Origin: Carbonactinospora thermoautotrophica | Lineage (GTDB): Bacteria > Actinomycetota > Actinomycetes > Streptomycetales > Carbonactinosporaceae | NCBI RefSeq assembly: GCF_001543895.1 | Contig: NZ_JYIJ01000018.1 | Coordinates: 124,001-188,000 of the forward strand | Length of the DNA: 64,000 bases | Reading direction: 5' to 3' | Shown: positions 1 to 64,000 of the stretch, piece after piece | Numbering within the stretch: position 1 is the first letter of the stretch | Layout of the letters: each line of letters opens with the position of its first letter | Notes under the pieces: model-generated | The model's input: only the letters and a program-made list of their open reading frames with translations | Databases searched by the model: none | Told to the model about the DNA's origin: nothing | Made by a program: the position numbers and the translations under genes

Positions 1-815
<815 letters not shown>

Positions 816-891
816 CGAGCCGTCGGCCGCCCCGACGCCCGGGCGGCGAAACCGGAAGCCGCGGGCCCGCGCACCCATTAAGGTCTGATCC

Positions 892-1527
892 ATGCCGTAT
901 GTGCGTTCCGTGAACGTGGGCGGTCCGCAGGAGGTCACCTGGCTGGGCCGGCCGGTGGTGACCGGGATCTTCAAGCGTCCGGTCGAGGGCCGGGTCCGGG
1001 TGAGGCGGCACAACCTGGAGGGCGACGGCCAGGCGGACCTGGAGAAGCACGGCGGGGAGTACAAGGCGGTCTACGCCTACGCGCGGGAGGACCTGGACTT
1101 CTGGGCCGGCGAGCTGGGCCGCGACCTGTCGGACTCGGCGATGGGGGAGAACCTGACCACGGTCGGCCTCGACGTGACCGGGGCGGTCATCGGCGAGCGG
1201 TGGCGGATCGGGAGCGCGCTGCTGGAGGTGGTGCAGCCCCGCCGTCCCTGCTTCAAGCTGGGCCTGCGGCTGGGTGATCCCGATTTTCCCCAACGGTTCG
1301 GCCCGGCCGCCCGGCCGGGCGCGTACCTGCGCGTGCTGGAGGAGGGCGAGCTGGGTGCCGGGGACGAGATCGTGGTCGAGCACCGGCCGGCGCACGGCGT
1401 CACGGTCGGGCTCGTGGCGTACGCCTACTTCCACGACAAGAGCCTCGCCCCGCGCGTCCTCGCCGCCCCCGAGCTGGCGCCCGGCGCCCGGCAGACCTGG
1501 GAGCGGTTCCGCCGGCACGCCGGCTGA
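892..1527 (+). CDS. MOSC domain protein, YiiM-like
   Basis: A 211-residue stand-alone MOSC protein of the YiiM group. MOSC domains are the C-terminal domains of molybdenum cofactor sulfurases and use a conserved cysteine for sulfur transfer or substrate handling; Cys120 in RRPCFKLG is that residue. The motifs GDGQADLEKHGG (residues 44-55) and GENLT (85-89) also fit the family. Proteins of this type act on N-hydroxylated substrates or in molybdenum cofactor chemistry; the substrate here is unknown. It starts at ATG, 11 bases after AAGG, and is probably a separate unit from lepA, 76 bases upstream. Confidence 0.85.
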   Translation: MPYVRSVNVGGPQEVTWLGRPVVTGIFKRPVEGRVRVRRHNLEGDGQADLEKHGGEYKAVYAYAREDLDFWAGELGRDLSDSAMGENLTTVGLDVTGAVIGERWRIGSALLEVVQPRRPCFKLGLRLGDPDFPQRFGPAARPGAYLRVLEEGELGAGDEIVVEHRPAHGVTVGLVAYAYFHDKSLAPRVLAAPELAPGARQTWERFRRHAG

Positions 1528-1705
1528 GCCTGGCCGGCGGGCTCGCCCGGGGCCTGCCCGCCTCGGCCACGGCGCCGGTCACGGCGCTACGGACCCGGGC
1601 GGCGTACGGACGGTCGCCGCGTGAAGAGCCCGCCGGTGCTGAGCCTGCCGGAGAATCGCGGTCCGGATCGCTCGGTTCGTCTTGGCCCGGACCACTCGGA
1701 GGTCC

Positions 1706-2383
1706 ATGGTGCGTGGTAATGGTCGCCCGCTCGTCCTGGTCGTCCTCGCCCTCCTCGTCCTTCTCCTCAGCGTGCTCCTCGCCGTGCGTGTCCTCGTTGA
1801 GGAGCCCACCGCACGGCCGGACGAGGCGTTGGCCCAGTTGCGCGAGCTGCCGGTCCGCCCGCCCGCGTCCATGCGCGGCTACAGCCGGGCGCGGTTCCCG
1901 CACTGGATCGACCAGGGCGACCAGTGCGACACCCGAGACGTCGTGCTGCGGCGCGACGGGCAGGGCGTGCGCACGGACAGCCGCTGCGAGCCGGTCGCCG
2001 GCCGCTGGTACAGCCCGTACGACGACCGCTGGCTCACCGACGACCGCGACGTCGATATCGACCACGTCGTGCCGCTGGCCAACGCCTGGCGCTCCGGGGC
2101 CAACCGCTGGACCGACGAGCAGCGCGAGCGGTTCGCCAACGACCTCGACCGGCCGGAGCTCATCGTCTCCTCGGCGACCAGCAACCGGGCCAAGGGTGAC
2201 CAGTCGCCCGACCAGTGGCGCCCGCCGAACCGGGCCTACTGGTGCGAGTACGCCCGCGACTGGATCCAGGTCAAGCACTACTGGCGCCTGTCGGTCACCG
2301 AACCGGAGAAACGCGCGCTGGAGGAGATGCTCGGCACCTGCGAGCCGACCGGCACCCGGCCGGGCGGGTGGCGGCCGGAGTGA
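1706..2383 (+). CDS. Membrane-anchored HNH family nuclease (DUF1524-like)
   Basis: About 225 residues. Residues 8-31 form one strongly hydrophobic segment (signal anchor or signal peptide), so the rest is probably outside the membrane. The C-terminal half carries the HNH signature DIDHVVPLANAW (His120 preceded by Asp119), then SSATSNRAKGDQSPDQW and YCEYARDW-like spacing typical of the DUF1524/GmrSD C-terminal domain. Secreted actinobacterial members are presumed DNA nucleases. The start is set at ATG 1706 or GTG 1709 because GGAGG lies at 1698-1702; an in-frame TTG at 1682 is less likely. Cys74 and Cys94 could form a disulfide. The target is unknown. Confidence 0.8.
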   Translation: MVRGNGRPLVLVVLALLVLLLSVLLAVRVLVEEPTARPDEALAQLRELPVRPPASMRGYSRARFPHWIDQGDQCDTRDVVLRRDGQGVRTDSRCEPVAGRWYSPYDDRWLTDDRDVDIDHVVPLANAWRSGANRWTDEQRERFANDLDRPELIVSSATSNRAKGDQSPDQWRPPNRAYWCEYARDWIQVKHYWRLSVTEPEKRALEEMLGTCEPTGTRPGGWRPE

Positions 2384-2465
2384 CGGTCCGATCGCCGCGC
2401 GGGCGCTGCCGCGACGCCGCCGGCGACCGGGATGAGCGACCCGCGCGATCGGGGAGACTGGAGGC

Positions 2466-3686
2466 ATGCCCTCCGCTCTGCCCGACGGCGAACCCGTGCC
2501 CCGTGACGGCTCGCTCCCCGAGCCCGCGCTCGCCACGCTCGGCAAGCAACCGTTCGGGTGGTACGTGCACGTGCCGTACTGCGCGACGCGCTGCGGCTAC
2601 TGCGACTTCAACACGTACACGGCCGCCGAACTGGGCGGCGGCGCGTCCCAGGCCGCGTACGCGGACCAGGCGATCGCCGAGATCCGGCTCGCCCGGCGGG
2701 TGCTGGGGGAGGTGGACCTGCCGGCGGCGACCGTGTTCTTCGGCGGCGGCACCCCGACCCTGCTGCCCGCGCGTGACCTGGCCCGGATCCTGCACGCGAT
2801 CCGCACCGAGTTCGGGCTCGCCCCGGACGCGGAGGTGACCACCGAGGCCAACCCGGAGTCGGTCGATCCGGCGTACCTGGCGGAGCTGCGCGCGGCCGGG
2901 TTCACCCGCGTCTCGTTCGGCATGCAGAGCGCGGCCGAGCACGTGCTGCGCGTGCTGGACCGCGCCCACACGCCGGGCCGGCCCGAGCGGTGCGTGGCCG
3001 AGGCCCGGGCGGCCGGGTTCGAGCACGTGAACCTGGACCTGATCTACGGCACGCCCGGGGAGACCGACGCGGACTGGCGGCGCACGCTGGACGCCGCGCT
3101 GGGCGCCGGCCCCGACCACGTCTCCGCGTACGCGCTCATCGTCGAGGACGGCACCCGGCTGGCCGCCCGGATCCGGCGCGGCGAGCTGCCGGCGCCGGAC
3201 GACGACGCGCTGGCCGACCGGTACCTGATCGCCGAGGAGACGTTCGGCGCGGCCGGCCTGACCTGGTACGAGATCTCGAACTGGGCGCTGGGCGACGCCG
3301 CCCGCTGCCGGCACAACCTGCTGTACTGGACGGGTGCCGACTGGTGGGGCGTGGGCCCGGGCGCGCACAGCCACGTCGGCGGCACCCGCTGGTGGAACGT
3401 CAAGCACCCGGCCGCGTACGCGCGCCGGCTCGCCGCGGGCGCCTCGCCGGCCCACGCCCGGGAGGTGCTCGGCGCGGAAGACCGCCGGGTGGAGCGGATC
3501 CTGCTCCAGCTTCGGCTGGCCGAGGGCTGCCCGCTCGCGGAGCTGACCCCGGCCGGACTCACCGCCGCGGACCGGGCGCTCGCCGGCGGGCTGCTGGAGC
3601 CCGCGGCGTACCGCGCGGGACGGGCCGTGCTCACCCTGCGCGGCCGCCTGCTCGCCGACGCGGTGGCCCGGGACCTCACCGACTAG
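2466..3686 (+). CDS. hemW: Radical SAM heme chaperone HemW
   Basis: A 406-residue radical SAM protein of the HemN/HemW family. The iron-sulfur cluster motif CxxxCxxC lies at Cys39, Cys43, Cys46 (YCATRCGYCDF), followed by FGGGTPTLLP, the SAM-binding glycine motif. HemW proteins lack the extra N-terminal residues of true oxygen-independent coproporphyrinogen oxidases and act in heme insertion or trafficking; many were once annotated as hemN. The neighbourhood lepA-hemW-hrcA is widely conserved and supports HemW over HemN. It starts at ATG with GGGAGACTGGAGG just before it. Confidence 0.92.
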   Translation: MPSALPDGEPVPRDGSLPEPALATLGKQPFGWYVHVPYCATRCGYCDFNTYTAAELGGGASQAAYADQAIAEIRLARRVLGEVDLPAATVFFGGGTPTLLPARDLARILHAIRTEFGLAPDAEVTTEANPESVDPAYLAELRAAGFTRVSFGMQSAAEHVLRVLDRAHTPGRPERCVAEARAAGFEHVNLDLIYGTPGETDADWRRTLDAALGAGPDHVSAYALIVEDGTRLAARIRRGELPAPDDDALADRYLIAEETFGAAGLTWYEISNWALGDAARCRHNLLYWTGADWWGVGPGAHSHVGGTRWWNVKHPAAYARRLAAGASPAHAREVLGAEDRRVERILLQLRLAEGCPLAELTPAGLTAADRALAGGLLEPAAYRAGRAVLTLRGRLLADAVARDLTD

Positions 3687-3690
3687 CCGG

Positions 3691-4104
3691 CTATTTCACC
3701 CACCGCCAGATGAGCGGGTAGCGGTACCACTCGCCCTGGTTGGCCCGCACCGCCGCGATGATCATCACGACCAGCCAGAAGATCACCGCCGGCAGGAGCA
3801 GGATGAGCCCGATGCAGGTGATCGCCATGACGAGCGCCTGGATGAGGATGGCGATCTGGAAGTTCAGCGCCTCCACCGCGTGGTAGCGCACGTAGGGCGA
3901 CTTCTCGCCCTGGAAGAGCAGGATGAGCAACGGGCCGAGGAACCCCAGCCCGATCACGCTGGTGACAAAGGGGCTCAGGTGGGCGAACAGCGCCCAGGTG
4001 CGCTCCTCGCCCGGGCTGAGGACACCAGGGTAGGGCCCGCCCGGGTACGGCGGCAGGCCGGAGCCAGGGCCGGGCCAGGAACCTCCGTGCGGATTCTCGG
4101 TCAC
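3691..4104 (-). CDS. DUF4870 membrane protein
   Basis: A 137-residue small integral membrane protein. The N-terminal 30 residues are Gly/Pro rich and cytosolic-looking. RTWALFAHLSPF then opens the DUF4870 domain, with about three hydrophobic helices and the conserved YHAVEALNFQ motif in the middle. The function of the family is unknown. It starts at GTG overlapping the stop of the upstream DUF3097 gene by four bases (GTGA), so the two are translationally coupled. It ends four bases from the convergent hemW stop, with no clear hairpin between them. Confidence 0.85.
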   Translation of the reverse strand: MTENPHGGSWPGPGSGLPPYPGGPYPGVLSPGEERTWALFAHLSPFVTSVIGLGFLGPLLILLFQGEKSPYVRYHAVEALNFQIAILIQALVMAITCIGLILLLPAVIFWLVVMIIAAVRANQGEWYRYPLIWRWVK

Positions 4105-4955
4105 GGGCGCAAACGTACCGCCTCAGGCCCCGGCTCGGTGACGAAGTCGATGAGTTCCTCGACCCGGCCGAGCAGCGCGGGCTCCAGGTCGCGGAAGTCC
4201 CGGACCGCGGCGAGGATCCGCCGCCACGCGGTGTCGGCCGGCCAGCCGAGCGCGGCGCACACGCCCTCCTTCCACGGCACGCCCCGGGGCACCTCGGGCC
4301 AGGCCGGGATGCCGAGCGCGGCCGGCTTCACCGCCTGCCAGACGTCCACGTACGGGTGGCCGACGACCAGCACGTGCGGGGAGCTGACCGCCGCGGCCAG
4401 CCGGCTCTCCTTGGAGCCGGCCACCAGGTGGTCGACCAGCACGCCGAGCCGTCGCCCGGGACCGGGGCGGAACTCCCGCACGATCGCGGGCAGGTCGTCC
4501 ACGCCCTCCAGGTACTCGACCACCACGCCCTCGATCCGCAGGTCGTCGCCCCACACCTTCTCGACCAGCTCGGCGTCGTGTCGGCCCTCCACGTAGATGC
4601 GGCTCTCCCGGGCCACGCGCGCCCGCGCCCCCGGCACCGCGAGGGAGCCGGAGGCGGTACGGGTGGGTCGGCCCGGCGCCGGTGCCTTCGGCATGACCAG
4701 GGTGACCGGCTCGCCCTCGAGCAGGAACCCGCGCGGGACGAGCGGGAAGACGCGCTGCTTGCCGAACCGGTCCTCCAGCATGACCGCGGCCCCGCCGGGC
4801 GCCTTTTCCCAGCCGATGACCGCGCCGCAGAAGCCGGTGCTCACCTCCTCGACCACCAGGTCGCGTTCCAACTCGACCTCGGGGACCGGCTTGGGCCTCT
4901 TCCAGGGCGGGGTGAGGTCCCCGTCGTACTGCTTGCTGCGTATCACCCGGCGCAC
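4101..4955 (-). CDS. DUF3097 family protein
   Basis: A 284-residue actinobacterial conserved protein of family DUF3097. The middle holds a TOPRIM-like pattern: IYVEGRHDAELVEKVWGDDLR, then an acidic LGVLVDHL, similar to the Glu and Asp positions of TOPRIM folds. The biochemical role is unknown. The GTG start has no ribosome binding site but is preceded by TAGCGT (complement of 4963-4968) seven bases upstream, the pattern of a leaderless actinobacterial transcript. It is the first gene of a two-gene unit with the DUF4870 gene and is divergent from the cell-wall protein gene at 5172. Confidence 0.85.
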   Translation of the reverse strand: MRRVIRSKQYDGDLTPPWKRPKPVPEVELERDLVVEEVSTGFCGAVIGWEKAPGGAAVMLEDRFGKQRVFPLVPRGFLLEGEPVTLVMPKAPAPGRPTRTASGSLAVPGARARVARESRIYVEGRHDAELVEKVWGDDLRIEGVVVEYLEGVDDLPAIVREFRPGPGRRLGVLVDHLVAGSKESRLAAAVSSPHVLVVGHPYVDVWQAVKPAALGIPAWPEVPRGVPWKEGVCAALGWPADTAWRRILAAVRDFRDLEPALLGRVEELIDFVTEPGPEAVRLRP

Positions 4956-5171
4956 TCGCCCGACGCTAGCGGGCGCCCGCCGCGGGGGGTGACCGACGCG
5001 CCGTCACCGCGACCAGGTCGTGCCCGCACCCGGTCGTCCCGCCCTCCGGGGCACGGGCCATCTGGTCGTGCAACCTTTTCCGCCCCGGACTTGTCTGAAG
5101 AACGAGCGTCAGCAAATTATCTGCCGCTCGTATCACAAGTGATGGGTTTCTTTCCCACGAAAAGGGGGGAA

Positions 5172-6137
5172 GTGAAGCTTTCTACTGCCCTGGGAACTGT
5201 GCTCCTCGTCCCGGCGCTGGCCGTCGCGGCCATCGCCGCCCCGGCCGCCGGGACCGTGGTGACCACGAGCCCCGACACCACGGCGAGCCCCGACCCGACT
5301 GGGACCCCGACCGACACTCCGACCGACACTCCGACTGGCACTCCGACCGACACTCCGACCGACACTCCGACCGAGACCGCGAGCACCACCCCGACCGAGA
5401 CCGCGACCACCAGCCCGCCGGCGAGCACCACCCCGACCGAGACTCCGACCGACAGCCCGACGCCGACGCCGTCGTCCACGACCACGCCACCGGCGGAGTC
5501 CCCGATCGAGGCCGCGATCACGGGGTTGCCGGGTAAGCTGACGGCGGGCCGCACCTACACCTTCGCGGTTTCCTTCAAGAACCCCACGTCCGAGGCGATC
5601 AACCTCGGGGCCATCGTGGGCTTCGGCTTCGACGGGCTGCGGAAGAAGGACGTCCGGCTGGAGGTGCGCCACGGCGGTGAGTGGGTCAAGGCGCCGCTGG
5701 AGGGCATCGAGGACGGGGAGCTCGACGGCCTGGTCTTCGGGCCGGTCAACGAGGAGCCAGTGGAGCTCGCGGCCGGCGCCACGCGGAGCTGGGACCTGCG
5801 GGTGACGTTCCTGACCGACGGTCCGCGCGGTGAGGGTCTCGCCGCGCTCTGGGGCTTCGACGTCCAGAACGACGAGGACGTCGAGCTGGTGGCGGAGGCC
5901 TACCAGAGGCTGGAGCTGGTGGGCAAGACCGGCCAGCAGGACCCCGGCAAGAAGTGGGACAAGGACAAGGACGACGTCTCGCAGAACGTCGATGAGGTCA
6001 AGGACAAGGCGCTCGCCCAGACGGGTGCCAACGACAGCTTGGTCCTCGTCGGCGCGGTCGGCGCGGCGCTGGTGGTCGCCGGTGGCGCGGCCTTGTTCGC
6101 CGTCCGTCGCCGCCGCAGCACCCCGGCGCAGAGCTGA
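5172..6137 (+). CDS. Secreted protein with LAxTG sortase signal
   Basis: About 321 residues. It has a signal peptide (hydrophobic residues 3-22, AAPAAG cleavage region), a Pro/Thr-rich stalk (residues about 32-110, many PTDT units), a globular domain of about 150 residues resembling an Ig-like beta domain, and a C-terminal LAQTG followed by a hydrophobic helix and an RRRR tail. LAxTG is the motif preferred by class E sortases of high-GC actinobacteria, so the protein is probably attached to the cell wall. The start was set at GTG 5172 after GGGGGGA at 5164-5170, although that spacing is very short; ATG 5142 in the same frame is an alternative. No sortase gene lies in the window. Confidence 0.82.
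   Translation: MKLSTALGTVLLVPALAVAAIAAPAAGTVVTTSPDTTASPDPTGTPTDTPTDTPTGTPTDTPTDTPTETASTTPTETATTSPPASTTPTETPTDSPTPTPSSTTTPPAESPIEAAITGLPGKLTAGRTYTFAVSFKNPTSEAINLGAIVGFGFDGLRKKDVRLEVRHGGEWVKAPLEGIEDGELDGLVFGPVNEEPVELAAGATRSWDLRVTFLTDGPRGEGLAALWGFDVQNDEDVELVAEAYQRLELVGKTGQQDPGKKWDKDKDDVSQNVDEVKDKALAQTGANDSLVLVGAVGAALVVAGGAALFAVRRRRSTPAQS
5307..5378 (+). repeat. 12-bp minisatellite in the Pro/Thr stalk
   Basis: Six consecutive 12-base units of the form CCGACCGACACT with small changes in units 3 and 6. They encode Pro-Thr-Asp-Thr repeats in the stalk of the sortase substrate. The repeat keeps the frame, so unit gain or loss would lengthen or shorten the stalk without disrupting the gene. Confidence 0.9.
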
Positions 6138-6151
6138 TCTGAAGGCGATCT

Positions 6152-6179
6152 GGTGCCACCGGCGCTCGCCGGTGGCACC
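6152..6179. terminator. Hairpin between convergent genes
   Basis: GGTGCCACCGG and CCGGTGGCACC form a perfect 11-bp stem with a six-base loop, followed on the plus strand by GTGCTTTTCC. It lies 15 bases after the stop of the LAxTG protein and fits a terminator for it. Confidence 0.75.
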
Positions 6180-6238
6180 GTGCTTTTCCGGGGCGCGCCG
6201 TCGGCTGGCGGCGCGCCGGGCCACGAACGGCCGGGGCG

Positions 6239-7057
6239 TCAGCGCCGCCGGGCGTCCAGCTGCGCGTACCCCCGGGCCACCGCGTGGCGCAGGGCCTCGG
6301 GCGGGTAGGGCCAGTCGCCGGCGGCCAGGGCGTCGGCGAGCGGGACCCCGGCCGCGTGGAGGCCGCGGATCTGCTCGGCCACGGCGCGGAGCCGCGCGTG
6401 CTGGGTGACCACGAAGTCCCGGCCCACCACGTCGCCGTGGCCGGGCACGACCGTGGCGTCCGCGCCGACCAGGGCGAGCAGCGCGGCGTCGGTCGCCGGC
6501 CAGTCCAGGGGATAGGAGTCGTCGCCGTACGCGGGCGGCGCGGACTCCTCGACCAGGTCGCCCGCGTACACCACGGACGCGTCCGGCACGAGCACCACCA
6601 GGTCGTGGTCGGTGTGCCCGCGCCCCAGGAAACGCAGCTCGACCACGCGGTCGCCGAGGTCGAGCTCGGCCCGGTCGGCGACCAGGTGGCCCGGCGGCAC
6701 GATCTCCAGCCCCGCCATCTCGGCCGCCCAGTCCGGGCCCTGGGCCGCCAGTTCGGCGCGCATCCGGGCCGCGTACCGGTCCAGGTACGGCGGCAGCCCC
6801 CGCTGACCCCACAGCTCGGCCGCCCGGAACCGGGCGTTGCCGAAGCAGTGGTCGTAGTGGCCGTGCGTGTTGACCACCCAGCGGGGCTCGGTGACGCCGA
6901 GCGCGCGCAGGTCGGCCCGCAGCTCGGCCGCCTCCCGGTAGCCCGACCGGGTGTCGATCAGCAGCGCCCCGGCCGCGCCCAGGACGACGCCCACGTTGAG
7001 GTCCAAGCTCTCGTACCGGCGGCGGTAGCAGCGGTCGCCGACCTCGTCCCAGCTCAT
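6239..7057 (-). CDS. MBL-fold metallo-hydrolase
   Basis: A 272-residue metallo-beta-lactamase-fold hydrolase. The metal motif THGHYDH (His65, His67, Asp69, His70) is intact, followed by GRGHTDHD, then YAGDLVEE and PGHGDVV that supply the remaining ligands. The order of motifs fits the general hydrolase group (glyoxalase II or quinoprotein-relay type); the substrate cannot be told. It is divergent from hrcA, and the CIRCE element lies in the shared upstream region nearer to hrcA. It starts at ATG. Confidence 0.85.
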   Translation of the reverse strand: MSWDEVGDRCYRRRYESLDLNVGVVLGAAGALLIDTRSGYREAAELRADLRALGVTEPRWVVNTHGHYDHCFGNARFRAAELWGQRGLPPYLDRYAARMRAELAAQGPDWAAEMAGLEIVPPGHLVADRAELDLGDRVVELRFLGRGHTDHDLVVLVPDASVVYAGDLVEESAPPAYGDDSYPLDWPATDAALLALVGADATVVPGHGDVVGRDFVVTQHARLRAVAEQIRGLHAAGVPLADALAAGDWPYPPEALRHAVARGYAQLDARRR

Positions 7058-7127
7058 GGAGGGATCGTGGCACGGGTGATTACGCCGCGGCTCGTGCGCG
7101 TCCCAATGGCGCCGAACCCCACGTACA

Positions 7128-7154
7128 CTGGCACTCTGGAGGGTCGAGTGCCAG
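7128..7154 (+). promoter_or_regulatory. CIRCE operator upstream of hrcA
   Basis: CTGGCACTC and GAGTGCCAG form a perfect nine-base inverted repeat separated by nine bases, the exact architecture of the CIRCE element bound by HrcA (consensus TTAGCACTC-N9-GAGTGCTAA). It ends 35 bases before the hrcA start, so hrcA-dnaJ is probably autoregulated by heat through HrcA. Confidence 0.93.
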
Positions 7155-7189
7155 AGCTAACCCTGGTTTGAATCTCGGGAGGTGCGCAC

Positions 7190-8209
7190 ATGCTCGACGA
7201 ACGCAAGCTCGAGGTGCTGCGCGCCATTGTCGAGGACTATGTCGCCACCCAGGAGCCGGTGGGGTCGAAGGCCCTGGCGGACCGGCACAACCTGGGTGTG
7301 TCCCCGGCGACGATCCGTAACGACATGGCGGTGCTCGAGGAAGAGGGTTACATCACCCAACCGCACACCAGTGCCGGTCGGGTGCCCACCGACAAGGGAT
7401 ACCGTCTGTTCGTGGACCGGCTCACCACGGTCAAGCCGCTGTCGGCGGCCGAGCGGCGAGCCATCCAGACCTTCCTCGACGGCGCCGTGGACCTGGACGA
7501 CGTCGTGAACCGCACGGTGCGGCTGCTCGCGCAGCTCACCCAGCAGGTCGCGATCGTCCAGTACCCGTCGCTCACGCGGTCGACGGTGCGCCACATCGAG
7601 CTGCTGCACTTGCCGGCGAACCGGATCCTCATGGTGGTCATCACGAACACCGGCCGGGTCGAGCAGCGCACCGTCGAGGTCACCGACCAGGTCGACGACG
7701 ACCTCCTCGCCAACCTGCGCAGCCGGCTCAACAGCACGCTCGTCGGCAAGCGGCTGACCGAGGCGCCGCAGTTGATCGCCAAGGTGCCGGAGCAGTTCCC
7801 GCCGGAGGAACGAGGGGCGATCGCCGGGGTGCTGTCGACCCTCCTCGACGCCTTGGTCGAGCACCAGGACGAGCGCTTCGCGTTGGGCGGAACGGCGAAC
7901 CTGGCTCGGTTCGGCCAGGACTTCAAGCACTCCATCCGCCCGGTGCTCGAGGCGCTCGAGGAGCAGGTCGTGCTCCTCAAGCTGCTCGGGGAGGCGACCG
8001 ACACGACCCAGCTCACCGTGCGCATCGGGCATGAGAACCCGTACGAGAACCTCAGCTCCACGTCGCTCGTCGCGGTGGGGTACGGTCCCAAGGACGAAGT
8101 GATAGCCAAGCTCGGCGTCGTCGGGCCGACTCGGATGGACTACCCGGGCACGATGGGGGCGGTGCGCGCGGTGGCCCGGTACGTCGGAAAGATCGTGGCA
8201 GGGGCCTAG
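7190..8209 (+). CDS. hrcA: Heat-inducible transcription repressor HrcA
   Basis: A 339-residue repressor of class I heat-shock genes that binds CIRCE and is kept active by GroEL. The N-terminal winged helix is clear ([17 protein letters not shown], then [18 protein letters not shown], residues 1-60), followed by the [14 protein letters not shown] signature and the GAF-like dimerisation domain. GGGAGG at 7177-7182 lies seven bases before the ATG. The stop codon is followed immediately by the GTG of dnaJ, showing one operon. A CIRCE operator lies upstream. Confidence 0.97.
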
Positions 8210-9331
8210 GTGGCAACCGACTACTACGCGATCCTGGGCGTTCGGCGGGACGCCACGCAGGAAGAGATCAAAAAGGCGTACCGCCGGCTCGCCCGCGAGC
8301 TCCACCCGGACGTCAACCCGGACGAGAAGACCCAGGAACGCTTCAAAGAGGTGACGAAGGCGTACGAGGTCCTCTCTGACCCGCAGAAGCGGCAGATGTA
8401 CGACCTCGGCGCCGACCCGGCCAGCCCGAGCGGCGCCACCGGCGGCGGTTTCGCCGGCTTCGGGTTCAGCGACATCATGGACGCCTTCTTCGGCGGCATG
8501 ACGTCGCGTGGCCCGCGGTCCCGCGTCCGCCGCGGGCAGGACGCGCTGATCCGGGTCGAGGTCGACCTCGCCGAGGCGGCGTTCGGCACGACGCGGGAGA
8601 TCCGGGTGGACACGGCGGTGTTGTGTCCTAACTGCCAGGGCGAGGGCACCGCCCCGGGCACTCACGTGACCACCTGCGACATGTGCCGTGGCCGGGGTGA
8701 GATCAGCCAGGTCACCCGGTCGTTCCTGGGCCAGGTGATGACGTCGCGGCCGTGCCCGCAGTGCCAGGGCTTCGGCACCATGATCCCGCACCCGTGCCCG
8801 GAGTGCGCTGGTGACGGTCGGGTACGTGCCCGCCGGACGCTCAACGTGAAGATCCCGGCCGGCGTCGACAACGGCACCCGGATCCAGCTCGCCGGCGAGG
8901 GCGAGGTCGGTCCCGGCGGCGGCCCGGCCGGCGACCTGTACATCGAGATCATCGAGCGGGAGCACCCGGTTTTCCAGCGGCGCGGTGACGACCTGCACTG
9001 CACGGTCAAGCTGCCGATGACCGCCGCCGCCCTGGGCACCACCGTTCCGCTGCAGACCCTGGACGGCGAGGAGCAGATCGTCATCCGGCCCGGGACCCAG
9101 TCCGGCCAGACGATCAGGCTGCCTGGTCGCGGTGTCCCGCACCTGCGGGGCGCGGGGCGGGGCGACCTCATCGTCCACGTCGAGGTGGAGACCCCGACCA
9201 AGCTCGACCGCGAGCAGGAGGAGCTGCTGCGCAAGCTGGCCAAGCTGCGCGGTGAGGAGCAGGCGACCGGGCAGTTCACGCCCGGCCACGGCGGCCTGTT
9301 CTCGCGGCTGCGTGACGCGTTCAAGCAGTGA
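8210..9331 (+). CDS. dnaJ: Molecular chaperone DnaJ (second-type actinobacterial)
   Basis: A 373-residue type I DnaJ co-chaperone that stimulates the DnaK ATPase. The J domain spans residues 1-70 with His32-Pro33-Asp34. A Gly/Phe-rich linker follows, then four CxxCxGxG zinc repeats ([32 protein letters not shown]) and the C-terminal substrate-binding domains. Actinobacteria often have one dnaJ with dnaK-grpE and another with hrcA; this is the hrcA-linked copy. The GTG start abuts the hrcA stop, so translation is probably coupled. Confidence 0.96.
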
Positions 9332-9437
9332 CCCGGCCCAGCGTGAGCGGACACCGTCCGGGGACGCCGCGGAGCGGCGGGACCACCTCCGACGGTCCCG
9401 TTGCGAACACCGGCGGCGAGCGCGGTGAGGAGGCCGC

Positions 9438-10172
9438 GTGAGCCCCCCGGTCTTCCTGGTGGCGCGGGAGCGCCTGGTCGCCGGGGATCGCGTGTTGCTC
9501 GACGGCTCGGAGGGCCGGCACGCGGCGACCGTCCGCCGGCTGGCGCCGGGGGAGCGCGTGGACCTCACCGACGGCGCTGGCCTGCTGGCCGAGTGCGTGG
9601 TGGCCGCCGTCCGGCGTGACGAGCTGGAGCTGGACGTGCTGACCCGGATCGAGGTGCCCGCGCCGCAGCCCCGCCTGGTCGTCGTCCAGGCCCTGCCGAA
9701 GGGCGACCGTGGGGAGCTGGCCGTGGAGACCATGACCGAGGTCGGCGTGGACGTGATCGTGCCTTGGGCGGCCGCCAGGTGCGTGACCCAGTGGCGGGGC
9801 GAACGCGGCGCCAAGGCGTTGGGCAAGTGGCGGAGCACCGCCCGCGAGGCTGCCAAGCAGGCGCGCCGCGCCCGGATCCCGGAGGTCACCGAGCTGGCCT
9901 CGACCAGCCGGGTGGCCGAGCTGCTCGCGGCCGCGGCCTTGCCGGTCGTGCTGCATGAGGAGGCGACCGCGCCGCTGGCCGAGGTGACGCCGCCCCGGAG
10001 CGGGGATCTGGTGGTCGTGGTCGGCCCGGAGGGCGGCATCACGCCGCAGGAGCTGGCGTCGTTCGCGGCCGTCGGCGCCCGGTCGTACCGGCTCGGCCCC
10101 ACCGTCCTGCGCACCTCCACCGCAGGCGTGGTCGCGGCGGCGATCCTGCTCGCCCGCTCCGGTCGCTGGTGA
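9438..10172 (+). CDS. rsmE: 16S rRNA (uracil-1498-N3)-methyltransferase
   Basis: A 244-residue SPOUT-class methyltransferase that modifies U1498 of 16S rRNA. The N-terminal PUA-like domain (LLDGSEGRHAATVRRL) is followed by the trefoil-knot domain with VVVGPEGGITPQE and LGPTVLRTSTAG, both signatures of RsmE. GAGGAGG precedes the GTG start by six bases. It follows dnaJ by about 100 bases, the standard hrcA-dnaJ-rsmE order. The gene ends 13 bases from the convergent GerMN gene. Confidence 0.95.
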   Translation: MSPPVFLVARERLVAGDRVLLDGSEGRHAATVRRLAPGERVDLTDGAGLLAECVVAAVRRDELELDVLTRIEVPAPQPRLVVVQALPKGDRGELAVETMTEVGVDVIVPWAAARCVTQWRGERGAKALGKWRSTAREAAKQARRARIPEVTELASTSRVAELLAAAALPVVLHEEATAPLAEVTPPRSGDLVVVVGPEGGITPQELASFAAVGARSYRLGPTVLRTSTAGVVAAAILLARSGRW

Positions 10173-10185
10173 GCTGGCGGCCCGG

Positions 10186-11262
10186 TCAGCGGACGGTGAT
10201 CCGCTTGGTGTCCGGCCACAGGTCCGAGCCGTCCTCGGCCGACTCCTCGAAGGCTTTCACCACGTAGGTGCCGGGCGGCAGCTCGATCTCCTTGGCCCAG
10301 ATACCGAACGCGCCGGTGCCCGCGGTCGCGGTGGTGTAGGTGTCGGTCACCACCCGGTCGCCGGCGAGGACCTGGATGCGGACGTTGGCCTCGAACGTGT
10401 TGGCCACGCCCTCCAGCCGGACCGTCCGGCCGACCGTGTCGCCCTCCTGCGGGCTGGTGATCCAGACCGCGGCCTGCACCTGGTTCGGGTCGGCGCGTTT
10501 CACCGTGTCCGCACTACCCAGGCCACTCATCCGGGCCGGCAGGCCGTCGACGAGCAGGCGGATCCGCAGGTGCGCGGACCGCGCCGCCGCCGACACCGTG
10601 TAGGCGAGCTGCTGCAGGCTGATCTCGGCCTGCGCGGAGCCGAGCCCCGCCGCCTCCCTGGACAGGTCCACGGTCACCGTGTCGCCGACGCGCGTGACGG
10701 ACCGGACCCTCGTGCCGGGCGGCCAGTAGCTGCGGTAGTCCGGGTCGAGCGGCCGCTCGCTCAGCATGGCGCGCACCGCCGTGGTGATCGGGCCCCTGTA
10801 CTCGGGCACGCGCCGGAACTCCCGGTACAGGCGCGGCCCGGCGGGCGGGGCCTCCCCCACGTAGTAGACGGGCACCGTGATCGGGGCGCCGGGGTGGACC
10901 GGCTGCGGCTGGGGGGCCGTGGGGTGCGGGGCAGCCGGGCCCGGCGCCGCCGGGGTGGCGCCGCCCGGGCGCGGCGAGGCCGACGGCGAGCCCGGGGAGG
11001 CCGACTGGGGCGGCGCCTGGGCGGCGGTGCTGCCGGTGTCCTCCCGCTGCTCGACCGCGGTCATGACTCCGCCCACGGCGACGCCAGCCACCGCCGCGGT
11101 CGCGCTCGCGATCACCAACGGCGTGAACCAGGTGAACCGCGCCCGGGCCCGCGTGCGCGCGCGGATCCGCTGCAGCCCGTCGCCGGCCGGCTGGATCAGC
11201 TCCGCTTCCTCCTGCAGCGCCCGGCGCAGCCGTTCCACGAGGTAGTCCTCGTACTCGCTCAT
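10186..11262 (-). CDS. GerMN/Gmad2 domain membrane protein
   Basis: A 358-residue protein with a cytosolic N-terminus (about 50 residues, Arg rich), one membrane helix (about residues 50-72), a Pro/Ser/Ala-rich extracellular linker, a GerMN domain and a C-terminal Gmad2 Ig-like domain (WITSPQEGDTV... IELPPGTYVV). ATG 11262 overlaps the stop of the sigma factor gene (ATGA), so the two are translationally coupled. That coupling and the topology suggest the short cytosolic part may act as an anti-sigma segment, but no known anti-sigma motif is visible. The coding strand is also open far upstream, into the sigma gene, but only as an out-of-frame overlap. Confidence 0.85.
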   Translation of the reverse strand: MSEYEDYLVERLRRALQEEAELIQPAGDGLQRIRARTRARARFTWFTPLVIASATAAVAGVAVGGVMTAVEQREDTGSTAAQAPPQSASPGSPSASPRPGGATPAAPGPAAPHPTAPQPQPVHPGAPITVPVYYVGEAPPAGPRLYREFRRVPEYRGPITTAVRAMLSERPLDPDYRSYWPPGTRVRSVTRVGDTVTVDLSREAAGLGSAQAEISLQQLAYTVSAAARSAHLRIRLLVDGLPARMSGLGSADTVKRADPNQVQAAVWITSPQEGDTVGRTVRLEGVANTFEANVRIQVLAGDRVVTDTYTTATAGTGAFGIWAKEIELPPGTYVVKAFEESAEDGSDLWPDTKRITVR

Positions 11263-11834
11263 GGCAGGCGCTCCAAGACATGGCGCAATGCGGCTATGCC
11301 GCGGGACGTGTGGCTCTTGACCGCCCCTCTGCTGATCTTCATCGCGTCGGCGATCTCCGCCTCGGACAGGTTCGCGTAGTACCGCAGCACCAGCGCCTCC
11401 CGCTGGCGTGCCGGCAGGTTCCGCAACGCCTCGATCACCTCGTGCCGCTCCACATGACTCAGAGCGCTCTGCTCGGCGCTGGGCTCGTCCGGCATCGGGC
11501 GCGGTAAGTACTTGACCTCGACCTGCCGGCGGCGTAGTGCGGAGCGGGACCGGTTCACCACCGCCTGTCGGAGGTAGGCGAGCGCCCGGTCCGGATCGCG
11601 CAGCCGCCGCCACGCATCGTGCATGGCGACGAACGCGTCCTGCACGACCTCCTCGGCGACCTGCACGTCGTGCAGCAGCAGCGCGCTCAAGCGAACCAGC
11701 GAGTGGTAGTGGGCGGCGTACAGCTCGGTGACCGCCTCGTCGGCGCCCCACCGTTCGCCTACGTTGCTCTGCTGCTCGAGCACTCCGCCCACCAGTGCCT
11801 GCGTCACATCGGTGTGACGCGTGCCGTCGCCCAC
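11259..11834 (-). CDS. ECF sigma factor, SigE family
   Basis: About 191 residues. Sigma region 2 is visible in LYAAHYHSLVRLSALLL...AEEVVQDAFVAMHDAWRRLRD, and region 4 in LPARQREALVLRYYANLSEAEIADAMKISRGAVKSHTSRGI. This is the actinobacterial SigE-family ECF type. GTG 11834 was chosen because GGAGAGGG lies about seven bases upstream; the frame is open further up to 11906 but that leaves almost no promoter space before the divergent HIT gene. The downstream gene overlaps by four bases and may encode its membrane-bound regulator. Confidence 0.9.
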   Translation of the reverse strand: MGDGTRHTDVTQALVGGVLEQQSNVGERWGADEAVTELYAAHYHSLVRLSALLLHDVQVAEEVVQDAFVAMHDAWRRLRDPDRALAYLRQAVVNRSRSALRRRQVEVKYLPRPMPDEPSAEQSALSHVERHEVIEALRNLPARQREALVLRYYANLSEAEIADAMKISRGAVKSHTSRGIAALRHVLERLP

Positions 11835-11944
11835 CGGTTTACCCTCTCCGGTCCCCGGACACGGATGAGCCACACCGAAACCGGGTGTGAGTACGATCCC
11901 GACCACGGCGTGTTCGCGAGCACGCCGCCACGAGAGGAGGAGAC

Positions 11945-12319
11945 ATGGCGGAGGAGGCGACGACGGCCAACCCGGTGTCTGACTGCTTGTTCTGCAAGAT
12001 CCTGGCCGGTGAGGTGCCAGCGACGGTCGTCCGGGAGACCGATCGGACGCTCGCCTTTCGCGACATCAACCCCCAGGCGCCCACCCACGTGCTGGTGATC
12101 CCGAAGGAACACCACCCGAACGCGGCCGCGCTGGCCGCCGCCGACCCGGAGCTGACCGCCTACCTGCTGCGCGAGTGCGGCGAGGTGGCCCGGGCTGAGG
12201 GGGTGGCTGACAGCGGGTACCGGATCGTGTTCAACACTGGCTCAGGAGCCGGCCAGACCGTGTTCCACGTGCACGCGCACGTGCTCGGCGGTCGCGGTTT
12301 CGGCTGGCCGCCGGGCTGA
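11945..12319 (+). CDS. HIT family nucleotide-binding hydrolase
   Basis: A 124-residue histidine triad protein of the HinT group, which hydrolyses nucleoside phosphoramidates such as AMP-lysine. The triad HVHAHV lies at residues 108-113 and the N-terminal CLFCKILAGEVPA zinc-like motif of the group is present. GAGAGGAGGAGAC stands directly before the ATG, a very strong ribosome binding site. In actinobacteria this gene commonly lies between rsmE and phoH, as here. Confidence 0.95.
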   Translation: MAEEATTANPVSDCLFCKILAGEVPATVVRETDRTLAFRDINPQAPTHVLVIPKEHHPNAAALAAADPELTAYLLRECGEVARAEGVADSGYRIVFNTGSGAGQTVFHVHAHVLGGRGFGWPPG

Positions 12320-12649
12320 GCCTCGCTCAGCCGCGAGCCGCGGCTGACCACCTACGCGCTCCTGGCTTTCCCGGAAGGATCCTGCGACTGGCGGGTTTCG
12401 AGGTCACCGGAACCGCCACTCGACTCGGGAAGGGGGAACCCGGCTTGCACGGGGATTCCAGGTAACCGGTGAAGCGCTGGAACGCTTGACGCGTACCTCG
12501 CAGGAGCGCGCGTCGACGCGGCTATGGACAACCTGGATGACGTAGCCAAGCTTGTGCCGGTCACCGACGCCTTCCAGGGGATGGCCAGGAACCACCGGGA
12601 GGCCGACGCGGCGACCGAGGCCCGACGACGAACTGATGGAGGAGCCGGA
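12320..12649. other. Intergenic stretch, no clear gene
   Basis: About 330 bases between the HIT gene and the next gene. The plus-strand frame of the 98-residue protein remains open back to an ATG at 12524, but that start has no ribosome binding site. No tRNA, strong terminator or known riboswitch was seen. It probably holds the promoter of the 12650-13871 unit. Confidence 0.5.
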
Positions 12650-12946
12650 GTGCTGCCGAGCGCGCAGGTGTACCGGGACTCGGCGCGGCCTCATCTCGCG
12701 CCGGGCGAGCGGCTGCTCGCGGTCGTCCCGATCAGCGGCGCACCCGGTGTTCCGGCTCCCCTACTCGAGCTGTTGGCACCGCGCGAGCCGGCGGAGTGGG
12801 AGAAGAAGATCGCCAAGCCGCTCAAGGCGCTCGGCTTCGTGGCTGGGTCGGCCAAGCCGTTCGTCCCCGTTGCCGGCGCCGGGGTCGTCTCCTCGTTGCC
12901 GCGTTACGCCGACAAGCTGGCGGCGGTGTTGGGAGCGGCGCGCTGA
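12650..12946 (+). CDS. Small protein of unknown function before RNase Z
   Basis: A 98-residue protein with no family that I recognise. It has [15 protein letters not shown] near the start, an acidic-basic middle ([19 protein letters not shown]) and a C-terminal segment rich in small hydrophobic residues, but no clear membrane helix. GTG 12650 is chosen because GGAGGAG at 12638-12644 lies five bases upstream; an in-frame ATG at 12524 would add 42 residues. The stop is separated by one base from the start of the RNase Z-like gene, so the two form a coupled unit. Confidence 0.7.
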
Positions 12947-12947
12947 G

Positions 12948-13871
12948 GTGTCCGTCCGCGAACTGGTCGTCTTGGGCACCGCCAGCCAGGTGCCGACCCG
13001 GTACCGCAACCACAACGGGTACTTCCTGCTCTGGGACGGCGAGGGCATCCTCTTCGACCCCGGTGAGGGCACGCAGCGGCAGATGCTCCACGCCGGGGTG
13101 ACCGCACACGACATCACCCGGATCTGCGTCACCCACCTGCACGGCGACCACTGCCTCGGCCTGCCCGGGGTGATCCAGCGGCTCTCCCTGGACGGGGTCG
13201 ACCACCCGGTCCAGCTCGCGTATCCGGCGAGCGGGGAGCGGTTCGTGCGCCGGCTGCGGTACGCCAGCGCCTTCTACGAGGTCGCCGAGGTGGTCGAGCA
13301 CCCGCTGCGCGGCGCGGAGGCGCTGGTCGCGGAGTCGACCAAGCCTCCCTTCCGGATCGTCGCCCGCCGGCTGGACCACGGCCTGGAGGCGTACGGGTAC
13401 CGGCTGGAGGAGCCTGACGGCCGCCGCATGCTCCCCGAGAGGCTGGCCGCGGCCGGCATCAACGGCCCGGACGTGGGCCGGCTGCAGCGCCAGGGGTGGC
13501 TGGACGTCGACGGCCGGCGCGTCACGCTGGAGGAGGTGAGCGCCCCGCGGCCCGGCCAGCGGTTCGCGTTCGTCATGGACACCCGGCTGTGCGACGCCGC
13601 GTTCGCCCTGGCCGAGGGCGCGGACCTGCTGGTCTGCGAGGCCACCTTCACGACCCGGGACGCCGCGCTCGCCGCTGAGCACGGTCACCTCACCGCCGCC
13701 CAGGCCGCCCGGATCGCCGCCGAGTCCGGGGCGCGCGTCCTGGTGCTCACCCACTTCTCGCAGCGCTACCGCGACCTGTCGGTGTTGCTGGAGGAGGCCC
13801 GGGAGATCTTCGCCGGGGAGTGCGTGCTGGCGCGGGACCTGACCCGGGTGCGGGTTCCGCCACGCCGGTGA
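12948..13871 (+). CDS. rnz: Ribonuclease Z-like MBL-fold protein
   Basis: A 307-residue metallo-beta-lactamase-fold protein of the ElaC/RNase Z group, which cleaves tRNA precursors after the discriminator base. It shows [20 protein letters not shown] at the start, then [12 protein letters not shown] and the metal motif [13 protein letters not shown], and later [26 protein letters not shown] and LTHFSQRY, all in the order found in RNase Z. The GTG start lies one base after the previous stop. Length and motifs fit a functional enzyme; a non-tRNA role is possible because some actinobacterial paralogues are uncharacterised. Confidence 0.85.
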
Positions 13872-14033
13872 CGATTCAGCAGTAACCGGAAGAACCGGGC
13901 GCATGTCACACGTTGACCTTCCCGGAAAAGACAGCAGCCATGGGGTTTGGAAACGCCCTGCGCGGTTACGATGAAGGCGTTTCCCCATCCCCGGACACGG
14001 AGGGCAGGGACGAGAAGGCCGCAAGGCCGACCT

Positions 14034-15041
14034 ATGGCTGAAACCCATACTCAGAAGATCGTCATTCCGGCCCAGTACACGATGGTGAGCCTGCTGGGTT
14101 CGGGTGACGTGTTGTTGAAGGTCATCGAGAAGGCGTTTCCGGACGCCGACATCCACGTCCGCGGCAACGAGATCACCGTCACCGGGAACCGCGGCGATGT
14201 CGAGCTGATCCAGAAGCTGTTCGGCGAGATGGTGCTCGTGTTGCGCACCGGGCAGCCGCTGACCGAGGACGCCGTCGAGCGGTCGATCAGCATGTTGCGC
14301 TCGGCCGAGGAGACCCGCCCGGCCGAGGTGCTCACGCTGAACATCCTGTCGAACCGCGGGCGCACGATCCGGCCGAAGACGCTGAACCAGAAGCGGTACG
14401 TGGAGGCGATCGACAAGCACACGATCGTGTTCGCGATCGGCCCGGCCGGCACCGGCAAGACATACCTCGCGATGGCCAAGGCCGTACAGGCGCTGCAGGC
14501 CAAGCAGGTGAACCGGATCATCCTGACCCGCCCCGCGGTCGAGGCCGGGGAACGGCTCGGCTTCCTGCCCGGCACGCTGTACGAGAAGATCGACCCGTAC
14601 CTGCGGCCGTTGTACGACGCGCTGCACGACATGATCGACCCCGATTCGATCCCGCGGCTCATGGCCAACGGCACGATCGAGGTCGCCCCGCTGGCGTACA
14701 TGCGCGGCCGTACGCTCAACGACGCCTTCATCATCCTGGACGAGGCCCAGAACACCTCCCCGGAGCAGATGAAGATGTTCTTGACCCGGCTCGGGTTCGG
14801 GTCGAAGATCGTCGTCACCGGCGACATCACCCAGATCGACCTGCCGGCGGGCACCAAGAGCGGCCTGCGCGTGGTGCAGGAGATCCTCCAGGACATCGAG
14901 GACGTCCACTTCTGCCAGCTGACCAGCCACGACGTGGTCCGGCACAAGTTGGTGGGGCGGATCGTGGACGCCTACAACCGCTACGACGCGGAGCGGACGA
15001 GGCAGCCGGTCGCCTCGCGCCGCCAGCACGGGGCGAGCTGA
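14034..15041 (+). CDS. PhoH family ATPase
   Basis: A 335-residue cytosolic NTPase of the PhoH family. An N-terminal KH-like segment (residues 10-70) is followed by the Walker A motif GPAGTGKT (136-143) and the Walker B-like FIILDEAQNTSPEQMKMFLTR region. The family is linked to RNA metabolism and sits next to ybeY in most bacteria, as here. The start is ATG 14034; the ribosome binding site is weak. The stop lies 24 bases before ybeY, so they form one operon. Confidence 0.94.
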   Translation: MAETHTQKIVIPAQYTMVSLLGSGDVLLKVIEKAFPDADIHVRGNEITVTGNRGDVELIQKLFGEMVLVLRTGQPLTEDAVERSISMLRSAEETRPAEVLTLNILSNRGRTIRPKTLNQKRYVEAIDKHTIVFAIGPAGTGKTYLAMAKAVQALQAKQVNRIILTRPAVEAGERLGFLPGTLYEKIDPYLRPLYDALHDMIDPDSIPRLMANGTIEVAPLAYMRGRTLNDAFIILDEAQNTSPEQMKMFLTRLGFGSKIVVTGDITQIDLPAGTKSGLRVVQEILQDIEDVHFCQLTSHDVVRHKLVGRIVDAYNRYDAERTRQPVASRRQHGAS

Positions 15042-15065
15042 GCAGCCGGGCAGGGACTGAGACGC

Positions 15066-15539
15066 ATGTCGATCGACATAAACAACGAGTCCGGGTACGA
15101 GGTCGACGAGGAGACGCTGGTGCAGCTCGCCCGGTTCGTCCTCGACCGGATGCGCATCCATCCGCTCGCCGAGCTGTCGATCCTGCTGGTCGACTCCGCG
15201 ACGATGGAGCAGCTGCACATCCAGTGGATGGACGAGCCCGGCCCCACCGACGTGCTCGCCTTCCCCATGGACGAACTGCGGCCCGGACGGGAGGAGGAGC
15301 CCGAGCCGGAGCCGGGGTTGCTCGGTGACGTGGTGCTCTGTCCCGAGGTCGCCGAGCAGCAGGCCCGGCAGGCCGGCCACTCGACCGAGGAGGAGCTGCA
15401 CCTGCTCTGCACCCACGGGATCCTGCACCTGCTCGGGTACGACCACGGCACGCCGGAGGAGGAGCGCCAGATGTTCGGGCTCCAGAACGAGCTGCTCGCC
15501 GCCTGGCGGCAGCAGCGGCAGGCCGCTGGGGGCCGATGA
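15066..15539 (+). CDS. ybeY: Endoribonuclease YbeY
   Basis: A 157-residue single-strand-specific RNase for 16S rRNA 3' maturation and ribosome quality control. The zinc site [11 protein letters not shown] gives His117, His121 and His127, and DVLAFPMDE precedes it as in all YbeY. It is in an operon with phoH. An unusually acidic insert, [10 protein letters not shown], sits in the loop before the LLGDVVLC strand. Confidence 0.96.
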
Positions 15540-15627
15540 TGACGACGGCCTGCCATACCGGGCCGGCGGCGACCGAGCGGACCGGTCGCCCCGGGCACGG
15601 GACCTTCGGGCACAGCGAGACGGCCGC

Positions 15628-16944
15628 ATGAGCGAGTTCGAGATCTGGCTGCTCGCCGGCATCGTCGGGTTGGTGGCCCTGGCCGCGATGTTCGCCGCGG
15701 CCGAGGTGGCCTTGTCGCGCGTCTCGCGGGTGCGGGTCGAGGAGATGGTGCGCGACGGCCGGCGTGCGGCGCTCCGGCTCCAGCAGGTGCTGGAGGACCC
15801 GCCGCGTTACCTGAACCTGGTCCTGCTGCTGCGGCTGTGCTGCGAGCTGACCGCCGCGGTCCTGGTGGCCATGCTGTGCCTGCGGTGGTTCCCCGCGGAG
15901 TGGCAGGCGGTGCTGGTGGCCGCCGGCGTGATGGTGCTGGTCTCCTACATCGGGATCGGCGTCGCCCCCCGCACGCTCGCCCGGCAGCACCCGGACCGGG
16001 TGGCGGTCGCCAGCGCCGTCCTGGTCGTGCCGCTCACCAAGGTGTTGGGCCCGCTGCCCAGGCTGCTGATCCTCATCGGCAACGCGCTCACCCCGGGCAA
16101 GGGCTTCAGCGAGGGGCCGTTCGCCTCCGAGGCCGAGCTGCGCGAGCTGGTGGACCTGGCCGAGAAGAGCCAGCTCATCGAGGCCGAGGAGCGCCGCATG
16201 GTGCACTCGGTGTTCGATCTGGGCGACACGCTCGTACGCGAGGTCATGGTGCCGCGCACCGAGATGGTGTTCATCGAGCGGCACAAGACGCTGCGCCAGG
16301 CCATGTCGCTGGCGCTGCGCAGCGGTTTCTCCCGCATCCCGGTGGTGGGGGAGAACGCCGACGACGTGGTCGGCATCGTGTACCTCAAGGACCTGACCCG
16401 CCGCGTGTACGAGTACCACGAGGCGGAGAACACCGAGCGGGTCGAGTCGGTGATGCGCCCGGCCACGTTCGTGCCGGACTCCAAGCCGGCTGATGAGCTG
16501 CTGCGCGAGATGCAGGCGCGCCAGATCCACATGGCGATCGTGGTGGACGAGTACGGCGGCACCGCCGGCCTGGTCACGATCGAGGACATCCTGGAGGAGA
16601 TCGTCGGCGAGATCGCCGACGAGTACGACGTGGAGCGGCCCGTCGTGGAGTGGCTGCCCAACGGCGCGGCGCGGGTCTCGGCGCGGCTGTCCGTGAGCGA
16701 GCTGGCCGAGCTGTTCGACGTGAAGATCGAGGACGAGGACGTGGACACGGTCGGCGGCCTCATGGGCAAGTACCTCGGCCGGGTGCCGATCCCGGGCGCG
16801 GAGATCACGGTCCAGGGCCTGTCACTGACCGCGGAGAGCGCTGAGGGCCGGCGCAACCGCATCGGCACCGTGCTGGTGCGCCGGGTGGAGCAGCCGAGCG
16901 AGGAGGCCGAGGAGGAGGAGCACCGGGAGCGCAGCTCCGCCTGA
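15628..16944 (+). CDS. CNNM/CBS domain membrane protein (CorC/hemolysin family)
   Basis: A 438-residue transporter-like protein. The N-terminal CNNM domain has about four membrane segments (residues 5-25, 60-85, 95-112, 125-150), including AAAEVALSRVSRVR near residue 23. Two CBS domains follow (VMVPRTEMVFI..., then VMRPATFVPDSKPADELL...MAIVVDEYGGTAGLVTIEDILEEIVGEI), then a C-terminal CorC_HlyC domain. Such proteins move or regulate magnesium or cobalt. ATG 15628 begins the natural signal-anchor-like start MSEFEIWLL. It belongs to the phoH-ybeY unit, 88 bases after ybeY. Confidence 0.92.
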   Translation: MSEFEIWLLAGIVGLVALAAMFAAAEVALSRVSRVRVEEMVRDGRRAALRLQQVLEDPPRYLNLVLLLRLCCELTAAVLVAMLCLRWFPAEWQAVLVAAGVMVLVSYIGIGVAPRTLARQHPDRVAVASAVLVVPLTKVLGPLPRLLILIGNALTPGKGFSEGPFASEAELRELVDLAEKSQLIEAEERRMVHSVFDLGDTLVREVMVPRTEMVFIERHKTLRQAMSLALRSGFSRIPVVGENADDVVGIVYLKDLTRRVYEYHEAENTERVESVMRPATFVPDSKPADELLREMQARQIHMAIVVDEYGGTAGLVTIEDILEEIVGEIADEYDVERPVVEWLPNGAARVSARLSVSELAELFDVKIEDEDVDTVGGLMGKYLGRVPIPGAEITVQGLSLTAESAEGRRNRIGTVLVRRVEQPSEEAEEEEHRERSSA

Positions 16945-16986
16945 GGAGGCTTCCAGTGCGCGTGTCGTCACCCGCGCACCCCAGGG

Positions 16987-17868
16987 TCAGCCGGGCAGTT
17001 GCTCCGCCCACGCGCGGATGCGCGCGGCGACCGGGGCTCCGGCCTTGACCCAGCGGAAGTGGTCCAGCCGCGTCCCGGCCCGTTCGGCCGTGTAGTGCCA
17101 GCGCTCGACCGGCGCGGCCGTGAGCTTCTCGCACAGGTGGTCGATCGTCGCCGGCGGGGTCAGTGTGTCCCCGGCCACGGAGACGGCCAGCACGGGGGTG
17201 CGCATCAGGGCGAGCCGTGCTTCGTAGTCCTCGGCCGCGCCAGGAATCCGGTACGTGCCGGTGCGCGCGGTCCGGGCCCAGTCCCGGATCACGCCGCGCG
17301 CCTGCACGCCGCCGAACCCGAGCCGGTGACCGGGCCAGTACCCCCACAGGCTCGCGACCACCGCGGCGAGCTGCGCGAAGGCCAGCACCCCGACCGCGCC
17401 CACGCCGCGGTAGCAGCGGTAGTACGGGATGCCCGCCGCCACCAGGGCCACGCCCGCCACCCGGTCGGCACCGTGCGCGGCGGCGTACAACAGGCTGAGC
17501 TGCCCGCCCAGGCTGTGCCCGCCGAGCGCGACGCGCTGGTCCGGGTACCGCTCGCCCACCCAGTCCAGCACCGCGTCACAGTCCCGGCCGACCAGGTCGG
17601 CGTAGCCGTACCGGGACCGCCGGCTGACCGGCGGCGTGCTCGCCCCGTGCCCGCGCAGGTCGGCGACGACCACCGGGAAACCTTCGCCGGCCAGGTGTTG
17701 GCAGAACCGCTCGTAGTAGCGGGCCGGCACGCCCATCGCCGGCCAGAACACCAGCACCGGCAGGCCCTCGCGGTCACCCCGGTCGTACACGCGCAGCCCC
17801 AGCCGCTCGCCGGCGTGCTCGAGGTACGCCTCCTCCGGCGTGACGACGGTCAGGTCAGCATCGGCCAT
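16987..17868 (-). CDS. Alpha/beta hydrolase
   Basis: A 293-residue alpha/beta-fold hydrolase. The nucleophile elbow is GHSLGG with Ser119, and the oxyanion region is FWPAMGVPARYYERF near residue 45, followed by DLRGHGAS. PVLAVSVAGDTLTPPATIDHL supplies the late acidic residue and a late histidine in RLDHFRWVK is a candidate for the triad. The substrate is unknown; the pattern resembles YheT-like or serine aminopeptidase-like hydrolases. It is convergent with the CNNM/CBS gene, 42 bases away. Confidence 0.85.
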   Translation of the reverse strand: MADADLTVVTPEEAYLEHAGERLGLRVYDRGDREGLPVLVFWPAMGVPARYYERFCQHLAGEGFPVVVADLRGHGASTPPVSRRSRYGYADLVGRDCDAVLDWVGERYPDQRVALGGHSLGGQLSLLYAAAHGADRVAGVALVAAGIPYYRCYRGVGAVGVLAFAQLAAVVASLWGYWPGHRLGFGGVQARGVIRDWARTARTGTYRIPGAAEDYEARLALMRTPVLAVSVAGDTLTPPATIDHLCEKLTAAPVERWHYTAERAGTRLDHFRWVKAGAPVAARIRAWAEQLPG

Positions 17869-18164
17869 GGCCGGATGTTACTCGTAGGTAAGGATGACGG
17901 GCCAGAGCCGGATCTCCGGGTTGGGCCTCCCATATCCGCTGAGGCCGCGGCCGTTTCCCGGGGTGGCGGCCCGCACGGTGGCCATCGGCTTCCTCAACAG
18001 CCAGCGGTGAACCACCGGCGCAAGACCGGGCCGAAAGACACCGAGCGGCTCGAACGAGGCCCCTGGCCCGGGCAGCGGCATCCCCCCACCCCGCGATCAA
18101 GAACCCGCGCCGTCACCTACAGCGATCGAGCTATTCACGCCAGGGCCCGCACTAGGCTTGTGTC

Positions 18165-18512
18165 GTGACCAACGAACAGCTGGACCCCGAGGACCAGAAG
18201 CTCATCACGCTGGCCCGCGCGGCCCGGGCGCGCAACGACGCCCCGGAGGCGGCTGCGGTACGGGACGAGACCGGCCGGACGTACGTGGCCACGACGGTCG
18301 ACCTGCCGTCGCTCACGCTCTCCTCGTTGCAGCTCGCCGTCGCCATGGCGGTGTCGAGCGGCGCCAAGGGCTTGGAAGCCGCGGCCGTGGTGGCCCAGGC
18401 GGGGGTGGCCTGCGCGGACGGGGTGGCGGCCGTGCGCGACCTGGCCGGCCCCGGGGTGCCCGTGCATCTGGCTGGCCCGGACGGCACGCTGCGCACGACG
18501 GTCACGAGCTGA
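18165..18512 (+). CDS. Cytidine deaminase-like protein lacking the catalytic motifs
   Basis: A 115-residue protein found immediately before era. The position and the core (EAAAVRDETGRTYVATTVDLPSLTLSSLQLAVAMAVSSG) match the truncated cytidine deaminase-like proteins of actinobacteria. The zinc and proton-shuttle motifs of active deaminases (HAE and PCxxC) are absent, so catalysis is doubtful. The GTG start is six bases after TAGGCT (18153-18158), suggesting a leaderless transcript. It lies 15 bases before era, so the two are probably cotranscribed. Confidence 0.75.
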   Translation: MTNEQLDPEDQKLITLARAARARNDAPEAAAVRDETGRTYVATTVDLPSLTLSSLQLAVAMAVSSGAKGLEAAAVVAQAGVACADGVAAVRDLAGPGVPVHLAGPDGTLRTTVTS

Positions 18513-18527
18513 GGACGCGCTGAGCAC

Positions 18528-19469
18528 ATGACGACACGCCCCGCTGAGCAACCGCAGGCCCACCGGTCGGGCTTCGCCTGCCTCGTCGGCCGGCCGAACG
18601 CCGGCAAGTCCACGCTCACCAACGCGCTCGTCGGGGCGAAGGTCGCGATCATGTCGGAGAAGCCGCAGACCACGCGGCACACGATCCGCGGCATCGTGCA
18701 CCGTCCGGACGCCCAGCTCGTCCTCGTCGACACCCCCGGCCTGCACAAGCCGCGGACGCTGCTCGGCGAGCGGCTCAACGATCTGGTCCGCACCACCTGG
18801 GCCGAGGTCGACGTCATCGGCATGTGCCTCCCGGCCGACGAGAAGATCGGCCCGGGCGACCGGTTCATCGCGCGCGAGTTGGCCCGCATCCAGCGCACGC
18901 CGAAGATCGCGATCGTCACCAAGACCGACCTGGCGACCAAGAAGCAGATCGCCGAGCAGCTCATCGCGGCCGAGCAGCTCGGCCGCGAGGTGGGCCTGGA
19001 GTGGGCCGAGATCGTCCCGGTCTCGGCGGTGAAGCACTACCAGGTGGACCTGCTCGCCGACCTGATGATCAAGTACCTGCCGGAGGGCCCGCCCCTGTAC
19101 CCGGAGGGCGAGCTGACCGACGAGCCCGAGCAGGTCATGGTCGCCGAGCTGATCCGCGAGGCCGCGCTGGAGGGCGTGCGGGACGAGTTGCCGCACTCGC
19201 TCGCCGTCGTGGTCGAGGAGATGCTGCCGCGCGAGGGCCGGCCGGCGGACCGGCCGCTGCTCGACATCCACGCGAACCTGTTCGTCGAGCGTCCCAGCCA
19301 GAAGGCCATCGTGATCGGCGCCGGCGGCCAGCGGCTCAAGGAGGTCGGCACCAAGGCGCGCCGCCAGATCGAGGCGCTGCTCGGCACCCCGGTCTACCTC
19401 GACCTGCACGTGAAGGTCGCCAAGGACTGGCAGCGCGACCCCAAGCAGCTGCGCCGGCTCGGGTTCTGA
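18528..19469 (+). CDS. era: GTPase Era
   Basis: A 313-residue GTPase that binds the 3' end of 16S rRNA and helps 30S assembly. The G1 motif GRPNAGKS is at residues 21-28, with VDTPGLHKP (G3) and TKTDL (G4). The C-terminal KH domain is shown by VIGAGGQRLKEVGTKARRQIEALLG. Length and domains are normal. Together with ybeY it makes a 16S rRNA maturation neighbourhood. Confidence 0.97.
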   Translation: MTTRPAEQPQAHRSGFACLVGRPNAGKSTLTNALVGAKVAIMSEKPQTTRHTIRGIVHRPDAQLVLVDTPGLHKPRTLLGERLNDLVRTTWAEVDVIGMCLPADEKIGPGDRFIARELARIQRTPKIAIVTKTDLATKKQIAEQLIAAEQLGREVGLEWAEIVPVSAVKHYQVDLLADLMIKYLPEGPPLYPEGELTDEPEQVMVAELIREAALEGVRDELPHSLAVVVEEMLPREGRPADRPLLDIHANLFVERPSQKAIVIGAGGQRLKEVGTKARRQIEALLGTPVYLDLHVKVAKDWQRDPKQLRRLGF

Positions 19470-19565
19470 CCGTCGGTCACCGGCCGCGCGCCGGGGACGC
19501 CGCGGGTCCGCGAGGGCGGGACGCCCAAGCCCGGGCTCGGCGGCCATGGCGCCCAGGAAGGGCGC

Positions 19566-20561
19566 CTAAAGTCGCTTCTCCCACTCGGCCGAGCGGCGCA
19601 GCTCCCGGAAGCCGAGCCGCTCGTTGATCGCCACCATCCAGTCGTTGGAGTCGGCGTTCCAGGTGTCGATCAGCCGCAGCTCCGGCTCGTGCCGGCGCGC
19701 CCAGAGCAGGTTCTCGATCTTCAGCCGCAGGCCCAGCCGCCGGCCCCGGTGCTCGGGCAGCACCAGGGTCTCCTCCTGGTAGGCGAAGTGACGATGGCAG
19801 CCGGGCAGGGAGATCCGCGTGACGCCGACCAGGCGGCCGGTCGCGTCGTGCCGCGCCGCCGCCGCGTACGAGCGGAAGCCGCGCAGCAGTATGTGCCGCT
19901 CGAGGGTGCGGATCCGCTCGATGTCGTACCGCTCGGGCTCCCAGGCGAGGTCGTCCATCGGCGCGTCGGCGGACAGGCGCCCGAACAGGTACGCGTAGTC
20001 GGCGGCGTGCTCCTCGGGCGCGTAGTCGCGCCAGCACACCGTGGTGTACCCGGCCGAGCGCTCCCGCGCCGCGGCCAGCAGCCGTTCGTGCTCACCCGGG
20101 TCCACCGCGGCCAGGTCGAGCCGGCGGCGCCGCTCGCGCAGCACGGGCGTGAACCCGAGCGCCGCCGCGAACCGGCTCCCCGGGCCGTCCTCCCCGAGCG
20201 GGTCCTCGACCTCGGCGACCAGCCGGGTGCAGCCCAGCGCCTTGGCCTGCCCGGCGAGGTGTTCGATCAGCGCCCGGCCCACGCCGCGGCGCCGGTGTGC
20301 CGGGTGCACCACCAGCTCGAAGCACGCGGTGTCGGTGTTCTCCAGCAGACTCCGCCACAGCAGGTACGCGCCCAGCGGCGTGCCCTCCGCCCGGGCCACG
20401 AACAGCAGGCTCTCCCTGTCCGAGCGAGGGTGGACCAGCTGGCCCACGGCGTCGTCCCGGCACGGCGGCGGGTCCTCCGGCGTGTCCACCGGGTGGGCCG
20501 CCCGGAGCAGCTCGTACCAGACGGCGGCGCTGTTCTGCGTGTCGACGCGCTCGATGTCCAT
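19566..20561 (-). CDS. Protein with two GNAT acetyltransferase domains
   Basis: A 331-residue protein with tandem GNAT folds. The first acetyl-CoA motif is ELVVHPAHRRRGVGRALIEHL (about residues 85-105), the second QEETLVLPEHRGRRLGLRLKIENL (about residues 265-285), ending with the DWMVAINERLGFRE pattern. Double-GNAT proteins of this layout are widespread in actinobacteria with unknown substrates, some acting like mycothiol synthase. ATG 20561 begins MDIERVDTQN. A 7-bp hairpin at 19548-19566 (GGCGCCC/GGGCGCC) overlaps its stop and could end transcription between it and convergent era. Confidence 0.85.
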   Translation of the reverse strand: MDIERVDTQNSAAVWYELLRAAHPVDTPEDPPPCRDDAVGQLVHPRSDRESLLFVARAEGTPLGAYLLWRSLLENTDTACFELVVHPAHRRRGVGRALIEHLAGQAKALGCTRLVAEVEDPLGEDGPGSRFAAALGFTPVLRERRRRLDLAAVDPGEHERLLAAARERSAGYTTVCWRDYAPEEHAADYAYLFGRLSADAPMDDLAWEPERYDIERIRTLERHILLRGFRSYAAAARHDATGRLVGVTRISLPGCHRHFAYQEETLVLPEHRGRRLGLRLKIENLLWARRHEPELRLIDTWNADSNDWMVAINERLGFRELRRSAEWEKRL

Positions 20562-20675
20562 GCCGCCTAAGCAAACGCTGAACCGACACGCCGCGCCACC
20601 GAATTTCGGGCCGCGCAGGCGGGCTGCGGGTCTCATATTCCGGACTCCCGGTCACGTGACGCGGGCGGGTCGCGT

Positions 20676-22560
<1,885 letters not shown>

Positions 22561-22565
22561 TCCTC

Positions 22566-22611
22566 GAACGATCATGGGCTGCACGTGACCACGCGCAGCC
22601 CATGATCGTTC
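22566..22611. terminator. Long hairpin after leuA
   Basis: GAACGATCATGGGCTGC pairs perfectly over 17 bp with the copy at 22595-22611 across a 12-base loop. It begins six bases after the leuA stop and most likely ends that transcript. It also marks the point where the opposite-strand MFS fragment breaks off. Confidence 0.8.
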
Positions 22612-22778
22612 ATCGGCAGTCGGCCGGCGACCAGCGCCAGCCCGAGCGCGGTGGCCGACCCGGTGAGGTCCAGCACGGCGAGCGCCAGCGGCACGAGCGC
22701 GTCCTCGAACCGCGACAGCGCCCGTCCCGCGAAGTACCGTCGGAACCCTCGCTCCCCCAACACCCCGATCCCGATCAC
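22612..22778 (-). pseudogene. Truncated MFS transporter, N-terminal fragment
   Basis: About 55 codons starting at GTG 22778 read VIGIGVLGERGFRRYFAGRALSR and continue with ALVPLALAVLDLTGSATALGLALVAGRLP. This is the typical first membrane helix of major facilitator transporters. Homology-like sequence stops exactly at the edge of the leuA hairpin, where a few unrelated codons and a stop follow. The remainder of the transporter is missing, so this is a gene remnant rather than a working transporter. Confidence 0.7.
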
Positions 22779-22828
22779 GCGGGGGAGGGTAGTGCCGGGC
22801 GGTGACACCCCCGGTTGTGCGGTGAGGG

Positions 22829-23743
22829 TCACCCCCGGCGGGCCGGCGCGTGCTCCTGGGGCGTGCGGGCTGGCAGAGGCCCGGGCGCGGGCCGGCGGGC
22901 GGCCAGCCAGGAGCCGGCGAGCACCAGGGCGGAGCCGGCCAGCATGGCCTGGGTGACCGGTTCGGCGAGGACCGCCGCGCCGAGGGCGGCGGCGACCACT
23001 GGGTTCACGTACGTGACCAGGCTGGCGCGGCCGGGGCCGCTCGTGCCGATGAGCGAGAAGTACGCCAGGAACGCGACGGCCGTGCAGGCCACGCCGAGGA
23101 CCACCAGCGAGCCGGCCGCGACCGGGGAGGGCGGGACGCCGGGCGGGTCGGCCAGCGCCAGCGGGGCGAGCAGCAGCGTGCTCACGCCCAGCGTCCCCGC
23201 GGTGAGCCCGAGGGGCGGCACGTCGGAGAACCGGCGTTTCACCAGTACCGAGCCCACCGCGTACGAGAAGGCGGCCGACAGCACGAGCGCCGCGCCGAGC
23301 AGCTGCCGCGCGTCGCCGTCCAGGGTGGGGCCGAGCAGCAGGACGACGCCGGCGAGGCCGATGCCGAGGCCGGCGGCGCGTACCGGGGTGAGCCGCTCGG
23401 CTGGGTCGGTGCGCGCGGCGAGCAACCCGATGAACGTCGGTTGGGTGGCGATCAGCAGGCCGGCCAGCCCGGAGCTGACGTATTGCTCGCCCACAGTGAT
23501 CAGCAGGAACGGCAGCGACACCTGGACGAGGGCCAGCCCCAGCAGCCAGCCGAGCCGCCCGGCCAGCGGGTGGAGCAGGCGGCGGTGCCAGGCGAGCGGC
23601 AGCAGCAGCGCCGCGGCGAGCGCCACGCGGGCGAACACGACCCACGCCGAGGGCAGCTCGGCGATGGCGACCTTGATGAGCAGGTACGGGATGCCCCACA
23701 GGACCGAGACGGCGGCGAACAGGACCCAGCTGCGACGGCTCAT
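22829..23743 (-). CDS. EamA/DMT family transporter
   Basis: A 304-residue inner-membrane permease of the drug/metabolite transporter superfamily with ten predicted helices in two EamA repeats. It starts MSRRSWVLFAAVSVLWGIPYL, a classical EamA opening, and the second repeat ends with VTYVNPVVAAALGAAVLAEP, also typical. The substrate is unknown; amino acid or metabolite export is common in the family. It is divergent from the LysR gene with 84 bases between the starts, which suggests control by that regulator. Confidence 0.9.
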   Translation of the reverse strand: MSRRSWVLFAAVSVLWGIPYLLIKVAIAELPSAWVVFARVALAAALLLPLAWHRRLLHPLAGRLGWLLGLALVQVSLPFLLITVGEQYVSSGLAGLLIATQPTFIGLLAARTDPAERLTPVRAAGLGIGLAGVVLLLGPTLDGDARQLLGAALVLSAAFSYAVGSVLVKRRFSDVPPLGLTAGTLGVSTLLLAPLALADPPGVPPSPVAAGSLVVLGVACTAVAFLAYFSLIGTSGPGRASLVTYVNPVVAAALGAAVLAEPVTQAMLAGSALVLAGSWLAARRPAPGPLPARTPQEHAPARRG

Positions 23744-23827
23744 ACCGGAACCGTGCCGCCCGGCTCGCGTTGAGCGGAAGTGGGCAATTGTTGAAGAAGC
23801 TTTAAGTCGTACTGCAAACATGGTGGT

Positions 23828-24754
23828 GTGCTCGACCTGCACCGCCTCCGCGTCCTGCGCGCCGTCGCCCAGCACGGCAGCTTCTCCAGGGCGGCCGCCG
23901 CGCTGCACCTCACCCCGTCCGCGGTCTCCCAACACGTCGCCGCGCTGGAACGCTCCATCGGGCTGCCCGTCGTCGAGCGCAGCCCGCGGGGCGTTCGGCT
24001 CACCGCACCCGGCCGCGTGCTGGTCGAGACGGCGGACGCGGTCGAGGCCGAGCTGCGCGGCGCCCGCCAGCAGCTCGACCGGCTCGCCCAGGGCGAGTCC
24101 GGCCACCTCACCGTGGCCACCTTCCCCAGCGCCGGCCAGCGACTCCTCCCCGCGGCGTTGTCCCGGTTCACCGCCGCTCATCCGGGCGTGGAGGTCAGCG
24201 TGATCGAGGCCGAGCCCGAGGAGTCCCTGCCGCTGGTGCGCGCCGGTCGGGCCGACTTGGCGCTGGTTTACCGGTTCACACCGATCGACCGGGACGGCAC
24301 CGACCCCGGCCTGCGCTGGACCCTGCTGCTCACCGACCCGATGTACCTCGTGCTGCCCGCCGCGCACCCGCTCGCCGGCGCGGCCGAGCTGGCCCTGGCG
24401 GATCTCGCCGCGGAGCGGTGGCTCCAGGGCACGGGCAGCACGGGCGAGATGCTGCTCCACCTCGTCGCCGCGGCCGGCTTCACCCCGCGCGTCGCGTGCC
24501 GCAGCAGCGACTACCTGTTCATGCACGCCCTGGTCGGCGCGGGCGTCGGCGTCGCCCTGATCCCCGGCCTCGGCCTGCCCGACCCGCCCGGCGAGCGGGT
24601 CGCGGTGATCCCGGTGGCCCCGCCGCGCCCGGTCCGGTACGTGTACGCGGTCACCCCGCGCCGCCGCTGGATCAGCCCGCTGGCCGAGGCCCTGCTCGCT
24701 GATCTGCTGGCCGACCTGCCCGCAGGGGCCGAGCCGTCCACAAGCGGCGGGTGA
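23828..24754 (+). CDS. LysR family transcriptional regulator
   Basis: A 308-residue regulator. The winged helix is at residues 1-60 (LDLHRLRVLRAVAQHGSFSRAAAALHLTPSAVSQHVAALE), followed by the periplasmic-binding-like effector domain. The GTG start has no ribosome binding site. The short divergent spacer with the EamA transporter contains AT-rich TTGAAGAAGCTTTAA (23791-23805), a plausible LysR binding site. LysR members usually activate the divergent gene in response to a small molecule, so the pair may form an export response. Confidence 0.92.
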   Translation: MLDLHRLRVLRAVAQHGSFSRAAAALHLTPSAVSQHVAALERSIGLPVVERSPRGVRLTAPGRVLVETADAVEAELRGARQQLDRLAQGESGHLTVATFPSAGQRLLPAALSRFTAAHPGVEVSVIEAEPEESLPLVRAGRADLALVYRFTPIDRDGTDPGLRWTLLLTDPMYLVLPAAHPLAGAAELALADLAAERWLQGTGSTGEMLLHLVAAAGFTPRVACRSSDYLFMHALVGAGVGVALIPGLGLPDPPGERVAVIPVAPPRPVRYVYAVTPRRRWISPLAEALLADLLADLPAGAEPSTSGG

Positions 24755-24940
24755 GCAGCTGTCCGTGATCTCGTGGGCGCTTCCGGCGATCCGGAGGGCG
24801 GCGGCTCGCCCAGCGCGGTCCGGGGGCCCGGCCGCGGACCTGCCGGCAGGCTCCCGGAGGCTGTTCGGCCGCGCGCGGCGGTATCCATCATCCGAGACGG
24901 GGGCTGCGCGTCCGGGATCCTTCCTGTTTCAATCAAGGGC

Positions 24941-25027
24941 GTGATCCGCAGCGTGCTCTTGGTCGCCAGACTGCACATCGACCTGCTGCGGGTCTGGTCT
25001 GCCTGCTGTCCGGGCGAGTCCGCCTGA
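24941..25027 (+). CDS. Cys-containing leader peptide upstream of TauE/SafE
   Basis: A 28-residue peptide beginning at GTG 24941, with the core LLVARLHIDLLRVWSACC and ending PGESA. The R-L-H-[IV]-D-L-x-R pattern followed by a Ser-Ala-Cys tail is a recurrent family of actinobacterial leader peptides placed before sulfur genes; tandem cysteine codons are thought to sense cysteinyl-tRNA. Here the Cys-Cys pair is six codons from the stop. The exporter gene starts 88 bases downstream. The small hairpin GCTTCG (25048-25053) / CGAAGC (25066-25071) lies between them. Confidence 0.78.
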   Translation: MIRSVLLVARLHIDLLRVWSACCPGESA

Positions 25028-25115
25028 CCTCTCGCGTACTCGGTGCAGCTTCGCGGCCGCGTGCCCGAAGCCGCTGTCCCACGCTGTTCACCCGGAATCA
25101 CCCGCAGGGAAGACC

Positions 25116-26021
25116 ATGCGTTCCTTCATCCTGTTCGCGCTCGCCGGACTCGCCGCCCAGCTCGTCGACGGCGCCCTGGGCATGGCCTACGGGGTCACCT
25201 CCACCACGCTGCTGCTGGCCGTCGGTGCCAGCCCCGCCGTGGCCTCGGCCTCGGTGCATCTGGCCGAGATCGGCACCTCGCTCGCGTCCGGCGCCGCCCA
25301 TTGGCGCTTCGGCAACGTCGACTGGAAGGTGGTGGCCCGCATCGGCGTGCCCGGCGCGTTCGGCGGGTTCGCCGGCGCGACCGTGCTGAGCTCGCTGTCC
25401 ACCGAAGCCGCCGCCCCGTGGACCGCCTCGCTGCTGCTCGCGTTGGGCGCCTACATCCTGCTCCGCTTCACCGTCCGTCCGCCCGCCCCGGTGTCCGGCT
25501 CACGCCCGCTGGGGTGGCGGTTCCTGGCCCCGCTCGGCGTCGTCGCCGGGTTCGTGGACGCGACCGGCGGCGGGGGCTGGGGTCCGATCGCCACCTCCAC
25601 GCTGATCAGCAGCGGCCGGCTCGATCCCCGCAAGACGATCGGCTCGGTGAACACCAGCGAGTTCGTGGTCACGGTGGCGACCAGCGTGGGATTCCTGTTC
25701 GGCCTGGGGCACGCCGGCATCTCCTTCGCCACCGTGGCCGCCCTGCTGCTCGGCGGGATCCTCGCCGCGCCGCTGGCCGCCTGGTTGGTGCACCGCGTCC
25801 CGCCCCGGCTCCTCGGCACCGGCGTCGGCGGCATTGTGATCATCACCAACGCCCGGACGCTGCTCAAGGCGTTCGACGCGTCGCCGCTGTGGGCGTCGGT
25901 CACCTACGGGGTGACCTTCCTGCTGTGGGGGCTGGCCCTGGCGGTGGCGTTCGTGAGCCTGCGCCGGGAGCGGCTGGCCGCCGAGGCGCCCGCGCGGGAG
26001 CCGGAGTTGGAGAGCGCCTGA
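25116..26021 (+). CDS. Sulfite exporter TauE/SafE family protein
   Basis: A 301-residue membrane protein with about eight hydrophobic helices and the TauE/SafE signatures AQLVDGALGMAYGVTSTTLLLAVG near residue 10 and VDATGGGGWGPIATSTLI near residue 150, one in each half. The family exports sulfite or sulfur-containing organic acids. The preceding leader peptide with tandem cysteine codons strongly supports a sulfur-related substrate. It starts at ATG with GGGAAG upstream and is probably monocistronic, as a hairpin at 26176 follows. Confidence 0.9.
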   Translation: MRSFILFALAGLAAQLVDGALGMAYGVTSTTLLLAVGASPAVASASVHLAEIGTSLASGAAHWRFGNVDWKVVARIGVPGAFGGFAGATVLSSLSTEAAAPWTASLLLALGAYILLRFTVRPPAPVSGSRPLGWRFLAPLGVVAGFVDATGGGGWGPIATSTLISSGRLDPRKTIGSVNTSEFVVTVATSVGFLFGLGHAGISFATVAALLLGGILAAPLAAWLVHRVPPRLLGTGVGGIVIITNARTLLKAFDASPLWASVTYGVTFLLWGLALAVAFVSLRRERLAAEAPAREPELESA

Positions 26022-26175
26022 CCGGACCGCGCGCCGGTACCGCTGCCGGTCAGCCGGCGACGGGCGCGTCAGCGCTCGCCCACGCCTGTCGGTCCGGTCG
26101 CGCCGCTCATGCCCTTGGCCCTGGTCTGATCGACGCCGTCGGCGCCCGCTGCGGACGGAGGCACCGAAACCTGGT

Positions 26176-26206
26176 CGGCGGCGTGCCTTACCTCGGCACG
26201 CCGCCG
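26176..26206. terminator. Strong hairpin after TauE/SafE
   Basis: CGGCGGCGTGCC and GGCACGCCGCCG form a perfect 12-bp stem with a seven-base loop. The 305 bases between TauE/SafE and the next gene contain this and a looser ten-base inverted repeat (26020-26029 with 26090-26099). No U tract follows, so it may be a Rho-assisted end. Confidence 0.6.
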
Positions 26207-26326
26207 GCGGCCTTACTGTACTGATTCGCGTCATATCTCAGGCGCGGAGTGAGGGTGGATGGTGACTTCCTCACGTCCGTCGGGCAGGATCTTGTCAATT
26301 TGGCGGCTGACAAGGGGGAGCGGCGC

Positions 26327-26953
26327 ATGGTGATCATCTGGGGTACGCGCGTGCGGTACCGGATACACGCGGAGGGAGAGTTCTTCTGCCCCGAGTGTGG
26401 CGGTGACCGTCCGTACCGCAAGCTGCTCGCCCGCCGCTGGTTCACTCTGTTCTGGATCCCGGTCATCCCGCGCCGCCGCGTCTGGTGGGTCGTCGCGTGC
26501 GGGGAGTGCGGCCACCACTACCGCCCGGCCGTCCTGGACAAGCCCACGATCGCCGCCATGAGCCGCATGCTCCAGGGGGCTGCCCGCGCGCTGGTCATGT
26601 ACGTGCTGCGCAACGGCGGTAACCAGGACAACCCCGTGGTGCGCCGGCAAGCGGTGGAGCAGATCCGCGCGGTACGGCCGGAGGGGTACGACGACAGCAC
26701 GCTGGAAGAGGACCTGTTCTGCGTGCCCCGGGACCCGGCGCCGATGCTCAACCAGATCGCCGAGCACCTGGACTCCGCCGGCCGGGAGGCCCTGCTGGTG
26801 CGCGGCGTGCGCGTCGCCCTGGCCGACGGCCCGTTCAACGCGGGCGAGCTGTCCGCCATCCAGGCCGCGGGCCGCGCCTTGGAAATGACGCCCGCCCACG
26901 TCGCGGGCGTCCTGCTCATGGCCCGGCGTTCCGTGGACAACCCGGGCTCCTGA
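26327..26953 (+). CDS. TerB-like protein with zinc ribbon
   Basis: A 208-residue protein. Residues about 1-60 hold a zinc ribbon with CPEC and CGEC pairs ([14 protein letters not shown]...[11 protein letters not shown]), joined by hydrophobic [16 protein letters not shown]. The C-terminal half is a TerB-like helical domain. Such proteins are often labelled tellurite resistance, though the function of this actinobacterial form is unknown. ATG 26327 is chosen because GGGGGAG at 26314-26320 lies six bases upstream; an earlier GTG at 26249 has no such site. It lies 54 bases before recO. Confidence 0.8.
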
Positions 26954-27006
26954 CCACCTGCGCGCGGATGACCGGGTGCGCCGGCCGGGTGGGGGAAAAT
27001 GGGCGC

Positions 27007-27735
27007 GTGAGCCTGTACCGCGACGAAGGCGTCGTCCTCCGGACCCAGAAGATCGGCGAGGCCGACCGCATCGTCACGCTGCTCACCCGGGAGCACGGAC
27101 GGGTCCGGGCCGTGGCCCGTGGTGTCCGGCGGACCACCTCCAAGTTCGGGGCCCGGCTGGAGCCGTTCAGCCACGTCGACGTGCAGCTGTACACCGGGCG
27201 CACGCTGGACGGGATCACCCAGGCCGAGACCATCACCCCGTACGGCCGGGACATCGTCACCGACTACGCCCGGTACACCGCAGGCGCGGCCATCCTGGAG
27301 ACCGCCGAGCGGTTCACCGACCAGGAGGGCGAACCGGCGCTGCAGCAGTACCTGCTGCTGATCGGCGCGCTGCGCGCGCTGGCCCGCGGCGAGCACGAAC
27401 CCGGCCTGGTGCTGGACGCGTTCCTGCTCCGGTCGCTGGCCGTGGCCGGGTACGCGCCGAGCTTCGTCGACTGCGCCCGGTGCGGCGCACCAGGGCCGCA
27501 CCGGTTCTTCGTGATCCCCGCCGGGGGCGTGGTGTGCGCCGAGTGCCGCCCCCCGGGCGCGGCCGTGCCGGCGCCGGATACGCTCCGGTTGTTGGGTGCG
27601 CTGCTCGCCGGCGACTGGGAGACCGCCGACGCCAGCGACCCGCGGCACCGCCGTGAGGGGAGCGGTCTCGTCGCCGCCTACCTGCAGTGGCATCTGGAGC
27701 GCGGACTGCGTTCGTTGCCCCTCGTCGTCCGTTGA
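27007..27735 (+). CDS. recO: DNA repair protein RecO
   Basis: A 242-residue protein of the RecFOR pathway that loads RecA on gaps. The N-terminal OB fold is seen in [26 protein letters not shown], followed by [17 protein letters not shown] zinc-binding pair CARCG and CAEC lies near residues 157-180. GTG 27007 is the start that matches family members; GGGGGA is about ten bases upstream. recO-uppS is the conserved order. Confidence 0.94.
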
Positions 27736-27751
27736 GACCCATGGAGCGTCT

Positions 27752-28585
27752 GTGATCGTTCGTCGGCCCGCCCAGCCGCAGGTCCGTACCGAGGTGCGCC
27801 CGCCGTACCCGCATCCGTCCGGGGCTCGGCCGCCGAAGCTGCCCCCGGAGCTGATCCCGCAGCACGTCGCGATCGTCATGGACGGCAACGGCCGCTGGGC
27901 GAAGCAGCGCGGTCTGCCTCGCACCGAGGGCCACCGGCGGGGCGAGGCGTCCCTGTTCGACGTGGTCCAGGGCGCGATCGAGATCGGCGTCAAGTACGTG
28001 AGCGCGTACGCGTTCTCGACCGAGAACTGGAAGCGGTCTCCGGACGAGGTCCGCTTCCTCATGAACTTCAACCGCGAGACGATCCGGCGCCGGCGCGACG
28101 ATCTGCACGCGATGGGCGTGCGGATCCGCTGGGCCGGCCGCGAGCCGCGGCTGTGGAAGAGCGTGATCGAGGAGCTGAAGACCGCCGAGAGGATGACCCG
28201 GCACAACGACGTGCTCACGCTGATCATGTGCGTGAACTACGGCGGCCGGGCCGAGCTGACCGACGCGATGAGCCGCATCGCGCACGACGTCGCCCAGGGC
28301 AGGGTGAACCCGGACCGGATCACCGAGAAGACCATCGCCCGGTACCTGTACCAGCCGGACGTGCCCGACGTGGACCTGTTCATCCGGTCCTCCGGCGAGC
28401 AACGGATCTCGAACTTCCTGCTCTGGCAGTCCGCGTACGCCGAGATGGTGTTCATCGACACCCTGTGGCCCGACTTCGACCGGCGCCACCTGTGGCAGGC
28501 GATCGAGATCTACGCCTCCCGTGACCGGCGGTACGGCGGGGCCGAGCCGAACCCCATGCTCGCGCAACGGCAGCCCATGGCCTGA
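27752..28585 (+). CDS. uppS: Isoprenyl (undecaprenyl-type) diphosphate synthase
   Basis: A 277-residue cis-prenyltransferase that makes the lipid carrier for cell wall synthesis. [14 protein letters not shown] (residues 45-58) carries the catalytic Asp and the diphosphate-binding motif; [12 protein letters not shown] and the C-terminal [19 protein letters not shown] with YAEMVF are signatures of the family. GTG 27752 is preceded by GGAG at 27743-27746. It follows recO by 16 bases. Product chain length cannot be told; actinobacteria often have several of these enzymes. Confidence 0.94.
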
Positions 28586-28739
28586 CCTGGGTCGGCTGAG
28601 GGCCCGCTCGTCATCGACCAGACCGACCTCGCGCCGCTCGTCGCCCCGGCGTTCTGGTCATCGCGCGCTGAGATCGGTCGCACGCTCGGGTACTTCCTAG
28701 AGGCCGCGCGGGACCGTCTCGCGACCGCCGCCCGACGCG

Positions 28740-28771
28740 CTCGGCCCCACCGCTGGTGCGGCGGGGCCGAG
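28740..28771. terminator. Hairpin between uppS and the Rpf gene
   Basis: CTCGGCCCC and GGGGCCGAG form a stem that continues, past one mismatch, into CCGC/GCGG around a four-base loop. It lies between convergent uppS and the Rpf gene, so it can serve both. No U tract is visible. The remaining 259 bases between the two genes show no coding signal. Confidence 0.6.
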
Positions 28772-28844
28772 ACGACGCGCGGGTCTTCGACTTGGCACCG
28801 CGCTCGGGCTGCTCGCCGGAAGGGCGTGGCGAGGCCAGGTGGGC

Positions 28845-29420
<576 letters not shown>

Positions 29421-29426
29421 GGGTCG

Positions 29427-29456
29427 AAGCTATGTTGCCGCCGATTTGAGGGCAAA
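29427..29456 (-). promoter_or_regulatory. Candidate sigma-70 promoter of the Rpf leader
   Basis: On the minus strand TTTGCC (29451-29456) is separated by 18 bases from TAGCTT (29427-29432), placing the transcription start just before the riboswitch. The fit is fair, not strong. Confidence 0.5.
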
Positions 29457-29669
29457 CGATTACCAAATCGGAATGTCCGAGTGAGTCCTGGTTGCTGCTC
29501 TTTTCTGCGTGGCAGACCTCACGTTCACCGCCGGGTGCGGGCGCTCGGCTGGTGCGGTGTGGCGGTGTGAGGGTTTCCGTTCCCGAACCGATCGGATTCG
29601 GCGGGCGACGTCCGAGTTATCCACAACTTGGGTGATCCGCGCTGCCCGGGCCGGTGGTCGTCTGGCACG

Positions 29670-30716
29670 ATGCGGACCGTGTATGAGGACACCTCGGTGG
29701 CCGGTACGCCGGCCCAATCCAGCGAGGCGGTCAGGGCCGCCGACAAGCCCGAGCCGGGCCGGCGCCGACGACGGGTCGGCGCGCTCGACCTGCTCATCGT
29801 CGGCCTGCTGATCGTCCTGATCGGGCAGCGGTTCTTCATCGACCTGCTGAGCCACCCGGCGTTGCAGACCTGGTCGACCATCTTCGTGTCGATCACGGTG
29901 CAGGCGCTGCCGTTCCTGGTGTTCGGCGTCGTGCTGTCCGCGGCGATCGCGGCGTTCGTGCCGCCGTCGGCGTTCAGCCGGGCGTTGCCGCGCCGGCCGG
30001 CGCTCGCCGTGCCGGTGGCGGGCGCAGCCGGGATGGTGCTGCCCGGTTGCGAGTGCGCGTCGGTGCCGGTCGCAGGCGGGCTCGTCGCCCGGGGCGTGGC
30101 CCCGGCCGCGGCGTTCGCGTTCCTGCTGGCCGCGCCGGCGATCAACCCGGTCGTGCTGACCGCGACCGCGGTGGCCTTCCCCCAGCAGCCCGAGGTGGTG
30201 TTCGCGCGGTTCCTGGCCTCGCTCGCCACCTCGGTGGTCATGGGGTGGCTCTGGGTGCGGTTCGGCCGCGGCGAGTGGCTGCGCATGGTGCGCCGGCCGC
30301 ACCTGGAGGGCGGCTCGAAGTGGGAGGTCTTCCGGCTCTCGATGCAGCACGATTTCCTGCACGCCGGTGGCTTCCTGGTGGTGGGCGGCCTGACCGCGGC
30401 GACCCTCAACGTCGTGGTGCCGCGCTCGGTGCTTGACGCGGTCGCCGAGCAGCCGTGGCTCTCGGTGCTGCTCCTCGCCGCGCTTGCTGTGGTCCTCGCT
30501 ATCTGCTCGGAGGCGGACGCGTTCGTCGCGGCCAGCCTCAGCCAGTTCTCGATGACCGCGCGGTTGGCGTTCATGGTCGTGGGTCCGGCCGTCGACGTGA
30601 AGCTGATCGCGTTGCAGGCCGGCACGTTCGGCCGGGCGTTCGCGCTGCGGTTCGCCCCGGCCACCCTGGTGACCGCGGTTCTGGCGAGCGTCCTGGTGGG
30701 GTGGTGGCTGCTGTGA
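29670..30716 (+). CDS. YraQ/UPF0718 family permease
   Basis: A 348-residue membrane protein with about eight to nine helices. The family signature PGCECASVPVAGGLVARGVAPAAAFAFLLAAPAINPVV lies near residue 125, with the conserved Cys pair CEC, and CSEADAFVAAS in the second half. Relatives are linked to heavy-metal or arsenic-type export, but the substrate is unknown. Starts at ATG 29670 and GTG 29679 are both possible. GTGA overlap with the next gene shows that the two form one translated unit, a common pair of permease subunits. Confidence 0.85.
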   Translation: MRTVYEDTSVAGTPAQSSEAVRAADKPEPGRRRRRVGALDLLIVGLLIVLIGQRFFIDLLSHPALQTWSTIFVSITVQALPFLVFGVVLSAAIAAFVPPSAFSRALPRRPALAVPVAGAAGMVLPGCECASVPVAGGLVARGVAPAAAFAFLLAAPAINPVVLTATAVAFPQQPEVVFARFLASLATSVVMGWLWVRFGRGEWLRMVRRPHLEGGSKWEVFRLSMQHDFLHAGGFLVVGGLTAATLNVVVPRSVLDAVAEQPWLSVLLLAALAVVLAICSEADAFVAASLSQFSMTARLAFMVVGPAVDVKLIALQAGTFGRAFALRFAPATLVTAVLASVLVGWWLL

Positions 30717-31420
30717 AGCGCGACGTCCAGTCGATCCTGCTCGTCCTGGTCGGCGGCACCGTGCTGCGGTTGTCGATCAGCGATGCGTACCTCAACTACG
30801 TCAAGCCAGGGCTGCGGCCGTTCCTGATCGTGTCCGGCGCCGTGCTGCTGGTCCTCGGGCTGGCGGGTTTCGTGCTGGACGGGTTGCTCCGTCAGGCCCC
30901 CGCAGCCGGGCCTGCCTGCGCGGACGGTGACGACCACGGGCCGCGCGTGGCCTGGCTGCTGTGCCTGCCGGTGCTGGCCGTGTTCCTGGTGGCGCCGCCC
31001 GCGCTGGGGTCGTACGCCGCGCAGCGCGACCCCGGGACGGTCGCCAAGCCGCAGGAGGCGCAGTTCCCGCCGCTGCCCGAGGGCGACCCGGTCCAGGTGC
31101 TGGTGAGCGAGTACGCGATCCGCGCCGTGTGGGACCAGGGGCGGTCGCTGCGGGGCCGGACGGTGACGTTGACCGGGTTCGTGACCCCAAAGCCCGGGGG
31201 CGGGTGGTACCTGACCCGGATGGTGCTCTCCTGTTGCGCGGCGGACGCCCAGGCGTTCAAGGTCGAGGTGCGCGACGCGCCGCCCCTGGCGCCGGACACC
31301 TGGGTCGAGGTGACCGGGACCTGGGCGCCGCACGGGGACGCCCCGCCGGAGCGGGCGGTCCCGGTCATCCAGGCGAGCCACGTCAAGGAGGTGCCGCGGC
31401 CCAAGGACCCGTACGAGTGA
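30713..31420 (+). CDS. TIGR03943 family permease subunit
   Basis: A 235-residue protein with two to three N-terminal helices (ILLVLVGGTVLRLS, FLIVSGAVLLVLGLAGF, WLLCLPVLAVFLVAPPALG) and a C-terminal soluble domain that resembles an OB-like fold (VTLTGFVTPKPGGGWYLTRMVLSCCAADAQ). This family is nearly always next to a YraQ-type permease. The double cysteine SCCAAD may bind metal. GTG 30713 overlaps the permease stop by four bases. Function of the pair is unknown; metal transport is suspected. Confidence 0.85.
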   Translation: MKRDVQSILLVLVGGTVLRLSISDAYLNYVKPGLRPFLIVSGAVLLVLGLAGFVLDGLLRQAPAAGPACADGDDHGPRVAWLLCLPVLAVFLVAPPALGSYAAQRDPGTVAKPQEAQFPPLPEGDPVQVLVSEYAIRAVWDQGRSLRGRTVTLTGFVTPKPGGGWYLTRMVLSCCAADAQAFKVEVRDAPPLAPDTWVEVTGTWAPHGDAPPERAVPVIQASHVKEVPRPKDPYE

Positions 31421-31448
31421 TCCGGCACGCCTGCGGCATGTCCTGGGC

Positions 31449-32084
31449 CTACAGCAGCTCGACGCGGCCGGTGGCCATGTCGTAGCGAGCGGCGACGACG
31501 GCCAGACGGCCGGCCTCGACCGCCTCGGCCACGACCGGGTTCTCCCGGATGGCGCGGGCTACCTGGCGGACATGGGCGACGATCGTGTTCTCGACCAGGT
31601 CGCCCGGCTTCAGGAGAGCTTCCTCGTACGCCGGGCGCAGCCGCTCGACCAGCCTCTTCAGGTGGCCCGGCAGGTCTTGGCCGGATCGCAGGCTCATGAC
31701 ACTGGCCTCAGCCGCGCCGCAGGCGGTGTGGCCGAGCACCATCAGCAGAGGGATGCGTAGCTGGCTCACACCGAACTCGATGCTCGCCAGCGTGCCGTCG
31801 TCCAGCACATGCCCGGCGGACCGAACGACGAAAAGGTCGCCCAGTCCTTGGTCGAAAATCAGTTCCGGGGGCACGCGGGAGTCCGCGCAACTCAGCACCA
31901 GCGTGTGGGGCCGCTGTTCCGCGACCAGCTCCAGCCGGCGCTGCGCGTCGGTATTCGGGCGCAGCATGCGGTCGCGGGCGAACCGGTGGTTCCCCTCCAG
32001 CAACGAATCCAGCACCTGCTCAGGATCGCGCGTCGTGGCCCCGGCGAGTTCCCAGCTCGCGGAAGGGGTGACGAATACTGCCAT
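31449..32084 (-). CDS. Beta-class carbonic anhydrase
   Basis: A 211-residue zinc enzyme that interconverts carbon dioxide and bicarbonate. The zinc ligands are Cys66 in CADSR, His119 and Cys122 in GHTACGA, and the Asp68-Arg70 dyad is intact. The start at ATG 32084 has no ribosome binding site; TATTCT nine bases upstream suggests a leaderless transcript. A tandem 13-base repeat and a small palindrome lie 40-80 bases upstream. The gene is convergent with the permease pair. Confidence 0.93.
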   Translation of the reverse strand: MAVFVTPSASWELAGATTRDPEQVLDSLLEGNHRFARDRMLRPNTDAQRRLELVAEQRPHTLVLSCADSRVPPELIFDQGLGDLFVVRSAGHVLDDGTLASIEFGVSQLRIPLLMVLGHTACGAAEASVMSLRSGQDLPGHLKRLVERLRPAYEEALLKPGDLVENTIVAHVRQVARAIRENPVVAEAVEAGRLAVVAARYDMATGRVELL

Positions 32085-32122
32085 GGAGATTGAAGAATAG
32101 GGGGTGGCGACGTTCCGCGTAA

Positions 32123-32163
32123 TCCACTGATAGTGGTAACGAATATCACGAACGAATATCACG
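32123..32163. repeat. Tandem 13-bp repeat and palindrome upstream of carbonic anhydrase
   Basis: AACGAATATCACG occurs twice in direct tandem (32138-32150 and 32151-32163), followed by AATTCG. Just before it lies CCACTGATAGTGG (32124-32136), a five-base inverted repeat. The stretch is AT-rich in a very GC-rich setting and sits upstream of the carbonic anhydrase start, as expected for an operator. The rest of the 296 bases up to zur shows nothing recognisable. Confidence 0.65.
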
Positions 32164-32380
32164 AATTCGTGGCAGACGGCTTCGCTCGAGCGGATCGGAG
32201 GCCGCAAGCCTGGGAGGTCCGTCCGTTCCTGGCGAGAGCGAGGCCAGACCGAACACCGGCGCAAGCCGGCCGGGAGGCAGGCCGGCCCAGGATGCGGCCC
32301 CGCCGGCCCGGAGAGCCGGAGAGAGCATGGGGCAGCCCGTCCACCCTTGTGGGGTGACAGACGGGTCCTGTGCGGCCCGG

Positions 32381-32785
32381 TCAGGCGCTGCAGGCGGGGC
32401 AGGTGCCGAAGATCTCCACCTGGTGGCTCACGTCGGTGTAACCGTGTTCGTCGGCGACCTTCTCGGCCCAGCGCTCCACAGCCGGGCCCTCGACCTCGAC
32501 AGTGCGGCCGCACCGCCGGCAGACCAGGTGATGGTGATGGCTGCGGCTGCACCGGCGGTACACGGCCTCGCCGTCGTCGGTGCGCAGCACGTCCACCTCG
32601 CCCGCGGCGGCGAGCGCCTGGAGAGTCCGGTACACGGTGGTGAGCCCGACCGTCTCCCCGCGCTGCTTGAGCAGGTCGTGCAATTCCTGCGCGCTGCGGA
32701 AGTCGTTCACCTCGTCCAGTACCGCGGCGACCGCGGCCCGCTGTCGGGTCGCGCGACCACGGGGCTGGGTGCCTGCGGGACTCAC
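32381..32785 (-). CDS. zur: Zinc uptake regulator Zur (Fur family)
   Basis: A 134-residue Fur-family repressor. The N-terminal winged helix (RATRQRAAVAAVLDEVNDFRSAQELHDLL... VGLTTVYRTLQALAAAGEVD) is followed by the metal-binding SHHHHLVCRRCG segment and the second CxxC (CPAC) near the C-terminus, which is the structural zinc site. Identity as Zur rather than Fur rests on the adjacent zinc transporter genes. GTG 32785 is preceded by GGAGGAG; the frame is open much further upstream but without support. It ends at the plus-strand 32381 boundary. Confidence 0.88.
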   Translation of the reverse strand: MSPAGTQPRGRATRQRAAVAAVLDEVNDFRSAQELHDLLKQRGETVGLTTVYRTLQALAAAGEVDVLRTDDGEAVYRRCSRSHHHHLVCRRCGRTVEVEGPAVERWAEKVADEHGYTDVSHQVEIFGTCPACSA

Positions 32786-32931
32786 CTCTCCTCCTCCAAA
32801 CCTCGCTGCCGGGGCCGTGCGAAACCGCGTACAGCCCTGGCCATTCTGCCAGGTCGCAAGAGCGTTATCAGGATCAGCCCACTGATCTGCCTGCTGATCT
32901 GCCCACTGAGTTGGCCCCCGGCCGCCTCCGG

Positions 32932-33804
32932 TCACAATCCGGCCAACGTGACGTCGTCCTCCGCCTGCCCGGCCGGTGCGGGCTCGCCGCGCCCCGTGAG
33001 CCGTTCCCGCAGCCAGCCGGCGGCGGTGGCGAGGACGAACACACCGATCGCCAGCACCACGATGCTGGCTCCGGAGGCCACGTCGGCGTAGTAGGAGAAC
33101 ATCACGCCGCTCACCGAGACGCCGACGCCGACCAGGAGGGCGAGCGCCAGCGTGGCGCGGAAGCCCCGGGTGAACTGCTGCGCGGTCGCCACCGGGACCA
33201 CCATGAGCGCGCTCACCAGGAGCAGGCCCACCACCCGCATGGCCACGGTGACGGTGACCGCCGCGGTGACCGCGAGCAGCAGGTTGAGCCAGCGCACCGG
33301 CAGACCGGCCACGCGCGCGAACTCCTCGTCCTGGCACACCGCGAACAGTTGCCGGCGCAGGCCGAGCGTGACAGCCAGCACGCACCCGGCCAGTGCCACG
33401 ATCACCCAGACGTCGCCCGCCGAGACGCTGGTGAGCGAGCCGAACAGGTACGACATCAGGTTGACGCCGCCGGCCTCGTCCGACAGCCCGATGAGCAGCA
33501 CCCCGCCGGCGATGCCGCCGTAGAACAGCATGGCGAGCGCCACGTCGCCGCCGGCCTTGCCGCGCTCGCGGATCAGCTCGATCGCGATCGCCCCGAGGGC
33601 CGCTGTGATCACCGCGGTGAGCACGGGAGCGGTGTTGAGCAGTACGCCGAGCGCGACGCCGGTGAGCGCGACATGGCCCATGCCGTCGCCCATGAGCGCC
33701 AGCCGGCGCTGTACCAGGTACGTGCCGACGGCCGGGGCGGTGAGTCCCACGATGAGGGCGGCGATCAGCGCCCGCTGCATGAAAGCGAGTTCGAGGAAGC
33801 TCAC
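32932..33804 (-). CDS. znuB: Zinc ABC transporter permease
   Basis: A 290-residue membrane protein of the ABC-3 family with about eight helices. It begins MSFLELAFMQRALIAALIVGL and contains GDGMGHVALTGVALG and ALMVVPVATAQQF, both typical. It imports zinc (or manganese) with ZnuC and ZnuA; Zur-box and Zur gene neighbours favour zinc. The GTG start overlaps the stop of a 21-codon frame by four bases and has GAGGAGG upstream. Confidence 0.93.
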   Translation of the reverse strand: MSFLELAFMQRALIAALIVGLTAPAVGTYLVQRRLALMGDGMGHVALTGVALGVLLNTAPVLTAVITAALGAIAIELIRERGKAGGDVALAMLFYGGIAGGVLLIGLSDEAGGVNLMSYLFGSLTSVSAGDVWVIVALAGCVLAVTLGLRRQLFAVCQDEEFARVAGLPVRWLNLLLAVTAAVTVTVAMRVVGLLLVSALMVVPVATAQQFTRGFRATLALALLVGVGVSVSGVMFSYYADVASGASIVVLAIGVFVLATAAGWLRERLTGRGEPAPAGQAEDDVTLAGL

Positions 33805-33866
33805 GTGACCTCCTCGCCGCCGGCCGCGCTCGGGGACGCGCTGTGTTTGGTGATTCGCTCGCTCAT
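33801..33866 (-). CDS. 21-residue micro-gene between znuC and znuB
   Basis: A short frame, MSERITKHSASPSAAGGEEVT, begins at ATG 33866 with GAGGAGG four bases upstream and ends by overlapping the znuB GTG (GTGA). The sequence around its ribosome binding site is a near copy of the sequence around that of znuB (about 30 bases), so the frame looks like the product of a small tandem duplication. It may only serve to couple translation into znuB; whether the peptide is made is unknown. Confidence 0.5.
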   Translation of the reverse strand: MSERITKHSASPSAAGGEEVT

Positions 33867-33915
33867 GTGGCCTCCTCGCCGTCGGCCGCGTTCGCGGGCC
33901 CGCGGTGCTCGACCG

Positions 33916-34722
33916 TCACAAGAACCACCCCGCTTCCGATCGGGCGCCGTGCGGGTGGACGTGGGTGTGCTCAGGGTGGGCGTGGTGCCCCACCGGGGAC
34001 GGGGGCGGCCCGTCGTGGACGACCCGGCCGTCGCGCAGCACCACGGCGCGCTCGATCAGCGGCTCCAGCGGGCCGAGCTCGTGCGAGACCAGCAGGATCG
34101 TGGTGCCGACGCCGATCAGCGTGCGCAGCGTGTCGGCGAACGCCTGTTGGCTGGGCAGGTCCACCCCGGCGGTGGGCTCGTCCAGGAGCAGCACCTCCGG
34201 TTCGCCGGCTAGCGCCCGCGCGATCAGCACGCGCTGCTGCTGGCCGCCGGAGAGCTTGGCCACGCTGTCCCGGGCCCGGTGGGCGAGCCCCACGGTCTCT
34301 AGGGCTCGCTCGACCGCCTCGCGATCGTGCCGGCTGGCCGGGCGCCACCAGGGCAGGCGGGAGAGCCGGCCGGAGGCGACCACCTCGCGGACGGTGGCGG
34401 GGACGCCCGCGGCGGCGCTGGCGCGCTGCGGCACGTACCCGACCCGGTGCCAGTCGCGGAAGCGGGGGAGCGGCGTGCCGAACAGCTCCACCTGGCCCGC
34501 GCTCAGGGGGACGAGGCCGACGAGGGCGCGCACCAGGGTGGACTTGCCCGACCCGTTGGCGCCGAGCAGGGCCATCACCTCGCCGCGCCGGACGTCCAGG
34601 TCGACGCCGTGCAGGATGGGACGGCCGCCGAAGGCGACCACCCCGCCGGAGACCCGGACCACGGATTCGACCATCGGGACCCGCTTCGCAGGAGTGGCTG
34701 TCGATTCCCGCCTCAGCTGCAC
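33916..34722 (-). CDS. znuC: Zinc ABC transporter ATP-binding protein
   Basis: A 268-residue ABC ATPase. Walker A is GANGSGKST near residue 54, the signature is LSGGQQQRVLIARAL, and Walker B is VLLLDEPTAG with the following SHELGP switch histidine. The last 25 residues carry a His-rich tail (GHHAHPEHTHVHPHG) that may bind zinc, unusual for the ATPase subunit. The GTG start overlaps the end of znuA by ten bases, so the genes are coupled. Confidence 0.93.
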   Translation of the reverse strand: MQLRRESTATPAKRVPMVESVVRVSGGVVAFGGRPILHGVDLDVRRGEVMALLGANGSGKSTLVRALVGLVPLSAGQVELFGTPLPRFRDWHRVGYVPQRASAAAGVPATVREVVASGRLSRLPWWRPASRHDREAVERALETVGLAHRARDSVAKLSGGQQQRVLIARALAGEPEVLLLDEPTAGVDLPSQQAFADTLRTLIGVGTTILLVSHELGPLEPLIERAVVLRDGRVVHDGPPPSPVGHHAHPEHTHVHPHGARSEAGWFL

Positions 34723-35693
34723 GATAGAGCCTTCCTGAGCTCGGTGAGGTTGGCGCGCATGACCGAGAAGTAGTCCTGGCTCTTCTGGTCCTTCACCCCC
34801 TCGACCGGATCGAGCACGGCGGTCTTCAGGTGCAGGTCGTCCGCGAGCATCTGGGCCGTCTTCGGGCTGGCCAGCGTCTCGAAGAAAATCGTGGTGATCC
34901 CCTTCTCCCGGATCAGCTCCTGGATACGGGCGATGTGCGCGGGGGAGGGCTCGGCCTCCGGGCTCAGCCCGTTGATCGCGATCTGGTTGAGCCGGTACCG
35001 CTCGGTCAGGTACCCGAACGCGGCGTGGGTGGTGACGATGTCACGCCGCTCGCAGTTCTTCAGCCCGGCGCTGAACTCGCCGTCGAGCGCCTGGAGTTGC
35101 CGCGCCAGCTGCGCGGCCCGCGCCCGGTAGTCGTCGGCGCGGGCGGTGTCGATCTGGGCGAGCTGGTCGCCGACTGCGATCGCGACCTTGGCGAACCGCT
35201 GCGGGTCGAGCCAGACGTGCGGGTCGGGCCCGCCGTGCTCGTGCTCCTCGGCGTGCCCCGGCGAATGCTCGTGCCCGGGCTGGTCGTCGTGCCCGTGGTC
35301 GTCCCCGGCCTCCTCGTGGCTCTCGAGCGGTACGACCCGGGTGACGTCGAGCTGCGCGGGGGGCTTGTTCTGCTCGATCGCCTTGTCCAGAGCGGGCTGC
35401 ATGCCCTTGAGGTAGATGACCAGACTCGCCTCCGCGACCTCGCCGACCTGCCTCGGCGTGAGCTCCAGGTCGTGGGGCTCGGTGCCGGGCTTGGTCAGGT
35501 TGGTCACGGTGACGGCGTCGCCGCCGATCCGCCGGGTGAGGAACTCGAACGGGTAGAAGCCAACGACGACTTTCGGACCCTCTCCAGGGTCGGCGCTCGA
35601 GCCGGTGCAGCCGGTGAGGGTGGGGGCGGCGAGGGCGGCCAAGGACGCAAGGAGTGCGGTGGGCAGGGCGCGGCGCAATAGCATGACAATCAT
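34713..35693 (-). CDS. znuA: Zinc ABC transporter substrate-binding lipoprotein
   Basis: A 326-residue lipoprotein of the TroA/ZnuA cluster-9 family. A signal peptide ends in the lipobox LTGC, so it is membrane-anchored outside. A His/Asp/Glu-rich loop (HEEAGDDHGHDDQPGHEHS and more) lies near residue 135, and the ligands DPHVWLDP and the late TTHAAFGYL and FFETL motifs follow. ATG 35693 and ATG 35684 are both possible starts; an earlier in-frame ATG at 35720 lies within a Zur box. It is the first gene of the znuACB unit. Confidence 0.92.
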   Translation of the reverse strand: MIVMLLRRALPTALLASLAALAAPTLTGCTGSSADPGEGPKVVVGFYPFEFLTRRIGGDAVTVTNLTKPGTEPHDLELTPRQVGEVAEASLVIYLKGMQPALDKAIEQNKPPAQLDVTRVVPLESHEEAGDDHGHDDQPGHEHSPGHAEEHEHGGPDPHVWLDPQRFAKVAIAVGDQLAQIDTARADDYRARAAQLARQLQALDGEFSAGLKNCERRDIVTTHAAFGYLTERYRLNQIAINGLSPEAEPSPAHIARIQELIREKGITTIFFETLASPKTAQMLADDLHLKTAVLDPVEGVKDQKSQDYFSVMRANLTELRKALSCS

Positions 35694-35719
35694 TTTCGTT
35701 TTATTGATAATGATTGTCA
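35684..35719 (-). promoter_or_regulatory. Two Zur boxes at the znuA start
   Basis: TGATAATGATTGTCA at 35705-35719 matches the Zur consensus TGAnAATGATTnTCA at every fixed position. A second copy, TGACAATCATTTTCG at 35684-35698, differs at the last base and at the central base (C for G). Together they form an extended inverted repeat with TGACAATCATT and AATGATTGTCA at the outer ends. The boxes cover the possible start codons, so zinc-bound Zur would block transcription of znuACB. Confidence 0.9.
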
Positions 35720-35744
35720 AAAGCGGTCTGAAAAATCGGCTAAA

Positions 35745-36143
35745 CTAGGGCAAATTCCACGTCTGTGTCACCACGACCCCGGCCAGCATCCCGAGCACCA
35801 GCAGCCGGATCAGGCGCTGGTCGCGGCGCAGCACCGGCCAGGACAGGTATGTGATCCACACCATGAACGCCAGCAGCGCCGCCAGGCACGCCAGCCCGAG
35901 CCAGTCGCGCACGATCACGCCCACCCCGAACAGGGCCGCCATGGACAGCGGCACCAGCCAGCGGGGCAGCGCGTGCAGCCGCTTGACCACCGGGAAGCTC
36001 GCCCGTTCCACCCGGGCGCGCAACGGGTACGTGCCCGCCGCGGCCCGGCCCGTCCCGGGCGCGCCACCGGACCGCGCCGCGACTCCAGTACCGGCTCGGC
36101 GGCGCTTGGTGCGCCGCTGGTGCGGCCGACGATTCTTCGCCAC
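35745..36143 (-). CDS. DUF6703-like membrane protein
   Basis: A 132-residue protein with a strongly basic, unstructured N-terminus (KNRRPHQRRTKRRR and following) and three hydrophobic helices (about residues 68-85, 86-105, 113-130). The pattern VKRLHALPRWLVPLSMAALFGVGVI fits the actinobacterial DUF6703 family, which is commonly next to glyS. Function is unknown. GTG 36143 begins VAKNRRP; a longer in-frame extension to 36383 would overlap the divergent glyS and is unlikely. Confidence 0.6.
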   Translation of the reverse strand: MAKNRRPHQRRTKRRRAGTGVAARSGGAPGTGRAAAGTYPLRARVERASFPVVKRLHALPRWLVPLSMAALFGVGVIVRDWLGLACLAALLAFMVWITYLSWPVLRRDQRLIRLLVLGMLAGVVVTQTWNLP

Positions 36144-36342
36144 GTACCCAATCGTGCCGTACCAGAGCACACCCCAGCCGGACGTCACCCACGGGAAGCC
36201 GCTTCCGACTACCCTCGGGAAGAGGTCCCCGCGGGTGATTTCGGTCCCGTACGGGATTGGAGCACCCGCCCCGGGCACCGCTAACCTGTGACTCCTGCAG
36301 AACTGTCCGGATAACCGATCACGAGAAGAGCCGAGAGCCACC

Positions 36343-37725
36343 GTGGCCGCCGACAAGATCGACACCATCGTCAGCCTGTGCAAGCGTCGGGGATTCGTCT
36401 ACCCATGTAGCGAGATCTACGGCGGTCAGCGTGCCGCGTACGACTACGGACCGCTCGGCGTCGAGCTCAAGGAGAACATCAAGCGCCAGTGGTGGAAGGC
36501 CATGGTGCAGGGCCGCGAGGACATCGTGGGCATCGACTCGAGCGTGATCCTGGCCCGTGAGGTGTGGGTGGCCTCCGGCCACGTCGACGCGTTCGTGGAC
36601 CCGCTCACCGAGTGCCTGTCCTGCCACAAGCGCTACCGGGCGGACCAGCTCGAGGAGTCGTACGAGGCTAAGCACGGCCGCAAGCCGGAGAACGGCCTGG
36701 CCGACATCACCTGCCCCAACTGCGGCAACAAGGGCGCGTTCACCGAGCCCAAGATGTTCAACGGCCTGCTGCAGACCTACCTCGGCCCGGTCCAGGACGA
36801 GTCCAGCCTCGCCTACCTGCGTCCCGAGACCGCGCAGGGCATCTTCATCAACTTCGCCCTGGTGATGCAGAGCGCCCGCAAGAAGCCGCCGTTCGGCATC
36901 GCCCAGATGGGCAAGTCCTTCCGCAACGAGATCACGCCCGGCAACTTCATCTTCCGCACGCGCGAGTTCGAGCAGATGGAGATGGAGTACTTCGTCAAGC
37001 CGGGCACCGATGAGGAGTGGCACCAGTACTGGATCGACGAGCGCTGGAAGTGGTACGTCGATCTGGGCATCAGCGAGAAGAACCTCCGGCTGTACGAGCA
37101 CCCGAAGGAGAAGCTCTCGCACTACTCGAAGCGGACCGTCGACATCGAGTACCGGTTCGACTTCCAGGGCCAGGAGTTCGCCGAGCTGGAGGGCATCGCG
37201 AACCGGACCGACTTCGACCTGTCCACCCACTCCAGGCACTCCGGCGCGGACCTGTCGTACTTCGACCAGGAGATGGGTGAGCGCTGGATCCCGTACGTGA
37301 TCGAGCCGGCGGCCGGCGTCAACCGCGCCATGCTGGCGTTCCTGCTCGAGGCGTACTCCGAGGACGAGGCGCCCAACGCCAAGGGCCAGATGGAGAAGCG
37401 CACGGTGCTGCGCTTCGACCACCGGCTGGCGCCGGTCAAGGTCGCGGTGCTGCCGCTGTCCCGTAACGCGGACCTGTCGCCGAAGGCGCGTGACCTGGCC
37501 CAGCAGTTGCGCAAGCACTGGAACGTCGAGTTCGACGACGCGGGCGCGATCGGCCGGCGGTACCGCCGCCAGGACGAGATCGGCACCCCCTACTGCGTCA
37601 CGATCGACTTCGACACGCTCGAGGACAACGCGGTGACGGTCCGGGAGCGCGACAGCATGAAGCAGGACCGGATCTCCATCGACCAAGTCGAGTCCTACCT
37701 GGCCGCGCGACTGCCCGGCTGCTGA
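36343..37725 (+). CDS. glyS: Glycyl-tRNA synthetase, single-chain (alpha2) type
   Basis: A 460-residue class II synthetase of the archaeal/eukaryal-like dimeric type, the usual actinobacterial enzyme. Motif 2 is [23 protein letters not shown], motif 3 ends [13 protein letters not shown], and a zinc ribbon is seen at CLSCHKRYR and CPNCG. The C-terminal anticodon-binding domain ([11 protein letters not shown]...) is intact. GTG 36343 follows GAGAGCCACC. Nothing suggests loss of function. A second, unrelated glycyl-tRNA synthetase follows directly. Confidence 0.95.
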
Positions 37726-37749
37726 GTCGTTAGGCACCTCGAATCACTC

Positions 37750-37773
37750 GCGGCCGGTCTGCGGACCGGCCGC
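37750..37773. terminator. Hairpin between the two glycyl-tRNA synthetase genes
   Basis: GCGGCCGGTC and GACCGGCCGC form a perfect ten-base stem with a TGCG loop 24 bases after the glyS stop. It suggests that glyS ends here and that the fused gene downstream has its own promoter or is read through only in part. Confidence 0.65.
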
Positions 37774-37823
37774 GGATCGCAACACCCGCCCGCCGTTACG
37801 CACCGCATAGACGAGGTGACCGC

Positions 37824-40811
37824 ATGCTCACCATGCAGGACGCGCTGCTGCGCCTGACCGAGTACTGGGCCGGCCTCGGCTGCGTGGTCAGCCAGCCGAT
37901 GAACACCGAGGTGGGCGCCGGCACGCTCAACCCCGCGACGTTCCTCCGGGTGCTGGGTCCGGAGCCGTGGCGGGTCGCCTACGTGGAGCCGAGCGTGCGT
38001 CCTGACGACAGCCGGTACGGCGACAACCCGAACCGGCTGCAGATGCACACCCAGTACCAGGTCATCCTCAAGCCCGAACCGGGCAACGCCCAGGAGCTGT
38101 ACCTGGACAGCCTGCGCGTCCTCGGCATCGACGTCGACGCCCACGACATCCGGTTCGTGGAGGACAACTGGGCCTCGCCCGCCCTCGGCGCCTGGGGCCT
38201 GGGCTGGGAGGTCTGGCTCGACGGCTTGGAGATCACCCAGTTCACGTACTTCCAACAGGCGGGCAGCCTGCCGCTCGACCCGGTCGCGGTCGAGATCACG
38301 TACGGCGTCGAGCGGATCCTCATGGCCCTGCAGGGGGTCAACCACGTCAAGGACATCCTTTACGCGCCCGGCCTGACCTGGGGCGAGGTCTACGGGCAGG
38401 CCGAGTTCGAGATGAGCACCTACTACCTCGACTCGGCCGACATCGAGGCCAACCGGCAGCTGTTCGAGACCTACGAGGCCGAGGCGCGCCGCATGCTGCA
38501 ACTCCAGCTGCCGATCCCGGCCCACTCGTACGTGCTCAAGTGCTCGCACGCCTTCAACGTGCTCGATTCCCGGGGCGCGATCGGCACCACCGAGCGGGCG
38601 CGGGCCTTCGCCCGGATGCGCAACCTGTCCCGTGAGGTCGCCGAGCTGTGGATCGAGCGGCGCAAGGAGCTGGGCCACCCGCTGGGCGACGAGTCCACCA
38701 AGCCGGTCAAGGCCCTGGAGATCAGCGAGTTCCCGCACCTGGACGCGCCCGCGCCGCTCGCGTTCGAGATCGGCGTGGAGGAACTGCCGGCCGCCGAGGT
38801 GACCCGGCAGGTGGAGGCGGTGCGCGAGGCGCTGGCCGAGAAGCTGGCCGAGACCCGGCTCGGGCACGGTGAGATCCGCGTGTTCGGGTCGCCGCGCCGG
38901 ATCGTCGCGCTCATCGACGCGGTCGAGCCGGTCGAGGCCGCCCACGAGCGCACCATCAAGGGTCCGCGCGTCACCGCCGCGTACGACGAGGACGGCAAGC
39001 CCACCCGGGCGGCGAAGGGCTTCGCGCGCGCCCAGGGCGTGAGCGTCGACCAGCTCGAGCGGATCACGATCGACGGCGTGGAGTACGTCGGCGTGCGCCG
39101 GCCGGTCGCCGGGCGGCCCGCGGCCGAGGTGCTCGCCGAGGTGCTGCCGGCCGTGGTGCTGGGGCTGCGTGCCGACAAGAACATGCGGTGGAACGCGCCC
39201 GGGCTGTCGTTCTCCCGGCCGATCCGCTGGATCGTCGCCCTGCTCGGCGAGCACGTGGTCCCGTTCCAGGTCTCCACGCTGGTCAGCGGCCGGGTGACCC
39301 GCGTGCACCGGACCGCCGACGAGCCGGCCGTGGAGGTGCCGTCCGCCGAGGGGTACCTGAGCTTCCTCGCCCAACACGGCGTGCTGGCCGACTTCGCCGA
39401 GCGCCGCGCCCAGATCGTCACCCAGGCCCAGGACCTGGCCAGCACGGTCGGCGGGGTCATCGACGTGCAGGCCGAGTCCGACCTGCTCGATGAGATCGCC
39501 AACCTGGTCGAGGAGCCCGTGCCGCTGCTCGGCCGGTTCGACGAGAAGTACCTCGCGCTCCCCACCGAGGTGCTCTCCACGGTCATGCGCAAGAAGCAGC
39601 GGTACCTGCCGGTGCGCGACGTGGCCGGCCGGCTGCTGCCGTACTACGTGGCCGTGGCCAACGGCGAGTGCGACGTCGAGCTGGCCGGCACCGGGTACGA
39701 CGCGGTGCTGCGCGCCCGGTACGAGGACGCGTCGTTCTTCTGGAAGAACGACCTCAAGGTCGAGCCGGCCAAGATGAAGCACGGCCTGGCCAAGCTCACC
39801 TTCGCCGAGCGGCTGGGCTCCATGGCCGACCGCTCCGCGCGCATCGCGTCCATCGCGTACGACATCGCCGAGCGCATCGAGATCTCGGCCGACGACTGGG
39901 ACGTGCTCGCCCGGGCCGCCTCCCTGGCCAAGTTCGACCTGGCCTCGGAGATGGTCATCGAGCTGCCCACGTTGGCCGGCGTCATGGCCCGGGAGTACGC
40001 GCTGCGGGCCGGGGAGCCCGAGGCGGTCGCGACCGCGCTGTACGAGATGGAGCTGCCGCGGCACGCCGACGACGAGCTGCCCAGGACGCTACCCGGCGCG
40101 ATCCTCGCCTTGGCCGACCGGCTCGACCTGCTGGCCGGGCTGTTCGCGCTCGGCACCACCCCGAGCGGGTCGTCCGACCCGTTCGGCCTGCGGCGCGCCG
40201 CCCTCGGCGTCACCGCGATCCTGCGCGAGCACCCGCTGCTGCAGGTGCTGACCGTGGAGGCCGGGCTGGTGCTGGCCGGCCGGCACCAGCCGGTCGAGCT
40301 GTCCGAGCAGGCCCTGTCCGAGGCGCTCGGCTTCGTGCTGCGCCGGATCGAGCAGCAGCTGCTCGACGCCGGGCACACCACCGAGGTGGTGCGCGCCGTG
40401 CTGCCGGTCGCGTCGTCGCCCGCGGTGGCCGAGCGCAGCGCGGCGGAGCTGTCCGAGCTGCTGGACGACCCGGAGTTCAAGCAGGTCGCCCAGGCCATGC
40501 AGCGGGTGCGCCGGATCGTCCCGGCCGGCACGCCGTCCAAGTACTACCCGGCGCTGTTCCACTCCGACGCCGAGGCCGACCTGCACGAGGCGCTGACCAA
40601 GGCGCAGAACGACCTGGCCGGCGCGGAGGTGACCCCGGCCCAGTTCCTGGACGCCGCCGCCCGCCTGGCCAAGCCGATCGAGCGGTTCTTCACCGAGGTC
40701 ATGGTCATGGTCGACGACGACCCGGTGGTCAAGGCCAACCGGCTCGGCCTGCTGTCGTCCGTGCGCGCCCTCGGCGAGGGCGTGATCGCCTGGGACCAGC
40801 TCACCATCTGA
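37824..40811 (+). CDS. Glycyl-tRNA synthetase, fused alpha-beta type
   Basis: A 995-residue fusion of the bacterial alpha and beta subunits. The alpha part (residues 1-295) shows [36 protein letters not shown] and [13 protein letters not shown]; a short linker leads to the beta part (from about residue 312, [11 protein letters not shown]), which includes KNMRWN, the HD-like domain and the anticodon-binding end [19 protein letters not shown]. All key motifs look intact. Fused forms are known in chlamydiae and scattered bacteria. Having it beside the single-chain enzyme is unusual; it may be acquired, redundant or condition-specific. Codon use is like its neighbours. Confidence 0.95.
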
Positions 40812-40817
40812 GCCCCC

Positions 40818-40857
40818 GCGTGGAGTGTGCGTGTGTGACGACACGCACACTCCACGC
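40818..40857. terminator. Long hairpin after the fused synthetase
   Basis: GCGTGGAGTGTGCGTGT pairs perfectly over 17 bp with the segment 40841-40857, with a six-base loop. It starts seven bases after the stop codon and is the probable transcript end, although no U tract follows. Confidence 0.75.
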
Positions 40858-41064
40858 CACCGCGGCGAACTCCAGCCACCGCTGCCCGGCCAGGCCGCGT
40901 CCCGCTCCCCACCTCGCCGGCGAGGGCGAGACGCGGGACCGATCGAAATTCCCTCGTTCGGAGGAGTTTCAGCTGGGTTGATCAACGAGAGGATGGGCCC
41001 GTATCGGCCAGATCGATCCGGAACGGAACGCTTCCGGCTGTGACGGGCGGGTGAGGAGGCTCCG

Positions 41065-41916
41065 GTGCCCCAGGGGTTGTCCATCCACATCGGACTCAAC
41101 CAGGTCGACCCGGAGGCGTACGACGGGTGGAGCGGTGACCTGGTCGCCTGTGAGCAGGACGCCAGGGACATGGCGGCGCTCGCCGGGGCAGCCGGGTTCC
41201 GGGTGGGGTCGACGCTGCTCACCAAGGACGCGACCGTCAAAAACGTCACCTCAGCGCTCCGGGACGCGGCGCGGACGCTGGAGCGCGGGGACATCCTGTT
41301 CCTCAGCTACTCCGGGCACGGCAGCCAGGTACCGGACCTCAACCAGGACGAGGCCGACCGGCGGGACGAGACGTGGGTGCTGTACGACCGGCAACTGCTC
41401 GACGACGAGCTGTTCGAGCTGTTCGGCGGTTTCGCCGCGGGCGTGCGGATCCTCATGCTGTCCGACAGCTGCCACAGCGGCACGGTCGCCCGGAAACTGC
41501 CCGATGTGCTGAGCCCGATGGAGCTGGACCGGCGTTTCGGCGTGCGCGACCCGGCCCAGGTGCGGGCGAGGATCAGGACGGTGCCGCTGGACGTCCAGGC
41601 CTGGCACTACCGGCAGCACCACGACCAGTACGCCGAGATCCAGCGGTCGACGCGGGCCGGTGACCGGCGCGAGATCGGGGCCAGCGTGCTGCTCATATCC
41701 GGCTGCCAGGACAACCAGACCTCGGCTGACGGCCCGGTCAACGGGTTGTTCACCGGCACGCTGCTCCAGGTCTGGCAGAACGGGCGGTTCCGGGGCGACT
41801 ACCGGCGGTTCCACCGGGAGATCACGGCGCTGATGCCGCCGGACCAGACCCCCAACCTGTTCCTGGCCGGCCAGGCAGACCGGGGTTTCGTCCGCCAGCG
41901 GCCGTTCACGATCTGA
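41065..41916 (+). CDS. Caspase-family (metacaspase-like) peptidase
   Basis: A 283-residue single-domain C14 peptidase. The catalytic histidine is His85 in LSYSGHGSQ and the cysteine is Cys136 in LSDSCHSGT, and QDARDMAALA near residue 31 matches the conserved helix of metacaspases. It has no signal peptide or partner domain. GTG 41065 is preceded by GAGGAGG with five bases spacing. It is isolated between the synthetase hairpin and dusB. Bacterial caspase-like proteases are linked to programmed death or defence, but the substrate here is unknown. Confidence 0.88.
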   Translation: MPQGLSIHIGLNQVDPEAYDGWSGDLVACEQDARDMAALAGAAGFRVGSTLLTKDATVKNVTSALRDAARTLERGDILFLSYSGHGSQVPDLNQDEADRRDETWVLYDRQLLDDELFELFGGFAAGVRILMLSDSCHSGTVARKLPDVLSPMELDRRFGVRDPAQVRARIRTVPLDVQAWHYRQHHDQYAEIQRSTRAGDRREIGASVLLISGCQDNQTSADGPVNGLFTGTLLQVWQNGRFRGDYRRFHREITALMPPDQTPNLFLAGQADRGFVRQRPFTI

Positions 41917-41995
41917 GCGGCGGCAGGCGGGCCTTCGGCGCGGTGCCGGCACAATAGGGAGGTTGTCCGTTCAACCGCCCCGAAGGGTACAGGTA

Positions 41996-43150
41996 GTGAC
42001 CGTCGCTGACACCAGTGCCGCGCGGCCGGGGGAGTTCCGGCCGCTGCGCGTGGGGCCGTACCAGGTGTGGCCGCCGGTCGTGCTCGCGCCGATGGCCGGC
42101 ATCACCAACGCGCCGTTCCGTGTCCTGTGCCGGGAGTACGGCGCCGGCCTGTACGTGTCCGAGATGATCACCTCGCGGGCGCTCGTCGAGCGGGACGAGA
42201 AGACCTTGAGCCTGATCCGGTTCGCCCCTGGGGAGCACCCGCGCAGCCTCCAGCTGTACGGGGTGGACCCGGCGACCGTCGCGGACGCGGTCAAGATCGT
42301 CGTGGGTGAGGGCCTGGCCGACCACGTCGACCTGAACTTTGGCTGCCCGGTGCCCAAGGTGACCCGGCGGGGCGGCGGCGCGGCGCTCCCGTACAAGCGG
42401 AACCTGCTGCGCGACATCCTGCGCGCCGCGGTGCGGGCGGCCGGGGACGTGCCGGTGACCGTGAAGATGCGCAAGGGCATCGACGAGGACCACCTGACGT
42501 ACCTGGACGCCGGCCGCATCGCCCAGGACGAGGGGGTGGCCGCGGTCGCCCTGCACGGCCGGACCGCGGCGCAGATGTACGACGGGCGGGCTGACTGGTC
42601 GGCCATCGCCCGGCTGAAGGAGGCCCTGGACATCCCGGTCCTGGGCAACGGCGACATCTGGCAGGCGTCCGACGCGATCCGCATGATGCGCCAGACCGGC
42701 TGCGACGGCGTGGTGGTCGGCCGCGGCTGCCTGGGCCGGCCCTGGCTGTTCCGCGACCTGGCGTTCGCGTTCGCGGGCCGTGCCGAGACCACCGCGCCCC
42801 GGCTGGGCGAGGTGGCGGCCACCATGCGCCGCCACGCCGAGCTGCTGGCCGCCTGGATGGGCGAGGTCCGCGCGATGCGGGACTTCCGCAAGCACGTGAG
42901 CTGGTATCTCAAGGGGTTCGTGGTCGGCAACGACCTGCGCGCCCGGATGGGCATGGTCAGCACGCTGGCCGAGCTGGACGCCCTGCTCGGGGAGTTGGAC
43001 CCGGACCAACCCTGGCCGGCCGCGGTCGCCGTCCAGCCGCGGGGCCGGCAGACCGGCTCGCGTCGGGTCCACCTGCCCGCGGGCTGGCTGGACTCCCCCG
43101 AGGTCGAGGCCCCGCCCACCGAGGCCGAACTGGCCCACTCCGGCGGGTGA
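41996..43150 (+). CDS. dusB: tRNA-dihydrouridine synthase
   Basis: A 384-residue FMN enzyme that reduces uridines in tRNA. APMAGITNAPFR lies at residues 31-42, the catalytic cysteine is Cys117 in DLNFGCPVPKVTRRGGGAAL, and VVVGRGCLGRPW is the phosphate-binding loop. A TTG at 41963 directly after TAGGGAGG would add 11 residues; GTG 41996 matches the family start less ambiguously. The C-terminal 60 residues beyond the helical domain are poorly conserved. Confidence 0.92.
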   Translation: MTVADTSAARPGEFRPLRVGPYQVWPPVVLAPMAGITNAPFRVLCREYGAGLYVSEMITSRALVERDEKTLSLIRFAPGEHPRSLQLYGVDPATVADAVKIVVGEGLADHVDLNFGCPVPKVTRRGGGAALPYKRNLLRDILRAAVRAAGDVPVTVKMRKGIDEDHLTYLDAGRIAQDEGVAAVALHGRTAAQMYDGRADWSAIARLKEALDIPVLGNGDIWQASDAIRMMRQTGCDGVVVGRGCLGRPWLFRDLAFAFAGRAETTAPRLGEVAATMRRHAELLAAWMGEVRAMRDFRKHVSWYLKGFVVGNDLRARMGMVSTLAELDALLGELDPDQPWPAAVAVQPRGRQTGSRRVHLPAGWLDSPEVEAPPTEAELAHSGG

Positions 43151-43760
43151 CCCGCCGCCTGGTCCCCGGCCGCTTGGCTACGCCGCCGGGCACCCGAGGA
43201 TCGGCGACCACGCGGGGTGTAACGCATCCGGGCCGCGCGTCGCTATACGAGCGTCCGGGTTCGCTTCCCGCGCCGTCGTTCCGGCGAGCAAGCGGACTCA
43301 CCGTCGGCCGGGCGGTTTCGCGGTCCTGCCCGGCCGGCGGTCTCCGGTCAACTGCTGCGCGACTGGGCCAGGGCGGCCCGGACCAGCGTCTTTGGAGCGT
43401 GTTGCGGGGTCCTGTGGCCAGCGCCGGCCAGCCGCACGAACGCATGTAGGTGGCGCGGGCCGCGCCCGGTCCGAAGGCAGGGTCCGCCCCACACGTACGT
43501 GGGTGGGCCGGCGGCAGGTTCTGTTCCAGGTCCGCGTCGATCGCCCGGTACCGGTTGAGCGTGGCGTCCCACCGCGCGCGGGTACGCACCCGGTCCCGGC
43601 CCCAGGAGCCGCGGAACGGAAACCGCGCGGCAGGAGCATCGGGCGGCCGGTCACGTCGACGTCGAAGGCGAGGGCGGCCACGCGTACTTCCATGATCGTC
43701 ACGGTGGACCGCGCGCGGATCGGAACGGTGCGGCGGGTCATCCCGCGGTAACCCGCCGGT
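43151..43760. other. Gap between dusB and ppdK; possible decayed gene
   Basis: About 600 bases with no intact gene. On the minus strand two partial frames read like damaged coding sequence: MEVRVAALAFDVDVTGRPML from about 43692 downward, then, in another frame, RWDATLNRYRAIDADLEQNL below about 43600. Together they suggest an old gene broken by a frameshift, but I cannot recognise a family. No RNA gene was found here. Confidence 0.35.
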
Positions 43761-43765
43761 AACCA

Positions 43766-43785
43766 CATGTGAACTTGATCACATG
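43766..43785. promoter_or_regulatory. CRP-type binding site upstream of ppdK
   Basis: CATGTGAACTTGATCACATG is a seven-base inverted repeat with a six-base spacer and contains TGTGA-N6-TCACA, the consensus of CRP/FNR-family regulators. It lies about 260 bases before ppdK, at the edge of the AT-rich leader. Control of ppdK or of a transcript into the gap by a cAMP receptor protein is plausible. Confidence 0.7.
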
Positions 43786-44043
43786 ATTCCTTCACGCCTC
43801 GAACGCAACCGGCAAGAAAAAGGCCGTCTCGCGGTTGTGAGCAATCCGGCGGGACGGGGGGATTATGGAGTCGGGGCCATTTGTCGGCCGGTTTTTCCGT
43901 CTCGTGAATTAACCTTTTGAATCCTTTAGAAAAATGGTCATTTCGACTATGAATCGTAGGTTTTAATGCTCTTGAGATGGGCAGTCCAAAGGCTTGGCTA
44001 CGCTTCCGGCTAAGTCAGGGCGACTCGTGCGGGAGGAGTTGCG
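43786..44043 (+). promoter_or_regulatory. AT-rich upstream region of ppdK
   Basis: About 260 bases far richer in A and T than the rest of the window, notably 43905-43980 (AATTAACC, TTGAATCCTTTAG, GGTTTTAATGC). It contains no gene and probably holds the promoter and a long 5' leader of ppdK. No known riboswitch was recognised. The last bases carry GGGAGGAG, the ribosome binding site. Confidence 0.5.
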
Positions 44044-46755
44044 GTGCCCAAGTACGTGTACGACTTCACCGAGGGCAACAAAGACATGAAAGATCTCCTC
44101 GGTGGCAAGGGCGCGAACCTCGCCGAGATGACCAATCTCGGCCTGCCGGTTCCTCCGGGGTTCACGATCACCACCGAGGCCTGCCGGGTCTACCTCGCGA
44201 GCGGAGCCGAGCCCCCCGAGTTGCGGGACGAGGTGACCGAGCACCTGGAGACGCTGGAGAAGAAGATGGGCAAGCGGCTCGGCCAGCCCGACAACCCGCT
44301 GCTCGTCTCCGTCCGTTCCGGGGCCAAGTTCTCCATGCCCGGCATGATGGACACCGTCCTCAACATCGGGCTCAACGACCAGTCCGTCCACGGGTTGGCG
44401 GCCCAGTCCGGCGGCGATGAGCGTTTCGCCTGGGACTCCTACCGCCGGCTCATCCAGATGTTCGGCAAGACCGTCCTCGGCGTGCCGGGCGAGCGTTTCG
44501 AGGAGGCGCTGGAGGAGGCCAAGCGCGTCAAGGGCACCGAGAGCGACCTCGGCTTGGACGCGCAGGACTTCCGCAAGCTCGTCGACACCTACAAGCACAT
44601 CGTGCGCGAGCACACCGGCCGGGAGTTCCCGCAGGATCCGCGCGAGCAGATGGACCTGGCCATCCGTGCGGTCTTCGACTCCTGGAACGGCGAGCGCGCC
44701 CGCCTGTACCGCCGGCAGGAACGTATCCCCCACGACCTCGGCACCGCCGTCAACGTGGTGGCGATGGTGTTCGGGAACATGGGCATGGACTCCGGCACCG
44801 GGGTCGCCTTCACCCGTGACCCGAGTTCTGGCCGCCAGGGCGTCTACGGCGACTACCTGCAGAACGCCCAGGGCGAGGATGTCGTCGCCGGCATCCGCAA
44901 CACCGTCCCGCTGCAGGAGCTCGAGAAGATCGACAAGAAGTCCTACGACGAGCTGCTGCGGATCATGGAGGTCTTGGAAAACCATTACCGAGACCTCTGC
45001 GACATCGAGTTCACGATCGAGCGCGGCAAACTCTGGATGCTGCAGACCCGAGTGGGCAAGCGCACCGCCGCGGCGGCCTTCTGCATCGCCACGCAGCTCG
45101 TCGACCAGGGCCTGATCGACATGGACGAGGCCCTCAAGCGGGTCAACGGCGTCCAGCTCGCCCAGCTCATGTTCCCCCGCTTCGACGAGAACGCGGTCGC
45201 GGCGGGGAAGGCCAAGCGGATCGCGCGGGGTATCGCGGCCTCGCCGGGCGCCGCGGTCGGCAAGGCCGTCTTCGACCAGGACACCGCCGTCAAGTGGTCC
45301 CAGTCGGGGGAGAAGGTCATCCTGATCCGCCGCGAGACCAACCCCGACGACCTCAACGGCATGATCGCCGCCGAGGGCATCCTCACCAGCCGCGGCGGCA
45401 AGACCTCGCACGCCGCCGTGGTCGCCCGCGGCATGGGCAAGACCTGCGTGTGCGGTGCCGAGGAACTGGACGTCGACGTCAAGCTTCGGCGGATGACCGC
45501 GCCCGGTGGCATCGTCGTCGAAGAGGGCGACGTGATCTCGATCGACGGCACCACCGGGCAGGTGTACCTGGGTGAGGTGCCGGTCGTGCCGTCGCCGGTC
45601 GTCGAGTACTTCGAGGGCCGGCTCGACCCGCAGGACGCGGGCGCGGACGAGCTGGTCCGGGCGGTGGACCGGATCATGAAGCACGCCGACGCCAAGCGCC
45701 GGCTGCGGGTGCGGGCCAACGCCGACACCCCCGAGGACTCCGCGCGGGCCCGCCGGTTCGGCGCGGAGGGCATCGGGCTGTGCCGGACCGAGCACATGTT
45801 CCTCGGCGAGCGGCGCAAGCACGTCGAGCGGCTCATCCTGGCCGACACCGAGGCCGAGCGGGAGGAGGCGCTCGCCGCGCTGCTCCCGCTGCAGCGGCAG
45901 GACTTCATCGGCATCTTCGAGGCGATGGACGGGCTGCCGGTCACGATCCGGCTGCTCGACCCGCCGCTGCACGAGTTCCTGCCCGACCTCACCGAGCTGT
46001 CGGTACGGGTCGCGGTCGCCGAGGCCCGCGGGGAAAAGAACGAGGACGACCTGCGCCTGCTCCAGGCCGTGCGCCGGCTGCACGAGCAGAACCCCATGCT
46101 CGGCCTGCGCGGCGTGCGGCTCGGCCTGGTCGTGCCCGGCCTGTTCATCATGCAGGTCCGCGCCATCGCCGAGGCCGCGGCCGAGCGCCGGAAGGCCGGC
46201 GGCGACCCGCGGGCGGAGATCATGATCCCGCTGGTCGGCGCGGTCCAGGAGCTGGAGATCATCCGCGAGGAGTCCGAACGGGTCCTCGCCGAGGTCGCGC
46301 GCGAGACCGGGATCGAGTTGGACGCGCTGATCGGCACCATGATCGAGCTGCCGCGGGCGGCCCTCACCGCGGGACAGATCGCCGAGTGCGCCCAGTTCTT
46401 CTCGTTCGGCACCAACGACCTCACCCAGACCACCTGGGGCTTCTCCCGGGACGACGTCGAGGCCGCGTTCTTCTCCACGTACCTGGAGAAGGGCATCTTC
46501 GGCGTCTCGCCGTTCGAGGCGCTGGACCGTGACGGCGTCGGCCGGTTGATCAGGATCGCCGCCGAGGAGGGCCGCGCGGCCCGGCCGGACCTCAAGCTCG
46601 GCGTCTGCGGCGAGCACGGCGGTGACCCTGAGTCCGTGCACTTCTTCCACGAGGTCGGGCTCGACTACGTGTCCTGCTCGCCGTTCCGGGTGCCGGTCGC
46701 GCGCCTGGAGGCGGGCCGGGCCGCCGTGGCGGGCGAGGGCAGCGACAGCCGGTAG
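44044..46755 (+). CDS. ppdK: Pyruvate, phosphate dikinase
   Basis: A 903-residue enzyme that interconverts pyruvate, ATP and phosphate with PEP, AMP and diphosphate. The N-terminal nucleotide-binding domain begins KYVYDFTEGNKDMKDLLGGKGANLAEM, the phosphohistidine domain carries His456 in GGKTSHAAVVARG, and the C-terminal PEP/pyruvate barrel ends with GVCGEHGGDPESV and the conserved Cys. Length is normal. GTG 44044 follows GGGAGGAGTTGCG. The upstream CRP site suggests control by carbon supply, in line with a role in PEP supply or reversal of glycolysis. Confidence 0.97.
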   Translation: MPKYVYDFTEGNKDMKDLLGGKGANLAEMTNLGLPVPPGFTITTEACRVYLASGAEPPELRDEVTEHLETLEKKMGKRLGQPDNPLLVSVRSGAKFSMPGMMDTVLNIGLNDQSVHGLAAQSGGDERFAWDSYRRLIQMFGKTVLGVPGERFEEALEEAKRVKGTESDLGLDAQDFRKLVDTYKHIVREHTGREFPQDPREQMDLAIRAVFDSWNGERARLYRRQERIPHDLGTAVNVVAMVFGNMGMDSGTGVAFTRDPSSGRQGVYGDYLQNAQGEDVVAGIRNTVPLQELEKIDKKSYDELLRIMEVLENHYRDLCDIEFTIERGKLWMLQTRVGKRTAAAAFCIATQLVDQGLIDMDEALKRVNGVQLAQLMFPRFDENAVAAGKAKRIARGIAASPGAAVGKAVFDQDTAVKWSQSGEKVILIRRETNPDDLNGMIAAEGILTSRGGKTSHAAVVARGMGKTCVCGAEELDVDVKLRRMTAPGGIVVEEGDVISIDGTTGQVYLGEVPVVPSPVVEYFEGRLDPQDAGADELVRAVDRIMKHADAKRRLRVRANADTPEDSARARRFGAEGIGLCRTEHMFLGERRKHVERLILADTEAEREEALAALLPLQRQDFIGIFEAMDGLPVTIRLLDPPLHEFLPDLTELSVRVAVAEARGEKNEDDLRLLQAVRRLHEQNPMLGLRGVRLGLVVPGLFIMQVRAIAEAAAERRKAGGDPRAEIMIPLVGAVQELEIIREESERVLAEVARETGIELDALIGTMIELPRAALTAGQIAECAQFFSFGTNDLTQTTWGFSRDDVEAAFFSTYLEKGIFGVSPFEALDRDGVGRLIRIAAEEGRAARPDLKLGVCGEHGGDPESVHFFHEVGLDYVSCSPFRVPVARLEAGRAAVAGEGSDSR

Positions 46756-46817
46756 CCTCGCCGGCCGGGTACCGCCGGGGCGGCGCGTCCTGCCTCCGAA
46801 GCATCCGATCGGGGGAA

Positions 46818-46867
46818 CCCGTGCGTCCGGTCGGCGCGATCAGGCGTCGCGCCGGCCGGCGCACGGG
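46818..46867. terminator. Long hairpin between ppdK and dgt
   Basis: A 20-bp stem (one bulged T, one wobble pair) built from CCCGTGCG plus CCGGTCGGCGCG on the left and CGCGCCGGCCGG plus CGCACGGG on the right, with a nine-base loop at 46839-46847. It probably ends the ppdK transcript. It covers a GTG at 46867, which argues against using that codon as the dgt start. Confidence 0.75.
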
Positions 46868-46905
46868 TGTTGATGTCGCAGCCGGCGGGTAACCTGCGAA
46901 ACGCG

Positions 46906-48171
46906 ATGACCGCAGAACCGGCCCCGGGTCTGACCGGGTATGACGAGGCCGACCGCGAACGCTGGGTGACCGAACCGCCGAAGCGGCCCGGGCGCAGCCC
47001 GTTCGAGCGGGACCGGGCCCGCGTGCTGCACAGCGCCGCGTTGCGTCGGCTGGCCGCCAAGACGCAGGTGGTCGTGCCGTACGAGAGCGACTTCCCGCGC
47101 ACCCGGCTCACCCACTCCCTGGAGTGCGCGCAGATCGGGCGGGAGCTGGGCAAGAGCCTGGGGTGCGACCCGGACCTGGTGGAGACCGCCTGCCTGGCGC
47201 ACGACCTGGGGCATCCCCCGTTCGGGCACACCGGCGAGGAGGCGCTGGACGAGATCGCCCAGCCCTGCGGCGGGTTCGAGGGCAACGCGCAGAGCCTGCG
47301 CATCCTGACCCGGCTGGAGGCCAAGACGTTCTCCCCGGAGGGCCGCAGCGTCGGGCTCAACCTGACCCGGGCGGCGCTCGACGCGGCCCTCAAGTACCCC
47401 TGGCCGAGGCCGGTCGCGCCGGGGGTGCCCGCCACGCGGCAGAAGTACGGGGTGTACGCGTGCGACCTGGACGTGTTCCACTGGGTTCGCGCCCACGTCC
47501 CCGAGGGCCGGCGCTGCCTGGAAGCGCAGGTCATGGACTGGGCGGACGACGTCGCGTACTCGGTCCACGACCTGGAGGACGCGATCTTCGGCGGGCACGT
47601 CGGGACCGCCCGGCTGCGCGACCCGGCCGAACGGGTCGACCTGCTCGCCCTCGCCGCCGCCTGGTACGCCCCGGACGCGACCCCGGCCGAGTTGGAGGAA
47701 GCGTTGGATCGACTGCTCTCCCAGCCGTACTGGCCGGGTGAGTTCGACGGCTCGCTCGCCGCCCAGGCCGCGCTGAAGAACGCCACCAGCCAGCTCATCG
47801 GCCGGTTCTGCCAGGCCGCCGAACACGCCACCCGGGAGGCGTTCGGCGGCGGGCCGCTCACCCGGTACGCCGCCGATCTGGTGGTGCCGCGCGAGACCCG
47901 GCTGGAGTGCGCGGTCCTCAAGGCGGTCACCGCCCGGTACGTGATGACGCGGGCCGAGGCCCAGGCACGCCGCGCGCGGCAGCGCGAGATGATCGCCGAG
48001 CTAGCCGCGGCGCTGCTGTCCGGCGCGCCGGACACCTTGGAGCCGGTGTTCAAGGAGGCCTTCAAGGAGGCGCCCGACGACGCGGCCCGGCTGCGGGTGA
48101 TCGTCGATCAGGTGGCGTCGCTCACCGACACCTCCGCGGTGCAGCTGCACCGCCGTCTCACCCGTCGCTGA
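46906..48171 (+). CDS. dgt: Deoxyguanosinetriphosphate triphosphohydrolase-like protein
   Basis: A 421-residue HD-domain dNTP triphosphohydrolase. [18 protein letters not shown] gives the first histidine, [15 protein letters not shown] the His-Asp pair and the next ligand, and [20 protein letters not shown] the final Asp. [23 protein letters not shown] is typical of the family. ATG 46906 is chosen because the upstream GTG 46867 lies in a hairpin. It sits between ppdK and dnaG as in other actinobacteria, possibly keeping dNTP pools in check. Confidence 0.92.
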
Positions 48172-48266
48172 GGAGCGGGCGCCGGGCACGCGCGGCGAGG
48201 TTTGAACGCGGCCTCGGTGTGGATAGTCCAAACATGAGCGAAGATCACACCGAAAGGCGGTCACAG

Positions 48267-49496
48267 ATGGCCTCCGACGAGAGCATCGTGATCGTGGGTG
48301 CCAGCCTCGCCGGTGCCCGGGCGGCGGAGACCTTGCGGGAGGAGGGTTTCGCCGGCCGCATCACGCTGATCGGCGAGGAGCACGAGCGCCCGTACCAGCG
48401 GCCGCCGCTGTCGAAGGGTTACCTCGCCGGCAGGGAGGACAAGTCCTCCATCTACGTGCACGAGGAGGACTGGTACGAGCGCAACGGGGTCGAGCTGGTG
48501 CTCGGCACCCGGGCCACCGCGATCGACCGCGCCGCCCGCGAGGTGGAGCTGTCCGACGGCCGTCGCATCCGGTACGACAAGCTGCTGCTCGCCACCGGCG
48601 CCTCGCCGCGCCGCCTCGACCTGCCCGGGGCCGAGCTGGAGGGCGTGTACTACCTGCGCACCGTCGAGGACTCCGAGCGGATCCGCAACGCGATCTTCGG
48701 CGGCGGCCGGTTCGTGATCGTGGGCGCCGGCTGGATCGGCCTGGAGGTCGCCGCGGCCGCCTGCGGGTACGGCGCGGAGGTCACGATCGTCGAGCCGCAG
48801 CCCACCCCGCTGCACGGCGTGCTCGGCCCCGAGCTGGGCGAGGTGTTCGCGAAGCTGCACCGGGGCAACGGCGTGGACCTGCGGCTGGGCGAGAGCGTGA
48901 CCCAGCTGCACAGCGAGGGCGGCAAGGTGACCGGCGTCGTCACCAGCTCCGGCGACACCCTGTCGGCCGGTGCGGTCATCGTCGGCATCGGCGCCCGGCC
49001 CAACACCGAGCTGGCCGAGGCCGCCGGGCTGCCGGTCGACAACGGTGTGGTCGTCGACGAGTGCCTGCGCACCGAGGACGAGCGGATCTGGGCGGCCGGC
49101 GACGTCGCCAACTACCACAACGTGGTGTTCGGCCGGCGGCTGCGGGTCGAGCACTGGGCCAACGCCTACGACGGCGGCCCGGCCGCGGCCCGCTCCATGC
49201 TCCGCCCAGGCACGGTGTACGACGTCGTGCCGTTCTTCTACAGCGACCAGTACGACCTGGGCATGGAGTACACCGGGTACGCCCCGGCCGGGACGTACGA
49301 CCGGATCGTGTACCGGGGCGATGTGGCGGGCCTGGAGTTCATCGCGTTCTGGCTGAAGGACGGGCGGGTGCGCGCCGGCATGAACGTCAACGTCTGGGAC
49401 GTGGCCGAGGACATCCAGAAGCTCATCCGGTCGGGCCGACAGTTTGATCCGGACCGACTCGCCGACCCGGACGTGCCGCTCGCGGACCTGGCGTAG
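48267..49496 (+). CDS. FAD/NAD(P)-dependent ferredoxin reductase-like protein
   Basis: A 409-residue flavoprotein. The FAD dinucleotide motif is VIVGASLAGARAAETLR at the start; the NAD motif is VIVGAGWIGLEVA near residue 155; and GIGARPNTELA plus WAAGDVAN are the later family motifs, followed by a C-terminal reductase domain (YTGYAPAGTYD...). It resembles reductase subunits of dioxygenases and P450 systems, but no partner oxygenase or ferredoxin lies nearby. AAGGCGG precedes ATG 48267; ATG 48234 in frame is an alternative, possibly leaderless, start. Confidence 0.9.
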   Translation: MASDESIVIVGASLAGARAAETLREEGFAGRITLIGEEHERPYQRPPLSKGYLAGREDKSSIYVHEEDWYERNGVELVLGTRATAIDRAAREVELSDGRRIRYDKLLLATGASPRRLDLPGAELEGVYYLRTVEDSERIRNAIFGGGRFVIVGAGWIGLEVAAAACGYGAEVTIVEPQPTPLHGVLGPELGEVFAKLHRGNGVDLRLGESVTQLHSEGGKVTGVVTSSGDTLSAGAVIVGIGARPNTELAEAAGLPVDNGVVVDECLRTEDERIWAAGDVANYHNVVFGRRLRVEHWANAYDGGPAAARSMLRPGTVYDVVPFFYSDQYDLGMEYTGYAPAGTYDRIVYRGDVAGLEFIAFWLKDGRVRAGMNVNVWDVAEDIQKLIRSGRQFDPDRLADPDVPLADLA

Positions 49497-49532
49497 GGTC
49501 CGCGCTCAAGACCGCTCGACAAGACCCCCAAA

Positions 49533-49571
49533 ACGGAGTGGCTCGCCCGGGGGGATCGCGAGCCACTCCGT
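49533..49571. terminator. Hairpin after the flavoprotein gene
   Basis: ACGGAGTGGCTCGC and GCGAGCCACTCCGT form a perfect 14-bp stem with an 11-base loop, 36 bases after the stop. A likely transcript end before dnaG. Confidence 0.75.
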
Positions 49572-49746
49572 GCCTTGGGGAAGCAGCCGGTGCGTGCGCG
49601 TCGACGACGACCCTCATGGGCCTGCCGTCACCTGTGAATCGGTCCGGAGAGAACGACCGTTACAAGATCGCGAAATCGCTCTCCGCCACCCGGGAAGGCG
49701 CGCGCTGGATCACGTGGCCGTGGGCGCGGCGGCGTAGACTCACGGC

Positions 49747-51651
49747 GTGGCTGGGCGGATCCGTGAGGAGGACATCAAGCGCGTCCGGGACGCGTCCCCG
49801 ATCGCCGACGTCATCGGCGAATACCTGCAGTTGCGGCCCGCGGGCGCGGACAACCTCCGGGGACTGTGCCCCTTCCACGAGGAACGCACCCCGTCGTTCT
49901 ACGTGCGGCCCAGCCGGGGGGTCTTCTACTGCTTCGGCTGCGCCCAGGGTGGCGACGTCATCGCCTTCGTCATGAAGCACGACCACCTCACGTTCGTGGA
50001 GGCGGTCGAGTGGCTGGCGGGGCGCGCCGGCATCCAGCTGCGCTACGAGGAGGGGAGCGCCGCCCCGCGCAGCCAGCAGAGCTACCGGACCCGGCTGCTG
50101 GAAGCGCACAAGGTCGCGCACGAGTACTTCATGGAGCACCTGGCCACCCCGGAGGCGGCGCCGGCCCGGGAGTTCCTGGCCGAGCGCGGGTTCGACGCGC
50201 AGGTGGCCGAGCACTTCCAGCTCGGCTACGCCCCGGCGGGCTGGGAGAACCTGGTCCGGCACCTGCGGGCCCGGCGGTTCACCGACAAGGAGATCCTGGA
50301 CAGCGGGCTGGCCTCGCCCGGCCGGCACGGGCCGATGGACCGGTTCCGGGGGCGACTCATCTGGCCGATCAAGGACCTGGCCGGGGACGTGATCGGTTTT
50401 GGGGCGCGCCGGCTGGACGAGCACGACACCGGGCCCAAGTACCTGAACACCCCGGAGACCCCGCTGTACAAGAAGTCGCAGGTCCTGTACGGGATCGAGC
50501 TGGCCAAGCGGGAGATCGCCAGGCGCCAGCAGGCGGTGATCGTCGAGGGGTACACCGACGTGATGGCCTGCCACCTGGCCGGCGTGCCCACCGCGATCGC
50601 CACCTGCGGCACGGCCTTCGGGACCGAGCACATCAAGATCTTGCGCCGCCTGATCCACGACGACGCCGAGCTGGGCAGCGGGATCTCCCGGGCCCAGATC
50701 ATCTTCACGTTCGACGGCGACGAGGCCGGGCGCAAGGCGGCGGAGCGGGCGTTCGCCGAGGACCAGCGGTTCGTCAACCAGACGTACGTCGCGATCGAGC
50801 CCAACGGTATGGACCCGTGCGAACTGCGCCAGCACAAGGGCGACGCCGCCGTGCGGGAGCTGATCGCGCAACGCGTGCCGCTGTACGAGTTCGCGCTGCG
50901 CTCCACCGTGGACCAGTACGACCTGGACACCGCCGAGGGCCAGATCGCCGCACTGGACGCCGCGGCCCCGATCGTGGCCAGCATCAAGGACTGGTCGTTG
51001 CGGCAGCGGTACGCGGTCCGGCTGTCCGGCTGGCTCGGGCTGCCGGACGAGAAGCTGGTGCTGCGGCGCATCGGGCAGCAGGGCCGGCAGGGCCGTGGCG
51101 GGCGCCGCGCAGCGCCGCGGCCGGAGCCGCCCGGGCAGGGGGCGCTGTTCCTGGTGGACCCGAACGATCCGAAGCTGTTCCTGGAGCGCGAGGCGTTGAA
51201 GCTGGCGCTGCAGTACCCGGCGCACACCGGCCCGGAGTTCGACGAGATCGAGCCCGAGGCGTTCGTCGCCGAACCGTACGCGAAGGTCCGGCACGCCATC
51301 GCGGAGGCCGGCGGAGCCGCGAGCGGGGTGGCCGGCGAGGCGTGGCTGGAGCGGGTGCGCGAGCACGCGCCCGACGACCAGGTCCGGTCGCTGGTCACCG
51401 AGCTGGCGGTCGAGCCGCTGCGGGACCAGCGGCCGAACGGCGCGGGCGAGCCCGACCCCCGGTACGTGACCGCGATCCTCGCCCGGGTGCAGGAGCGGCA
51501 CGTCAGTCGGCGGATCGCGGAGGTGAAGTCGCGCCTGCAGCGCGTCAACCCGACCGAGCGGCCCGACGAGCACAACAGGCTATTCGGCGAACTCATCGCG
51601 CTCGAGCAGTACCGTCGTGGCCTGCTAGAACGTGGCATCGAAGGACTGTGA
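49747..51651 (+). CDS. dnaG: DNA primase
   Basis: A 634-residue primase. The CHC2 zinc finger is Cys41-His44 and Cys62-Cys65 (LCPFHEERTPSF, FYCFGC). The TOPRIM catalytic core holds VIVEGYTDVMACHLAG and FTFDGDEAGRKAAERAF. The C-terminal DnaB-interaction domain is present but less conserved. The GTG start is six bases after TAGACT (49735-49740), the arrangement of a leaderless transcript. dnaG is followed by a sigma-70 gene, echoing the macromolecular synthesis operon of other bacteria. Confidence 0.96.
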   Translation: MAGRIREEDIKRVRDASPIADVIGEYLQLRPAGADNLRGLCPFHEERTPSFYVRPSRGVFYCFGCAQGGDVIAFVMKHDHLTFVEAVEWLAGRAGIQLRYEEGSAAPRSQQSYRTRLLEAHKVAHEYFMEHLATPEAAPAREFLAERGFDAQVAEHFQLGYAPAGWENLVRHLRARRFTDKEILDSGLASPGRHGPMDRFRGRLIWPIKDLAGDVIGFGARRLDEHDTGPKYLNTPETPLYKKSQVLYGIELAKREIARRQQAVIVEGYTDVMACHLAGVPTAIATCGTAFGTEHIKILRRLIHDDAELGSGISRAQIIFTFDGDEAGRKAAERAFAEDQRFVNQTYVAIEPNGMDPCELRQHKGDAAVRELIAQRVPLYEFALRSTVDQYDLDTAEGQIAALDAAAPIVASIKDWSLRQRYAVRLSGWLGLPDEKLVLRRIGQQGRQGRGGRRAAPRPEPPGQGALFLVDPNDPKLFLEREALKLALQYPAHTGPEFDEIEPEAFVAEPYAKVRHAIAEAGGAASGVAGEAWLERVREHAPDDQVRSLVTELAVEPLRDQRPNGAGEPDPRYVTAILARVQERHVSRRIAEVKSRLQRVNPTERPDEHNRLFGELIALEQYRRGLLERGIEGL

Positions 51652-51784
51652 CCGCAGGAGGGGCGGAACTAGACACGTTAGCGGTTATCATCCGGCCGCG
51701 CTTGATTTCTGCAAAAAGTAGTACGCGTACCGGGGAATGGCGCAGACTGGTTCTCGCAACGGCGCTGTGAACCGGGAGGTGCCC

Positions 51785-52873
51785 GTGCGGTCAAGCCTCT
51801 CCACATTAGCCACACACGAGCCGGTGGCTGTACCCGCCCCGGTGCCGCTGCACGTCGTGCCGCGGCAGGAATCGGAGGAAGCCGAGCCAGATTTCACGCC
51901 TGGGGCCGCACTCGACGAGGAAATCGATCTCAGCACCGAACCGCTGGACGAGCTGTCGCCCGGACTGGTCACCGATCCGGTCCGGCAGTACCTGCGGGAA
52001 ATCGGCCGGATCCCGCTGCTCACCGCGGAGCAAGAGGTGGACCTCGCGAAACGCATCGAAGCCGGGGTCTTCGCGGCCGAGAAACTGTCGGCCGAGCGTG
52101 CGCTCCCGCCGCCGTTGCGCCGGGAGCTGGAACTGGTCGCGCTCGACGGGCAGCGGGCGAAGCGCCAGCTCATCGAGGCCAACCTGCGTCTGGTGGTGTC
52201 CATCGCCAAGCGGTACGTGGGCCGCGGTATGCCCTTCCTCGACCTCGTCCAAGAGGGGAATCTGGGGCTCATCCGCGCGGTGGAGAAGTTCGACTACACC
52301 CGCGGGTACAAGTTCTCCACCTACGCCACCTGGTGGGTACGCCAGGCGGTGACCCGCGCGCTCGCGGACCAATCGCGGACCATTCGGGTGCCGGTGCACG
52401 TAGTCGAGCTGATCAACAAAGTCGTGCGGATACAGCGGCATCTGCTCCAGGAGCACGGCCGAGAGCCCACGTTGGAAGAGGTGGCCTCTCGGCTTTCCCT
52501 TAGTGAGGACCGGCTGCTGGAAGTTATGCGATTCGCTAATGAGCCGGTTTCGTTGTCCGCTCCAGTGGGTAGTGGAGAAGATTCGGTGCTCGGGGATCTC
52601 ATCGAGGATTCCGAGGCGCCCTCCCCAGTCGAATCCGCCTCCTTCATCCTGCTGCGGGAGCATCTGGAGGCGCTGCTCTCCACGCTCGGCGAGCGCGAAA
52701 AGCGCGTCATGCAACTCAGGTACGGCCTCACCGACGGCGAACCCCACACGCTGGAGGAGATCGGCCGGGTGTTCGGCGTGACCCGCGAACGCGTACGCCA
52801 GATCGAGGTCAAGACCCTGTCGAAGTTGCGCCATCAGGGTCATGCCGAGCAGCTTCGCGACTACCTGGGCTGA
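51785..52873 (+). CDS. RNA polymerase sigma-70 factor, RpoD/SigA family
   Basis: A 362-residue sigma factor with region 1.2 ([31 protein letters not shown]), region 2 ([55 protein letters not shown]), region 3 and region 4 ([18 protein letters not shown]). The N-terminus is short (about 60 residues before 1.2) and lacks the long acidic region 1.1 of many primary factors, so it may be a SigA or a close HrdB/HrdD-like paralogue. GTG 51785 is chosen because GGGAGG lies five bases upstream; an ATG at 51737 has no such site. Confidence 0.9.
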
Positions 52874-53047
52874 CGGACCGCGGCGCTGGGAACCCCGGCG
52901 CCGCGCCGAACGTTCATCCGGTGACCGGTTCGCCAGGGTGCGTGGCTGCCCGCGTCATCCCCCGTGCGCGGGCGGTTGGTGGTGGTGGGGCGGATCGGAC
53001 GGCGGTCCGGGCGGATCGTGTCCCCAGCGCCCGGACCGCCGACACAT

Positions 53048-53087
53048 AGGAGGTCGGGAGTGGCTGCTCCCGACCTCCTTGGTTTTT
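53048..53087. terminator. Rho-independent terminator after the sigma gene
   Basis: AGGAGGTCGGGAG and CTCCCGACCTCCT form a perfect 13-bp stem with a six-base loop and are followed by TGGTTTTTCC. This is the best classical terminator in the window. The stem contains a ribosome-binding-like AGGAGGT. It lies 174 bases after the sigma factor stop. Confidence 0.9.
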
Positions 53088-53278
53088 CCATTGTTTTTCC
53101 ATTGCTCGCATGTGATGTCTGATTTATTCGTAATTCGGGTTTTTTCTATAGACATTCGCGATTGGCTCAACCCTTGCGCTGCCTTGGGGGAATTCGTAAA
53201 CAATCAATCTCCTGGGGCCCACCGGGCCGGGTACCAGAAGCCGCGCCAGGCCGCGCACGCGGTTCATCGGGAGGGATC

Positions 53279-53548
53279 ATGCGAACCGGACTGATCGGAG
53301 AGCGCGGCTGGATGGCCACCACGGTCATGGCGGGGGTCGCCGCACCGTGCTCAGCGCGACCTTGCGTCACCGGAACACCGCGGTTCCACGAGCTGGGGCT
53401 GCCCCGGTTCGACGAGCTGGCCTTCACCGGCCACGACGTGGCCGACACCCCGTTCGTGGAGCGCGCCGAGCGACGAGCGAGCCCCGCGAACCTGCCGGAG
53501 CCGCCCCGCGAGGACCTGCTGTTCGCCGCCGTGCGACCCGGCCGGTGA
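53279..53548 (+). CDS. Small protein of unknown function (89 residues)
   Basis: Starts at ATG 53279 with GGGAGGG three bases upstream. The sequence has a repeated RFHELGLPRFDELAF pattern in the middle and an acidic C-terminal part, with no membrane helix. I recognise no family. It follows an AT-rich stretch (53088-53170, including a direct repeat of TTTTTCCATTG) that may hold its promoter. The sequence between the sigma terminator and this gene contains no other coding signal. Confidence 0.5.
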   Translation: MRTGLIGERGWMATTVMAGVAAPCSARPCVTGTPRFHELGLPRFDELAFTGHDVADTPFVERAERRASPANLPEPPREDLLFAAVRPGR

Positions 53549-53584
53549 GGGACCCGGACGCCGGGGTAGGAAGGTCAGGCTGAA

Positions 53585-53932
53585 GTGACCAGGCTGCGTT
53601 TGAGGTACCGCGCGAACGGGTTCGCCCGCCGCCGGCTCGACCACGCGCTGGCGATCCGCGCAGGGGCGTCGCTGGACCACGATCGCCTCGACCCGTACGC
53701 ACCGGACCTGCCGGCGGACGCCCTGGCCCAGCGGCTGGCCGAGCCGGACCCCTGGCATGAGCGACACCCGACCCTGCGGCCCGACGAGGGCCGGGGGCGG
53801 CGGGTGTCGCTCGCGGTGCGGATCGCCGTCGGCGCGGCTAGGCCGTCCCGGCACAGCCGCGCGGCCCTGGACGTGGCGCGCCGGGCGTCCCCGCGCCGGG
53901 CCACCGGCGGGCCGGGGAGCGTGACCGGGTGA
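53585..53932 (+). CDS. Unknown protein upstream of eboA (115 residues)
   Basis: An Arg-rich protein starting at GTG 53585 after GGAAGGTCAGG. Third codon positions are almost all G or C, so it looks coding, but I recognise no family. LDPYAPDLPADALAQRL and the basic end are its main features. Its stop overlaps the eboA start by four bases (GTGA), so they are translationally coupled. It could be a divergent or shortened remnant of an ebo-cluster protein, but nothing in the sequence proves it. Confidence 0.5.
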   Translation: MTRLRLRYRANGFARRRLDHALAIRAGASLDHDRLDPYAPDLPADALAQRLAEPDPWHERHPTLRPDEGRGRRVSLAVRIAVGAARPSRHSRAALDVARRASPRRATGGPGSVTG

Positions 53933-54651
53933 CGCCGCAGCAGCTGCTGGCCGCCCTGGACGGCCGGCTCGGGCCCGATGCGGCCAGGTGGCTGGCCGGG
54001 GCGCTGGCCCGGATCGCCCGGGACCCGATGGCGATCCGGGTGCTGTTCCCGGCCGCCGGCCGGCGCTGCGGGCGTGACCCGCTGGAGACATCCGATCCCG
54101 GGCTGCACGGCTGGACGGTCGACGACGCGGTCCGCGGGCTCATGCTCGCCGCGCTGCCGCTGCGCGGCGACGAGCTGGCCGAGGAGACCGCCGCCCTGTA
54201 CCGGTACGGCGACACGGCCGAGCGGCGCGGGGTACTGCGCGCGCTGGCGCTGCTCGACGCGCGGGCCGGTCTCGGCGACCGCGGGCTGCCGATCGTGCGC
54301 GACGCGCTACGCACCGACGACCCCCGGCTCGTCGCGGTCGCCCTCGGCCCGTACGCGGCCCAGCGGCTCGACCCGCCGAGCTACCGACAGGGGGTGCTCA
54401 AGTGCCTGCTCCTCGGCATCCCGCTGGCCGAGGTGCACGGACTGCGGGAGCGGGCCGACCCGCCGCTGGCGCGGATGCTCGCCGACTTCGTCCACGAGCG
54501 GCTGCTGGCCGGCCAGGAGGTGCCGCCGGAGGTGTGGTCGCTCCTCGACGCGTACCCGGGCGTGCCGGAGGCCTCCGACGCACCCGACCCCGGGGAGGCC
54601 GCACAGCGCCCGCTCGTCGCGCCCGCCGAGGACCACGGCACCAGGGGGTGA
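53929..54651 (+). CDS. eboA: EboA domain-containing protein
   Basis: A 240-residue helical protein matching EboA: PQQLLAALDGRLGPDAARWL near the start, FPAAGRRCGRDPL, GWTVDDAVRGLMLAALPL, ALYRYGDTAERRGVLRAL and YRQGVLKCLLLGIPLAEV. EboA normally sits in the ebo cluster with a TatD hydrolase, a UbiA-type prenyltransferase, an isopenicillin-like or DHQ-synthase-like enzyme and others, which makes or moves an unknown metabolite. None of these partners is next to it here. GTG 53929 overlaps the preceding stop. Confidence 0.78.
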   Translation: MTPQQLLAALDGRLGPDAARWLAGALARIARDPMAIRVLFPAAGRRCGRDPLETSDPGLHGWTVDDAVRGLMLAALPLRGDELAEETAALYRYGDTAERRGVLRALALLDARAGLGDRGLPIVRDALRTDDPRLVAVALGPYAAQRLDPPSYRQGVLKCLLLGIPLAEVHGLRERADPPLARMLADFVHERLLAGQEVPPEVWSLLDAYPGVPEASDAPDPGEAAQRPLVAPAEDHGTRG

Positions 54652-54726
54652 AGGTCGCGTTTCCCGTCTCGTTTCCGTACCCGGCCGTCACCGGCGTTCC
54701 GGGACAGCACACCTAGAGTCGGTGCT

Positions 54727-55212
54727 ATGCGGTCTTTCCGACACAGGCTCCCGGAGCGGGTCAGGGCCGCCCTGAACCTCGAACCGGGGGAGCGCGTGCT
54801 CGCCGCGGCGCGGGCGGACGACGGGTCGTACGTGGTCGCCACCGACCGGGCGCTGCACCGGGTGCCCGGCGTGCGGATCCCGTGGCACGACGTCGACCAG
54901 GCGCGGTGGGACGCGGACACCGACACCCTGCATCTCCTCCAGGACGGCGAGCCGCGGCGGGCGCATCGGATGCGGCTGGAGCGGCCCGGCCGCCTCCCGG
55001 AAACGGTCCGGGAGCGGGTCCAGTCGTCGATCGTGATCAGCCAGCGCGTGCGCCTGTCCGGCAAGCTGGGCGCGCGGATCGTGGGCCGCCGCCAGCCTGG
55101 GCGGGAGGAGCTGCTGTGGCGGGTCCTGCTCGACCCTGGCCTCGATCCGGACGACCCCCTGGTGCGTGAAGCCATCGAACACGCGCTGGCGGAGCTCAGG
55201 GCCCAGACATAG
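54727..55212 (+). CDS. Conserved actinobacterial hypothetical protein (161 residues)
   Basis: Starts at ATG 54727. The first half resembles PH-like folds (LNLEPGERVLAAARADDGSYVVATDRALHRV... RIPWHDVDQARWDADTDTLHLL), as seen in small conserved actinobacterial proteins near tRNA genes. The second half is rich in Arg and helical. No catalytic motif is visible. Function is unknown. Confidence 0.75.
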   Translation: MRSFRHRLPERVRAALNLEPGERVLAAARADDGSYVVATDRALHRVPGVRIPWHDVDQARWDADTDTLHLLQDGEPRRAHRMRLERPGRLPETVRERVQSSIVISQRVRLSGKLGARIVGRRQPGREELLWRVLLDPGLDPDDPLVREAIEHALAELRAQT

Positions 55213-55257
55213 GGGCACAAGCGAGCGGTCCCGGACCGTGCGGGCCCAGGCGTCCGC

Positions 55258-55602
55258 TCAGCGGCGCTCGCTCACCGAGCTGGCGTACGTCCGCTCGGCC
55301 GAGGTCTCCGGGCGTCGACCGAGCCGCCCCTGCAGCCGGGGCGGCAGCCGGTCACTCACCCGGCTGGCCACCTCCTTGCCCTTGTCGACCGCGACGCGCC
55401 CCTTGTCCGCGGCGGCGTGCGCGGCCGATTGCGCGACCTGCCCGGCGCGGTGCTGCACGTTGCTGGCGGTCCGCTGCACGCGGGGGTTCCGCAGGAAGTT
55501 GTCCGCTGCGCGCCGGATCTGCTCGTACCGCTCCCGGCCGGCGCGTGCCCCTAGGACGTACCCCAGACCGAGTCCAACCAGGAAAGTGGCTCTGTACCGC
55601 AT
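55258..55602 (-). CDS. YtxH-like small membrane protein
   Basis: A 114-residue protein that begins MRYRATFLVGLGLGYVLGARAGRERYEQIRR, a YtxH-like start with one membrane segment carrying glycine-zipper spacing. The remainder is amphipathic helix rich in Ala, Gln and Lys (NVQHRAGQVAQSAAHAAADKG), as in LEA/YtxH stress proteins. The function is unknown. It is convergent with the PH-like gene, 45 bases apart. Confidence 0.75.
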   Translation of the reverse strand: MRYRATFLVGLGLGYVLGARAGRERYEQIRRAADNFLRNPRVQRTASNVQHRAGQVAQSAAHAAADKGRVAVDKGKEVASRVSDRLPPRLQGRLGRRPETSAERTYASSVSERR

Positions 55603-55798
55603 GCTTCCGCTCCCGGGTATCTCGGTTCCGTACCGGTACCGTGTACCCCGTGCCAGGGCGGTGAACCGCAGTGGACCAACCGGACACGAGACCGCGAATC
55701 AACGTGGCGGCCATTCGGCGGGCACTCGATTTGCGAAAGCCCCCGGGAGAGCCGCTAACCTATAGCAGCGTCGGGCACAAGCCCGACCCCTGCACCGA

Positions 55799-55871
55799 TC
55801 CCGCGTAGCTCAATCGGCAGAGCGTCCGGCTGTTAACCGGCAGGTTACAGGTTCGAGTCCTGTCGCGGGAG
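55799..55871 (+). tRNA. tRNA-Asn (GTT)
   Basis: A 73-base cloverleaf: acceptor TCCCGCG/CGCGGGA, D arm GCTC...GAGC, anticodon loop CTGTTAA with GTT, T arm ACAGG TTCGAGT CCTGT, discriminator G. The outermost anticodon-stem pair is a T/C mismatch (TCCGG with CCGGC). No CCA is encoded. A small hairpin (GTCGGGC/GCCCGAC) lies just upstream, and TTGCGA-N19-TAACCT (55731-55761) is a possible promoter. Confidence 0.95.
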
Positions 55872-56002
55872 CAGTACCGAACGGGCGGCGGTTCCCACCG
55901 CCGCCCGTGGCGTTTCCGCCCCCATCCCCACCCGGCCTGCTTCGATGATGTCCTCGCGCGCAACGACGATGCCGCCGCGGGTATCCTCCACCTGACACCT
56001 CC

Positions 56003-56076
56003 GGGGCGCTAGCTCAGCCGGTTAGAGCAGGGGACTCATAATCCCTGGGTCGCGAGTTCGAGTCTCGCGCGCCCCA
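56003..56076 (+). tRNA. tRNA with CAT anticodon (Ile2 or elongator Met)
   Basis: A 74-base cloverleaf: acceptor GGGGCGC/GCGCCCC, anticodon loop CTCATAA, T arm GCGAG TTCGAGT CTCGC, discriminator A, no encoded CCA. The stem GGGGA CTCATAA TCCCT and following GGGTCGC resemble tRNA-Ile2, whose C34 is changed to lysidine, but elongator Met cannot be excluded. The accessory region begins right after this gene. Confidence 0.9.
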
Positions 56077-56190
56077 CGCCGGGCGCTGGCCAGGAACATC
56101 CTGACCAGCGCCGTCTTCGTGTCAGCCCATGATCGCCGAGGTGTCCGGTCCGGGATCGGACACCTCTCGAACATGCGCTGGTGGGGACGA

Positions 56191-56970
56191 TCACGCAGTG
56201 GTGATCACGGCGAAGGGAGCGCCGAAGGGGTCGGTGAGCAAAGCCACGCGGCCCACATCCTCAATGTCCTCGGGCGACATGGGCACGGTGCCGCCTCGCT
56301 CGGAGGCCGTGGCGACCACGGCGTCGCAGTCGGCCACCTCGAAGTACGGCTGCCAGCGCGGCGTCATCCCCGCGCTGAGCATCGCGTCGTTGAGCCCCAT
56401 GAGCCCGCCCTGGCTGGCTTCCTGCCCGCCGCCGGACGGGCGGACGACGGTGTAGGTGAACCCGCCCATCGGCACGTCCTCGTACGCCCAGCCGAACACC
56501 GAGTGGTAGAAGGCCTTCGCCGCGGCCGGGTCCGTGGTGTACAGCTCGGTCCAATACAGCGTGTTCGGGACGGTGACCGCGTCCAGGCCCTTGTTCTCAC
56601 CGGGCTGCCAGACGGCGAACTGCGCGCCGGTGGGGTCGGTGAAGCCGGCCATCCGGCCCCGGGTGAAGACGTCGAACGGCGCGAAGCGCACGGTGCCGCC
56701 GGCCTGCTCGACCGCTTTGGCGGTGGCGTCCGCGTCGACGGTGTGGAAGTACACCGTCCACGCCGAACTCACCCCTTGCTCAGTGAGCGGACCTGCGGCG
56801 GCGACGGTCTTCCCTTCCAGCGTGAACATGCCGTAGCACCCGGCTTCGGGTCCTGCGGACCGGAACTCCCAGCCGAACAGGGCACCGTAGAAGGCGGCCG
56901 CGGCCTCGACGTCAGGGGTGCCTAGGTCGACCCAGACGGGGGCCCCGGGGACGTAATCGGTCGTGAGCAT
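56191..56970 (-). CDS. VOC family protein, two glyoxalase-like domains
   Basis: A 259-residue protein with two vicinal-oxygen-chelate modules. The first is VWVDLGTPDVEAAAAFYGALFGWE (residues 12-35), the second TLYWTELYTTDPAAAKAFYHSVFGWAYEDV (about 138-167). The family includes dioxygenases, glyoxalases and antibiotic-binding proteins; the length and domain pair match members seen with antibiotic resistance or metabolite binding. ATG 56970 is preceded by AAAGGA. The substrate is unknown. Confidence 0.85.
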   Translation of the reverse strand: MLTTDYVPGAPVWVDLGTPDVEAAAAFYGALFGWEFRSAGPEAGCYGMFTLEGKTVAAAGPLTEQGVSSAWTVYFHTVDADATAKAVEQAGGTVRFAPFDVFTRGRMAGFTDPTGAQFAVWQPGENKGLDAVTVPNTLYWTELYTTDPAAAKAFYHSVFGWAYEDVPMGGFTYTVVRPSGGGQEASQGGLMGLNDAMLSAGMTPRWQPYFEVADCDAVVATASERGGTVPMSPEDIEDVGRVALLTDPFGAPFAVITTA

Positions 56971-57413
56971 GGCGTTGATCCTTTGATGCGTTACCGTTGC
57001 GGGGCCGCCCGCCGGACGCGAGCGAATGGACGGCACTTTATGGACAGAGCCACAGCCTGGCAGGGGCCTACGACATCCGCCGGGCGCGGCACCGGCAAGC
57101 CGACCCAGCGCCCTCACCGTCGCCGAGATCCGTCTTCGGCGCTGTCCACTCCACAGGTCCAACGGGTGGGCAATCTCCTGCGCTGACCCGGCAGGCGTTT
57201 GCGGCACCGAGCTCAAGGTCGGCACAGCCACCGATGGCTTGCCCAACGACCGCACCGGCCGATCGGACGGTGGAGGGCGGGCCGACACGGTACGTCCTGC
57301 GCGCCCGGTCGTCCTACGCTGCTCCTACCTGCGCGTCGGGCGGCCGCCGGCCGGAGTGCCTGGCGCGGTGCGGTCACCGGGCGGCCCGCCGCGCTCCCGT
57401 GGAAGGAGCACGC
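56971..57413. other. Divergent intergenic region, no gene seen
   Basis: About 440 bases between two divergent VOC genes. Short frames exist on both strands but have no ribosome binding site or recognisable product. It presumably holds both promoters. Confidence 0.5.
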
Positions 57414-57818
57414 GTGATCGGCAACCTGCAGTGCGTGGTGCTGGACTGCCCCGCCCCCCTCGAACTCGCCCAGTTCTACCAGTCGCTCCTCGGCGGCACG
57501 GTCAACCAGCCCGACCCCCGGTGGTCGCTCGACGACGACTGGGCGACCCTCCACACCGGCTCCGGCCTGGTGCTCGCCTTCCAGCGCGTGGACGACTACC
57601 GGCCACCACAGTGGCCGGACCCCGCCCGCCCGCAGCAGTTCCACCTCGACATCGGGGTCGAGGACCTCGACCGGGCCCAGCGGCAGGTCCTCGCTCTCGG
57701 CGCCACGCTGCTCGACGCCGGCGACGGCACCCGCGGCTGGCGGGTCTACGCCGACCCCGTAGGTCACCCCTTCTGCCTCGTCCGCGACCTGACCGGCCCC
57801 GCCGACGCCGTCACCTGA
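57414..57818 (+). CDS. VOC family protein, single domain
   Basis: A 134-residue glyoxalase/bleomycin-resistance-like protein: NLQCVVLDCPAPLELAQFYQSLLGG at the start, then HLDIGVEDLDRAQRQVLALGA and DPVGHPFCLVRD near the end. GTG 57414 is preceded by GGAAGGAG with five bases spacing. No partner gene is apparent. The exact role is unknown. Confidence 0.88.
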   Translation: MIGNLQCVVLDCPAPLELAQFYQSLLGGTVNQPDPRWSLDDDWATLHTGSGLVLAFQRVDDYRPPQWPDPARPQQFHLDIGVEDLDRAQRQVLALGATLLDAGDGTRGWRVYADPVGHPFCLVRDLTGPADAVT

Positions 57819-57977
57819 GCGCCTGGCCGGTCGCCCACGCTCCCTGCGGTGGGCTCAGTATCGCCGCCCCCCCTTGCCGACCGAGTGTGCGCCAGCAGCC
57901 AGGGCGGCGGAGGAAAGCGGGGACCCGGTTCCCGCCTCCGACGCCGGCCAACAGCCGGGCGCGTACGCCGGAGGCGC

Positions 57978-58856
57978 TCACGTGACCAGGCGTGCCGCCT
58001 CGGCGAGCAGCTCGCTCTGCCGGAACCGGTCCTCGGTGAACGGCATGCCGATGATGCGGGTCGCGCCGGCTTCGGCCAGCTCGGCGAAGCGCTCCGCGGC
58101 CTGTGCCGAAGAGCCGGTCACCAGCGCCTGGCGGGCCTCGTCCTCGGTCATCCCATACTCGGTCAGCGAGCGGACCTGGGCATCGAGCAGCGACGTTGGA
58201 AGATCGCCGAGGCCGGGGCTCACGCTGACGGTTATGCCAGGTGTCGGGCGGCCGTACTCGGCGGCGAGGTCGACCAGCTCCCGCGCGGCGGCAGCGATCT
58301 TCTTCGGCGATGAGACGCCGGATACCACTCGTCGCCGTACCGCGCGGCGTGCCGCAGCGCCGCCGGCCCCCGCCGATCAGCACGGGCGGCATGGTCGCCT
58401 CCGGCGCGAGTGTGACCTCCTCGCCGTCTACCACTGTCGGTTCGCCCTCCACCAGGCTCGGCAGCACCTCCAGCGCTGCGTCGGTCCGCTTGCCCCGCTC
58501 GCGGTACGGCACGCCGACCGCCCGCCATGCCGCGTCTCTGCGCACGTCGCCGCCGGCACCGACGCCCAGCAGCACCCGGTCGCCCGAAAGGTGCTGCAAG
58601 GTGGCCACCTGCTTGGCGGCCCAGGCCACCGGGCGCAGCGCCAGGATCAGCACGCCGAAGCCGAGCTGCTCAGTGGCGGCCGCCGCGGTGGCCAGTACCA
58701 GCGTGCTGTCCAGGATCGGGCGCACCGGGATCAAGTGGTCGCCGACCCACACCGATTCCAGCCCTGCCTCCTCGGCGTGCCGGACGTGTGAAGCGATGCT
58801 GCCGGCCCCGTCGACGCCGAACGGCGGCAGGTACACGCCACCTTCACGGGGCTCAT
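57978..58856 (-). pseudogene. LLM-class F420-dependent oxidoreductase, frameshifted
   Basis: Coding similarity to luciferase-like F420 oxidoreductases runs through three frames: VYLPPFGVDGAGSIASHVRHAEEAGLESVWVGDH from about 58840, PAALRHAARYGDEWYP around 58330-58365, and SSPKKIAAAARELVDLAAEYG to the end. The likely start is ATG 58856. Single bases appear to be missing near 58845, 58365 and 58318. The original would have been about 293 codons. Its ATG overlaps the stop of the quinone-reductase-like gene, so the two formed an operon. It is either decaying or affected by sequencing errors in GC runs. Confidence 0.75.
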
Positions 58857-59811
58857 CACCGCACCTCCAGCAGGGTCCTTCCCACGGTGGCCCGCGACTG
58901 GATGGCCGCGTGCGCGTCGGCGGCCCGGTCCAGCGGGAACCACTGTCCGATCACCGGGCGCAGCCGGCCGGCCGCCGCCTCGGCCAGCGCGCTCTCGGTG
59001 AACGCGCGGATCTCCTCCGGCGACGCCGCCGGTCGCACCAGGGTCACCCCACGGGCCGCGGCCGCCTCGTCGGAGATACCCGCCCATTCGCCGCTCGCGA
59101 GTCCGTAGCTGAGCATCCGCCCGCCACGGTCGAGCAGCTCGAACGCCGATCGGCCGATGTCACCGCCGACCTCGTCGAATACGACGTCCACCCCGCCGAC
59201 GGCCTCACCTACCCGCTCCGTCCAGTCCGGCTGCCGGTAATCGACCGCCACGTCGGCACCCAGGTCGCGCGCCAGCTCGACCTTGCGTGGGCCGCCCGCC
59301 GCCGCGACGACCTTGGCGCCGGCAGCCCGCGCGAGCTGAACCAGCAGCGTGCCCACGCCGCCCGCCGCCGCCTCGACCAGGACCCGCTCCCCGCCGCGCA
59401 GCCCGGCCGCCCGGATCAGCATCATCGCGGTACGCCCATCGGCCAGCAACGCCACAGCGGCGTCGAGATCCAGGCCGTCCGGTACCTCGAAGACCCCGCC
59501 GGCATCCACCGCGACGCGCTCGGCGTAGCCGCCCGAACCGCCGGTGCTGCTGACCACCCGCTTGCCGACCAGTCCCTCGTCGGCGGCCGCACCCACCGCG
59601 GTGACCACACCGCCGACGCCGTTGCCCGGGATCATCGGCAGCTCCGCCTTGAACGGCCCTGCGCCGTGGCGCGGAACTGGGTCACCACGAAGGTGATGTT
59701 GGCGAACGCCACTTCGATCAGCGCCTGCCCGGGCCCGGCCACCGGATCCGGCGCGTCGCCCGCGACGAGCACCTCGGGCCCGCTGAACCCCCTCAACCAC
59801 ACCGCACGCAT
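58856..59811 (-). pseudogene. Zinc-binding-dehydrogenase/quinone reductase-like protein, frameshifted
   Basis: An MDR-family NADPH-dependent reductase whose N-terminus (MRAVWLRGFSGPEVLVAGDAPDPVAGPGQALIEV) is in a different frame from the rest (PFKAELPMIPGNGVGGVV... onward, with VEAAAGGVGTLLVQLARAAGAKVVAAA as the NADP motif). One C is missing near 59656 (GGCCG where GGCCCG restores the frame). The intact version would be about 318 residues. The gene is first of a two-gene unit with the F420 oxidoreductase; both carry one-base losses. Confidence 0.75.
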
Positions 59812-59911
59812 GAGTTCTCCCCGATCAACCCGCTTTCCGGGCGAGTCTGCAACCTCAACTTGACTGATATGAGTCGTCCTGCCCCGGTGCGGGGCAGGAC
59901 GACTCATCGTG

Positions 59912-61048
59912 TCAGGCCGGCAGCTCCCAGATCCGCCCGGACTCGTGCCAGATCCACTGGCGCTCGGGGGTGACGGTGATCCCGAACGTCCACGGCCCGG
60001 GCCGCCCGGCCTCGACCCACCAGCGCCAGGTGTCCTCGACCAGGCCCCACAGGTCACGCGGGCCGACGTACGCGGTTTGTTGTTGTGGCATGTCGACCAC
60101 GGCGAGGGACCCGTCGTCGGCCTCCAGCCAGTACGACGCGGACTCGTCCTCGCCCCGCCCCACGCTGGCGTCGGCGTCGATCACCGGCAGGCCCGCCACC
60201 CAGGCCGGGAACCGGTCCCCGATGAACTCCTCCGGGTCGAGCGTGATCGGCCGGGTGGGCGGGTCACCGAACCGCTCGGCCTGGTCCGGCCGGCCGGCTG
60301 GCCGGTGGGCGCGCAGCCGCATGAACGCCACGTCCCTGGCCAACAGCCGCCCGGCCGCGGTGCCGTCGCCGCGCACGTCCAGGCGGACCAGCCCTTGATT
60401 CCCGAACGGGCCGGCCAGCGGTGCCAAGATCAGCCCGCCGGGGCGGGTCTGCTCCACCCACGCGTACGGGATCCACCGCACCGAGCAGGTGGCGATCACC
60501 CGGTCGTACGGCGCGCCGTCCGGCCAGCCGGCCGCCCCGTCGCCGGTCACCAGGCACGGCTTGTACCCGGCCGTGGTGAGCGCCTCGCCGGCGGCGGCCG
60601 CCACCGCCGGGTCGACCTCCACGGTCACGACCTGGTCGTCGCCGAGCCGTGCGGCGAGCAGCGCCGCCGAGTAGCCCGACCCGGTGCCGATCTCCAGCAC
60701 CCGCTGCCCGTCCGATACCTCGAGCTCCTCGAGCATCGTGACCACCAGCTCGGGCATCGTGGCCGAGCTGGAGGGACAGCGGCCCCGGTCCCCGGGTCGC
60801 GCGTCGACCAGGTCGTCGACCTGAGTGACCGGGGTCAGGCGGGCGTCGTAGGCGAGTTCCAGCCGCTGGTCCGCGTCCAGCTCCCGCGCGGTGTACCAGC
60901 CGTCGTCGCCCAGCAGCCAGACCAGCCGGGGCACGAACACCTCCCGCGGCACCGTCTCCACGGCGGCCCGCCACGCCGGATCGGTGAGCACGCCCGCCCG
61001 GACGAGCTGGTCGACCAGCCGTGCCCGGTACGCCTCGATGGAGGTCAC
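59912..61048 (-). CDS. Isoaspartyl-methyltransferase-like enzyme, probable RiPP-modifying
   Basis: A 378-residue protein. Residues about 1-235 are a PIMT fold: REVFVPR near residue 35, SSSATMPELV (93-102, the PIMT signature), SAM motif I LEIGTGSG (118-125), VVTVEVDP and the GDGAAGWPDGAPYDRVIA strand. About 140 extra residues follow, a C-terminal extension found in PIMT homologues that modify ribosomal peptides. Ordinary PIMTs (about 210 residues) repair isoaspartate; homologues in lanthipeptide, graspetide and imiditide loci methylate Asp to make aspartimide. GTG 61048 overlaps the stop of a 47-residue peptide gene. No other RiPP enzyme is nearby. Confidence 0.85.
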   Translation of the reverse strand: MTSIEAYRARLVDQLVRAGVLTDPAWRAAVETVPREVFVPRLVWLLGDDGWYTARELDADQRLELAYDARLTPVTQVDDLVDARPGDRGRCPSSSATMPELVVTMLEELEVSDGQRVLEIGTGSGYSAALLAARLGDDQVVTVEVDPAVAAAAGEALTTAGYKPCLVTGDGAAGWPDGAPYDRVIATCSVRWIPYAWVEQTRPGGLILAPLAGPFGNQGLVRLDVRGDGTAAGRLLARDVAFMRLRAHRPAGRPDQAERFGDPPTRPITLDPEEFIGDRFPAWVAGLPVIDADASVGRGEDESASYWLEADDGSLAVVDMPQQQTAYVGPRDLWGLVEDTWRWWVEAGRPGPWTFGITVTPERQWIWHESGRIWELPA

Positions 61049-61188
61049 TTCTTCTGGCCTTCCCCGCGCCAGGTCTTCCCCTGACCCTGGTCCTTGTCCT
61101 TCGGGATCTTCACGTCGGTTTCCTTCGACCCGCGGTGCCCGTCCGGGGTCGCCTTGCCCAGGTTCACGTCGCCGCTGTGCCGGCCCAT
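61045..61188 (-). CDS. Basic 47-residue peptide, candidate imiditide precursor
   Basis: The peptide starts at ATG 61188 with GAGGAGA five bases upstream and reads MGRHSGDVNLGKATPDGHRG to about residue 20, then a Lys/Asp-rich part ending in GEGQKK. It has 11 Lys/Arg and 7 Asp/Glu, no cysteine and only one aromatic residue. Asp16 is followed by Gly (PDGHRG), the most aspartimide-prone context. The stop overlaps the methyltransferase start (GTGA), so the pair is translated together. This matches the known two-gene imiditide layout of a positively charged precursor and a PIMT homologue. Confidence 0.75.
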   Translation of the reverse strand: MGRHSGDVNLGKATPDGHRGSKETDVKIPKDKDQGQGKTWRGEGQKK

Positions 61189-61294
61189 GTTTCTCTCCTC
61201 AGCCACGTCAGAGCCGGTGCCGCCGCTGATCGTGGCACGATTCGACACGGTCCGCCCACGCTTGTCGCAATCACGCCAGCCCGGGGAAACAAAA

Positions 61295-61326
61295 CCGCCC
61301 GGTCCCTCACACGAGGGGCCGGGCGG
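61295..61326 (-). terminator. Hairpin with U tract upstream of the peptide gene
   Basis: CCGCCCGGTCCCTC and GAGGGGCCGGGCGG form a 14-bp stem (one G-T pair) around ACAC. On the minus strand it is followed by TTTTGTTT, a proper terminator tail, yet no minus-strand gene lies behind it in the window. It could therefore act as an attenuator in the leader of the peptide-methyltransferase unit or end an antisense transcript. Confidence 0.65.
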
Positions 61327-61369
61327 CTCTCTGCTGTTTCCAGGGAGATCGCTACGACATACCCTGAAA

Positions 61370-61380
61370 CGTGATCGAGA
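61370..61380. promoter_or_regulatory. CGTGATCGAGA motif, copy 1
   Basis: An 11-base sequence that recurs exactly at 62800-62810, before the small-gene unit. Copy 1 lies 87 bases before the XRE regulator start. A shared operator for the regulator is a reasonable inference. Confidence 0.4.
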
Positions 61381-61466
61381 CTACGTGCAGGCTACAAGAT
61401 CCGCCGCGTACCGGCCAACGCCGCCGGCGGATCCGCACGCCTGCCGCCTGTGCTGGGAGGTGGCAC

Positions 61467-62705
61467 GTGGCCCATATCGAGATCGACGCCGCCGATGTTG
61501 GCCGCCGCATCCAACGGCGCCGCGAACAGATCGGCAAGAGCCGAGCGACCGTCGCCGGGCTCTGCGGCCACGGCGAAAGCTGGCTGAAGAAAATCGAACG
61601 CGGCGAACGCTGGGTGTCCCTGCCCGAGCTGTACCGGCTCGGTGCCGTGCTCGAGGTGCGTGACCTGTCCGAGCTCACCGGGGGCGGTATCCCGAGCATG
61701 ATTACCGCCCGCCCCACGCATCCGGACCTGCCTACGGTCAGGGACGCGATGATGAGCGTGGATGCGGTCACCGCCGACCGTGAGCCGGCTGACGTCACCG
61801 ACCTGCGCCGCCAGCTCGACGACGCGTGGCGCACCTGGCACACCTCACCCACGCAGCGCTCCGACGCTGCCGATGTCCTACCCGGCCTGATCGTCGACAT
61901 GCGGCACGCCGCCCGCGTCTACGACGGCACCGAACGGCGCCGCGCGCTCACGCTGCTCTCCGAGACGTACCACCTCGCTCAGGCGTACCTCGCCTGGCAG
62001 TCGAGCCCGGAACTGCTGTGGATGAGCACCGACCGCGCGCTGACAGCCGCCGAGCAGGCCGATGACATGTTGGCCTTGGCGTCCGCGGTCTGGTACTACG
62101 CGCACGCGGTACGCGCGGTCGGCGAGGGCGAGCGCGCGACCGAGATGGTCGTGACGATGGCGGAGCAGATCGAGCCGCGGCTTGAGAGGTTCGACGGGCC
62201 AGACTTCGTTGAGCATCTGGCGATGTGGGGAACCCTGTATCTGTGCGCCGCGCTGACCGTCGCGCGGGCCGGCGACTCCGGCGACGCGTGGCGGTACTGG
62301 GACCGCGCCGACTCGGCGGCGCGCAGGCTGCCGGACGGATACGCGCACCCGTGGCACATGTTCGGCCGCGCCAACGTCGACCTGTACGGGGTGTCGATCG
62401 CAGTCGAGCTCAACCACCCCGAGGAGGCGCTGCGACGAGCCCAGGACATCCGCCTGTCGTCGATCCCCTCACGTGAACGGCGGGCCCGGCACCTGATCGA
62501 GCTCGCGCGCGGCTACCACCGCGACGGCGACCAGCTCGGCACGGTGAACATGCTCAAGCAGTCGTACGAGGTGTCACCGGAGGTGCTTCGGTACAACGTC
62601 ATCGGCCGGGCGATGCTGCGCGACCTGGTGCGCAAGGGCCGGGCAAGCGTCCGGGACGACGTCGAGCGGCTGGCGGAGGAGACGGGCGTGCTCGTCGACG
62701 TGTGA
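61467..62705 (+). CDS. XRE-family helix-turn-helix regulator with TPR-like domain
   Basis: A 412-residue regulator. Residues 8-65 form the HTH (GRRIQRRREQIGKSRATVAGLCGHGESWLKKIERGERW), the remainder is helical with TPR-like repeats (ALTLLSETYHLAQAYLAW, AAEQADDMLALASAVWYYAHA, and more). Such regulators are common in actinobacterial mobile elements and biosynthetic loci. GTG 61467 is preceded by GGGAGG with six bases spacing. It is divergent from the methyltransferase unit and may control it or the small genes downstream. Ligand unknown. Confidence 0.88.
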   Translation: MAHIEIDAADVGRRIQRRREQIGKSRATVAGLCGHGESWLKKIERGERWVSLPELYRLGAVLEVRDLSELTGGGIPSMITARPTHPDLPTVRDAMMSVDAVTADREPADVTDLRRQLDDAWRTWHTSPTQRSDAADVLPGLIVDMRHAARVYDGTERRRALTLLSETYHLAQAYLAWQSSPELLWMSTDRALTAAEQADDMLALASAVWYYAHAVRAVGEGERATEMVVTMAEQIEPRLERFDGPDFVEHLAMWGTLYLCAALTVARAGDSGDAWRYWDRADSAARRLPDGYAHPWHMFGRANVDLYGVSIAVELNHPEEALRRAQDIRLSSIPSRERRARHLIELARGYHRDGDQLGTVNMLKQSYEVSPEVLRYNVIGRAMLRDLVRKGRASVRDDVERLAEETGVLVDV

Positions 62706-62722
62706 CCGCGTCGGGCCCGCAA

Positions 62723-62760
62723 GGGGCCCAGATCGGGACAGGGGCCCAGATCGGGCCCCT
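62723..62760. terminator. Repeat and hairpin after the XRE gene
   Basis: GGGGCCCAGATCGGG occurs twice (62723-62737 and 62741-62755). The second copy forms an eight-base hairpin, AGGGGCCC/GGGCCCCT at 62740-62760, followed by TCTCGCG. It probably ends the regulator transcript. Confidence 0.65.
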
Positions 62761-62799
62761 TCTCGCGTTGATGGGTCTATATGGTCACCGGGCACAGAC

Positions 62800-62819
62800 C
62801 GTGATCGAGATCTCACGGG
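62800..62819. promoter_or_regulatory. CGTGATCGAGA motif, copy 2, within a palindrome
   Basis: CCGTGATCGAGATCTCACGG (62799-62818) is an inverted repeat with CCGTGA/TCACGG arms and a GATC on each side. It lies about 20 bases before the 55-residue small gene and shares 11 bases with copy 1 near the XRE gene. It is the best candidate operator for the regulator. Confidence 0.5.
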
Positions 62820-62831
62820 GAGAGGTGACCC

Positions 62832-62999
62832 ATGGTCAGCCGCGAGACCCTTGAGCGCGCCCTCGCCGCGTTACAGCGCATCCAGGAGCCCGAGCCGCCT
62901 GCGCCGGCCGCCCCGATCCGCCTGGTGCCGGACGTCACCCCGCTGCCGCGGCGGACCCCGGCCAGGATCCCTGGCCAGCGGCGAGGGGAGGCACGGTGA
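62832..62999 (+). CDS. Small protein 1 of the mobile-element-like unit (55 residues)
   Basis: A 55-residue protein starting at ATG 62832 after GGGGAGAGGTGACCC. It begins MVSRETLERALAALQRIQEP, an amphipathic helix, then is Pro/Arg rich. I know no family. Its stop overlaps the next start by four bases (GTGA). Small coupled frames of this sort are typical of actinobacterial integrative elements and plasmids. Confidence 0.6.
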   Translation: MVSRETLERALAALQRIQEPEPPAPAAPIRLVPDVTPLPRRTPARIPGQRRGEAR

Positions 63000-63247
63000 C
63001 CATCCCTCCACAGCAGAGCCCCAACGGCCACGTCACCCACTTCCCGCCGGCCCCGCCCACGCTGGAGGAATACCTGCAGGGCATCCGCGCCGGCGCGCAG
63101 ATCCAGAACCCGACGTTGCAGGACCTGCTCACGTACAAGCAGTGGACCGGCCTGCTCGCCGGCCTCGTCGCGAACCTGCTCGAAACCCACCCTGCCATCC
63201 GGCCCAGCGTCGAAGCGCACGCCCGCACGTGGGGGTGGCGAGGATGA
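62996..63247 (+). CDS. Small protein 2 of the mobile-element-like unit (83 residues)
   Basis: An 83-residue protein starting at GTG 62996, coupled to the 55-residue gene. After a Pro-rich start, EEYLQGIRAGAQIQNPTLQDLLTYKQWTGLLAGLVANLLETHP suggests a helical domain. No family is recognised. Its stop overlaps the next start (ATGA). Confidence 0.6.
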   Translation: MTIPPQQSPNGHVTHFPPAPPTLEEYLQGIRAGAQIQNPTLQDLLTYKQWTGLLAGLVANLLETHPAIRPSVEAHARTWGWRG

Positions 63248-63435
63248 CCGGGCAGACGTCCTCATCCGACATCGCCGTCAACCCGGCCGACCCGAACTGC
63301 GCCACCTGCCGCGGCAAGGGCAAGGTCATCGGCCGAGACGGGCGGGAGTGGCGCTGCACTCCATGCTCGGTGCGCTTGAGCTACGAGACCGAAGCCCGCA
63401 TCGGAGCGAACCCCCATGCGCCAGCCCAGTCGTGA
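63244..63435 (+). CDS. Small zinc-ribbon-like protein (63 residues)
   Basis: A 63-residue protein with two CxxC pairs: CATCRGKGKVIGRDGREWRC then CTPC, a likely zinc ribbon of about 25 residues. Proteins like this are frequent in actinobacterial integrative elements and may bind nucleic acid. ATG 63244 overlaps the previous stop; its stop is followed by the start of the next frame 20 bases inside (63416). Confidence 0.65.
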   Translation: MTGQTSSSDIAVNPADPNCATCRGKGKVIGRDGREWRCTPCSVRLSYETEARIGANPHAPAQS

Positions 63436-63523
63436 AACCGAGGTCACGCTGATCATCCTCGTCGGCCTGGTCCTGCTGGCGCTCCCCGGTTTCCTGTACG
63501 CCCTGGGCTGGCTGCCCCGCTGA
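63416..63523 (+). CDS. Small single-helix membrane peptide (35 residues)
   Basis: A 35-residue peptide reading MRQPSRETEVTLIILVGLVL and then LALPGFLYALGWLPR, with one membrane helix of about 20 residues. It overlaps the end of the zinc-ribbon gene in another frame. Its function is unknown; small membrane proteins of transfer or maintenance modules are of this size. Confidence 0.55.
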   Translation: MRQPSRETEVTLIILVGLVLLALPGFLYALGWLPR

Positions 63524-63670
63524 GCCAGCCCTCCCCTCGGCCGCCCCGACCCCCACCGCCCCCAGGGCGGGGACGGCCTCAAGCTACGGCCCGTCCCCAG
63601 GGAGCGGCAGAGGGTACGGGCCATTCCGGCGCCGGCGGTCCCCAGGGTTCGATGGGGATGGGGACCGGAC
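63524..63670. other. Non-coding start of the terminal region
   Basis: No gene is seen. GGGGACGG (63569-63576) pairs with CCGTCCCC (63591-63598) around a 14-base loop and could end the small-gene transcript. Confidence 0.5.
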
Positions 63671-63679
63671 CGGCGCGGC

Positions 63680-63723
63680 GGGCCGGCCAGCGAGTGACAG
63701 GGCTAGGGGACGCTGGCCGGCCC
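63680..63723. repeat. 13-bp inverted repeat A
   Basis: GGGCCGGCCAGCG and CGCTGGCCGGCCC, 18-base loop. It lies in a non-coding stretch and is one of several long perfect inverted repeats there. Confidence 0.75.
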
Positions 63724-63731
63724 CCCGATCT

Positions 63732-63765
63732 GGTGTCCGCGCCGCCCCTTCCCGGCGCGGACACC
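63732..63765. repeat. 13-bp inverted repeat B
   Basis: GGTGTCCGCGCCG and CGGCGCGGACACC, eight-base loop. It immediately follows repeat A. Unlikely to be a simple terminator because two such structures are stacked. Confidence 0.75.
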
Positions 63766-63879
63766 ACGGATCGCTGCCCTGGTACCCCCGCCGGGGCAGC
63801 ACCGGCCGCCCAGCGCATACCTCACCTCCACCTCCCCAGCGCTGGGCGGCCGCCCAGACGGCCCGGCCATGTCCCTGCA

Positions 63880-64000
63880 CACATAGGGCCGGGCATAGGC
63901 GGGTCATAGAACCACAGCGCCTATGACCCGCCGGTCATAGGCCGCCCGGCGCGACTCTCGCGGCGCCTTCGGCGCCGGGCGGCCCGCCAGGCCGGCGGGC
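63880..64000. repeat. CATAGG motifs and stacked inverted repeats at the window end
   Basis: Five near copies of the CATAGG/CCTATG core occur within about 60 bases (acATAGGg, gcATAGGc, gtcATAGaa, cgCCTATgac, gtcATAGGcc). Two of them belong to a perfect 12-bp inverted repeat, GGCGGGTCATAG/CTATGACCCGCC (63898-63909 and 63921-63932). Next, CCGCCCGGCGC pairs with GCGCCGGGCGG in the last 60 bases around smaller GGCGCC hairpins. The layout recalls iterons or an operator cluster. The remaining 63766-63880 shows nothing. Confidence 0.55.

Follow-up and report, generated by a model that had tools for sequence, protein, structure and literature searches.

A candidate Crp-type palindrome far upstream of ppdK, the gene for pyruvate phosphate dikinase, in Carbonactinospora thermoautotrophica

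Introduction

Does cAMP govern the switch from pyruvate to PEP in an actinomycete whose genome carries a RuBisCO large-subunit gene? The question is raised by a palindrome of the CRP type that precedes ppdK, the gene for pyruvate phosphate dikinase (PPDK), in the stretch of 64,000 nucleotides analysed here (the window). An affirmative answer would place PPDK, which converts pyruvate to PEP, under the control of cAMP in the bearer of this RuBisCO gene, and would tie a global carbon signal to gluconeogenic entry. A preliminary description of the window proposed such control by cAMP or a related signal from the letters of the site and its position before ppdK.

The GlxR consensus of Corynebacterium glutamicum has a TGTGA-N6-TCACA core, and the palindrome shares this core both with GlxR sites and with those of the Rv3676 regulon of Mycobacterium tuberculosis. 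An excerpt of PMC4117774 reports that M. tuberculosis CRP binds a motif of this type with an enrichment that drops as mismatches rise, that its sites are concentrated at -60 to -40 and at +1 to +20, that they are equally often intragenic, and that only a subset of them acts on transcription.

Results

The palindrome, CATGTGA-N6-TCACATG, occupies positions 43766..43785 of the window and is not assigned to a strand. Its core, TGTGAACTTGATCACA at 43768-43783, is a perfect TGTGA-N6-TCACA, matching the CRP half-sites at 10/10 positions and adding a flanking A/T pair. The two 7-nt arms, CATGTGA (43766-43772) and TCACATG (43779-43785), are 100% complementary and enclose the spacer ACTTGA. The seven-base inverted repeat reported in the preliminary description is therefore exact, and so are two further statements made there: 260 bases separate the end of the core from the GTG start codon of ppdK at 44044, against the approximate 260 given, and the site adjoins an AT-rich leader (43786..44010, plus strand) with a GC content of 51.6% versus 71.6% for the window, and of 42% at 43870-43980.

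The exact core occurs once in the window, where 0.01 occurrences are expected from shuffled sequences and 0.017 from a first-order Markov model. Across the 5.13-Mb genome there are six exact matches versus 1.38 expected (P for six or more, about 0.003), while the reversed pattern, used as a control, gives none versus 0.96 expected. All six perfect sites are intergenic when the open reading frames are read by eye, which supports a real class of sites. Besides the one before ppdK, they lie about 105 bases before a DUF3817 gene and 18 bases before a biotin carrier protein gene (both start codons being of our own choosing), about 70 bases before a GntR regulator gene, about 280 bases before the gene of a choice-of-anchor surface protein, near where a lactate-utilisation-like cluster ends, and within the divergent gap that precedes mshA, whose start is uncertain. 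Sites with up to one mismatch number 164 including the six perfect ones, versus 15 in the control. A genome-wide regulon made of them was rejected, and their counts do not enter the evidence: at least 100 of the 164 come from a dispersed family of hairpins that lies one mismatch from the CRP core.

This near-identical family, which mimics one-mismatch CRP sites, consists of TGTGCGTGTCGTCACA, a short loop and TGTGACGACACGCACA, with flanks that lengthen the stem. In the 5.13 Mb it is represented by 127 half-copies at one mismatch or fewer (reversed control, 0) and by at least 100 exact copies. The window holds a shortened copy at 40818-40857, by eye apparently just past a stop codon. Terminators, a transposon family or elements of the REP type are all conceivable identities for these hairpins.

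The gene that follows the palindrome, ppdK (44044..46755, plus strand), encodes a true PPDK of 903 amino acids, its product scoring 1330 bits against the TIGR01828 equivalog model (cut-off 843), and the identity given to it earlier is thereby confirmed. Its GTG codon is preceded by the ribosome-binding sequence GGGAGGAG. A core promoter is predicted at 43999..44021 (plus strand), composed of the -10 element TACGCT (43999-44004) and GTCAGGGC (44014-44021). The pattern TANNNT-N4..11-GTCAGGGC is conserved in 114 of 192 upstream regions compared, namely that of the window, 99/105 streptomycete regions, 8/8 from Catenulispora and 6/6 from further streptomycetes. The start predicted from this conserved promoter lies at about 44011 and places the centre of the palindrome near -235, unlike the sites of M. 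tuberculosis CRP, which cluster near the start. If this predicted start is right, the palindrome would be too distant to touch RNA polymerase directly or to occlude the promoter. Control of ppdK by the site is unproven because the likely promoter lies some 235 bases further downstream.

A strict promoter scan of the leader returned none. Between site and gene there are five weak promoter-like pairs, each with 7/12 consensus matches. The one closest to the site, a speculative candidate for a hypothetical upstream promoter with the -10 element GATTAT (43861..43866, plus strand), would leave the palindrome at about -97. The 12-base word GCTTGGCTACGC is present both at 43172-43183, just after dus, and at 43992-44003, at the ppdK core promoter, with no other plus-strand copy in the window; the repetition may be chance or mark a second promoter. 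A riboswitch or structured leader was rejected, as Rfam gave no match at the gathering score for 43786..44010 and the RNA fold of 43786-44060 had a z-score of -0.86. A divergent gene in the gap was likewise rejected: none of its five open reading frames has a Pfam match, the GC phase carries no consistent coding signature, and the two leftward frames found no match in the plasmid collection. The upstream neighbour, dus (41963..43150, plus strand), encodes a tRNA-dihydrouridine synthase, and a dus match falls within the fetched locus (flanks of at most 1.5 kb) in 46/133 ppdK loci.

Turning to the proteins that could read the palindrome, the search for a CRP homologue suggested in the preliminary description returned a Crp (L005) identical to M. 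tuberculosis CRP (PDB 3D0S) at 132/225 residues (59%), in which the recognition-helix stretch GASRETVNKALADF is unchanged. An arginine in the recognition helix reads the CRP half-site. L006, a further CRP/FNR-like protein, has GASLESVVKAL at this position and so is without the half-site-reading arginine. One cyclase-domain match exceeds its cut-off, and this class III cyclase gene is a putative source of cAMP. Autoregulation of Crp was rejected, as the 400 bases preceding crp hold nothing better than a site with two mismatches. Set against GTG(N)6GNCAC, the Crp consensus of S. coelicolor as quoted in an excerpt of PMC10033298, the palindrome has one mismatch, all other fixed positions agreeing on inspection.

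Conservation was scored with a weighted half-site score (perfect site, 8.8) over the last 350 bases before ppdK. From 194 upstream regions two were dropped as too short (L124, L130), leaving the 192 referred to above. The genome's own family is represented by one species in the compared set, and the same order includes the families f2, taken to be Streptomycetaceae, and f3, which includes Catenulispora. For C. thermoautotrophica a further strain, H1, has been sequenced, and an excerpt of PMC4735515 puts the mean identity of its coding sequence to that of UBT1 at 95%. The 105 streptomycete regions comprise 101 distinct sequences; one region (L039, the same gene as L119) was placed in no group, and a residual group of 49 also holds six Streptomycetaceae (L131, L136-L139, L142). 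The eight Catenulispora regions stand for seven genomes, since one gene occurs twice, as L072 (Catenulispora pinistramenti) and as L146 (genus g3), and the Catenulispora genomes G022, G026 and G028 are outside the region set.

None of the 105 streptomycete regions reaches 7.15 in these 350 bases, at an expectation of 7.8% per region; beyond this range, at -514, a perfect site is present in a single streptomycete region, L023. All eight Catenulispora regions reach 8.0 (0.3% expected per region), whereas a good palindrome is found in 0/5 regions from other f3 genera. In f19, where the -10 element (TAGAGT/TACAGT) was picked by eye, 4/18 regions reach 7.5 (1.1% expected), three of these four being of one closely similar type. 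The regions of f21 (3/3) and f39 (2/2) pass 7.15 only, and the single member of the residual group to reach 7.5 (1/49) is L202, a duplicate of the f19 gene L129. The idea that the leader is directly homologous to sequences of relatives was rejected, blastn against 134 regions giving short weak matches only.

The palindrome of Catenulispora, GGTGAGNNNNCTCACA, stands at the upstream end of a conserved block reaching as far as the promoter; the centre of the palindrome lies 64 bases before the -10 element, i.e. near -76. It precedes the same gene and belongs to the same class as the site in the window, but carries one core mismatch and lies at about -76 rather than about -235 from the same core promoter. 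As the positions differ, the two sites are analogous, not homologous, and as all seven genomes belong to one genus, the Catenulispora result counts as one evolutionary observation. The looser consensus GTG(N)6GNCAC is present in 12/111 streptomycete regions versus 6.6% expected, where its positions are scattered or very close to the gene, and streptomycetes are thus not clearly richer in it; it is also present in 6/8 Catenulispora and 9/18 f19 regions, these being raw counts given without a chance expectation.

The perfect site before mshA served as a control for these comparisons. Among 30 loci returned from 60 genomes searched, the genome's own copy alone scores 8.0 or more, and 0/29 other genomes reach this value (best, 7.2). 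As this control site is equally unconserved, absence across families says little, and conservation among orthologs was rejected as a decisive test.

Palindromes of another kind, such as AATTGGTTTATACCAATT, are seen in the ppdK leaders L185, L192, L175, L174 and L184 of f19. We take them to resemble operators of the DasR/GntR type, which suggests that a further carbon regulator acts on ppdK in f19.

Discussion

The palindrome before ppdK is likely a Crp site, probably real but ordinary, and at present it stands as a candidate: one predicted site of a known type and not a new mechanism. Binding by Crp is inferred, as are an effect on ppdK, the direction of this effect and a second promoter. We consider the chances about evenly balanced that the palindrome binds a dimeric, cAMP-dependent Crp comparable to M. 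tuberculosis CRP and to GlxR, and most likely thereby modulates ppdK. Crp-cAMP bound at the palindrome would then tune ppdK with the carbon or energy state of the cell from far upstream, either by activating a putative second promoter within the AT-rich leader or with the palindrome acting as a distal element for the conserved promoter at 43999-44004. The proposal of the preliminary description that cAMP controls ppdK accordingly stands in part: Crp, the class III cyclase and the enrichment and intergenic position of the sites speak for it, and the distance to the predicted start and the lack of conservation speak against. The same description named a distant transcription start and a site unconserved in relatives as grounds for giving the proposal up. 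Both findings weigh partly in that direction, the start being predicted some 235 bp beyond the centre of the site and the 350 bases of all 105 streptomycete regions being devoid of a comparable site, but the latter is tempered by the equally unconserved mshA control.

The distance that burdens this reading also favours a different one, in which Crp binds without effect on ppdK, the palindrome being a silent or architectural site or serving an unannotated leftward or small transcript. The observation cited above that only a subset of M. tuberculosis CRP sites acts on transcription, as given in the excerpt of PMC4117774, agrees with it. We nevertheless think it doubtful: the five open reading frames of the gap, two of them leftward, lack Pfam matches and the leftward two lack plasmid matches, the leftward promoter-like pairs amount to a single weak one, and the palindrome is the sole perfect site in 64 kb and lies within a gap that bears a promoter. 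It is quite improbable that the palindrome arose by chance, or that it is a terminator or RNA hairpin belonging to dus. Chance would yield about 1.4 perfect sites genome-wide, so that the six may include an accidental one, and as RNA the palindrome folds at -8.1 kcal/mol. However, the chance expectation for the window is only 0.017, the z-score of the fold is just -0.99, no T-run follows, the terminator scan was empty, and dus ends about 615 bases before the palindrome.

A rival to be taken seriously, though rather unlikely, is that the palindrome serves as operator for Rex, a repressor that senses NADH, which would link PPDK to the redox state. Rex is encoded in the genome (393 bits, cut-off 226), and the palindrome is one mismatch from the S. 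coelicolor Rex operator TGTGAACNNNTTCACA. It is, however, by inspection three mismatches from the 18-mer TTGTGAANNNNTTCACAA, of the form TTGTGAA-N4-TTCACAA. According to an excerpt of PMC5355995, S. avermitilis probes with three mismatches to this 18-mer were still bound, at an affinity below that of probes with one or two. The right half of the palindrome reads TGTGAT and not TGTGAA, and a repressor at about -235 would miss the predicted promoter. Six places elsewhere in the genome match better, at two mismatches or fewer. They include one before rex and a tandem pair (L217:1598-1649) preceding a likely nuo operon, where the translations read as a geranylgeranyl-reductase-like gene and then a nuoA-like one, and these sites are consistent with known Rex targets, including the Rex-nuo link.

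Returning to modulation of ppdK by Crp, a response of the gene to carbon supply has a parallel in Streptomyces. According to an excerpt of PMC7494193, S. coelicolor ppdk2 (SCO2494) is 30-fold higher on Tween than on glucose, and on this ground the PPDK gene class responds to the carbon source; SCO2494 is here assumed to be the orthologue of ppdK in the window. Because the streptomycete regions hold no comparable CRP-type site in the last 350 bases, and the looser consensus in 12/111 of them versus 6.6% expected, a different regulator is likely in that group. This weakens the need for Crp while keeping a carbon signal plausible. A bolder extension, which we regard as unlikely, is that cAMP-Crp control of the pyruvate/PEP switch arose several times independently in actinomycetes, each time with its own non-homologous sites, here a distal one. 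The lineages concerned would be the genome studied here, probably that of an autotroph, Catenulispora and a subset of f19, the spacing differing in each. Control of ppdK by cAMP, if true, would also show how readily such sites are acquired before one and the same gene across actinomycete lineages.

Two further features of the window were noted in passing. An open reading frame upstream of dus (41065-41916, plus strand) has by eye the look of a caspase-like peptidase, with the motifs SYSGHGSQ and SDSCHSG, and a c-di-AMP riboswitch (RF00379, 67.6 bits) is located at 29225-29358 on the minus strand.

Follow-up and report, generated by a model that had tools for sequence, protein, structure and literature searches.

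Imiditides, or type I pamtides, such as those of the NmaA–NmaM and SpaA–SpaM systems, require only a precursor peptide and a RiPP-associated PIMT homologue (PAMT), whose substrates are linear peptides (PMC13001092, PMC10787088). The imiditide/pamtide class has more than 1,400 predicted members, and Pro makes up about 17% of reported type I precursors. In other RiPP classes, the PAMTs favour substrates that are folded or cyclic. In the graspimiditides (group 13 graspetides, e.g. fuscimiditide and amycolimiditide), an ATP-grasp gene lies between the precursor and PAMT genes. In the cysimiditides (type II pamtides), the PAMT is the primary modifying enzyme and two CxxCxGxG motifs surround the Asp.

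The window considered here (the whole 64,000-nt stretch of Carbonactinospora thermoautotrophica DNA that was analysed, ending at C18:188000) carries a two-gene locus (Table 1) that is probably an imiditide locus with a linear precursor, a candidate whose chemistry is predicted. Similar to NmaA–NmaM and SpaA–SpaM, it consists of two genes only, which encode a short, basic, Cys-free precursor with a conserved Asp beside Gly and a PAMT with a C-terminal domain and a WXXXGXP motif. Unlike in these systems, the precursor is poor in Pro (2/47), rich in Lys and Asp, and contains a GxTW segment common to its paralogue, while the enzyme occupies a separate deep branch and an ATP-grasp cassette is found near the pair. 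The locus shares with cysimiditides a PAMT as the primary modifying enzyme, but its precursor has no Cys and hence neither of the CxxCxGxG motifs.

Table 1. Positions of the features discussed; plain numbers count from the first base of the window.
Feature	Position	Strand or orientation	Basis or remark
Precursor peptide gene, 47 aa: MGRHSGDVNLGKATPDGHRGSKETDVKIPKDKDQGQGKTWRGEGQKK	61045..61188	(-)	ORF list, codon bias, paralogue and relatives; ATG start at 61188, 47 codons, TGA stop ending at 61045
Shine-Dalgarno GAGGAGA of the peptide gene	61194..61200	(-)	Sequence
Codon of Asp16 (PDG), invariant Asp, predicted aspartimide site	61141..61143	(-)	Asp16 and Gly17 invariant in 11 aligned precursors
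GTGA stop/start overlap of the peptide and methyltransferase genes	61045..61048	(-)	Sequence; such an overlap in 34/51 two-gene loci
RiPP-associated PIMT homologue (PAMT), 378 aa, C-terminal domain, WVEAGRP	59912..61048	(-)	Pfam, NCBIfam, motif, model; GTG start at 61048, end at 59912
Terminator-like hairpin (-30 kcal/mol), then TTTGTTTC	61294..61327	(-)	About 105 nt upstream of the peptide gene
Inverted repeat directly past the methyltransferase stop, without a T-run	59875..59901	(-)	Read from the sequence
XRE-type (HTH) regulator, divergent	61467..62705	(+)	Identity to regulators of two other two-gene loci
66-aa ORF	C18:188117-188317	Divergent to the peptide gene	About 3 kb off
ATP-grasp gene, TIGR04187	C18:188314-189276	Divergent to the peptide gene	387.8 bits, cut-off 350
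Three copies of the ATP-grasp cassette	L137:6118-7277 (window-equivalent 64117-65276); L118:2029-3173; L181:9199-10340		
PIMT homologues of the genome beyond the two two-gene pairs	C12:124217; C18:349771; C17:170739; C19:67848; C18:370153		

The peptide gene and its methyltransferase

An earlier note on this DNA had described a 47-codon gene with a Shine-Dalgarno sequence and a four-base overlap with the gene of a 378-residue methyltransferase, and all of these features lie where it had placed them. Codon usage in the 47-aa frame is strongly actinobacterial in character (GC1/2/3 = 0.62/0.46/0.92). Its product is rich in Lys, Gly and Asp, with eight Lys, three Arg, five Asp and two Glu, and its net charge is positive; the 11 basic residues, the absence of Cys and the Asp-Gly pair in PDGHRG, which contains Asp16, agree with the earlier description. 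By reading, the peptide lacks the P-W/F/Y-G leader motif and the Thr/Asp core of graspimiditides.

The methyltransferase belongs to the PCMT family of Pfam and carries the motifs SSSATMPELV and LEIGTGSG that had been read from it. The long C-terminal extension, also recorded earlier, appears in an AlphaFold model (mean pLDDT 86.8) as an extra domain with the beta-alpha-beta4-alpha arrangement described for the PAMT clade (PMC10787088), and residues 344–350 (WVEAGRP), near the C-terminus, correspond to the WXXXGXP motif described for RiPP-associated PIMT homologues (PMC13001092). The closest solved fold is that of Thermotoga maritima PIMT (PDB id: 1DL5), the top Foldseek match of the model, with a VIA alignment that covers residues 7–371 and includes the C-terminal extension, but 1DL5 is not RiPP-associated and is only 19–23% identical to the window enzyme. 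The motif and the predicted fold together present the features reported for PAMTs. The best NCBIfam model is TIGR04188 (methyltransferase of ATP-grasp systems), with a score of 351 bits, which is under the cut-off of 380 expected of a graspimiditide PAMT. The paralogous enzyme described below scores 363, and six other related enzymes, five of which adjoin small peptide genes and one of which is labelled ATP-grasp-linked (L040), score 257–334, all below the window enzyme.

The hairpin upstream of the peptide gene, together with its U-tract, spans 61327–61286 on the (-) strand, and the window copy has no preceding gene on the same strand. A similar strong hairpin with a U-tract is found upstream of the paralogous peptide gene (L118, upstream of 7774), and the two might be attenuators. 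The inverted repeat past the methyltransferase stop might mark the end of the two-gene unit. A search for sigma-70 promoters gave none, and a search for RNA families gave a single match, located inside the methyltransferase gene and far under its gathering score. The divergent XRE-type regulator shares 38–39% identity, along about 400 aa, with regulators adjoining two other two-gene loci. The divergent operon also contains a 63-aa ORF (63244–63435, (+) strand) in which a CxxCxGxG motif is followed by DG and then by CxxC, a layout similar to the zinc hairpin of type II pamtides. Its counterpart at L118:3577-3888 is fused to another ORF, and an NCBIfam search with the 63-aa ORF gave no match.

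Conservation of the pair and the candidate site

There are five strong homologues of the enzyme in the genome, the window enzyme included. The one at C9:95946-97061 has 61% identity to the window enzyme and shows the same overlap with an upstream peptide gene, the product of which is MGLGRHESGKAKFGQKVNPDGRDDKQEKDVVIKDSKQGTTWHNPDPQQDDK. The window and paralogous peptides align with a Smith-Waterman score of 77 (the maximum of 1000 shuffles is 59) and have GRH, PDG, E-x-D-V-x-I and G-x-T-W in common. With a homologous peptide, the same overlap and a closely related enzyme in this second pair, the peptide ORF does not appear to be a chance frame. The three remaining strong homologues sit after ATP-grasp genes. 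Beyond the two two-gene pairs, the PIMT homologues of the genome comprise three by ATP-grasp genes, one of the lasso type (with PqqD and a macrolactam cyclase) and one that is seemingly of a lanthipeptide locus. The flank of the paralogous locus (L118:9440-11669) contains two tandem IS3-type transposase genes, identical over the residues shown.

Neither gene of the window pair is disrupted, their GC content is biased by codon position, the Shine-Dalgarno sequence is good, the paralogous copy is intact as well, and the pN/pS ratios are below 1 (0.68 and 0.77). These observations argue against a decaying or unexpressed locus, which is highly improbable, although at another PAMT-linked locus the ATP-grasp gene (C18:371348-372272) is broken across two frames by a frameshift or an assembly error, so that decay, if it is not an assembly error, does occur in this genome.

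The comparison was extended to 51 distinct peptides from this and other genomes, each encoded upstream of a related enzyme and picked by position, length and Shine-Dalgarno sequence, partly by hand. A DG pair is present in 46 of them (29.3 on average in shuffles, maximum 37), an N-terminal MG(x)H in 25 (1.2 on average, maximum 5), and the start codon of the enzyme gene overlaps the peptide gene in 34 of the 51 loci. In an alignment of 11 precursors, which were chosen for their resemblance to the 47-aa peptide and include nine from other two-gene loci, G2, H4, D16 and G17 are invariant. Pairwise similarities of the peptides, the paralogue aside, show no clear excess over shuffles. Both comparisons proposed by the earlier note, of Asp-Gly and of the four-base overlap among relatives, are covered by these counts. 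The note had also raised the matter of a chance pairing; the small upstream gene is kept beside related methyltransferases and the paralogue has the same PDG, so the imiditide reading holds on this point. No relative of the enzyme outside the genome exceeds about 49% identity among sampled genomes of its order, its class and a second order, and in a scan of named species.

The retention of both Asp-Gly and the small upstream gene in relatives points to Asp16 as the likely site of modification, and this residue is the best candidate that the alignments suggest. Asp25, common to the window and paralogous peptides, is a second candidate; Asp-Val is less prone to succinimide formation than Asp-Gly. 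In the proposed pathway, the ribosome would make the basic 47-aa precursor, with the PAMT translationally coupled to it. The PAMT would bind the otherwise unmodified linear peptide, probably via its basic residues, and, on the precedent of NmaM and SpaM, transfer a methyl group from SAM to the Asp16 side chain. Attack by the backbone amide of Gly17 would then expel methanol and close an aspartimide ring; hydrolysis of this ring may yield isoaspartate or aspartate. None of these steps should need a nearby ATP-grasp enzyme.

The PAMT might instead act mainly on another protein, either a folded small protein encoded locally or a distant substrate, with the 47-aa peptide as a poor or regulatory substrate. 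The preference of other PAMTs for folded or cyclic substrates and the small ORF with CxxCxGxG, DG and CxxC in the divergent operon are consistent with such a role, but it is quite improbable, as the two genes overlap and the peptide and PAMT are conserved together in relatives as well as in the two copies of this genome.

The ATP-grasp cassette and the place of the enzyme

The earlier note had stated that no ATP-grasp, lanthipeptide or lasso enzyme lies nearby. By reading, the ORF list for the final 12 kb of the window contains no other primary RiPP enzyme, and the statement on ATP-grasp is correct inside the window but fails past its edge, where a graspetide-type ATP-grasp gene is found about 3 kb from the pair. 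It overlaps a small ORF, and this arrangement (an ORF of 66–68 aa with the pattern LSCxPGAxADT...RPRLLAV...IPE overlapping a TIGR04187 ATP-grasp gene) occurs in three copies in the genome. In the paralogous locus, both genes recur at a distance of about 5 kb from the peptide gene and are likewise divergent to it; the ATP-grasp score there is 363.7 bits, which is above the TIGR04187 cut-off as well. The third copy stands alone on C17, with no adjoining peptide or PAMT gene. Among 31 other two-gene loci, with flanks of up to 8 kb, none has an ATP-grasp gene. The proximity of ATP-grasp to the pair is real and unusual, and any functional link between them is putative.

In three trees, the enzyme pair of this genome and the ATP-grasp-linked (graspetide) methyltransferases are sister groups, with a support of 100/99 in a careful tree, which was rooted with lanthipeptide-type and more distant homologues, and of 98 in another. 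An alternative in which all two-gene enzymes are grouped was not rejected in an AU test (p-AU 0.239). Since the test keeps both placements, the branching with graspetide methyltransferases is to be taken as a lead. Together with the ATP-grasp gene past the edge, it means that a cross-linking enzyme could likewise act on the 47-aa peptide.

Such a split graspimiditide system, in which the ATP-grasp enzyme, helped in trans by the product of the 66-aa ORF (a partner or leader), would link Lys, Ser or Thr to Asp or Glu of the 47-aa peptide before the PAMT acts on the cross-linked product, is unlikely. The divergent ATP-grasp genes of both loci, their absence from the other two-gene loci and the sister position of the PAMT all agree with it, and leader-dependent RiPP enzymes can be activated in vitro by a leader supplied in trans (PMC13003496). 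The 66-aa ORF resembles a graspetide leader (LDxxT...D..GRP), but a profile of the leaders of 17 precursors collected in this analysis gives it -0.4 bits, under the shuffles (maximum 6.7), and the leader assignment was rejected as unsupported; neither peptide has the P-W/F/Y-G motif by reading, and the solitary third cassette also counts against the split system. Furthermore, dS between the window and paralogous loci is 0.21 for the ATP-grasp gene, 0.47 for the PAMT gene and 0.85 for the peptide gene, which suggests different histories of the three modules, although conversion could blur these values: PAMT residues 127–176 form a conversion-like tract with 92–93% nucleotide identity. Duplication of the cassette and the pair as one block was considered and set aside: the dS values disagree, and conversion-like tracts blur the comparison.

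Similar to the locus described here, graspimiditides have a homologous PAMT, on the nearest branch of the trees, and an ATP-grasp gene in the vicinity, and in their collected precursors the leader and core meet at an MGKH-like motif and most cores contain DG. Unlike theirs, the ATP-grasp gene here is on the opposite strand and outside the pair, and the 47-aa peptide has no Thr-rich/Asp-rich core. In PAMT-linked graspetide precursors (L120, L133, L017 and others), EMG[KR]HG is frequent at the leader-core junction, and two-gene precursors often start with MG[KR]H. The idea that the 47-aa peptide is homologous to graspetide cores, for which the MG[KR]H resemblance is visible, was rejected, as the core profile gives 2.2 bits, within the shuffles. 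An MG[KR]H-type motif might be a recognition motif common to both kinds of precursor, for which the profiles lend no support of homology.

A natural hybrid of imiditide and graspetide, in which the leaderless 47-aa peptide would be cross-linked by the divergent ATP-grasp enzyme and the 66-aa protein in trans and then aspartimidylated by the PAMT, is distinctly unlikely, and cross-linking by the neighbouring enzyme remains a minority reading beside the linear imiditide, which is the most likely one. The points against the latter are the Pro-poor precursor, the branching of the enzyme with ATP-grasp-linked methyltransferases, the nearby cassette and, beyond the paralogue, pairwise peptide similarities that stay close to the level of shuffles. 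The earlier assignment to imiditides with Asp16 as the likeliest site is therefore sustained in part: the conserved pair and the retained Asp-Gly favour it, while its premise on ATP-grasp was wrong past the edge and the tree grouping is with graspetide methyltransferases.

Relation to imiditide and graspetide chemistry

The locus is a good candidate for a new member of a known peptide class. Its enzyme is divergent and branches unusually deep, and its ATP-grasp neighbour is unexplained. It adds a divergent pair of candidate imiditide loci, in a genome that is the sole member of its family among those compared. The nearby ATP-grasp gene bears on whether imiditide and graspetide chemistries ever combine other than in one leader-core precursor. 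The enzyme itself may mark the point at which two-gene imiditide enzymes and graspetide-tailoring enzymes split, and its branch position, if it holds, points to an enzyme acting on linear peptides as the ancestor of graspetide methyltransferases.
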